Positions 1 through 64,000 of a stretch of 64,000 nt of DNA are shown here, in pieces. Where the stretch lies: contig NC_053404.1 of the NCBI RefSeq assembly GCF_016859285.1, positions 18,201,105 through 18,265,104 on the forward strand, in the 5' to 3' direction. The DNA comes from Xiphias gladius (taxonomy: Eukaryota; Chordata; Actinopteri; Istiophoriformes; Xiphiidae). The position numbers and the translations under genes were made by a program. How positions within the stretch are numbered: the first letter of the stretch is position 1; each line of letters starts with the position of its first letter. The notes beneath the pieces were generated by a model. The model had not been told where the DNA came from, did not search any database, and was given only the letters and a program-made list of their open reading frames with translations.

Positions 1-541
1 GCCTATGTTTACCAGACAGGGATTATGCAGGCCCATTGTGTTCTAAGCACAGCTGATTCTCTATCCTACTGTGTAAATAGGCCAAGCCGCGTTAGGCCTG
101 CTGCTTTACAGTGGAACAGTAAGGCCCGCATAACGTCACACACAAGCTACACACAGTACCGCATTACACCCTGCACAGGCCAGGGATAGTGCTGCGTTTA
201 ACTGTTGCACAGGATTTGAGCTGAGGAAGAAATATTTTCAGGGTTTATGTCGTAGCTGTTGTTACCTCAGCACCGGGAGCGGGCCAGCAGCACGGGGGCT
301 AACCACAGCTCTCCCGACCAGCTGGTCGCCGTGGAAACGCTCAATTCATACCACCGAAGAAGTGTGTCCGAGTGTGTGCGGAGCAGAGCTGTGCCTTGAC
401 AAAGTCGAAGTCCTCCTCCTGGCCCCGAGGGGTTGTTGAGTGAAGTGATGTGATGTTATGTAACTGTAGAGGTGCAGGAGGCGGGCGAGGACAGACTCCG
501 TTCCAGCTTCAATAATGAACTAATGTAAACACTCCTTTCAG
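1..541 (+). other. abi1: Intron of abi1 (5' edge of window)
   Basis: No coding exon is recognisable here. The segment ends in a splice acceptor (AG at 540-541) before the proline-rich exon. The upstream exons of abi1 are expected before base 1. Confidence 0.6.
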
Positions 542-6875
<6,334 letters not shown>

Positions 6876-8490
6876 AGGGACCTCACGGTAACAGTACAGT
6901 CTATTTATTCAGTCATATCATAATCCACTGAGAGACTGACAGCAGCAACGTTGACTCCTGAAACTGTAATGTTCCCCTTTTGATATGACAGAATGTTCTT
7001 TCCCTAACTGATTGCAAATAAAATGAAAAGTAATATCTATTTAGTTTATTTTGGTGTTATATGGGTGGGCGGGGGACATTTATGGAATATGTAAACCAAA
7101 CAAACAAAGTTTCTAAACAATTGGACTGCACGTGTTCTCGCAGGTTGAACTCAAGAAGACGGTCGCACAGCTGAAGGTTGTACGAGATTTGCGATTCGGA
7201 ACCGAATCCTTTATGAACAAGAGTATTAGGTTTTTATGGAACAAAATAAACTGTTAATGTCACGTACGCACCTTCAGTTCTAGTGTTTGCACTGTCAGTT
7301 GTATATAATGTGAGCCGCAGCCACTTGGGTTTCTGTAATGTAAATTCAGTGAATGTCGATTATATGATAGTTTTCATTAGTGGTGCCCTCCTCGACGCCG
7401 TAAGACCCATTTGTATGGAAAATACACACAGATGGCCTGTCAATAATTTACAAATTTAAATACTGTAAATGCTATTTTAAAGCAACAATTACTCCTGAAA
7501 ATCAGTCTTGGCGTTAAAGCATGCAAAATTTTAAGAGATATAATGTAATCTTAATTTTACTGTCATTATGCTTCCATTATGTTGTAAGTGTATTCACCTT
7601 TTTTAATTTTTATTCCACTGTTGTAGTCACTAAACTTTTTAGACTGAAGTTTCGGGCTTTCCCATGGTCTCACCTTTTAAATGCCCATTTGCATTCGAAC
7701 TAAAAAAAAATCCTAAAACTGAAATGGAGTTTGGTCCGTCACGAGTTTAGATCTGTCTGAAGCAGGAAAACACATTCCTTTATTTTTTTTTTTTTTGTGG
7801 GCTCATTATCGAGCATTTTAAGATCATTTATGTCACATCCTTGTTATTAATTATATACCAATCCACAAAATCTGTAGGATCCATTGATAACTGGCAATAA
7901 TGGATAGGCAGCAGGGGGTGTGCAGTGACAGTTCAACTGGAATTGTCATGCCTGACACTGCCATGCGACAATTCAGATGTAGTAGACCAATAAACAACTC
8001 TAATACCTCCTCAGTCTTCTCAAAGCAACAACGACCTGCTCTGGGTTCAAGGACCATGTTGAATGCTCTGAACATGAAATCCTCTGGGCTGCACAGGTGT
8101 ACATATTTAACTCAAAGTCAAATCAGCCAATCACTATTAGGTTTCACTCAGGTCTTGGAATCATCTCGACAACATTGTGGTTTTTTTTGTTTTTTTTTCT
8201 GTTAGCCCTAGAACATTCATCTAACATGATCTTGACTTTCCAATGCAAGGTTAACCTGCAGTGGTCACCATTTACCATTTCAGGATACTGCAGCTATTGC
8301 CTTGATATTTTTGCCCCATTGCTTTAGAATTTCCAATTTAAATTAAAAAAAAAAAAAAAAAAAATTTCTGGCTCAATTTCATGGATAGCAAATATTGAAA
8401 GCTATCTCTGTCTGCCCTTCATTTGTACATATAAAATGTTGATTGAAAAATTAATGTACAGTCTTTTATAATAAACAATTCTATGTACAA
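6876..8490 (+). other. abi1: abi1 3'UTR with three candidate poly(A) signals
   Basis: AATAAA occurs at 7017-7022, 7245-7250 and 8470-8475. The last is followed within about 20 bases by a GT-rich stretch (gcgtgtgtgg) typical of a cleavage-stimulating element, so a long 3'UTR ending near 8490 is likely, with shorter forms possible. An A-run at 8345-8363 is only a homopolymer. Confidence 0.6.
8470..8475 (+). terminator. abi1: Distal poly(A) signal of abi1
   Basis: AATAAA with a downstream GT-rich element. It lies only 84 bases from the opposing pdss1 poly(A) signal. Confidence 0.6.
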
Positions 8491-8558
8491 CATGCGTGTG
8501 TGGTCACTTGAGAATCAAAACGGAGCAAAAGCTTGGCTTAAATAAATAAAACAGTTGG

Positions 8559-8564
8559 TTTATT
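8559..8564 (-). terminator. pdss1: Poly(A) signal of pdss1
   Basis: TTTATT on the plus strand reads AATAAA on the minus strand, about 0.7 kb past the pdss1 stop codon. The 3' ends of pdss1 and abi1 therefore nearly touch. Confidence 0.55.
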
Positions 8565-9259
8565 GAGCACACAGTCATTGTACATGTTAAGGCCTTGGTT
8601 GTTACAGGGCACTTTGCATTACAAAAGTAACCTCACAACATCTCACAAGTCACAAACATGCGACTGTCTGGCCTTTGAGGTGTGGACGGATCTCGGAGGA
8701 CATCAACACAGATCCAGACAAACACACAGATGACAATTATGCACTTATCATTTGGAATAACACAGATTGTGCAACAACTCCACCACTCAGGACTAGCACA
8801 TAAACTATTCACTCGCAGTCTGCTAGTCTGAGGCATGGGAGGCAGTTGCAGTTACAGTACTGTATGCAGTGGCACCCGGTAATTTAAGATTGCAATGCAC
8901 TTCCAAATCGTCACAAGGTTGTGCAGTAAAAACCAAGGGTATTTATATCTCAAAGCATTAAGTGACTCAGCCTCATTCATATTTTAGGAGTGAGCCATGA
9001 AACAACAGGTATCAGTTCTGAGAGACCCCTGAACGCTGTTTTGATCCCTTGAGTCTGATTAAGTGTTCGGACAAACCAGCTTGCTGCCATTTTCATTTAG
9101 AGTTGGCACTAAATCCAGCACCAGGGGTCCTTCCGAACCATACTTCCATTGCTTCTCTCACCGTCTTTGTCTTGACCCCGCCCTGCGCAGGCACACGGGG
9201 TCAGGGTGAGTCGCCTTTCCACAGGTAGCTGCCTGATGTGAAGCCCCGGCAGAGGAGGT

Positions 9260-12200
9260 TCATTTGTCTCTGGTGAGCACCATCTCTGTGAGCCTGATGA
9301 GGGCGTCTCTCTCCGGGGACGGCTTGATCATACTGATTTGCCTGATGGCTTCTTGACAGTAGCGCTGGGCCAGGTAGTTGGTCTGTTGCACGCCATCGCT
9401 CTAAAAACAGGACAAGGAGAAGGGCCGGTCGCATTGTTGTAGTCTTTATCTATCCCAGAACAGTTTACTGACCATTGATGTTCTGCACCAGCATCGCTCT
9501 GCTTCTTCTTCTCAAGATAAAGCACTGAGTTGTAATGTTAGTCACAACATCATTACAACATCAACAACCCCTTAAAAATGCATCACTTAGTTAAGGTGTT
9601 ACAGCTGAAGTTAATGTTTACACGTTAACCACATTTACCTAACTCATAACAAACGTCGATCTTGAATATTCAGTTTTGTGAAGTTTACATTAAAAATGTC
9701 TTACACAGGAAGCAGGACATCGTTTCCTTACAGAACTTGTTGTCTGAGGATATAATCATCTGTGACTCAAAACAGTCGGTAAAAACTTTTGCCCCACCTG
9801 TAATCTGTATTTAAAACTTTTCAGGACCTTACATGTAAATCAAAACACTTCAAGAAACTCTAAGTGCAAACCTTAAGTTTTTTTGTACAACGTGTGATTG
9901 GTCATACCTTAAGGACGTACTGCCAGGCTCGATCTACATCTCCATTAGAGCTGAAGCGTCTCATGATCATTGCATGAAGCTCAGGAAACTAAAAAAAAAA
10001 AAGTAATGGAGGTAAAGACTGGCTGCAGACAGTGATGCATGGTGTATGTCCACATGTGCTAGTTGCGTGATTGTGATTTACAGTTTCCATGAAAACCTGT
10101 ACACGTTTCCAGTTTAAATGATAAAGCTGGTCTCACCTGTTGACAAGCAAACAGGACTGGTCCAGTGGCCAAGCCCAGTTTGAGATCTGCGGCTGAGGGC
10201 TTCCCCAGCTGATTGGCTCCCGATGTGAAGTCCAAGACATCGTCCACTAGCTACAAGACAGAGAGAGATAATCTGGGTTAAAACAAAATGTGCTGTAACG
10301 TTCTTTCAGTAGAGGGAGTTCTCACTTATCCAATAATCCGTTGATGGCCGATGTGATTTAGCTGGTGAACTTAAAGCTGCAACCAGACCTGCTCCCAGAT
10401 CAGAACTCACCTGAAATGCGATGCCTACATTCTTCCCATACTGGTAGGCTATTTCATGAACCTCAGGATCAGAATTTACCAGAATGGATACCTTCAATAA
10501 AAAGACAGACAGACAGTCAACAAAAAACATTAAGTGCAGGAACTGAGGCTTCTCTCTATCTCTGTGCCATTTATGTGGAGACAGAACGTACATACTGCTT
10601 TACAACTGTTTGCAATAAGACTTGCTGTCTTCTTGAAGGTTTTCTCAAGGTAGTGTTTGAATCTCTCGTTCTCGTTCTCCTTGGAGCCCAGCTGCATGAA
10701 TTCACCTGGAAGCACAGTGGGTATCGATTTGGACAGCGGCACACGGTATACCGATGGGCTCTTCCTACCCCCTGCAGCTTCCAGTGTGCACAGATGCTTA
10801 GTGCGGAAATGACTTAAAAAAAAGATTAACCAACAGTACGAACAATTGGAGGGCTATACTGTACCTCGCACCAGGTCCTCTATCACCTGGGACAACACTT
10901 TTAGCACAGTGTTGTTACCGATGCGAGCCAAGGCCAAGGAGGCGGCTGAGAGGATGAAATCTCCTGCCAAGATAGCCTGGAAGAGAGGACCCGAAAAAAA
11001 AAAAAAAAAAGAAGAAAGTGATATACACATCCTTTAATGAAAACTATGAGGTAATATGAAAATGAGGAATTGTTGATTTGGAGCTGATTTTGTTGCCGTT
11101 ACGTTTCTTTCCCCCCACACGTCATTGATGGTCCTCTTCCCTCTGCGTTTATCGGATCCATCTATTACGTCATCGTGCACCAGGCTGGCTGTGTGAATCA
11201 TTTCTGAGATCATAGCTATGGCCCTCTGCCCGGGGATCAAATCTCTGCAGAGGACAAAGACGACACATTTGCAGGAAGTGAGAGGACACAAAACCCCCGG
11301 ATTATGATTCGTAGAACAATTTAAATGCTCCTATCACAAGGTGTGGCGCATCGCCGCGGTAACCAGTGTATCACAGGTCGCTTGTGGGCGAGTTGTGCTA
11401 AGAAATGGTGACAACATTATATTTTTGTTTGAATTCTGCACGTAGGTGCTTGGAGTGATACAATCTTACACTGCTCTGTTGCTGTGGATGTTGAGGGCCC
11501 GGGCCATCAAAACAACAATCATTGGTCGGATTGCCTTGCCCTTGCCATCAAAGTAGTAGTCACATAGAGACTTCAGCTCTTCTTTAGATACAAACAGCTC
11601 CTGTGAAGCAGAGTAATAAAATTCATGTCTTTTATTTCAATCACAATCCACCAGTGTGCGAAATAAACGTCCTCTGTTCATTTCTACTCAGTGTCATTTT
11701 GAGATGAAAACACTTGGAAGGCTCACTCAAATGTCGTTTTTTTTTTATCTGTCACTGGAGCTGCAAAGTCAAATCCAAGCGATAGCAACGCTTTCCTCCT
11801 GTCTCCATGCTGTCTAGATTTGTTAACTAGCCTAACGCTAGCTGGAAATTTGCATTATTCAGTTTTAAATTAACACATGGTACAAGACTCTCCGCATAAG
11901 CAATTTTGAGATGCTTGTTTTTAACTTTCTTTAATGTAACACAAGCCAAAAAAAGACACGTTCCGTAAATATTCACTTGTACGCCTTTATTTACTGTCAT
12001 AAAACTCATTTGGCCAGTACAACTAATATATAGCTGGATGGTGACATTTTAAATATTTTAACAAAAATTCACCTTTTTGATGTCATCATATAAACTTGTT
12101 AGGTCTTTCTGGGCTAACGTGAAGGGGTCCTTGAGCTTTGCATCACTGTGTATCGTTCTGCAGCAGCAAGACTGTAGTGTGGGATACAGCAACCGTGACT

Positions 12201-13682
12201 TGTGTCTGAGGAGAAAGATACAATAACATTAACTGTGAAATACACTGAATCATATGTAAAAAAAATCAAAAACCCCAGAAAACATACTGTAAGAAATTTA
12301 GACCTAACCGTGCAAAGCCTCTGGTGGGATCACATCACAACTCACCTGTTTAGAGATGAGGTGAAGTTTAAAACTTTCAGGTTTATCTGTGTAGATGATA
12401 ACGGCTGTCCCTGAAAGTCAAAATACAGAGGGGTAGACAAAGGATAAATTCAGGCAAATGCTGCACATCAGACCTATGGATATTTTATTATCATAATTTG
12501 TCAATTTAGGAAATGAACATACAAAATCTGACTGAGATCATGCCCTCTTTTCTGTATTTATTCATTTATTTCTTGTAGCGAGTTATTGTTGTGGATTTTA
12601 GCAACCTTGGGTTGGTTAATATTCTACAATTGACAACTGACCCATAATGTCCATTTTATAAGAAAACGTAAGAACGTAAGAAATTAATTCCTGGCAGCTT
12701 GGAGAATTTAAAAAAAAAAAACAGAATCTCAGGTTACTAAATTTCATTTACAGAGAGAAGTAGTGAACTGTAGACTGCTGCGATACATTTTTTTTTTTTA
12801 ATTGAAGGGACTTGTTTCCTCAGTGTTTCTAAAATCCCGGCTGCCCCCAGGACACTGATGAAGATTTTGAAGTTTTAACTCTTTTTACCATTTTCTAAAA
12901 TTACGTGTTTTGCAAGTCTAGTCTGGCACAGCACAGGAGCGTCAGTGTCAAATGAATGAATGAATGAATGAATGTATATATGTAGCTGTTCAAAAAGTGT
13001 AAATGAACGAGAACTTGACAAGAAAACTGGGTAGGGTTTGTTGGACAGCCGGCCAACTACTCTTTTGAGCATTTTCTAAAATTAAGCGTTTTCTTAGGCT
13101 AGTCTGGAACAGCACATGCGCGTCGATGTCAAATGAATGAATGGTTGTGTGTGTAGCGGTAAAGAAAAAAAGAACTCTAAATGAATGGGAACTTGACAAG
13201 ACAGAGACAGTTGGAGATAAGTGCGACTGTCCTGTGATGTCAGGTCAGGTCTTGACCTTTATGCTTGCACCATAAGTTGAACAAGCCGACACCCCTGCAA
13301 CAAGTCACCATTCATTTGAGAAATTCTTACAAAATGCAGGAAACTCTTGCAAAAGACGCGTGGCAGTTACATTGTCTGGAAATGCAACTGGCCCTGGAGT
13401 AATACACCCGTCAGTGGAATAAGAGCGCCCTTTCGGCGGGACCGGCTGACGGCTCGGTGGCACGCATGACCTTCCCAGGTTTGACAGCACTCCCTTCCCC
13501 GGTGCCCTGCCGGCCGCAAAACTCACCTCGTCCGTCGGCCCTGGGCTCCTGGACGCCCGACCCAGAGAGGACGCCGAGAAAGACGCACACCTGCCGTTGA
13601 AATGCCACAAGCTTTCAAAGAAACTCGCACTCGCACAGTTCGTACTCCACCTCTGGCAGTGCTTCCACCAGGGGCCCGCCAT
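9260..13682 (-). CDS. pdss1: Decaprenyl/polyprenyl diphosphate synthase subunit 1
   Basis: Catalytic subunit of the mitochondrial trans-prenyltransferase (with PDSS2) that makes the isoprenoid tail of coenzyme Q. Exons in transcript order: 13682-13527, 12410-12346, 12205-12073, 11600-11470, 11244-11103, 10976-10865, 10705-10596, 10491-10411, 10250-10137, 9988-9908, 9400-9260. All are in phase, giving about 421 aa (human about 415). The first aspartate-rich motif is HDDVID (DDxxD 186-190) and the second DDVLD (313-317); GKGKAIRP is at 137-144. [10 protein letters not shown] and [11 protein letters not shown] also match the family, and the protein ends LTRDK. Both Mg-diphosphate motifs are intact, so the enzyme should be active. 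I chose ATG 13682 (MAGPWW) over the upstream in-frame ATG at 13697 because it has the better Kozak context (A at -3, G at +4). The N-terminus is Arg/Ser-rich with few acids, as expected for a mitochondrial presequence. Confidence 0.97.
12889..13250 (+). repeat. Two-copy tandem duplication (about 180 bp) in a pdss1 intron
   Basis: The segment beginning cattttctaaaatta at 12889 recurs at 13070. Both copies share tagtctgg.acagcaca, a (AATG)n run and gaacttgacaag in the same order at a spacing of 178-181 bases. The (AATG)n run is longer in the first copy (12953-12975). The copies are visibly diverged, so the duplication is not recent. Confidence 0.75.
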
Positions 13683-14851
13683 GTTGCCCAGCCGCACGTT
13701 TCAGCTTCAGCTTACATATCTGAGCGGAACCGGAAAACTGTAACCGGGCGTCGGTTGATGACGCAGCGTAACGAGGATTAGGAACGAGGAAGTCAAGAGA
13801 AACACGAATGGTTTCCTTCAAACTGACATTTAAAAAAAAAAAAAAAAAAAAATCAGGAATGCAATGGTAGATGTAAACAACGGTTGTTTTCTCCAGAAAA
13901 TATACCAGCTTTAGTGTTTGGGATAAGGCTAGTAGCTGGGTAGCTAACAGATAACTTAGGTAACTGTATCTAACAGTTAACGTAGGTAACTGTAGCTGCT
14001 GGTTTTAAAATGTATCATATGGGATGTTTTCACGACTAAACCGACCGAAATTATTCTAACCCACCTTGTCTCCACAGTACGGGTTACTGCTTTAACTTGT
14101 CGCGGGTGGGTTTCGGTTATACGTGTTTAGCTATTAGCTTACCTGAACTAAGGGTCTTTTCGTGGAAACTAAAGCATAATTAAAGCGCAACTGATGATTT
14201 GTTTACATTGGCGGCCTGTTTGCCAGTGGTGGAAAGTAACTAAGTAGTTAAGTGCATTTACTCAAGTAGTTACAGCACTTACGTACACATTTCGGTGCTT
14301 GGACTTTACTCGGACACTGCCATTTAATGGTACTTTACACCTCCGCTCCACTAAAAGCTGGCACGTACTGCACTTTTGACTCCACTACATTTATTTGACA
14401 GCTTTAGTTACACGTTACTTTGCTACAAAATTAAGATATAGAAAACATATGATCAACAAATAAAACGGGATGCATTTATGCATATTGAACTACCCAGCAG
14501 CATATAAGTGCCCTAAAATTAGCTACAACATGAAAATGCAGGTTATCCATTAATGTACCAGTAACAAAAATATACATGACACTCCTTTTGTACATTTAGC
14601 TACTAATACTGACAAACTTTTAATGTAATGCAAGTCAAATTCTGAATGCAGGACATTTACTTGCAACGGTGTATGTTTTACACTGAGGTATTACTACTAT
14701 TACTTGAGGAAAGGATCAGAGTAGGTCTTCCACAACTGTTGTTTATGATGTTGACCAGCTGAAGGTCATAGTTTGCCCTTTTTTATTATTTACAGCTACA
14801 TCAGTGCTTACTGACTCGGGTGCATTTAAGGCAACCGCCCTGCCTGTGGAC
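13683..14851. promoter_or_regulatory. Head-to-head spacer, candidate bidirectional promoter of pdss1 and the SELENOO-like gene
   Basis: The two start codons face away from each other, 1169 bases apart. The pdss1-proximal part, including exon 1, is GC- and CpG-rich, as in housekeeping promoters. About half of the spacer is a transposon-like repeat (14224-14738). A splice acceptor (tttattatttacag ending at 14795) just before the SELENOO-like start suggests a 5'UTR exon further upstream, probably near the CpG-rich part. No TATA box is evident. Confidence 0.4.
14224..14738 (+). mobile_element. Non-autonomous DNA transposon-like repeat (hAT-type ends)
   Basis: It starts cagtggtggaaagtaactaa and ends cttccacaactg, so the ends are imperfect inverted repeats (CAGTGGTGGAA against CAGTTGTGGAA). 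The interior wording (tttactcaagtagttac, tactttacacctccgctccac, tattacttgagg) is that of a very common teleost interspersed element. The flanking octamers (ctgtttgc and ttgtttat) agree at 5 of 8 positions, weakly compatible with an 8-bp target duplication. It has no coding capacity. Confidence 0.75.
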
Positions 14852-19683
<4,832 letters not shown>

Positions 19684-20893
19684 ACGAGCCCTGGATATTG
19701 CGAAATACTAAAATGAAGAAGAATTACAATTTATCTGATCTTTTGTGGCGTATTTGGGTTAAATCCTGTCGTGCTGCTGGACAATATTTGCTCCAAAATT
19801 TCAAGGTCATGGCTTTTTTATATTTCCTTTTTTGCTAAAAATTACCCACAATGTGTGGCTTCCGTGACCAACAAAAATCCGATTGTCTTTTGCTCCTAAA
19901 AAATTCTTCTTCTCAGGAGATGATACATCTTGTCCCTCCGGTTTGACACCAAAATAAAGACAAAGATGCTGCTTCGAGAGGCTGTCCTGTCGCTTTTTTA
20001 TGGATCCAGGTTCACATACAGTGTGACACCTAACTCTATTCACATACAGTTTGCACACAGCAGAGATACAAAATGGAAACTAGCTGCAATACTTTTTTTT
20101 TAAATTTTCGAGAATTTTATAGCATCCTTGAGGCGTCACATTGATCGATTATGAAACTCAATCCAAGGAGGTTGTTGCTTTTAGATAGATGTATGTCATA
20201 TATCATGTGTTGCCAAACATCCAATGGCAGCAGGTTGTACTCGATGACGGAAGGAACATCCAATGATTCATTCCAGCAACAAATGATGTTCAGTCCATGC
20301 ATTTCTTATGCCACCAGGATTTAAAGGGATTTAGTCAGGAGGTTCTATGTAGGTATCTGTCATTTGAAAACTGGCTGGGTAAACTATGTTCCAAGGTAAG
20401 TGGGAAAGTGTTTGAAAGTATTTATAGCCCTCCATGCAAACATGACAATATATACTGTACAATTCTATTAAAAAAAATGTCTCTGAAGTGTGATGACAGC
20501 ATTATATTCTTATGAGATACAAAAAAAAAAAAAGATACACCTTGGTGTTTGCTGCGTTATGTTTTCTGACAGCAAACTGTGACAGTCACTGGCATCTTTG
20601 AGCTCAAGTTTTCAAACACCTTACAAAACGTCGTCAGAACAATCCCCCCTTTCTACCGACTCCTGCGCGGTTATGTTCTGGACAAGCTCTTTAGAAAAAA
20701 GGAAAAGGGATGAATGTCTGTGAGATATCGTCTGTATTGATCTCCAGTGGCTTCATTTCTGAGATGTTATGTACAGCTGTGGATCAACGAGCTGTTTTGA
20801 TGAAATCGAGAAAAAGGCTGATTAAAGGTTAAATTGTTCTGTGTTCGGGCAGAGTTCATAATGTATTTATACTCCACTGATGACTCGCGCAGG
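19684..20893. other. 3'UTRs between the SELENOO-like gene and apbb1ip
   Basis: This is the tail-to-tail spacer. It contains a candidate plus-strand AATAAA at 19953. I found no clear AATAAA or ATTAAA for apbb1ip on the minus strand, so its 3' end is not defined. The short open frames here do not resemble proteins. Confidence 0.5.
19953..19958 (+). terminator. Candidate poly(A) signal of the SELENOO-like gene
   Basis: AATAAA lies 270 bases after the stop codon. No stronger candidate is seen before the opposing apbb1ip gene. Confidence 0.45.
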
Positions 20894-23800
20894 CTACTGA
20901 TCACTACGTTTCTTCTGCATGGCTAGCATCAGTTCTGACATGAAGTTTCCACCTTCCCCTCCTCCACCTCCACCTTGCAGCGAGGGTGTAGTCCTCTTTG
21001 GCGGAGCAGGAGGCATCTTCTTGACTGATCCAGAGGGCCGCGGCACTGCCCTTGGGGCGGCGGCAGGGGCAGGTGGAGGAGGCGGTGGAGGTGGGGGTGG
21101 AGCTCCAGCCCCTGTGAACGTTGGCTGAGGCGGAGGAGGCGGTAAGAACCCGGGATCTGGTGGCGGAGGAGGCAGAGACTGGTCCATACCCCCGAAACAA
21201 GTAGGCGGTGGTGGTAGAGAGTTCACCGACAGCGGAGGAGGTGGCAGTGAACCAAAGCCTGTGGCCGGAGGAGGGGGTGGAAGGAAGTCAGGTGGGGCCT
21301 CCGAGGGGTCATTGACGGATGGGGGCGGAGGTGGAGGCGGGAGGTTTTCCATTGCAGGTGGAGGTGGAGGGAAGTTGGTTGGCAGGTTTTGCTGGGGGGT
21401 GGCAGGTTTTGAGGAACTCTTGGCAGCCATGGGAGGTGGCGGAGGAGGGAACACTGGGTCCGGAGGTGGTGGCGGGAGAATCTCAGTCGAGTGTGGGCGT
21501 GGAGGTGGGAAATTTCTGAAGTCCTGAGGAGACTATATATAAAATAGTGATGCAACATGTACAGGAGGTGGACAGAGGAAACGATTAGTCCATAATCAAA
21601 ATGGTGGCCGATACATTTTCTGTCGATCCACTAATTGACTGAAACTTGCCTGCCAGCAGTTTCTACATTTTTCCTGGAATTGCTAGCAAATTACATAATA
21701 ATTTCCAGGAACTTTTCTGTGCATTTACGTTTACATCTCAGTTCCTTTCGAGGAAACCATAGTAAAAAGTAGGAATCTTAAAATAAAGTGCTGGCGGGTC
21801 CGCTGCATTCGTCCGTGTTATATGATTGTAAATTGAATATATTTGAATTTGGGCTGTTGTCTGCTCGAACGAAAAAGCATCACTTTTGGTTTTTGGAAAC
21901 TGTGATGGGCATTTTTCACTATTTTAACATTTCATAGACTTAACATTTAATCAGTTATTCTAAGAAATAATCAACAGGTCAATTGATAGTGGAGAGTTGT
22001 TTACCTTAGATACAGGTCCTGGTTGGGGCGTAGGAGCATGACCGTTTGCATGGCTCTGTGATTTGGCTGGAAGGAGAGAAACACCATGACGGAACGTACT
22101 GTACAAGGAAAAGGTTTTGACTAATGTCACCACGTCTGGGTTGTTCAGAGCAGTGAAACACCCGGCAAAGGGAGATGCTGTGTCGCGCTACCTTTGACGG
22201 TGGGTGAGGGCGCTGGCGGATTGGAGCTCGATGGAGTGCTGCGGTTCGTCCACACGGATGTGACAGTTGCCTTCTTCTCGGCGGTTTTATAGTTTTCATA
22301 CAGCAGCTCACCGTACTGGAAGTGTGAGAAAAAAAACACAGAGCGGGACCTTATATCTTCTGGTCTCGTGGCGACTGAATTTTGTTATTGAAAGTGGCTC
22401 AGCTTTACCTTTGCAATCCGTATTCCGGTCATCCAAAGATTCATGGTCCAAGCGTCATCACAGCACAGGTACTTGATGTACTGAGACTCCTTCTGGATCT
22501 GCGGATGCTATAAGAGACAAATCCACATAAAACATATGGTTAGGCCACTAAAGAACAAAGATTATGTGTCCACCGACTTTTGTTCATTTTTTTTTTTTTC
22601 TTGTCTTGCCATTTTAAACAGCAGAGCTTTGAGCTTCATCCGGCTGGCTGTGAGAACTTGCTGCTTGTTGGAAATCTTATGTGATAGTATACTGACTGTC
22701 TTTGGCTTTTGGACTGTTAGTTGGAGCAAAACATGCAGTTTAAAGATGTCACCTTTGGCTTTTTTGGAATCTGTGACAGTCTAGCTGGCAGCCATTTTTC
22801 CCTATATTCTGACATTTTATGGACCAAACGATTTATCCCGAAAACGCCCTTTAACTGCAGATTGATCGGTGATGAAAATAATCATTAGTTGCCGCCATAA
22901 CAGGGTTATACTTTCAACATGTTTTCATGTTATCCTAACTGAAGTTGGTAATGTACCTCATGAATTACCTAGCAGTGATTACTTTCAGCTGCTTTCACAT
23001 CGCTGTGTAGGAGATTCAGATCAGGAAAGAATAGTAAATGTAGAGTTCAGGGAATTCATTATTAGTTTACATATAAACCCATTTTCCACATTTCCACGGG
23101 TCGTCTCCTTTTACACAAGTATTTCATCATTGAGCCATCTTACTCTAAAAGAAGAAACCTACATCTTTCTGTCGTTACAAAACTCTGAAACAACACAACC
23201 CTGGCTTTCGGTATAACTCACACTAAATGTGCAGTCAGCTTCTTTTTTTTTTTTTGGGTGGCCGCAGACCAAAACACACAAACAGTAGCCTCTGGGGAGA
23301 CATACTCTATAATGGCACCATGACCTCCTTCTTTCCAAACTGCACTGTATTAGTGAAGTGAAAAAAAAATCCACTGACTCTGCCTAAGGGCCCTAACTAA
23401 CCCAGGAGCCGTGATGACTTAGTGTTTAAGGATATCACAGGCTGCCACGAGGGGGCAGAGTGAGTCTAGAATCAGTGTCAAAAGGCAACACCAGTTAAAT
23501 GGGTTCTGAATATTCATTTCCTGTTGTTTGGGATAATGCAGTCACTATTTGTCAACAAAAACAGGGAAGGAAAAGCGGAAAGCAGAAAACTTTTTTTTCT
23601 AATTTTAATTTTTATATTTACTTTTAGTTTTCAAAGTATTGTATCTTCAGTTCAGTTGTCTTGTTTAAATGGGGACCAATGAGACGCTTGAGTTTTCTGC
23701 TCAGATAGTCTTTGTTGTTGGTTTTATCCTCGACAATGTAGTCTTGCCCAGTCTTACTCATTACAAAAATATTTGTCGTGCAATGCATACTGCAGAGGTC

Positions 23801-26800
23801 TAGAGTCGGTCGTCTTCCCCCAAAGAAGACGTTAACTTCCCATATAATGTCATGATATCAGTTGTACATAATGCGGATGGTATTAGGGATCACGTCGGGC
23901 AACTCCTCTGAATGCACAGCATAACTGCCAAAAGATGAAGCTGAATCGTTTTGCTGCCGTCCATGAATGGCTGCCGTTTCCCAGCAGCTCGCAGACGCCA
24001 GCCCGCCAATGTCTCAAAACGCACCCTAACTGAACACTTTGGCAGCTAAATACAGCTTCAGTTATTATCATACCAATACCATTGTCATTCACACCATCTA
24101 CCTCAGCCGAGTGGTACAGTTTCACCGTGTGATGCCTAAACAGCAGGAAAAGGGGCCACGTGAAGCCTAGCTAGCCTCCCAAAATGTCCACCCTGGCAGG
24201 CCATTTGCCTTCGCCCTTGGACAAGCGGCACCTCATTCTCCTCTCTTCATCTAAAACCTTGAGGACTCTGTCTTTCACTGGTAGGTAATTCAGTCTCTTT
24301 GCTTCTCTAAGCTCTTTTCGCTTTGATCCTCATCATCCAGTCTAATGGTATCTGCTGATTCTAGTGTTTCCCAGATAAGATAGGAAAAAAAGAACGCAGA
24401 CTTTCACATCCCATTAAAACTTGACCACCAACCCATCTAATTCTTTTTTATGTCAGCATTTCTCACTCTTAAATGAGCACTGTGGGTACCTCACATCAAT
24501 GTTAATAGTCTCAATTTTAGAGTACTCTTTTAATTAAATGCATGGTGGTTTTACAGTAATTTCTTTTATAGAAATATGAAGGAAATGCTTCAAAAGTTGT
24601 TTTTGTTCACTTTCTTTCTCCCCACTCTCAGCTAAACTGGGTAAAATGGTGTTGTTTCACTTCTTCAAACTAAACTATTTATTGTATTTCTCCGTCCCAG
24701 CAAAACAAGCAGCTGTTTAGCTGACCATCGACTCTGAAACCACCGTGTCACTTCAGTCAGCGCTGCATTAATATCTTTTGCACCGTGTGTACACTGTGGA
24801 CCTGCGAAACAGTGAAACTCTGTGTTATTGTAAATGGCTTCGACACCACAGTTTAGGGAAGTTGCAGCATTTCTGTTCATTAATTCCACAGTAAAAGCAT
24901 TTGTGGCTCCGGCCACCTGACTAATAAAACATAACATTTTAAGCTTACCTTCAGAACAAAGCAAAAGTCAGTTGGGGCCTTGTATTTGCTTTTAAAGTCT
25001 TTGCCGCAGTAGACATTTACTTTGTCGAACTGGAGAAAGCAAACGAGGTCACGGGATGACTGAAAAGAAACAAAAGAGCATTATATTACAAGTTGAACTG
25101 TAGTGTCTTTTTTGTCCTCTTTCGGTTTGTTTTTTGTGCACACTGAATTGAATATCTGCATTACAAACGCAGTAGTAGTGCATAATGTACTGTACGAGTG
25201 GTAGGTTTGGGAGTAGGAGCTGCCAAGAGATCTAAGATATACCGTAAGTGAACATACTGTAGGTATCCAGCAGGGAGTAAAGGTTCTAGTTATATTCAGC
25301 AGTGCATGAAACAAGAGTGGGGTTGATAAAGCAGAAATGCATCACACTAGAACTTTGTGGTCCCGGTGAAAAATGAGAAAAAAACTGACCTTACACTTCA
25401 GCTGACATTGCAAAAATACCTCCATATCTGCAGGATTTTCATCTTTCACCGCTGCTGTTCAACTTGCCCGAGCACAACTGAATGTATCTCGGGTTAAAGG
25501 ACCAGCTATCAGATGTGTGTTTACTATTGGATTGTGTGTTTTATTGTCTGGGTCTTTGCCAGAAATGATGTCCCCCTCATTTGACCCCTGACCTTGGTCT
25601 TTCCTTTGGGCACATAATAAATTCCAGAGGCCCTCAGCTGGAAGAGCCGCTGCTTCCAGGACTTCTTGCCGTCTTCTTTGAGGTGCAGCACCCCTTCGAG
25701 GTCGGGCACGATGATGGACGTCCCGCAGAAGTTCTCCTGCCGAGGTGAAGAAGGGATGACGGGGGTGAGTCACAAAGAGGGGCTCCCACTGGGAAAACTG
25801 TCACTTTTAAAGAAACTATTTTACCTTATGCATATAAGTTTATTTACCTGGATTAATATCTCCTTGTCTTTGTCTTTTATGTCCTTGAGAGCTTTCTTAT
25901 CCTTTTTCCATAGATAAAAGTTCTGCAGGAATAAAAACAAACTGCATTAATGATTGCCAGTGCAACCGATACATCATTTTCCAAAAATATTAGCAGTTTT
26001 TAGCCATGTTAGCGACATGACTCTAGCAACTGCAATGTGGTTTTGAGTGAAATGTTTCAGCAACTATTTGCTCGTTTCACTGTGAAATCTGGTCCACACA
26101 TCCAACACTATCTACTCTCACAAAAACCCCAAACCCAACTCTGTGCCCCCGTGTGACTGGGCTAGTCTGATGTCATATCATAACCTGCGCCCATATGTTT
26201 TCGTTATGGTGACAGAAAGCCAGGAAGGGAGTTCTATTCCTGTAGCTCTTGTCAAAAGTTGAAACTGTAAACTGATAGGGAGGTACTGCAAAAAACAGAT
26301 CTGTCTTTTATTGTGGGACGTGGAAGACATAATGGAGGACTTTAAAAAATGAGAATATCTCAGCGGTTTTCCAACCCGGCTATTTGTCTCTGCCAACAGA
26401 CCAAAGATTATAAAGGGATCCATCATATCAACAAACGTGCCAAGATCTTGTTGTCTTTTGCCTGTAGCTGTTTTGTCTGATATATTAAAGTGAGGACATA
26501 AATGTAAGAGGTCATCCTGCATGGAGCAAAGACATCTCATAATTCAGACAACTGGTGAAAATAGCCAGATGGCGCTGGGCTGAAACGATGTTGAGATAGA
26601 TTTGCGCAAACCAAGGCCAAGAATAATGAAGAATAGTGTCGGACTTTTGAGATATCACACACACATCGTTTCCAGCTAATGCGTGTCGGCGAGTACAGTG
26701 AGGGGACTAACCTGTGGGTTTTTGAAAACCTCATATTTTTCTCCCCGCTCCTTAAAGAGGATTTGGTTCTCGCTGTCCCTCATCCATGCCAGGAGTGGCT

Positions 26801-29800
26801 CCACGAGGTTCTCGTGGTCCTCAAATGTCCGTTCTGCAAAGAGAAAAAACAGACGTAGATAGTATTCAGATCATCGCCTTAAAGCCATATTGTCTGTAAC
26901 TTTTATTTTATTTATTTATTTATTTATTTTTTTGAGGTCACAGTGTGTTCTTTGATTTTACCATTAGGGGGTGCCAAATCTGGAATTCTTAAAATCTAAA
27001 ACATAATGGCTTCAAGTAAAAGTACCACAATGTATAAATACTCTACTACAAGTCACGGATGTATGATTGAAGAGGTCTGAACTGGGCGCACACCCCGGGA
27101 GGAGGGTCCGAAGGTCAGGCCAGACCGGAGCAGGACCCCAGTGACCAGTGGATATTTGTCCTTTAGTCCAATCTGATATTTATATTCACTTGTACTTTGT
27201 TCATTTTTCTCCATACATAATACAGCTGGCAGGTAGGAGAAGGGGCCTGTTAGGAGAATGTGCCCAGAGGTCCGCTGGCCTGCTGTACACCCACGGCACA
27301 AGTAAAAGTCCCCCATTCATTTATGGGAGTAATCTATGTGAGCTAATCTGTGTCCATATCCTATTATTCATAGTTTTGGGTGGTTGTGATACTCATAATA
27401 TAATATACTCATTTATTCTGTGTGTATTATATGTTTTGTGTAAAAATTCTAGCTGCAAAGTATCCAGGGATCCCATAGCTATCATTTTCCGGTGAGGACC
27501 GTCCATAAATTGTGGAGTTGCAGTAAAACGTCTTACAAAATGGAAGTACTCAAGTGAAGTGCCTCTAAATTTTACTTAAGTACTATACTGTAATGAATGC
27601 GTTTGCTTGCTCTCCATTCTCCACTGCTGTGAAAAAAACAATCGCATTCAAACACTACTGCCAATGCTCCGGCTTTGGAAGGTGAAAAATGCTTCCAGTT
27701 TACTTTCTCACACTGAGTCGACTGCGCATTATTATAAAAACCAGAAGCTACTGCTCCTTAATCTCACTTTATATTCTCCATGTCCCCTCTGTTTTAGCTT
27801 TGTACTATAAAACATGCCAAAACAAATGCCTTAACCATGTGCACAGTAGTTCACTCTATCACGACATCTTTATATCAGCTGAGCTTGGTTCAAAGTCAGC
27901 TTCACAGCTGTTTACAGTAATTGACTATTTCAAATGGGCTGAATTAAGGAAGGGCCCGATAAAATACGACCCTCCCAATTCGCCGGAGGAACTTGAAATG
28001 GAGCTAAAGCTCGAAAAACACATTAAGAGAGCTTTCCACCTCCTGTTCCTCCTCCGCTCTGCCAACCCACGCACTCGGTGCCATAGATCTCCATCATGTT
28101 CTGGGCATTTGACTGTAGTTTAGCCCTGCTCCTCAATTACAGGCTACCAGCCGAGGAAGAGATAGGCTTTAAATAAATTGCTGCTGGGGTTCCAGTCTGT
28201 AGTTTGCCTATTACAATCATTAAATGGATGGTGCGACTTTGCTGCCGGAGTGAGTGATTAGGAGTAAAAAAAAAAAAAAAAATCCCTTTGAACTGCGTTA
28301 ACTGCATGGTGTGTTCCGCGCGGGTGGATGGCGAGCATGTGGGAGAATTTAGCAGCAGAGATTTGTTTGAACACGGTGATGCTGTTGAGCTCTGTGGGTG
28401 TCTTGACTTTTTACTGCTAAAGATTAAACGTAGGCTAAAATGTTTTAGTAGTTACAACCCAACACACACTGGGTGGTTCACACGCCTTTAAAAGTGAATG
28501 AACGCACACCGTTTCCATTAGTTCCCCGTTAGTCAGAGATAACACAAGACCCTGTGCAACCCCGTGCCTATGAGTCCGACGGCCTACACAGGAGAATTTA
28601 TAAGTAGCTATATTTGTCTCAGACAGCTAATTCAAACATGGACTATCAACTGGTTAAAAATAAACAATGGTGGCCTAAGGGAAACAGACATTTCCTCATT
28701 TATTTTTGCGCTGGCAGCGTTGATAAATCATCTCTACCATCAGATCACATCATATCCAGAGAGTAAAAGAGTGAATCTCTCTATGGAGGTGTGATATACA
28801 GTATACAGTTTTTTTTTAGGTTTATTTGGGGTTTTTTTGGTTACTGTAAGAAGTTGTTAGCACTTCTTAGCAATGGCACAATTCCAAATAGGCCACTGTA
28901 AATGTGCTCTGTGACAAGATATGTGTCGGCAAACAGATGTTATACGTTTTTCTATCTCTCAATAAATCCCATAAAACGACCAAAACCATCAGTGTATTGA
29001 TCCGACCAACAAGCATTGTCTGTGTATGAAAAACCTGATACATCTTATTCCAATGTGCTGTACACATGTATTAGTCTCCAAAAACTATTAAAAACACATG
29101 AATGAGGTGCACCGTTGCACCTGGGGACATGTTCCTTCATTACAATGAACATGAGCACTTTTGTTTATTGTGAGTCAAACCCACACACTCTGCCTCGCTA
29201 CTGTAAACACGAACATGCCAAATGTGTATTAATTCGCTGCTGGAAATAGTCCCCAACAAATGCGCTCCTGTTCTGGCGACGTTTGACAAAAACTACGATG
29301 CCCAGATGTTTCAGGAAATGACTTTGAACATACAACTGTAAAATCGTGACCAATTTTTTTTTTTTTTTAAAGATTTGCATCTTCAAGCGGAACAAATGGA
29401 TTTGGGGATGAGTGCCACACACAGGGTAGGGAAGTTTTGCAAAATGGACTAACACATTCTTGGTTTTGGTCTTTTAATGGAATTTGCTGAAAAATATTTA
29501 AAAAAAAATACAGTAATTCTAGGCTTATCCTTTAATTTAGTGTGTCACAGCTTAACTTGCTGCATATAAAATTACTTGAATATAATTTTCAAGCAAAACA
29601 ATATTGACTTACATTTTATTGCCCGTGAAGTTTAATGATTTTACCACCAGTATTTCATTAAAGCTGTTTCAGGATGGAGTACAATGACTCCTTGTTCGCG
29701 ATATATAAGATTGGATCTTTAACAATATGAATTATCTCCGTGACAATCTGACGACGTTGTTGGAAAACAGAGAAAACAGATGGTAATGAACAGCCGGAGA

Positions 29801-32800
29801 AACTGATGGCGGCAAAGTTCAACAGCTGAAATAAATATAGCACAGGCTGCTCAGACGGAGGATTGAGATCATAAGGCTCCTATTTCCGCATGACAGGGAG
29901 GATGACTGACAGTGTCCGATACAACAAATTAAACCCACCTGTCTGCACTCTACGGGTGTGTAAGAGAGAGATGGATCGAGAGACTATAGGAAAGAGAGGA
30001 GGAAGGAGAGAGAGAGATAAATGGGAGTGAGATCAATGTTTCATTGTGAGCTTGCTGCAGTGTGGCCGCCATCGTGCCAATAAAAACACAGTCCATCATC
30101 TGGACCAGGATGAAATATCCCACACTGTACATTGTGTGCGTGTTTTCAGCTGACAGCTCATATAAAAACACACCGAAGCCTTATGTTCTTAAATTGGTAA
30201 TCTACCACCACTGTGATTTTCTGGTTTTGTTGATACATTTGCCGCTCAGCTAGCGCTTATTACTGTGGTGTTCCTGCACTACATTACCCAGAAATCACTT
30301 GCCAGCAAAGCAGCGTCACCAGCAATATGACATCTCTTTTCTTTGAATCTTCTTTGTATGTCTGTCAACGAAATATCTGTAGTTTTAATTCGATTTATTT
30401 CAAACCAGTACTGGAAACGGGAAAAATGCCTCACTCTCTGTGCACCAGAGGACTTTTTACCGCAGAATGAACCACTACGGTGCTACATCACCCGGTGGCA
30501 GCGCATTAAAAGCGAGGGTGACTGTTGATGGATTCATCTCTGCTCATGAACCCTCCTCAGCCTGTGTGCTAGTGTTACCCCCCCACCACCACCACCAGGT
30601 TACACATACAGTCGTACCACCATGCAGAATACAGCACACGCTACAGTGCAGTATGTTCAGGCTTACTGCAGTAACTCACCAAGCTGCAGCTCGGGGTTGG
30701 TCTCACACAGGCTCCAGTCTACATTGCAGTCACAGTGGGTCTTCTCAAACAGGTTGTCCAAGACTTCCCTGACATTCTGCCTCTCGTCGACCATCAGAGT
30801 TTTGGAGCTGCCGTCATTCATTAGCACCTTCACCACCAACTGTCAGAAAAATGTGACTTTATTTTACTTTGCGTTACGTAGCTGTAATTTCTTTAACAAA
30901 AAAAAAAACAAAACAAAAAAACCATAAGACAAAAATTGTTCATATTCCAACAAGTGAAAACTCCCGCTTAAAAGAATAGTTTGACATTCTTGCTTCTTTT
31001 CTTCTTGTTACCTTGGAACAGGGCTACGCTAGCTGCTTCCCCCCTGTTTCCAGTCATTGTGCTCAGCTAATCTTCTCCTGGCTGCAGAGTACAGACATGA
31101 AAGTAGTATCTTCTCATCTAACTGTCAGCAAGAAAGCAAGAAAGCGCATATCTTGCAACTGTTCATTCCAGTGTTTGGCTGTAACAAGAGGGTTTTCCGT
31201 GTCTGCGTGACAGATTGAAGTTGAAGGTTTCCAACATGTTAGGGACAGCAGCAGGTTTTTCTGGAGTGAGACATGAAATCCCGGCTTAAAGCACATGCAG
31301 GTTGTTTATTCGCCAGTTTAATTACAGGCTACAATACACTAAATGGGTGTTTCTGTCTCCTAATGTTAGCTTTACTAGAGGACGTCGTGCATCAGCACTT
31401 CTGTCTCTGCATTCTGTTGAACCTCTTTGGAGTGTTTAGTAATTTCTTCTCAATTGTATTTGTCTCTTTTTGCAGTCTTAGATCCTCCTCCCGAACTGGC
31501 TGAGATTAATTTAGATCTGGAGCAGAGCAGCGCTTTCCTCACAGGCTCATATGGCTTCACACTTCCTCTCATCTGGAAACAAATCCAGCTTTGGGAAACC
31601 GAGGCGTTTCACAAATCCGAGGTCAGCCGCTCCCTCGCCTTGTGTCAGAAAAAATGTAGGTTGCAGAGATGTTATCACAAGAGGGTTTAGCGTGTTAGAT
31701 CACATGTTACTCGATCTCAACCTTTCCTGGAAAACAATATGATTTTGGCATGTGGTTGAATGAAATGTCACTGGATAGCAAATTATTTTTCCTCCCAAAG
31801 TACTTCCTGATGCAAGGTAGATAACTTCAGAATAAATGATCCGTGTCGTGAAGCCGGTGGGTTTATCTGAAACCTGATGGGGCGTCTGACTAGATTCTGC
31901 TGAAACCACCGAGAGTACAACTTGCTCTTCTGTGTCTAACAACTCAGAGACAGAAATTCCTGTGAAAAAGGTCAGCGGCCTGTGGTTTCCTCAGCATTCA
32001 GACACACACAGACGTGACTTATTTGTTCCCTTTAGATTTTAGACAACTTCTATGAATTTGTAATCACTTTAAATTATAACTACTAATTACCTCAACAGGG
32101 GAACAGAGTTACACGTGTGCCATGAGTAGAAGTGTAGAGCATGGCGGTCTACCGTACTATGATAAAAGCATGGCATGCAGTCAGCACGAAGCCGTGCACT
32201 GTAAAACCGCACACATCCCGATGTGAAGCTTTGCGTGCGTGACCAAACGTCTGCGCTTTTTGCGTGCTGCTTTGAAGATGAGAAAAATGACCACATGTCA
32301 CCCAAAGAGGAAGCCGTGCTGTCCTTCACGACGTTGGCTGGATGAAGGGTGGCTATACATTACTGTGATTGATGGGCTCTTCCACCGGAAAGGAAGAAAG
32401 AGGCATGCTATGTTTCAACATTATGTACAGTGAAGTCCGTGTTGCCGTAATTCACAGTTTTTTTTAAAGTTCACTGTTGCCAGTGGGTGTAAGATCAGAG
32501 GAGTACGCTTGAGTGCTTGGTCGTCTTACCTTTTTCACTTTAGCTTCCTTGAGCTTCTCGAGCGCAAGCTTGATTTTGTCAGCTTTCACCTGAGCCTCGA
32601 GTTCCTCCTAGACAGGACAAATCAATATGACACAGTTGAATGATGGTGAAGAATGATGTTCATCTGCCATTAGTTGTAATCTAGAGTAAGTGTGATATAT
32701 ACTTATCATAGCAACATTGTGTTAGAGCTACACTTGTATACTTTGGAAAATTTTTGGAAAAAGTGACACCTTTGATGTCAGTAAACTGCGCACAGCACAA

Positions 32801-35800
32801 TCTCGCCATAGCGTTAGGGGAAAGGTTTGACATTCGTATTTGCTTCCCGGCTGACAGATGAGATGACTGATGCCGCTCTCATATTGTACGTTAGGTATGA
32901 GGCTACAGCCGGCCGTCGGTGAGCTTTGGAGGAGCTGGTAGGCAAGTTTTGTGACCTTTGGACTGAGCCTGGAGATCTGTTTACCCCCGTTTCCAGTCTT
33001 AATGCTAAGCTAAGCCGATCGCCTGCTGGATATAGCTTGATATTTAACCGTGCAGACACCAGAAGATGAGTGCTTCCCAAAACCTTGAGCCATTGCTTTG
33101 ATAAAAACAGTGCTAAAGGTAAATGAGGGGCAAAATATCCATTTCTATGGCTGTAGCGTCTCAACGCTGCTCAGGAGGTGCAGTGTTTTGTTTTGATTCA
33201 GTTTTAATTTCATAATATCCCACGGGTGGAGAAGCGTCCATTCAAGAATTTAATTTGGAAAATTACGAACAGGTCTCTACTAGGTCTCAATTGGCAGGGA
33301 CGTGATACCCTTTTTCTTCGTCTCATAAGTCAGGTGCGTTTAAAAATCCTGCCTACGGTGCAGTTTTAATGAAGCTGTACACCTCTGCCTAACAATGACG
33401 CATTCTCTGCCTCTGCACAGCTGGTGTTTTTACCTCAGAAGGATGAGGTAACAAGCTCTGCTAAAGCCATAAGGTCCCGTCTGGGCTTCAACCCCCCCCT
33501 CCCGACCGCTGCCACATCTTACCTCCTCTACTCCAACCTTTGGTATTGATCCTGTTACTCTTTCCTGACTCACGGCTGCGTGTGTTTGATCTGCTCCAGA
33601 CGGACTGTTTTGCCTCACACAGGTCTCTGTGACTGTAACAGATGCCTCTGTCCAGGAACAACCTCGCCAATGATCTCACCGTCCAGCTGTTATAAGAGCA
33701 ATACCACTCTTCCCAGTTCCGCAAAGACAAAAAGGACGCACCAGAAATTTATATCCCGGGAACTGGTGATGTTTTTTTTTTTTTTTAAATAGTACTGTCT
33801 TGTCATGAATTTCTTAGAAACCACTCCTGGTAAACCAAAACACACCAGCAGTAAAACAGAGATTGTGACATTATTTCCTCTTTCTGCTTCATGTTTCTGC
33901 TCTTCGGTATTATATTTTAGCAGCCTAACGAGGCACAGAACTCCTCTTTTTTTTCTCCACTGTCTGTCCGCGCTGTCTTTCCCTTGAAGCTGTACCCATA
34001 TACCCTCTATTAGTCTGAAAAGCCTTTCTTGAAATTCTCTAAATTTTGGACCAACACCCAGTAGTAAAGCGGTACAAAGGTTGTTGCAGAGCTGCTGCTG
34101 TTACTTGGTCGTGCCGACAAACTGCGCGCAGGCTGACACACCTTTGTAGGCTTTGTAGCCTGAGGAGGCGGAGGTGGTAAAGGGGAGGCGGCAGAGGAGG
34201 CCGGGGTGCTAAAACTGCTGCTTGTGCTGCTCGCTGGTGAGGCCTGCGGAGCGGTAGCATGGGCGCCCAGGCCTTTGGGTGGTGGCGGCAGGTCTGGCGG
34301 GGGCGGTGATGGCACTTTCAGACCTATCTCCGCAGCGAGTTTCTCTTCGGTCGCACTGAGGTCAGCCACCAAATCAGCCATGAGCGCGTCCAGATCATTG
34401 TCCTCCAGTTCATGGAGGGATTCTGGTGTTAGAAGCAGAATGATTGTGTCAATAAATAATTCAAGTGTGTATATTTAAGTGCCAAGAATATTTTTTACAA
34501 GTAAAGTAAGGGTCTGTGCTGCCTCTGTCAAAATACATGACCAGTAAGTAAAACAAATATTGTCATGTAGAATACGCCTTAGTTCCTATTTTATGACTCG
34601 TGAGTTTCCCCCAAAGCCTTTTTATAAGTTCCTTTTTTGGGGTTTTTGTTAAGCGGTGCTACAAGGTTTTTTCTTTCATTTCGTTCGGCGCTCATGTTTC
34701 TGTCCAAGTTATAATTACGATCAGGAAAGTTGAACTTTTCCGAAAGCTCGGGTATGTATGACTTGACGCTAAAAAGTGTGGAGGGGCCAGGGAAGTCGTA
34801 GTTGTTAAAGGTAATTAAACACGGAAATTTCACAGCATTTTTGAAACTGACACATCCAGCTCTGCAGTAAAAACAACCTGCTTAGTTGTGTTGAGGCACG
34901 TTTATTTCTGTAAAGTCCTTTGAGACTTGCATTTATTATAGAGAGCTGCAATGCATATATAAACTTGATCTGACAAGAAGCACCTAATGACGCATGTACT
35001 GAAAAGAAAACAGGGAAAGGAGGACTCATAGTAGAGTGCTAATAACAGTTGCTGTGACCTTGCTTTCACATATTTACTGCTTGTTTTACAGCCCGCAAGA
35101 GCCAGAGGCAAACACAGCGTAACTAGCACGTGCAGGGATCGTAATCTTCGTCTGAAATCGCATCTCGAGCAGTAGCCACATATACTGCATTAAACATGCG
35201 ATATATATATATATATATATATCCCGGCCTGGCGTGCTGCAAAAGTTCAACGCCCAGCTCGACGTCGTATTTCTTCACACACGACAGACAAAATGTTAAA
35301 GTCACCATTCAGGTCGGTGAAGCCGATGGAGAAGCTGGCTTCGTTGTTGGTGGTGGGGAGAGATTCTGGAGGTACCGTTTCCTGGCCCAGACTCTGCGGG
35401 ACAGAATGAACAAGGCGGTGAATACAATATCCGTACAGCCACAGGACCCCCAGAGGCTCAATGACTTAATCCACAACACATTCTGAAACATAAACTGTCC
35501 CCAAACATTATATAAGAAGGTATAATGTTTACAGGTTTAATGTTACATCTGTTTTGAGGTATTACACCTAACAGGGCTTCTGTGTGTAATATTAGCCCCT
35601 GCTGAAATGGAAGTGATTTAAAATGACTGGTAGGCTGGAATACAACATCAAAGTGATCAGCGGGGCTTTTCACCGAGAAAAAAAAAAACGTGTAAACTCT
35701 AGCCGGCTCATGGGTTTGCCATTTGACCTCCCCTCTACAAGGAAGTGTAATTCATGGTTGTTAGGTGACCACAAAGAGTGCCCCCCCCCCCTCCCGCCGC

Positions 35801-36458
35801 GTCTGTTGTGCTTGCCAGTCTCAAGTGTCCCGGTGATCGATGGTGGGTTTTAGTGAGTTTGTCTTCTGTCTTCAAGGGAGAAAAGTTAAGGTATATTTAA
35901 GGTATTAGATGAAAGAATTAACCCTGGGAAGTCTGGTGAAAATGGGTAATTGTGTATGTGTGGCATGACGGATGTATATAATCCCTTTCAAGCACGAATG
36001 ATTTTTTAATTGTTAAAACAGAGAGCATCTGATGCACTCGACTGTGACAGCTAAAAAAAAAAAAAGAAAAGTTAATTCCAATTACCCTTTAAAGATATGA
36101 CGTTAAAATCTCATCTTTTCTTGAATTTGGCCTTTTGATCTACGTGTTTATCATCTTCAATAATAATAAAAAAAATTACCATTACTATTATTAGGTAGTT
36201 ATTTTTGTTCTCAAAAGCAAACAGTAACAATAAGTAATGGGCAATAATAATAAGTAATATTGACTGGTAAAGAATAAAACAAGAAACAAAGAAATACATA
36301 ATAAGGAGCAAAAGTCTTGAGATGTGGAGTGAAGCGCTGGAATAAATCTGTATGACCAGTCATGTCCTGTAGTTGCCATGACAACTGGCCGAGCTTACCT
36401 GAGTGAGGAGGTCCATCTCCCCCAGCAGGTCAGAGAACATGGCGTCAATGTCATCCAT
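20894..36458 (-). CDS. apbb1ip: Amyloid beta precursor protein-binding family B member 1-interacting protein (RIAM)
   Basis: RIAM is the Rap1 effector that recruits talin to activate integrins and binds profilin/Ena-VASP through proline repeats. Exons in transcript order: 36458-36399, 35393-35306, 34422-34142, 32607-32530, 30839-30680, 26833-26712, 25922-25848, 25736-25593, 25059-24949, 22507-22409, 22315-22192, 22066-22005, 21523-20894; about 677 aa (human about 666). Order: talin-binding helix MDDIDAMFSDLLGEMDLLTQ (1-20), second helix DNDLDALMADLVADL (about 57-71), a short coiled coil KADKIKLALEKLKEAK, RA domain from LVVKV (170) to about 255, PH domain about 298-415 (GVLHLKEDGKKSWKQR, GIYYVPKGKTK, QYIKYLCCDD), then a proline-rich tail ending NFMSELMLAMQKKR. 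ATG 36458 directly follows a splice acceptor, so 5'UTR exon(s) lie upstream. All domains are intact. Confidence 0.97.
20897..21523 (-). other. apbb1ip: Proline-rich last exon of apbb1ip
   Basis: About 209 codons with repeated runs of 4-10 prolines separated by acidic or aromatic spacers (for example DPGFLPPPPP), then a Gly-rich linker and the conserved amphipathic ending FMSELMLAMQKKR. These tracts are profilin and EVH1 ligands in the family. The opposite strand is a G-rich run that creates long spurious Gly-rich open frames. Confidence 0.85.
21580..22000. repeat. Diverged teleost interspersed repeat, copy A
   Basis: The left part reads aaacgattagtccataatc and cgatccactaattgactgaaac. The right part reads ctgtgatgggcatttttcactattttaacatttcatagac followed by an AAT-rich end. 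This is the wording of a widespread fish DNA-element remnant. It lies in an apbb1ip intron and its boundaries are approximate. Confidence 0.5.
22600..22910. repeat. Diverged teleost interspersed repeat, copy B
   Basis: Shares with copy A the sequence gtcacctttggctttttgg-aatctgtgac, ctgacattttatggaccaaacgat and the end gatgaaaataatcattagttgc. It lies in the next apbb1ip intron. Confidence 0.55.
22908..24948. other. apbb1ip intron, no gene seen
   Basis: Intronic sequence with scattered short open frames that match nothing. Ends at the exon coding for the first part of the PH domain core (24949-25059). Confidence 0.6.
26834..30679. other. Large apbb1ip intron (3.8 kb)
   Basis: No exon-like sequence on either strand. 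Contains A/T homopolymers (28266-28282, 29356-29370), a TTTA run near 26905-26930 and AT-rich stretches. Open frames of up to 144 codons at 27689-28123 have no recognisable family wording. Confidence 0.6.
30968..31175 (+). mobile_element. TTAA-flanked foldback MITE family, partial copy
   Basis: The left end TTAA-aagaatagtttgacat matches the terminal repeat of the complete copy at 51001-51629. It is followed by the right-half signature (gctagctgcttcccccctgtttccag, acagacatgaaagtagtatc, tctaactgtcagcaagaaagc). The right terminus is diverged. It lies in an apbb1ip intron. Confidence 0.65.
32800..33115 (+). mobile_element. TTAA-family foldback MITE, degenerate copy
   Basis: Shows ggtttgacattcgtatttgc, gatgagatgactgatgccgctctcat, ggtgagctttggaggagctgg and the signature ccccgtttccagtcttaatgctaagctaagc in family order. 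The ends are poorly preserved. Confidence 0.6.
35201..35222 (+). repeat. (AT)n microsatellite
   Basis: Eleven AT units in an apbb1ip intron, about 85 bases from the second coding exon. Confidence 0.9.
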
Positions 36459-38129
36459 CTGGTGAAAGCAAACAGCACAATTGTCAGACTCAGAAAACGC
36501 GCGAAAAAGATCAGACTTTGAACTACTTTCCCACGACACGAAAACCGTCCACCGCTTGGAGTACCAGGTGTATCGATGAGCCGCACTGATTGGTGCCGCA
36601 AGGCCGCAAAGAGCTTTCACGGACGGGATATGGTTGTCACGATGAATTATAGTCGAGGAATGTGTGGACCGGAGAGGTGAATCCATTTGCATGGAGACAC
36701 GAACGTCACATACACACGCATGTTACAAAGCCTTTGGTAAGACGCAGTACTGCTACTTCCCTTTGAAATGTGTGCGGTTGTAATATATACCCTGAGGCTA
36801 TGCTATCTGGCAAAACCTCTCCAACCCAGGGCGACGGAAGAAAAAAAAACTATTTATGCATATCTTTCCAGGCATTCCTTTTTTTTTTTTTTTGCCAGAA
36901 TTTGTCATATCTGTTTACACATGTTGCGCTGGAAGGGGCAGTATTATCCGATTTTTGCTTTTTCTGTCAGCTTCAGAAGTAAAATTGACCTTTTCACTGA
37001 CAAACCTTTGCCTATCAGACCATCAAACATTTTTTGTAGTTATCTTAATCAAAACCACTGGACTAATATAACTTTGACGCCTTCAGTCTTCCTTCTTTTG
37101 AATGCAACACCGACGCCGAATGACACCAGGTCTCGCACAAGTTGCAGTTCATTCTCATCCATGCATTCAGCCCTGTAACGGCATTTAATACCATCATGTG
37201 TTGAAACCATGCACTCACGTTGCGTGTTTACAATGTACAGTGTTTGTTTTCATTATATGTGACATTACTCATTCATTTCAAGTACTGTATGATACAAAAC
37301 TAAAATGAAAATGCTTCAGGATCACAAACACTGAATCCTGAAAAATGCAGAGTCATAAGGAAAATGAAACCACTGACACCTTAAAAGTACGCATGCTCGC
37401 ATATAACCAGCTTTGTTAAAAATTGCTGATCAAGTCAAGCGACTGCTGTAGCTTTATATAGTTGAAGCCTGACATATGGAGGGAAATGTCAGCATCATCA
37501 AGGTTCAGTCATTTCAGTTTAGTTGCACAATCGCCCGAGGGGGGACGGCTCTAGTAGTTGTGTTTTTCCTGAAAACAACTCCCGAAGATTCACTCGAGAT
37601 TTCCATCTGTAATCGTGTACGGTAGGCTGTCTCTCATGTATCATTAGAAGCCTCATTTCACAGAGCAAATGTTGTGATGGGCTGGAGTGTGCAGTCAAAA
37701 CAGAGTGCCTGTTTTCTTACAGTGGAACGCAGCCAGTAGCGGCCGGGGACAGGACTTCATGCAGTCGCAGCGGGGGCAGTGACTTAATACCACCACTTCG
37801 GGGTATTAATATCAGTAATGGCAGAAGAACGCTATAGTCTACTACTGTGCAACCGCATCGCTCATCTGCCTCCCGCAGAGCTGCGACGATGGGTTTTATA
37901 CATTGTGCTCTGCTGAGAGCGTAAAATGCGCGGTACTCTGCGAGGCCAACTCTGGGCCTGGGTAACCGATAGACCGCGCTGGCTGAAAGCTGGAAGGGCA
38001 GCGGCCGGGCGAACTACGAGTTTCACCCCCCCAAGCGAGGTTCTGTGGCTGTCAGTAAGCTTCAGCGGCCGCACTAGCGCTAAAAAAGTAATTGTTGATA
38101 AAAATTTGATAACTTTTTTTTTTTTTAAA

Positions 38130-38430
38130 GTACATTTTTTCCAATTAACACCTGAAATTATGAAGTTGGAGGGATGGATTCTAATGAAGTTTGGTACAGA
38201 CATTTCCATCAGCCATAGCTGTGCTTTGTGTATTCACTGCTAATTGGCAAATGCCAGCGCGCTAGCACCCTAAATCAAGGTGACCGCGGTAAACACCACC
38301 CGCTAGCATGGGGCTAGCAGGTGGGACCAGCGTTGAGAGCGTGTTAGCATGAAGACATTAGCATTTGGACGAAAGCACCACCGTGGTACAGCCCCACAGG
38401 GACGCTGGTATGGCTGTAGACTCTGAGTCT
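38130..38430 (-). repeat. Perciform interspersed repeat (gctaacatgcta family), copy 1
   Basis: Contains gatggattctaatgaagtttggtacagacatttccatc, gctaattggcaaatgccagcgcgctagcaccctaaatcaaggtgaccgcggtaaacacc and the end cagccccacagggacgctggtatggctgtagactc. This is the reverse orientation of copy 2 at 55925-56470. Confidence 0.65.
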
Positions 38431-38972
38431 TATACCAAAACCTTCGGTGTCGCATATAAACTACACATGATGAAGTTTTTTTTAAAAATCCAACCACCCC
38501 TTAAACTCACTTTTTCTTTCTGCAATGGTACATTAGATGTGAAAATAACAAAGCGTAACTCAGCGCCTTCACTCGTCACAGTTGGGAACCTGTTCAGCAA
38601 ACTCCGAGATCCGGCGGGAAAAGAGAAAACGTTTGCCAGAATGGAGTCAAAAAGGGACCTGGGGAAAACCCTGGGTCACGCGGTGGAGGGGAGACAAGTG
38701 CGACTGACTGTGCTCACGGTGAGAGTTCATGAAGTGATGGAACATGATGTTTCTCATTAGTATGTTAAATGGATACATATTGTTCCCCCGCGTAACAGAT
38801 GGCAGCTGCATGTATGGTTGTAAGCTGATGAGAAAACTGTATACCCTCTGATTCTGGACGTCAATTTAGGCAGACTGAAGATTAAAAAAAAAAAACCTTG
38901 CGAAACCCTGGGTGTGATATTGTGAGACAACTGTTTAGCGTGCTAACAGAATGTTTCCAATTAATTTCCATG

Positions 38973-38976
<4 letters not shown>

Positions 38977-39010
<34 letters not shown>
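38977..39010 (+). repeat. (GT)n microsatellite
   Basis: About 17 nearly perfect GT units in the intergenic spacer. Confidence 0.92.
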
Positions 39011-39012
<2 letters not shown>

Positions 39013-39499
39013 CTTTCGAAATGTTGCAGCGCTCCTCCACCCCCTTTACAAGAACGGCAGGGCCCCAGGAGGAAGTGGTAAAGGGTAGACTTCCTACTAA
39101 TTGCAGTGTTGAAATCGTGTAGGAAATGGTGACATGAGCAGCCCGCTACAAACTTAATGTCATTTTATACTCACACTGACGTTATGTCACATTTTAATGG
39201 CCTGAAAAGCCTCATTTTGCAGGGCCCAGACGCTTTTCAGTCACACAGGGAAATAATTCTCGTATAGGTCAGGTCACAGCGCGGCAGCTGCTTTTCGAGG
39301 CGAAGAGACACGAAGAGAGCTCGGAGAGGATGAGTGTTGTTCGTGGTGAGGGCTCGGGGAAAGAAAAAAAACAAAAACAAGCTTCTGCTAATGGAGGCAA
39401 ACGTTAAGCCTATTTTAAAGCCACCACAAAGGCGTTAACCTCAAACTGGTGTTGTTTCAACCACATTAGAATGAATGTCATTATAGCCTATAAGCATAC

Positions 39500-39803
39500 T
39501 TAAAGGAATAGTTCGACATTTTCGGAAATACGCTTAGTTGCTTTCTTGCCAAGATTTAGATGGATACCACTTTTAAATAGCATAGCTCGGTCTTGCACAG
39601 AAACTAATGGAATATAACACGTTACTCGGTGACCTTTAGTGGCGAGAGAGCCAGGCTAGCCCGTTTCCCCCTGCTTCCAGTCTGTGTGCTTAACATTTAG
39701 CCCACAGGCACAAGGGTGGTGTCAATCTCATTTCATCTGCTCATCGAGCTCGCAGCAAGAATAAGTTAGAATAATTTCTCCACGTGCCCGACCGGGCCTT
39801 TAA
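39500..39803 (+). mobile_element. TTAA-flanked foldback MITE family, short copy
   Basis: Starts TTAA-aggaatagttcgacattttcgg, has the family interior (aaatacgcttagttgctttcttgcc, gagccaggctagcccgtttccccctgcttccag) and ends at a second TTAA (39800-39803). The right inverted repeat is degraded. Confidence 0.65.
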
Positions 39804-42800
39804 AGAAAATAAATGAATTCATTAAAAGGAAAGACTTTTGCATGATTTCGCAAGATCCATATATACCCCACTATCCTGAGCCAAAGATTTTTATCAGCAA
39901 CTTTTGAGAACCGTTATAGTTGGAGGGGGGGGGGCTGGCATGACTAACACAACTTGAAAGAGGTATTACTGGAGCATGAAGTGCTCTGAAGTGAGCTCAC
40001 TTTTCCACTTTAATCAAACAGGTTTCTGCAAAGAGACCAAACTGGCGACAACCGTGGATTCGCCTCTGTGAGGTGACACGAGGAGAGTACGTGACCAATT
40101 CATCTTTCCGTCAGTCAGTGCATTTACTGTACAACAGGTTCACGTCCGTGAACTCATGATTTGCATTCAAATGACTTTGGATGAAGGAATATCGTCGTGA
40201 TTTTCTTTCCAGAAACCGCTCTGAAAATATGTGATTTGTCAGCATTCATAAATATTACGGGAAACACTCGGGCATGAAATCTGGCAACCCCTCCAGACCC
40301 GCACAACGCCTTTTGAGAACACACCACCGTACTTCTGGTATTCACAGAAATAAAGGGGGTTGAAAACGGAGCATGTAAGTGACTCTATTTTTTACACGTG
40401 TAACTCAAGCCTCGGGCAAGAAAATGGAAACCAGACAACAACCCACAGCCACGGCGTGTTTACCATAGTTTACAGAGAACTCCTTCTCTTACTCAGATCT
40501 AAATACCTATGCATGTGTCCTAGGCGGGACGTGTTTACAGAACTGGGTGTACTCTGGTGCGAAGTAGGCAAATCTGGGACTAGGCGGCGGAGACGAACCG
40601 CTGGAGGGCACGAGAATAAGAAATCACAACTGGCATTTGACATTACAAAAAGGTTCCAATCCATGTTTGCGGAAGAGGGTTTAGGTGAAAATCCACACGA
40701 CCTACGGTACTTGAGTAGCAGGGTACAGGCTACGCGCCTCTGTTTTTCTTACACAAGATCCCCCGTGTTTCATCTGACAGTCTGCATAAACATATATTGC
40801 GGTGTTCTCTTGCTGGATAACACTCAAAAGCAGATAACACCCCTTGTCAACTAAACGTTGGGGTTTTACTCCATCACTTCAAACGGACATGTTTCGGTGA
40901 CACGCTTGTTTACGCAATTCCGTCCGGTTTTTTTTTTTTTTTTTTTCTTTTTCTGGGATTTCATTTCATCTCCAAAGGGCCAAAATGCGCGCAATCACCG
41001 GCGACAAACCGACGGCACCATTAGCTGGAAAATGACAGGGCCAACCCTATGAGCTGCGTGTGGTTATTGATCCACAGAGCGGACGGAAATTAGAGCTGGG
41101 TCCACCCGGGTCGGAAGGCAGAGGAAGAAAACGCAGATGAACGCGCTCTCTGTCAAACTAGGATAGGCCTAATGGGTGCCTTGCGCCTGCACAGCGACCT
41201 TAGCTGCGCCTTGTTCAAGAGGAGCCTGAAAGATCTCAGGTGACAATGACATTTGTTCGGTCCTAGCTTTAACATAAGCTGACAGCTTTCTAAGAGTCTA
41301 AGTGTCCCAAAGGAGGCCCTGAATCACAAACTCTGACCGGATTTCTTAAGATTTGCGGGTCGCATTATGAGCATTATCCTCCCATGCCCGTCTCGTTCAA
41401 GGCAATCTGCTGTCGCTGGATGAGGAAAATAAAAAAAAAGGTTTCATATGACAGCACAACGATTCATATATGGAGTTGTCAAAGTCCGCTGTACACCAAC
41501 AGGAAAGCAGCTATGAGTGTTTCCCCGTCACCTGAAGGTACAACATCCGATATAACAGAGCCGTAACTCACCTTTTCAGATGTTTCTAATCCTTGTTTCA
41601 CCAGTTAGTTTTTAAGATAACCGGTTCACGGACATCAATTCCAGCTTAAAATATTATTCTCTAATAACCAAAAAAAAAAAACAACTGTCAAACGCAGGCA
41701 GATCTGGGCGTGTTGATGCAGACAGCATCTGCGCCGCTGACTTCTTCCTCTTGAAATGCGGAAGTTCAGGTCCAGACCTGTCGCTGCATTCTTGCCGAGA
41801 GCTCGCCACTTTCAGAGCGAGTCTCTGTCCGAACCAGCCATTTGAAAGCGCTCCCTTATCTTTACTGCGCTGCAGATGTGTCAAAGACCGAGGGGAACGG
41901 GGCGACCGAGGCTGCGTGGGCGATTGACAGCCGGTTGGAGCAGGTGATGAAAGTTTGTGGGAGAAAAAAGAAAAGAAAAGAGAAAAAAGAAAAGAGAAAA
42001 GTCACGGTGGGACCGGGAGAAGGGCTGAATCAGCAGGAGGAATCTGACGTGTCTCGGTTAATAATTCACCTCGCTGAAACTGATTTACAGCAGGTCTTTG
42101 GGTCTTTGGGTCTTTAGACAGGAGCGTTTATGTGGCGCTGCACAGTTGTGAAGGATACCAGACCAGAAATTCAGTTAAAACACACATCCTCGTGGCAACT
42201 GAGGCGTTCAGATATTGCTTTCATGTACACTCAGCCTTTTTTTTTTTTTTTTTTCTCCATCCGCTTAAAATCGGGAAGGAATATCTTAAGACACTGATGT
42301 GTTGCAACAAGGTCATTTATCTTCAGGGGGGGGGGGCAAGGAGAGTCAAGCTGTCAGGGTATGAATAGCCTCTGGCGCTTATCTGACCACGCAGACACTG
42401 ATAGTTCTATTTATTTGCATTTCTCCTTGACTCAACCTGGGAGGCCAAAAAAACAGGATTTCACGTCTTTTTCTAATCCCCTTTTCAGTTTACAGGAACT
42501 GCACACGCCGCTCAATTGAAAATGTGCCAAAATATTCGGAATTTGAGGTCAAAGAGTAGCAAGCAATGAGCATCACGATGCGAAATAATGCGTAAAAGTA
42601 GAACTTCCTCTCATTTTCAACGAGAATATTTGTCTCCGTTTGAATGATTTCGCTATTATTAGCACTTCTGTGTCCTATTTTCCCTCAAGACTCGCGTCGG
42701 CCCCGACGGGAAAGGCAGACCACCCTCTCTGTGGTGAAGCCCTGTCATCATACGTTGAAGCTGAGCACCACGGGGGGGGGGGGACCAAATAACCTTGAGC

Positions 42801-43929
42801 ACGTTCAAGGGCCTTTCACGGCTCGCGATGCATTAAGCAAACACTCGGGGCACAGGCATGTGTCCCAGGACGCCCTCGCTCCCTCCCCTCTCTCAGGGGT
42901 TGACCAACAGATGGACACCAAAGGCAGCCTCCCATCAGCTCCAAGCATCCTCCGAAAACCCGAGCACGCCGGTGCCTCGGAGAACATCCCTCAAATGAGC
43001 ACACTGATGAATGGTTGCGGACCTCGGCAGCGGAGAGTGGGGCGATTTTTGGCTTTCTGGTGTCTTTGCAGTCACTCTTCAGCCACTTAGGGTGGTCCAA
43101 CAGAGTGAATACCGATAATGGGTTTTCTGCAGGTATATGCTACAGCTCATACCTCGTAGCCCAGAGTCAAGAAACAGTAATAGACTGTTATTTTAAGTAA
43201 GCTTTTCAAATTTTGTGCATTTCAAATAAAGGAGGAGCCGCAAAAACAAAGACCTTCTTAACCAAGACCAGTCTGTTGGTTTCAAGGAGTTACAACACCC
43301 CAGATGGTAAGATGTGAGGTGCAACAGAGGGCATGTTTTTAAACCATTATTCTCTGTCATGTTAAACCTGACTGCTCCAGCACACCTCTAAATGCCTTTC
43401 CTGGGCCTGGGCCGCTAAAAAGAAAAAAATGGGGGTGATAATGACAAAACCAGGGGGCACCCTTGCGAAACGATAGAGTGTCTGTGATACCGCAGAGGAC
43501 GAACTGCCACCACGATGATGTGAGAGGGGATGAATGTTAGTGTTGCAGTGCCCTCTGTTTGTACGCGCCAAGCGCTGCTGGTCTCAGTGGGTGGCGTGGA
43601 TCATGCTGCCAGCCTCAACCTCCTTGTTTTTTTTTTTTTTTTTGTGGCGCAATAATCCACCGGGCAAGTTTACGCCAGAAAAATAACGGCCAGTTGGCTG
43701 GATGTTTTTGTGTGTATGCAACTGATTTGGGTTCCTGAGAGCCCCCCCCTCCCCCCTCCCTGCTCTCTGTGGCAAGACTTATTTGCCAACATAATCCAAC
43801 AAAAAAAGGAAACTGAGATTTGTTTTTTTTTGTGTGTGTGTTTTAATATGAGTCAAACTCCCTTCTATGTAGAAGCCCATTTCTGTCAGGGAAAAGAAAA
43901 AAAAATGGATGAGAACTGATAAGGAAAAA

Positions 43930-44650
43930 AAATGACTCATTGGAAAGTGGAAATATCGAGTAATAATGATAATAAACAAAAATTAGGAGATAAAGAATTC
44001 TGGATTTTGACACCAACTAGGCCAATATTATAAGATAAAATGTCAACATTAGGAGCTACTAAGTCAGAAATAATAGGAACGAGTCAATATCACGAGATCG
44101 TAAATCAAAATGATAAGAGAATATAGTGTTTCAAAATTCTGAGATAAAAGATTTTGAGATAAATAAGTCAAAATTATGATTTAAATTAGTCTTAATTATG
44201 AGCAAATTCAAACTCCTGACTTACAAAGACAAAACTATGAGATAAATAAGTCAAAATGATGAGATCATTAGTAACTCAATAGAAAATAAAGATCATATAG
44301 AGAAGTTAAATTTAACTGACAAGGTCAAAATTCAGAGAAAGACAACTGAGATATACACGATGAGATACTACATCAAGATTATGTGAATCTAAGTCAAAAA
44401 TATAGGGAAAATAAGTCAAATCACACGATAAGGGAAGAGTTTGAGTTTGAGAAAGTCCAAACTATTAGATGAATCTGATTTTTTTTTTAAAATAGGGAGA
44501 TAAATAATAAAAAAAATGTGTGGGATTAAGTAAGAATTAGATGCATAAATGCAAATTATTAGATAAATCAAGCTTGTGAGATTAGTCAAAAGTTTGAAAT
44601 ACTGAGGCAAAGAGATATTACGTCTAAATTTTGACTTAATCAAAATCTGG
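43930..44650 (+). repeat. Degenerate AT-rich minisatellite, unit about 20 bp
   Basis: Variants of ataagtcaaaattatgagat recur throughout (for example 44160-44180, 44240-44262, 44398-44420, 44575-44595), mixed with gagataaa and agtcaaaat words at irregular spacing. This explains the long AT-rich region with no exon. The ends are gradual. Confidence 0.65.
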
Positions 44651-45499
44651 TATTTTTATCTTCATCATTCCAGTTTTTTTTCTGTTTTTTTTTTTAAACC
44701 ACTTTATTTTTCTTTCCTCGGCGATGCGTGACTTCCGCACCTGCCTGACCCTGAGATAATCAAACCGACAGCTACGCCAGAAAATCTGCCAGACTACGGA
44801 GACCCCCAAAAACCACGCATCCGCCTCCGAGGACCTCCCGCCGGACGCGTGGCTGCGCAAGAGGCACCGGGGCGAGAGCGCAGGAGAGGGTCCCCGAAAA
44901 AAAAAAAAAACCCCAGCTGTGGGCTCCGCATTCCCGACCTCGACAAAAGTTTGACCTCCGGTGGCTCCGTCTACAAAGAGGGGCGCTCGGCGTTGACAAG
45001 GCCAGGATAACCCGAGGACGGCGGACGGCTGAGGACCAGCAGCTGTCTCAACATTCCGGATGTGCTAAACAAAACGCACTGCCACTTTTTTTTTTTTTTT
45101 TTTTTCTTTACCCCCGCTACTTGGATGGCCATGGGGTCAGAGGAAAGTCAACAGCGAGTGAAATGAAAAGAGATGACCAGAGGGGGGGCATCATTTTGGC
45201 ACTGCGCAGGCAAAATGCCCACTTTGTTGTTGTTGTTGTTTTGTCTTTTAACATGAAAGCGGAAGCCAAGATTTCTCTGCTGTGATTTAGAAAAAACGCC
45301 TCAGTCCGCTCTCCTTCTCCCCGACGAGGGGGGCGGGGGTGGGGGGGGGGATCCCTGCATGGAGGACGGGGAAGGTGAAGGGTTAATCTGTGGCCGGGGA
45401 AACCTGATGCTAATTAAAGTCTCCGGAATGCCACATACTGACATTGCAGCGCAGAAGCCCTCGGAGCTGGGTCGGGGCATGGAGCGAGCCGCCGGCAAT

Positions 45500-45827
45500 G
45501 CCCGCGTCTGATGTGCTTCTTCCTTGCTGACCGTCGGGGGGAAAAAAAGCCAGTCTCGCCGAACCCTGGGACTGAAGGTAATGCGCCGTCAGGGGCTGCA
45601 CACCGGGGGTCTCTGTGCCAAGTGTGATAAAGTTTGTTTTCAGTTGTGACCGAGGAGACTTTATGGTTTTGTTTTGTTTTTGGTTTTTTAACTTGAACCC
45701 CAGAACATTTTTTTTTTTGGTGGGGTTCAAAGATTTTTTTTCCCAGATTTTCAGTTTGGGAATCTAAATCCTAACCCGCATTTTGCTTCTTTTGCAGGTA
45801 GAGGTAGGGAGATACAGCTGATGCAAA
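45500..45827 (+). promoter_or_regulatory. 5'UTR exon(s) and likely promoter-proximal region of the unnamed modular gene
   Basis: A splice donor (aag followed by gtaatg near 45580) and a poly-pyrimidine acceptor (tttgcag ending at 45797) frame a probable 5'UTR intron. The second exon runs from 45798 into the start codon at 45828 (context caaaATGg, favourable). The sequence upstream (45300-45560) is GC-rich. No TATA box is identified. Confidence 0.4.
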
Positions 45828-48800
45828 ATGGTCTCACTAACATCAGTGCTGTTGCTGCTGCTCTCTTGGGGATCACTGCTCCACACGGCGCAAGCTGCCG
45901 CAGAGATTTGCCGGGGGACGCACTGCTACGGCGGGGAGACCGGCGATCCAAGACCGTGCACCGGAGCGCACTGCCCGGGGGGCAGATCTTCCAGACTCCC
46001 GCGGCAGTTTAGCCCCGGAGCGCAGGGGAGAGCGGCGCAGATCGTTGGCAGCCAACACCACGCGATCCCGAGTTCCCCGAGAGCTGCGTCGGAAGCCCAC
46101 TCGGCCGCCCAGCCGCCCCGCGGGCGCCACAGCGACAGCGGCGGCACGCGGATGAGAGCGCCTGAAGTTCTACCCGCAGGATGCACCGACGCCGACTGCG
46201 CCGCTCCCGCGAAACAATTTCAGCCCGCAAACGACACCCGAGACTGCAGGGGGATCGAGTGCAGGCTGCCTCTGAGGATACGGCCAAAAGCTCGATCAAA
46301 GTCCTGTGTGGGAGAGGGATGTCTGGCCGGTTCAGAGGAGAGCGCCTCCTCTGCCGCCAGCCAGCTTCCTCCCGTCCATCTGTCCGACAGAGCCGCGCAG
46401 TTTCTGGGAGATTTTCCGGAGTTTGGATATCCATCGCCGGCCGTCGAACTGGGCGGCGCGCCTTTGGGCGTCCAGCTCACATGTGACATCAAGCCAGGTC
46501 TGCTGTCTTCGTCATCAGTGCCATCTAAAAAATGTTTAACTGTTGTGTTTGGATGATCACAGACTGATATCCTTCCTCCAAATGTCCTTATTGCATGCAA
46601 GAAGAGGAAACATGTTGTGCACAATTCGCCCACCCGTCTAACTACTGTGACACATTTCTGGTTGATTGACAGTCTTCTCAAAAAAAAGTTGATGAATTAC
46701 TCTTTTCACTGAAATGCCTGTAAATTAACCACAGGCACCGTAGCCTCTATTGACTTTAACCCCCCCTTTCCCCCACCGGTGATCAGCAAAGAGGGGATTG
46801 TGGTCTGACAGCAAAGGAAGACTTTGTTGACCTTCGGACCAAAAAACTGATGTCTGCGGAGCAACTAGGGCGGCCGAACTGGAAGAATGTCTCAGAGTCA
46901 ATTGTCCAGAAAATTTAGAGTGCTTTAATGTTGGTCCACTGAGGAAACTTTCAGGACACTTGCCGTGTCTGGGCTGAGTGAGCGGGCTGGCTGGGTGTTC
47001 ACACATTGTGCCAGCATTGTTTGCAAAAATCAGACTTTCTGAATCCGACTTAATCTCATTTAATCACTTCCTCCACTGCTGTGTTTACCAGTGAGAACTT
47101 GCCCGTCTGATCCCAGCTTTCATTCTGCATTATTTTCGTCTTAGGTGAGAATGAAGTTCCCTCAGAAGACGCCCTCATTCTGCACCTCCAGCTGGCCAAG
47201 GGGCAGGAGAAGCTGGTGGAGGCCCTGCGAGCCCAGCAGATGATCATCCGCGAACTGCAGCAGAAGCTCGCCGAACAACAGGAGGCGCTCCTGTCCCAGC
47301 AGCGCGAAATCCTGGAGCAGCAGCGGCGCATGTACGAGCAGATGGACGTGGTGAAGGCCCAGTACGGCCTCCTCTCGGACACCGTCAAACAGGTTTCCTT
47401 CCAGGGCCTGCAGGGTGAGCTGCAGAGCTACTTTGAGAGCCACTTGGCGGGTCTGCAGAGCCAGGCCCGCAGCCACCTGCAGAAGTCCTACGCCGTCCAC
47501 AAAATGGACATGGACTCGAAGGTGATGGATGTGGTCGGGGAGGCCAATTTCCCCCAACCTCTGCTGGGATGCCCCTCACCCTGTGGATCAGAGGAGTTCT
47601 GTGATTTTCAGAGGGACCCACCTCAGTGTGAAAAGTGCACCATGTGTCCGCCGGGCTTCTTCTTGATCTCACAGTGCTCTCCTACTGCGGACCGAATGTG
47701 CCAGGTACTGTCCTTTTTAAAAAATACCGATTGTTGCTTTTTCACAAAAATGGTCGTAGCTTCAACATAAAAGGACCAGTGTGTAGGATTTAGTGCCATC
47801 TAGCGTTGAGGTTGCAGATGCAGCCGACTGAAAACCCCTCCACTCCCCCGTCCCTTTCTAAGCGTGTAGGAGAACCTGCGGTGGTCTTCAGGTAATGTAT
47901 AAAAACGAAGGGCCCTCTCTGTGTTTGGTTTGTCCATTCTGGGCTCCTGTAGAAACATGGCGGTGTAACATAGCGGAGGACCCCCTCCCTATGTAGATAT
48001 GAAGGGCTCATTCTGAGCTAATGAAAACACAAGGCTTCATAGTTTCAGGTGAGTATACACAAATGGAAACGTAATTATGAATATTATATTTCTGCCAATA
48101 GATCCCCCTAAATCCTACACTACTAGTAGTAATAGTATCGTTTGAAAACTGTGCTATTTTCCTGATGGAGAAACTAACAACTGTCCTTTATTAGCATATT
48201 TCAAAATAAGATATCTGTATTGTGTGGAAAAAATAAAAAAGCTACTGCAAAAAAAAAAGTGTGAATGGGTCTCAGCTGGTAGTTGTGGTGCCAAATGATG
48301 ATATCACTCAGTGGTTTTCAAGCACATGCCAGCAATGCCCAAACATAACAGCTGGTTTGAAGTGAAAACGTTCTCGATGAATGATCTCATCCCCGATTAC
48401 CATAAAAATAAATAGGATATCCTGGATATTTTAGTAATCATAAAGTTAATTCTTGAGGTAATAAACTCTAGCACAAAATATCAGCTATCTGCAGTTCCAG
48501 TACATAAGCGATGATATTGGTATCAGCTTTGAAAATTACAGTCAAATTCAGGCGAAAACCCAATTATGGATATTTAAAATGTTCTCGTGATGATACAATA
48601 TTGATCTGCATGAATTACAGGACAGAGACGAATGCCTTGAATTACCAAACATTTGTGGAGAGCGAGTGAAGTGCCTCAACACTCCAGGTGAGTTTAAAAC
48701 AGGGCTTTTTGTGCTGATAAACAGCAACTTATTCTCTCTTAATGGACAGAGTGAAAAAGATGGATTACCTCCAAGTTATTTTTATTTTAGAACCGGTTTT

Positions 48801-50452
48801 TCAGCAGTTTATTTAACAACAAATCATTATATACTGAATCACATGTCAGCAGAGCTGTTAGACCCTGTTCTTACACCTTGGTTCCTCCATTCTCTCTGGT
48901 CTTAAACCGCGCAGGCGGGTTCAGGTGTCTGGGAGTTTCTGAGAGGGAGGCGGTGATGGGCCTGTGTGGTCACGACTACTTCTACAACCAGGAGCTGCAA
49001 GAGTGCCAGGCCTGTTCAGACTGTGATGGAGAGCCCGTCACTAGCCCCTGCACAGCCATCAGCGACGCTTTCTGCGGCAAGCTTTCAGAGAGTCGGCTCT
49101 CCCAGTCTTGGGCGGCGAATGTGGCCATTCCCTCTGCCAGGACCTCTGGCGCCCACATCTTCCCTGGGCTTCAGCTAAACATCAAAGGGAAGGAGAGCAG
49201 CGATTTACTGTCAAACGAGTTGGGGAAGGTGACCTTCCTGCAGCATGGCCTGGTGTGGTTGGATCATAACTTTGCAATAAAGCACAGCTGCAGGAACTTC
49301 CTCCAGGTCGGGATGAGGCTCAACGGCAGCCAGGAGGAGGAGGGTCTGGACCTGAGCGGCGTTCGCATTGAACAGCCGGATGGGAAGTACTTTCAGGGCG
49401 TCAGCGTCAGCAGCGGGGTGGAGGTCGAGCCTAATCACACCTTCACTCTGCTGCTGAAGAGTCCGAATCAACACTGCAACCAGAGCAAGGATCTTCATGT
49501 GTACGATATCACCGCTCCCTCTTTAAGTCTGCTCTGGTTGTCTCATGATACCGGCGCTGTTGCAATGACAGCTCAGATGTCCCTGTTGGTGCACTACCAG
49601 ACCAGCTACCGCCCGACTTTCCGTATCACCTCCGTGTCCGACCCGTATATGATCAGCCTGACCCACGACAGCCGTGGGGTGCGCTTCACAGAGAGCGGTG
49701 TGGTGAAGTTTATCCTCCAGCAGGCACTGTACTCCATGGGCCACACCTGCATTCGAGAGGGTTTCTCCCTGATTGCTTATACTAACCGCAACGGGACCGG
49801 CCAGGAGGCGATGCAGGCCTTCAAGACGGGCGTCAACTACAGGGACACCTCCATCACCCTCTCTGGTGCTGTGAGCGTGGACGGCGGAGACACGCTCAGC
49901 TTCGAGATCGCATCTCCGTCCCAGTGCAACATCCGTTATTTTGGGGACGGCACTGGGATCAGCATGCTGAGCCTTATCTGGATTCCTTCGGCCGTGTCGT
50001 CAGCCTTGACTGCTACTGTGTCCAGGACTGGTCTTCCCTTTGGAGCCGTCAGGAATAAACCACTGTTGTTCCAGCAGATCAGCTCAGACACGCCGCAGGT
50101 TCATTTGGCCCGCTCGGGTGAGCCAAACAGCCGGAAGAACTTTATATTCCACGAGAAGGGGACAGCAAACATAGTCCTCAACCTGAAGCTGATCCACTCG
50201 TGTAATATAGTAAAACTCACTTTGCAGCAGTTGGGGGGTCCGGGTCCGAGCAGGCAGGCAGGTCCTGTGGCTCAGCAGGTGTCTGGATACATGCCCGAAG
50301 GGAGCGAGTGGGCCAGTATAGGGCTGAGGGCCTCGTTTCAGGTCCAGAACGGCACAGCTGTGTACGTTACTCTGGACTGTGTCCGTGGACGAGTTAACCA
50401 GATAACACATGAGGGAGGCACTAACATTTCGATCCTCTGGGTTGCGGTGTGA
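45828..50452 (+). CDS. Unnamed secreted modular protein (C-x4-C motifs, coiled coil, TNFR/EGF-like, three TNF/C1q-like modules)
   Basis: I do not recognise a named gene. Coding exons: 45828-46497, 47145-47704, 48621-48687, 48915-50452; in phase, about 944 aa. Order: signal peptide (VLLLLLSWGSLLHTAQA, cleavage about residue 23); low-complexity region with five C-x4-C pairs (28/33, 44/49, 119/124, 140/145, 160/165); Gln/Glu-rich heptad coiled coil (about 231-305); TNFR-like Cys-rich segment (about 363-410, CEKCTMCPPGFF); EGF-like segment (411-437, DRDEC then CLNTPGGFRC, calcium-binding type); second TNFR-like segment (about 450-486, CQACSDCDGEPVTSPC); three tandem modules of about 145 aa (500-642, 650-792, 800-944), each with one Cys pair and ending LSLLWL, LSLIWIP or ISILWVAV. 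There are several N-glycosylation sequons and no transmembrane segment. I infer an oligomeric extracellular protein, coiled-coil trimerised like C1q/TNF relatives. The function is unknown. Confidence 0.85.
47771..48126 (+). mobile_element. MITE with agtgtgtaggatttag ends, intronic
   Basis: The left end ccagtgtgtaggatttagtg and the right end cctaaatcctacactact are inverted repeats about 355 bases apart. The interior has the familiar perciform wording (gagaacctgcggtggtcttcag, gaaacatggcggtgtaac, ccctatgtagatatgaagggctcattc). It lies in intron 2 of the unnamed gene and is non-coding. Confidence 0.75.
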
Positions 50453-51000
50453 TCCAAGAAAGGATGGAGCCTCATGGAGCCTAAATGTCATAAATACATT
50501 TCGTGAGAAAAAAAAAGGACAGTTTTGCACAATATTGAATTGCAGAGCAGATTCAACAATTTACCAAATCTAGGAAGAATACTGGTTGATGAAAAAAACT
50601 CATTCATCTATTCCCCCATATTTTTTCATATTATTGTTTTAAATGTATATTTCATCGCCTGTTTAGACTTTTATTGTGAAATATTGTTTGGGTATGATTT
50701 ACAAACTATAAGTACTGCTTTTGCTTGAAGTACTTCGGCTGGTTGAGCAGTGACCAATTCTACATTGACTCTCTACGTGTGTGTTATGTCTGTACTGTAT
50801 GTGTGTGTGTGTGTGTGTACATATGTGTGCAGTGGTGCTTATACAGTATGTGATGTATGTGCGCGTGTGTACACACACATTGGCATGCCTACTTTTGCAT
50901 ATGGGTATGAGTCTTGACATGTATATCCTTTCATCCCCTGCATATATTTAACGTGCATACCTGTATGTAACAAACCTTTTTGTATTGTATCATTAGGCAT

Positions 51001-51629
51001 TTAAAGCAGTAGTTTGACATGTTTGGACATTTTGCGTTATTTGATGGAGAGTTAGATGAGAAGTTTGATACCACTCTCCGTAGATGGTTAGCTTAGCTTA
51101 GCATAAACACTGGAAACAGGGGGAAAGAGCTAGCCTGCCACCTCTAAAGGGAACTCATTACCACATTCTATCGTGCTTTTAAAATTCCATACAAAATGTG
51201 TAAAAACAATCATTTTGACAGTTGTTTTGTTGTTCCGACAAAACAGCTATTTTAAACGGGCTTATTTTGCAGGACTGTTTCTTGACTTGGAGCATTAAAT
51301 TCCTTAACTCTACGTTGGTTGCCTGGAGAATGCTAAGAGTCAAAAATAACCCCTCCTAAAATGGCACGATGTTGTTTTTACACCATTTTTTTGTACAGAT
51401 TAAATGAAGAGGTGCAAACAATGAGTTGCTGGCTGGCAGATTTTCTAACTTTTGGACAGAGTCGGGCTAGCTGTTTCTTTCTGTCCTCAGCCTGCGTGGT
51501 TAGCTAAGCTAAAGTATTGCTCGCCATAGCTTCATATTTACCACACAGCAATGAGGGTGGTATCAATCTTCTTGTCTAACTTTCCGCCAAAAGATGCGTA
51601 TTTCCCAAAATGTTGAACTACTCCTTTAA
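51001..51629 (+). mobile_element. Complete TTAA-flanked foldback MITE (piggyBac-type target site)
   Basis: TTAA at 51001-51004 and at 51626-51629 flank inverted ends (AGCAGTAGTTTGACAT against AGGAGTAGTTCAACAT). The two halves are themselves inverted copies: gttagatgagaagtttgataccactctc and gttagcttagcttagcat on the left reappear inverted on the right (ggtggtatcaatcttcttgtctaac, ggttagctaagctaaag). It has no coding capacity. TTAA target duplication is the piggyBac habit; the assignment is inference. Confidence 0.75.
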
Positions 51630-52179
51630 TGCTCTGAAGAGTTTGTCATGATTGAACAATACACTAATGCAATGTAGTAAACTTTCAGTAAGAAGGAGTT
51701 TTTGTACTTGATGATGTTTTTGATGATATTTATTTGCCTTTTTATACAACAGGACTTTTGTATTTACTCTATGGAAAGCATATATATATGAGCAAAACAG
51801 AAAAAAAACGTAATGTACATTGTAAAGCACTGAATAGGCAGTGTTGGTATTCAAATGTGTGCAGTGATAGCCTCCGTCATACATTTATTTGCGCACGTAT
51901 AACATAGTATTATGGAACGGGCAAATATCATACTTTGTTATTCTTTTGCCTAAATACTGTTTCCCTGTGAAGACCTGCCCATGCATATCGTTCCTAATTG
52001 CCTCTGTGTGTGTCTGTCCTCTAAACAATTAGGCACAAGTAAGTGTTTCAGGAAGTTGGCAGTGAAATTTCCTCAGCTTTATTCTCACTTCAGCATGTTA
52101 AATGATTTTCTTTGTGTGTGTGTGGTCGGGCTCCTTGCACATGACTTGTGGAACATGCATGTACTCTTGTTCAACGCCA

Positions 52180-52185
52180 AATAAA
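52180..52185 (+). terminator. Candidate poly(A) signal of the unnamed modular gene
   Basis: AATAAA at the end of a plausible 3'UTR. It is the clearest signal downstream of the stop. Confidence 0.45.
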
Positions 52186-53729
52186 ATGTTATTTTGACAG
52201 AAAAGACATTTCGTATAGATTTTATATTTATATTTTATATTATATTTATTTATATAAAACGTCAACTTCAGGGCAGGACACAGGACCTAAAAGTTTCCGT
52301 GCATATCCATAAAAATCAGAGATGAAAGGTACTGCACAATGTTGATGAATGAATACAGTTTATGTATTTTATTTAGCATAGTGTGAACCTAAGGAATTCC
52401 TATCAAGCCACATCATTCGACCTCGCGTGGGCTTTACTCCAGTACCTTGACAATGATTTTATAGAGGACTTATGTATCATGACAATCAACATCTCACCCT
52501 GAATGCCCATTATTTTCCATTAAGTTAAAGGGTAAAAGTTTAACATTCAGACGTTACTCATTCCATTTAATCTCAAACATACTGAACCTATTTAGAAGCA
52601 ACCTTATTCGGCAGCAAAGGTGCCAAAATAGGAGACATAATACCTGGAAAATCATACACTATATTTTTCCTCTCAATTGCTTTTAATCAAGTTCAAATTA
52701 TTCTTCCATCTATTACCTATAAGAGAGCTGTTCTTTGGCTTAAACATAACAAATAGCCTGTGAGTCAATGAGAGGGACGGAGCAAAAAAAACTGCTTGTG
52801 AGAAACAATCAAATGTTTCTGTCGGTTGCCTGAATTGAAAACAGGTGTTTCAGTGGAGCAGTGCTCCAGATGTCTGATGCCATAGATCAAATGAGACCCG
52901 CAGCACATGAAGAAGTTCAGACATCAGAGAGGGAAATGGGGACAGAGAAACAGAGCAGAGGGAAGCGAAAAAACTGAGAGGGGCGTGTGTGTGTGTTGAA
53001 AACTTTATCCCTAAATCTCCTCTAATCAATATTTTATATATTAACAACACTGAAATGAATGACGGCATGTAACGTGAAAGGGCTTGCTTGCTGTGAAGAA
53101 GTCACAGTGACTTACCACCAAACTTTAGTCTTTGAGCTCTATGCTTTTTTTAGTTTGCCACTTTTAGTTTTGGTTGTACTTCTGACAAATTCCACTGTCA
53201 TCAACCTCAATTCCAGCAGCCTGCAGCTGTTTCAAGCAGAAAAAGAAACAAAAAAAACAAAAAAAAACAAAACCTCTGCTAAGCCCACTTTATACTACCT
53301 ACCTACCACTAAATGACAGTTAAAGTTAGGGATTAGCTGGTGCAGCTGCAAAGTCAAACGTCTAGCAGCTATTGTAAAAAGCTAGATATTTTCTGCTGGA
53401 AGGGGAAAAAAGAAGTTTAGCCACTTTTAAACTACTTAAAAAAAAAAAAAAAACCATCTAATTTTAACCACCAACAGTTCAGTAATTACCCAAACCTCAA
53501 ACCATAGACCATAATCAGCACAAGTTTTTTTTTTTTTTTTGCATACTTGATGAACTAGCAGACTTGGAAGCATACGTTGATCACTACTAGAATCAGCCCA
53601 GCAAGACCCATTCAACCCAAACAAGCGAAGAACACATCATCCAAAGACACAAGCAATCTACAGACCGAGGTAGCTGATTGCTACACGTTAGATAAAATAA
53701 CTTCAGAAGGCAGTAGTGTGTTTTTTAGG

Positions 53730-54335
53730 GTTTTTGTGGCACTCCGCTACCCTCTACTGGCCAAAAAAAGAAAAAAACCTTCTGATGCAGCTTTAAATAA
53801 TTTTTGTTTTTACGGATCGGTTATACGCTTTCAAACTGCAAACGCTGATTTTTTTGGGCCATTCAGAAGCAGCGGAAATAAGCTGTAAACACATCCAGCA
53901 GATACGAAACAGCATTATCATTCATTAGGAGTTCATGTTTCTGGGCGCCTGGCGAATGTGAGTCAAATATTCACTCTCCGTTTAGATCTGTTTTTGGTCT
54001 CCACCATAGGAAAATATCTGGCTCTTTGATTGCCAAATGCTCCGCTATTAACTTTGTCTGTCTGCCATTTGGTGCCTGGAAGGTAGAATACAGGCGGGTT
54101 TTATAGCTTTTATAGAAAACAGTTGCTTTCTGTAACTCAAAAAAAATGCTATGAGAACAACGAAGGTTAACCAAAAAAGTAAAGCTTTGTGCCAAAAAAC
54201 CAAAACAATGAGCTGACAGTCGCTATTAAGTTCCCAGCTGCAGAGATGGGTAATAATTTCCTATGGGTTCATTATAGACGCCCTTTTCTTGTGATCCTTT
54301 AAAATATTGATTATAGCGGCTTTAAAATCTATTTA
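53730..54335. repeat. Diverged repeat sharing its right part with 58560-58775
   Basis: The right end (atgagctgacagtcgctattaag, gggtaataatttcctatgggttc, aaaatattgattatagcggctttaaa) matches the second copy in order. The left boundary is uncertain. Confidence 0.45.
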
Positions 54336-55924
54336 TACTTATTATACAGCTTTATACTTATTCTGAATTTTATCATGCAGGCTAACATGTGTATCTTTCA
54401 TAAATACACATATAACCTCAAGATGATCAGATGCCACAGTCAACATAAATGAACCAACCACCCAACCAATGAATTTCAGATTTCAGAGGTTCAATTCAGC
54501 AATGTTGGGATGAAAAAACACAGAAAAGGTGCCGGGCAGTTCGATGGGCTGCAGACTTGCATGCTAGTGTATCTGTGGCAAAAGAGAGAGACATCATTCA
54601 TCACCACACTGCATCTGTTGTGAGTTTATTTGCTTTCTGAGGGTTTTTGTGTTTGGACCTCACTGAAAATAGTCAATGGCATGCGAGGAAGTTCCTCTAA
54701 CACAACAGAAATGTCGGATGATTCCAAAAGCACAACTGCTTCAACTACTAATTTATCCAGTATGTATAATAGTACTACTTTTTACGTTTAGAAAGCTTTT
54801 ACGCTAATACTCTGAATGTGTATCTGTCTCCTTTGTTCTGGTTTGCTGAAAAAATGCAACATGGTGTCATGTTAATGGGCACATCAGTCGCTGTGATTTG
54901 TGGTCGAGGTGAACACCTTCCTAACCCGAACCTGGCCCCAGTCTGCTCCAGTGTTGACTTAAAAAGGACAAAGCCGGAGACAGGCTTACTTTAATCAGAA
55001 GTGGATGTAACTATAAGAGCCAAGGCCTCTTGTCTACAGGGAAATGTTTAGACCATGTGGTCAGGATTTGATGCTGCAAGCCTCCACACTGTGTGTTACA
55101 ATGATACTCTGCAGCGGATTTATGGGGTGTGAAGAAAATTTGTAATGAGGATTTTTTTTCAAAAAATCCAGATTGCTGGTTTCTTCGGAGAATAAATCAA
55201 ATCAAATGGTCTAAATAGAAAAATTAAATCCATTGCACAGTTTGAAATGTCTTTGTTTTGGAAAAACACTGCAACACTGAATTATAAACAATTTCTGTAC
55301 TGTACAAAGCTTTGTTAAACTTTGGTAATTTTTGTGTGTTTAGTTTGTCCTAAATAGCCAATAATCACTCATTTTACCAGGTTTTTTTTTTTTTTTTTTT
55401 TAGAGGTTTGGCCATATTTTAATCAAAGTTTTCATCTTTGTGTTACACTGTAATGCCAAAAACTCTAAATCATGTGCGTTAACTCATTGAATGACTTCAA
55501 GTGGATTAACTCCTGTAGACAGGAAACCTAACGGTATCTCTTTCTTTTTTTTGCCTGAATGGGAGAGATATTGTGTTCAGGGAAAAGTATGAGGCTACAT
55601 CACTCAACTGGTCAGATTCCAGATAACGTTTGCTCCAAGAGGTTTTTAAATTTCTCTTCGGAGTTGACAGAATGAGGGTTTTATGTGCACTGTGGCTATT
55701 TTCCCACTTAACAGCTGCATTTTAATGTCCAAACTTTTCAAACTCAGTGTAATCGTAGGAGCCCGTAGGTTAGTGAGGATCGCCCGATGAACCTCCATGA
55801 TCATGAAGCTATGGTCATGAGTTGCTGCATGAAATACATCAATACAGTATGCTGTGTTTACATTTTGATTTTCACTTCCTTCTTTTAAAAAGATCTATTT
55901 TCGAAACAAGAGTCAACGCTAATG

Positions 55925-56470
55925 GCTCTGTGAGGCTGTACAATACTTAGGCACATTTGGTGCATTGGGCTAAATGCTAACGTCATCATGCTAATGTGCC
56001 ATTTTCAACATGTTCATGTTTAGTAACTGTCTTAGCATGTTGAGATTTCCTACTACAGCCTGTTTAGAATTCTAAAATGTCCTAATCAGCACTAACCACA
56101 AAGTAAATCTGAGGCTGACGGGAATTTGGTCTTAAACTTAAGCACTGCACACGTTAAAAGTTTGGCCTGATAATGGCAGTAGAAGCAAAAGTTAAGGGAT
56201 CGCTAATGTTATTACAATTCATCCGGAGGGGAACATGAATGTCCGTCCTCAGTTTGATAAAAATCCATCCAAGAGTTGTCCAGATTTTTTTTTACTCAGT
56301 ACCACAAGTGTCAGTCTCATGGTGGCGCAGGAGGAAAAGTCAGGAGATCACCAATGTCAGGACCATTTATCCTCTGGGGACCATGAGTGTTTGTACAAAA
56401 TGTCATGGGAATCATGAAAATATGGTTCTTTGTCTCAGATTACTAAGGTTACACTCAAATTTTGAGATGA
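55925..56470 (+). repeat. Perciform interspersed repeat (gctaacatgcta family), copy 2
   Basis: Runs from ctctgtgaggctgtacaatacttagg, ctaaatgctaacgtcatcatgctaatg and gtctgaggctgac-like wording to tcatccggaggggaacatgaatgtccg, atccatccaagagttgtccag, catggtggcgcaggaggaaaag and cctctggggaccatgagtgtttgtac. It is a 3'-heavy copy with an internal repeat of the gaccatgaatgt unit. Confidence 0.7.
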
Positions 56471-57192
56471 TCCCTCCAGTAATTCCCCTGCCTCTGACAG
56501 AAGTGTGTCTAACAAAATTTCCAAAATAGGTGACTTGCTCAAATGTGCCTGGACACTGGGGCTGCATCCGTGCCTCTTACTCGTTCTCGGTCTTCATTTC
56601 ATCCCAAATTCTCCATCATCCTCCTGTTCTTGCGCATCCACTCATCCTGTCGCAATCTCCTCCCCTCTTTCATCCATCTGTGCCGGTGTTTCTCTCCTCA
56701 TTAGAGAGGTTACTGATGCATGAGGGAATGAGCTGGCAGGTCAGTAGCCACAAACACAGAGTGGGATTCATATTGAACAGCCTGTGAAAAAGTTTTCTCG
56801 GTCTGACAAACAGAAAATAAGTTGCCCACCGAGGCTCCTTTAAATTCCTAAGGTTTCCTCTGTCATTGAACATGGAGAAGAAATACTGTAAAAACAAAAC
56901 AGCTTGTTTCATAGTGTAGCGTGCAGCAAAACCTGCCTTCTGTAGGATATTTTCGACAAGCGAAACCTATACTGGCACTGTACATAATCATGCAGGACAT
57001 GCTCTATGTCCCTTTTCCATACTTGGCAAGGGCTCTGCATAGTTCCCTCCAGTGTCTGGTAAATTCCCTGATCACCAGGAATGCAACATTTAATTTTCTT
57101 GTTCCTTAGCTGACCTTAATCATTTCTGCGTCAAGGGCGATCTGAAACTCCAGAGCCATGGGATAAGTCAGCCTGGGCGTGGAAATAAATAC

Positions 57193-57193
<1 letters not shown>

Positions 57194-57222
<29 letters not shown>
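57194..57222 (+). repeat. (TG)n microsatellite
   Basis: About 14 TG units in the intergenic region. Confidence 0.9.
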
Positions 57223-57224
<2 letters not shown>

Positions 57225-57515
57225 TTGTGTACATTATACACATTCTATATGTCAAAGGCAGTGAGACCTGTCTTGCGGTCTTCATGAAGAGGCCATTTAA
57301 AGTGCTGATGATGAATAATAGGTTGGCTGAAAGTGAGCGAACAAGTCCCTCTGGTGTATATTTAAGCGGCGGAGAGATGCTCTCTCACTCCTATCAACTC
57401 CCCGGTGGCCCATGAGGTTAATTGCTTTCTCCAGCAGGCACTTACAGATTAACTATCTCACTGAATGCATCCATACAAATGACTCTGCATAGACCACACT
57501 GATTTGAGCGGAGTG

Positions 57516-57588
57516 GTGTGTGTGTGTGTGTGTGTGTGTGTCTGTGCGTGCATGCGTGTGTGCGTGCGTGCGTGTGTGCGTTTGTGTG
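57516..57588 (+). repeat. (GT)n and GTGC-type microsatellite
   Basis: Thirteen GT units followed by an imperfect (GTGC/GTGT) run. Confidence 0.88.
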
Positions 57589-58559
57589 GTGCTTTGCAAC
57601 AGTACATAGTGTATTGCTTAGGTAGCAGGCAGGGTGCACAGCGAGGTCAGAGGAGCTAATGAGTACGGCTAACTTTGAATAACAAAGTTGGCTCGACAGC
57701 CCCGCAGAAAAAAAAGACGCAGTAACAGTATCTTTAGCTTAAGCAGTCTTAAACAAAAGTGTAATAGTCCATGTATTTATATTACGGGTGGAGCCCAGCA
57801 GGAATGGCTGTGGTGATTTGCTAGGTGAAAAAATGTGCAGGCATTAAAAACTGGACTAAATTTTGTTTGAAAAGTGAAAGTTTTTAGCCAGCGAGCCCTC
57901 GTAATGACACTACAAAATAGTTGAACGTGATTGCCCGACGCAGAAAAGCACAAGGAAGCGTTTGCTGATCTGACACCCCGATGAGCAGGACGACATCATG
58001 TGTCAGTGCTTTTCAAAACCATTGCATAAATCATCTTAAACGGCTATGGTTAAGGTTTGGTCGAGTTCAGGCCCAAAAATGACCTGGTTTAGTTCAGGAG
58101 ACCTTCGCGGTCAAGGTTAAATCAGTCGCCTCTTAGTTAAGGTTAGGAACGATGGCTGTCATGGTTAAAAAAAAAAAAAAAAAAAAAAGTTCACTCTCAG
58201 AAGGAAGCGGGAGGCAAACAATAGTTTCTGATGTCAAACGTTTTCGTTGGACTTCCACTAGCCTTTTTTTCTTTTAATGAAGTTTGGCTAACCTTGAGGC
58301 TTGTTTGAGCTTTATGATGTTTGTCTGACTGTTCATTCTTTCTTGCTTCTTCTGTTTTGTCAATGTTCTCAGACCTCAGCAGCGAACTTGATATGTACAG
58401 TTTTCCTACTGCGGCCAAAACTACTAAAACAAGACCCGAGCTGAAATAAACCAGAATTATCCTTCAACCCTATGGGCGTTTATTCACGACTGCACCAAAC
58501 CGTATAAACACAACATTTACGTATGCGGCCCGTGTCAGGTATGTCAGAGCTTTTTGGCT

Positions 58560-58775
58560 GAAAAGAGCCGCTGGCTGTGTTTGAAAAACAACAACTATGA
58601 GAGCAGTGAGGGTCGATTCAAAACACTGAGCTGAAACACACTGATAGACTTGCTAAGTCTGGTGATAATTCTCCGTGGGTTTGTCACTACAAGCGACCCC
58701 TTTCACATTACGCAGTCATTTGGTCACTGTTAAATTAAAAATATTGATTAGAGCAGCTTTAAACTTACACGCCTT
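58560..58775. repeat. Diverged repeat, second copy of the 53730-54335 family
   Basis: Shares aactatgagagcagtgagggt, aacactgagctgaaacacac, ggtgataattctccgtgggtttg and aaatattgattagagcagctttaaac with the first copy. Confidence 0.5.
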
Positions 58776-60344
58776 ATACGTCTGTTGACCTCCAAACCAG
58801 CAAATCCATGCGTAGTGGCAAACTCCTGAAAAGCACAGCTGATAAATAGCAAAAAAAACAAAACCCCAAAGAGATGCCTTTGCATCTTCTTCTACTGTCA
58901 ACCAAGCATGCGGCCTCTCCCCTAAGGTGACCAGGCTTCCAGGCTTTCGTGCTTTGGCTGATCAGTGTCAGAGTGAAACCAATTTCTAATGGATGACCTA
59001 CCAGCTTCAGGGTTGGCATTAGGGCAGAGGCAGAGTTCAGGAAGAGTACGGCTGAGGTGAATGCCACCAATTCTGACGGACACCTACATCTGGCTTGGCT
59101 TATGCGCCTTACACACACACACACACAAGGTCTGTTTTCAGGAGGACTTCAGTTGTTTATAGGAGCACGAGAATCCTTTTGGCCTTTCTGTCAGAATGCT
59201 TTGGTGAGCCTCTTTCAAGCCAGCCACCCTGGATTTTACCATCTGTTGGCTTTCTTGTAAATCTCTTGCCAAGTGTGATGGAATAGTAACTTGGCCGTCT
59301 TAAACTTTATGACATGTTTGCTACATTTCTCCTATCTGCATCCCGTGTGTTTGGATAGAGCCGCTTTTCTCTTCTTTGTGTAATCACATGTAGGATTAGA
59401 GTATTGGGGCTTTGCAGGGCCTGTGATGTGCTCCACATGGTCGAGGTTGCCGCAGACACTGAGCAGACCATCCAGGTGACGCTGCTGATAAACTGCCCGT
59501 GTGGGAACGTCTCTGATCACTGGCGGTGAATCTCTGAGAAATGCCAGACCTGGTCATTATTCTTATTATTCCCTGAGTCAATTTTTAATCTGTGAGGGCA
59601 GTGGTGAAAATATTTAGACTCTGTGGAAGACCGAACTGCCTGTCAGAAAGATAACAGCAGCAGAGAGCCCGCAGAGGCAGCGTGTCAGGCTTGATTGAAA
59701 TTAATTTGGAAGTCTCATGACTCAAGAATCTCAAAAGTGATGTCAAGAGCACACACAGGTTATTCTTTGATGATAATTAATGGAGGTTGAGCTGACAAGT
59801 CATTTTGCCTCCGCGTAGCTCTGCAGCAAGCACAGTGAATCGTAAAAACCCATGAGGGCTGTAAAGGAGTATCGCTCACATAATGACTTCATGCGTGCAT
59901 GCGTGCGTATAATGTGTGTCCGAGGCTTTGTCCAGTCATTTGTGTGTCAGTATACGTGTTCTTTGCAGGTTATTTCTTTAATGTGTTTGTTTTTACAGCA
60001 CAGGTGCAACATTATGGGATTGTAGCTACCTTCCAAGCTCATTGTAATATATTTTTCTATATTTTTCCCTTTTGACAACAGTTCCTCTTTTTGGGGTTCA
60101 AGCTTGTTAGCTAACCTGCCCTCTACCAAAATGTGGTTCACTGGCTTGACCAAATGAAGTCTAATCCCAAATAATAGACTCTTTCTTGCAGTACTTGCCT
60201 GTGATTTTTGCCATGCATCGGGGCCTCGGGATAATGATGTTGGCAAGTTGGTCGTGATTTAAAACTTTTTTCCAGAGCAAAAATAGACATTTACTGGTGA
60301 TATTGCTGTGAAATTTTGTACTTTGTGTATTTATCTACCATTGA

Positions 60345-60640
60345 TTAGTTGTTAGGAATCTTGTCCATTAAAACCACTGGTTGGATTTCCTTGAAACTTG
60401 ATGTGGATTGTCATGGTCCCACTAGGAAGAATCCTCGAGATTCTGGCGAGACTGCTGGGTCCTTCTCTTTTAATGCCACCGTCAGGCTAGAATCTCTACT
60501 TGTAAACAAGAAATACTCAAATGTTACTGGTCAGATCGCATTGAAATGTATGGAACACATTCATGCAGAGGATGAACCCTTTTCACTTTGGATACTCCAG
60601 GACATGCCCTGTAACATCAGCTTCAGGAATTAAAAAACAA
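60345..60640 (+). repeat. Perciform interspersed repeat (gctaacatgcta family), degenerate copy 3
   Basis: Contains ccactggttggatttccttgaaacttgatgtggattgtcatggtccc and cttttaatgccaccgtcagg. This is the same unit as in copy 2 but heavily diverged. A 94-codon frame here is a by-product of the repeat. Confidence 0.45.
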
Positions 60641-62789
60641 TGGAGAAATTAAGGGAACTTTTTGTTGAGAAGAGTCCTTGTCCCCTGAAGAAGAATCCTA
60701 ATGTTTCTCGTAAACCCCTCTGGTGTTTCCTTTAGCAAAAGGTCAAAATTTCTACTTGCACTCACATACTTACATACTTTGTGGGTGCACCAGAAAATTC
60801 TAGAAAAAAAGTGCCAACCCCATTTATGTCATTTAGGGATGGACTAAATATTTCAGTATAATGCAATGCAATTCAACAATGCCACAAATTACAGCACCCA
60901 GAAAAGATCATTAAGTTAAATCAACCCCTCTTTAAAACAGTTCAGCAAAATCTAAAGATCATTGCTGTCGTAAAGGTAGGATTTATTGCAGGACTGTTGT
61001 ATCGGATTGCTTTAGTTTTAGCAGGCAAATTGCCTTTGGATTTGTTGGGTGCATCCATGTTTTCAAGGGGTTAAACCTTTCCCTCTAATGCCACCATCAG
61101 GACACGTTTTACATACATAATCACCAGCATGTTGTCCATTCCGTCAGCTGTTTCGTGTTGTTAAATTTGATTAAAAAATTGAATCCTCTGGAGCCTACTA
61201 CAAAAAAAACAAAACAAACTATGTAGGACACATTTCACCCATTTGTCAACTAAGCAGAGAAGAGATAACCTAAAAATTAAAAATAATAAATGATAAAAAG
61301 TTCCAGATGTACAAATATCCATTTAGCTGTTGAAGAGGGTTCACGGTGAAACACTGTAGCATGGTAGCCATACCCTACAAACAGTATAGCTACACAGGAA
61401 GAACATTAGGTACAGATGTCAACCAGATTACATGCTAAAATTATATCTACAGAAGGCTCAACAGGGAGACAATACTGAAGACTGAAGCTGTAAAGAGGCA
61501 GAACCAGATTTCCTCTTAGTTCGCACATTCCGATGTGGATTGATCAGGTGTTGGACATTGATCGGTGCCTTGATTGTGGACCTCACCGGCAAACACACCC
61601 AAACTGCTGTGTGGAAACGGTTAACTAACTATGATAACATGTCATATTTGTAATGCTGAAACCACCCATTTCCTCTGTGCGCCTCCAGTCAGAGCCAGCT
61701 GATAGTGTGCACCCCAGATGTTTTGTTTAAAAGATACACTTCGCTTTCTTATTTGAGCCTTCATGTCACACATGAACAAGTAGGGTTGTGGGTCAAGTCT
61801 TTGTCAGAGAGATGGCGGTTATTCCCATGTGATAGTTTCGTCTTTATCTACTGTATGTGTATGAGTGGGAAAGATGAGGTAAACCATCTGGGAACCTCTC
61901 ACGCAGTGCGGGATGTCTTTTTTCATCTTCAATTTGGACTCAGAAGGATGTTGTAATCTGAAATGATTGATAGGAAATTATAAAAATAACAACTCGTTGA
62001 GACAATAATGGAAAATAATTTGTATTTGCCAGAAATTCCAGCCACATTTCCAGTCAATGCCTATTTTCAGGCAGGGTAAAAATACAGTCCCTGTTGCGCC
62101 TTCATCACAAAATTGTGAGGTAAGAGTGCCACCTAGAGAGAAGTTAGTAACCTACCAGTGATGCTGTTAAAAATATAAATATCATATTTATGACTAGAGT
62201 GGCACAGAAAGCATCTTTTGCATTTGTGAAGCTTATGCTTTTGTGATTTAATTATTGTTGAGACCGTATCAAAGAAAGGTGATGATTCTACAGCAAGACA
62301 TATATTATTTTTTTAAAGTAGTATTTTTCTTTTATAAAGCAAAAGGCAACTTTAAGCTTCACAAAGGTTATTAAATACAGGGCTATCAAATAAGTTTGCA
62401 CTTAATTGTACACAAACTGCGCTTACTAAGTCCAGTTTGGATGCACTGCATTGTGTTTCACGTACTGAAAAAGTACTAAAACAATGATCCTCGGGGTCAG
62501 AAAAATATTACATAAATATGTACAATGCAGTGCTGGCGCCGCTGATACGTCCTTACCTTGCAGTGTGCTCTGAAAGTGCCACTTTTCATGTCCCACTTTT
62601 GCTGTTCAAGGACTTTCTCACCATGTTATGTAAGAATTTTAACTTTTTTTCTGTCCACGTAACACTGCGCTTCGTCCAATGAGAGACAAAATGTATGAAG
62701 GGCTTTTTTAGGCTACTACGTGAAGCACGACAAAAGGTACCTCTGAAAAATGTTGCTGGATGCCTGAGGGCAAAAAGAATTGAAAACAG

Positions 62790-64000
62790 ATTCAAATAAA
62801 CTTTGTTTTGACAATATTTATTTCTATTTTCCCAAGAGTAACATATAGTTCAGGACAAATGAACGTTTGAGAGAAGCTAGCACAGCAGTTTGCAGAATAT
62901 GAGATTCAAAAAATTGCACCATATTTAGTGAAAATGAACTGCACTCTGAGGAATAGGGGTTTTAATTGTTCTCATAAACAATAATTCCTGTAAGCAATAA
63001 ACCAGGGTACAATTTTTTTTTTTGTCTATTTCTGTGTTAAAGGCTAACAACACTTGCATTAGACAATTTTTTGGACAATCGGACCCAAATCTTGTTAATT
63101 CTCTTTCTCATACATCCCATAGAGTCAAGGGCCTTGGGCAAAACTAAGTCAAAACCAGCGACGTTATGGCACCATGACACGAGTCGACATACCGTCTCAG
63201 ACACACAGACAGAACGACAGCGGTGTAGCCAAGACACGTGAGAGGAAAGCGCGAGGATACATCGTCACTGCTACCAGAGGGCGAAGCGGAAAAGAGAAAG
63301 AGAGGAAAGGTCGCACAGGTGCAGAGCAGAGAAGAGCTTTCGGAGAGACATGCTGAGGGACTACACATATAGATATAATACTCTACGTTCTGAGCAGCGA
63401 CAGTCTTCAAGCAGAAGAGAAAGACAGAGGATAGAGATAGTCAGATCAAGCGCGGAGAGGTATACAGTGCTAGGCGAGGTTAGCATGCTTGCGGCACGGA
63501 GAAACTTTACAGGAAGCCCAAGACACACAGATCACATGTAAAGGCTAGAGCGACAGTGCACTAATCTACAGGCTAAGCTATACATTGGACACTAAAGCTA
63601 ATTACAGGTGCTACACGTACTGTATATATATAATTTCATGTATACATAAATAGATATAGAGGAGACTTTGTATCAAACAAGCTGGATAGGCGAGGCATCG
63701 CATGCACGTGCAAAGGAAGCAAATCTAGCAGCAGCAGCAGGAGATACAACATGTCTGGCTTTCCAAGACCACCAAAGTGAGATTCCTTTGTCGCTGTTAT
63801 AAATCTGATGTTGTCGGTGTCACGGTGTGTACGCCCATTTTATTTGGGAGAAGAAAAGCAATAGGAGCAATAAAGTTTTCAAACTCAACTCTGTTGGGAT
63901 GTAAGACAGTTAAACAAGAAGGTTCATAGTAACAAACTGCAAAGGGAGAAAAAATGAAACGCTTTCATCTTCAAACAGGCCCTCGATTCATGACACATTC
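62790..64000 (-). other. Possible 3'UTR of a minus-strand gene beyond the window
   Basis: The composition changes to purine-rich, low-repeat sequence, and TTTATT at 62817-62822 gives a minus-strand AATAAA. No coding frame is recognisable, so this is only a guess from signal and texture. Confidence 0.2.

Follow-up and report, generated by a model that had tools for sequence, protein, structure and literature searches.

What kind of protein is encoded by a short gene beside apbb1ip in the swordfish (Xiphias gladius), and does it carry a receptor-type and a ligand-type fold on one secreted chain? The window, the whole stretch of 64,000 nucleotides analysed here, had been described in an earlier note as holding four coding exons in phase, encoding about 944 residues with a signal peptide, five C-x4-C pairs, a Gln-rich coiled coil, a TNFR-EGF-TNFR cysteine block, and three C-terminal modules with a TNF/C1q-type fold. 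The note also knew of no named vertebrate gene with this architecture and suggested that the gene may be fish-specific or lost in mammals. Among the papers listed in searches of the open-licence literature, judged mainly from abstract openings, neither a named gene with the architecture nor such a gene at apbb1ip was found, and we know of no named counterpart. The gene may well have an automatic label in fish annotations.

The coding exons are listed in Table 1. The three introns between them all have GT-AG borders, the phases are compatible, and the joined frame of 944 amino acids ends in a single stop; the joins are supported independently by a second copy of the gene on contig C14. The start codon is in a strong context (AAAATGG). 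A candidate spliced 5′ leader was located by eye, with a donor-like site after 45577 and an acceptor-like AG ending at 45797. Polyadenylation-like signals are found at 51294, 51399, and 52180. An extra ATG at 45821, 7 bases upstream of the start, has a weak context; its reading frame differs from that of the gene and would run into the coding region.

Table 1. Features of the gene in the window (positions numbered from the first nucleotide of the window)
Feature	Position	Strand	Content or basis
Coding exon 1	45828..46497	+	Signal peptide and N-terminal C-x4-C region
Coding exon 2	47145..47704	+	Gln-rich helix and TNFR_c6 domain 1
Coding exon 3	48621..48687	+	First portion of EGF_CA domain
Coding exon 4	48915..50452	+	Remaining EGF, TNFR_c6 domain 2, three C-terminal modules, stop
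Probable signal peptide, residues 1 to about 23	45828..45896	+	Hydrophobic N-terminus, start context
Five C-x4-C pairs, residues 28-165	45909..46322	+	Shuffles, conservation in C14
Gln-rich putative coiled coil, residues 231-345	47165..47509	+	Helix-like; periodicity weak
TNFR_c6 domain 1, residues 370-409	47582..47701	+	Pfam, 35.9 bits, E 1e-8 on segment
Calcium-binding EGF domain (EGF_CA), residues 411-438	48621..48931	+	Pfam; split by intron 3
TNFR_c6 domain 2, residues 450-486	48965..49075	+	Pfam, 30.6 bits, E 4.5e-7 on segment
Module 1, residues 494-645	49097..49552	+	Repeat homology; model poor, pLDDT 39
Module 2, residues 646-793	49553..49996	+	Repeat homology; TNF/C1q-like predicted fold
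Module 3, residues 794-944	49997..50449	+	Repeat homology

The second copy was identified by searching the genome from which the window is taken (690 Mb, 1298 contigs). The C-terminal half as query gave two loci, the window and contig C14 (59% identity), and the N-terminal part, the helix/TNFR part, and module 2 returned the same two. No credible third locus was found in this genome, the two further matches of the N-terminal query having E values of only 0.96 and 6.2. Viral and prokaryote sequence collections yielded no relatives, which is unsurprising in a fish gene. On C14, the gene is split into six coding exons and encodes 943 residues, with its parts in identical order. The C14 protein has 38 cysteines in total, and each of the 35 in the window protein is aligned to one of them. 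Three of the five C14 introns are at window positions; the other two fall within window exon 2, which corresponds to three C14 exons of 206, 171, and 153 bases, so two introns were either lost in the window copy or gained in C14. Exon 4 is 56% identical to the C14 copy across the aligned stretch. The N-terminal part is the least conserved (89 of 206 aligned residues identical, residues 1-223), and the EGF domain (21/31), module 2 (96/149), and the helix (81/129, residues 224-362) are the most. Over the whole protein, the Nei-Gojobori method gives a dN of 0.37 and a dS of 1.96; as dS is saturated, their ratio counts merely as a sign of constraint.

The position beside apbb1ip is confirmed by an RA-domain match and the scores of a PH exon. 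In the window, apbb1ip occupies about 20.9-36.7 kb on the reverse strand and has a Pfam RA domain, and the PH exon scores higher against APBB1IP (RIAM) than against its paralogue RAPH1 in both copies (66.1 versus 59.6 bits and 84.8 versus 74.9). The forward-strand frame at about 2971-6872, with an SH3 domain by Pfam, is presumably abi1, and we take positions 9263-9400 on the reverse strand to be the C-terminus of pdss1. The 50 kb region of the C14 copy again contains abi1-like and apbb1ip-like genes, with the same order and direction as in the window, as expected of a genome-duplication pair; the tested pdss1 exon has no match there. Judged from sequence, the gene is real and under constraint, with two copies within duplicated gene neighbourhoods. 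The simplest reading is that the pair derives from the teleost genome duplication, and the gene would be older than that event. In the tblastn alignment, the RA-domain exon of the C14 apbb1ip (about 8280111-8280272) is interrupted by an in-frame stop, from either decay of this copy or a sequencing error; the gene's other aligned exons have no sense-frame stop. Between pdss1 and apbb1ip, the window contains a short secreted-looking reading frame (14708-15115, forward strand) that has no Pfam match; its best counterpart in the 50 kb surrounding the C14 copy, at E 1.1, is not credible.

The signal peptide is putative, with a hydrophobic N-terminus in both copies (19-residue means of 1.70 in the window and 1.84 in C14). 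Residues 781-799 form a second hydrophobic stretch (mean 1.54; 1.36 at roughly the C14 counterpart), part of which coincides with the final strand predicted for module 2. A membrane anchor at this location looks unlikely, given this predicted strand and the lower C14 value. Of the seven N-glycosylation sequons, six fall within the C-terminal modules. The five C-x4-C pairs are all conserved in C14, and when residues 24-219 are shuffled, as many arise in only 1 of 20000 trials; the pattern C-x-G-x-x-C is seen in five of five pairs in C14 and in four of five in the window. The segment described as a coiled coil is Gln-rich and helix-like in both copies, with a shared peak period of 3.54-3.55, but the periodicity is not clearly above that of shuffles (431 and 59 of 1000, against a null whose coarser period grid gives the real sequence an advantage; 112 of 500 in a second test). 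A coiled coil is thus weakly supported. The cysteine block behind it could be confirmed, as the two TNFR_c6 domains (cut-off 29.4 bits) and the EGF_CA domain (31.0 bits, E 3e-7; cut-off 27 bits) each pass the Pfam cut-off on their own segments; in the whole-protein scan EGF_CA reaches 23.4 bits, below its cut-off. Both TNFR_c6 domains are also found in the C14 protein. They are not in tandem, the EGF_CA domain being located between them.

The three C-terminal modules, each of about 150 residues, are homologous to one another. A profile of two modules, built from both gene copies, finds the third with 10.2 to 18.6 bits in six of six tests, a score reached by none of 1000 shuffles, and the reversed controls give at most 0.7 bits. 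As any two modules recover the third above all shuffles, we take them as true repeats. The weaker tests are mixed: single-module profiles gave 0 to 148 of 1000 shuffles (modules 1 and 2 clear, with 0 in four of four; module 3 mixed), pairwise tests gave 1, 49, and 513 of 1000 and were clear for modules 1 and 2 alone, and HHalign gave weak E values for two-sequence module profiles (0.074, 0.0011, and 0.081).

Pfam scans of the modules gave no family, except DUF7125 at E 0.13 in one member. None of the six modules matched TNF (PF00229) or C1q (PF00386) at E ≤ 10 with filters on, and this locus is absent among the matches listed in genome searches with the two families (E ≤ 1 and E ≤ 0.001). Profile searches of the PDB with the three window modules and with all six gave no match; the module 2 pair gave chance matches only (best E 0.087, ice-binding protein). 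HMMER scans of the modules against this fish's TNF/C1q domains did not beat shuffles in either direction. Of the sequence comparisons with these domains, only profile-profile alignment did, and not for every module alone. The six-module profile clearly exceeded its shuffled, reversed, CUB, and cadherin controls, whereas module 1 or module 3 profiled singly did not separate from shuffles against the joint profile (28 and 10 of 100). Under circular shifts of the module profile the score stays at 21-23 in 16 of 17; such shifts are unfit as a null because the strongest matching stretch stays intact.

Structure prediction, which the earlier note had suggested as a check, gave a divided answer. The AlphaFold2 model of module 2 (pLDDT 58, alignment of three sequences) matches TNF ligands: in Foldseek against the PDB, each of the 50 matches listed is to TNF-alpha or LIGHT, with E 4e-5 for the top one, TNF-alpha. 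The module 1 model (pLDDT 39) has no Foldseek match at E ≤ 0.001; hemagglutinins dominate its weaker matches, which also include phage tail proteins, cerebellin, GITRL, and CD40L. A TNF/C1q jelly-roll fold has tentative support for module 2 from its model and the six-module profile and would extend by homology to all three modules. In the proposed pairing of folds, the TNFR and EGF side is firm by Pfam; the TNF/C1q side is supported by the six-module profile and the module 2 model, but not by the module 1 model or by modules 1 and 3 profiled alone.

The explanation we favour, with confidence slightly on the positive side of even, is a secreted, probably glycosylated, oligomeric extracellular protein with the TNF/C1q-like modules as a possible pseudo-trimer head. 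It would most likely be a ligand or matrix protein in which the jelly-roll modules form the binding head. TNF/C1q domains function as trimers, so a single chain's three modules may assemble into a built-in (pseudo-)trimer, which would bind a receptor or matrix partner. Linking of chains into larger assemblies would fall to the Gln-rich helix together with the C-x-G-x-x-C pairs, and TNFR-EGF-TNFR would act as a rigid stalk. A bolder version, which we put forward tentatively and with some doubt, is a natural single-chain TNF/C1q-type trimer, three jelly-roll protomers on their own TNFR-EGF-TNFR stalk, from a vertebrate family that this fish has retained in two copies since a genome duplication. 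If true, a receptor fold and a ligand fold would be united in one secreted molecule, and the protein would be the natural counterpart of engineered single-chain TNF-family trimers, for example, the APRIL-BAFF-BAFF chain 4zch.

EMILINs and multimerins have an N-terminal cysteine region, a coil, EGF (multimerin), and a C-terminal C1q-type module. The swordfish protein resembles this architecture in its long coil-like segment, its EGF domain, its C-terminal TNF/C1q-like modules, and its N-terminal cysteine pairs, conserved in both copies. It could be a matrix scaffold of this type, building fibrils or sheets with the modules as structural beads, a possibility that overlaps with the favoured explanation without excluding it and that we regard as unlikely. 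The protein differs in having TNFR domains and three modules, its modules have no C1q match, and no EMI domain was matched in the whole-protein Pfam scan (E ≤ 10, filters on), for which reason it was not filed as an EMILIN. Actinodins (and1-4, fish actinotrichia proteins) were considered as possible relatives because they, too, may be fish proteins with cysteine pairs; passages of PMC6497306 and PMC8423624 state nothing about their domains.

The modules could also adopt another β-sandwich fold unrelated to TNF/C1q, in which case AlphaFold2, given a shallow alignment, would have produced a common jelly roll. We consider this improbable. The module 2 model does rest on merely three aligned sequences, the modules lack a sequence-family match, and the weak matches of module 1 span several jelly-roll families; against this, the 50 Foldseek matches listed belong to a single family, and the profile-profile score of the six modules exceeds its controls independently of any model. 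TNF ligands (TNF-alpha, LIGHT, TRAIL) are like module 2 in its predicted fold and best PDB matches. Most known TNF ligands are type II membrane proteins that carry a single TNF domain, whereas here three tandem modules follow a cysteine-rich block on one secreted chain with no Pfam TNF match. In the C1q/CTRP family, CTRP4 (C1QTNF4), which carries two C1q domains (PMC9952994), is the nearest tandem case found, likewise secreted with TNF/C1q-type modules in tandem. The swordfish protein differs from this family in its three modules, its TNFR and EGF domains, and the absence of a C1q match and of a collagen family in the Pfam scans. As there was no family match, it was not filed as a TNF/C1q family member.

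A secreted decoy or modulator, whose TNFR domains would bind TNF-family ligands and whose modules would form mixed trimers or compete for receptors, seems highly doubtful. Two genuine TNFR_c6 domains, likely secretion, and the predicted TNF-like module 2 would suit this role, and osteoprotegerin and DcR3 likewise have TNFR_c6 domains in a secreted protein. Known ligand-binding TNFRs, however, use adjacent cysteine-rich domains, while the two found here are split by EGF. The protein differs from the secreted receptors named above in this split, in its large C-terminal module array and, in the Pfam scan, in having no death domain. It was not filed as a TNF receptor because its TNFR domains are non-adjacent and ligand binding is putative, and we regard a matrix or signalling ligand role as likelier than that of a decoy. 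An artefact, either unrelated exons joined by chance or a pseudogene, was rejected as next to impossible, because the complete C14 copy retains exon order, open frames, and constraint.

TNF ligands and their receptors are regarded as the two halves of a signalling system and reside on different molecules. This genome has at least 20 TNFR_c6, at least 21 TNF, and at least 65 C1q matches, and no listed TNFR match starts within 783 kb of a TNF or C1q match, a comparison in which the TNF/C1q models do not recognise the C-terminal modules of this gene. A conserved secreted chain with both folds and three tandem ligand-type protomers would be a new architecture in the TNF superfamily and a test case for the evolution of single-chain heads, stalks, and receptors; a short gene with a duplicate in the same genome makes this directly testable. 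CUB-domain matches number at least 155 in this genome, with clusters on C5 (7.73-7.86 Mb), C24 (8.5-8.7 and 15.0-15.2 Mb), C22 (10.4-10.6 Mb), and C1 (15.8-16.0 Mb), possibly a lineage expansion.
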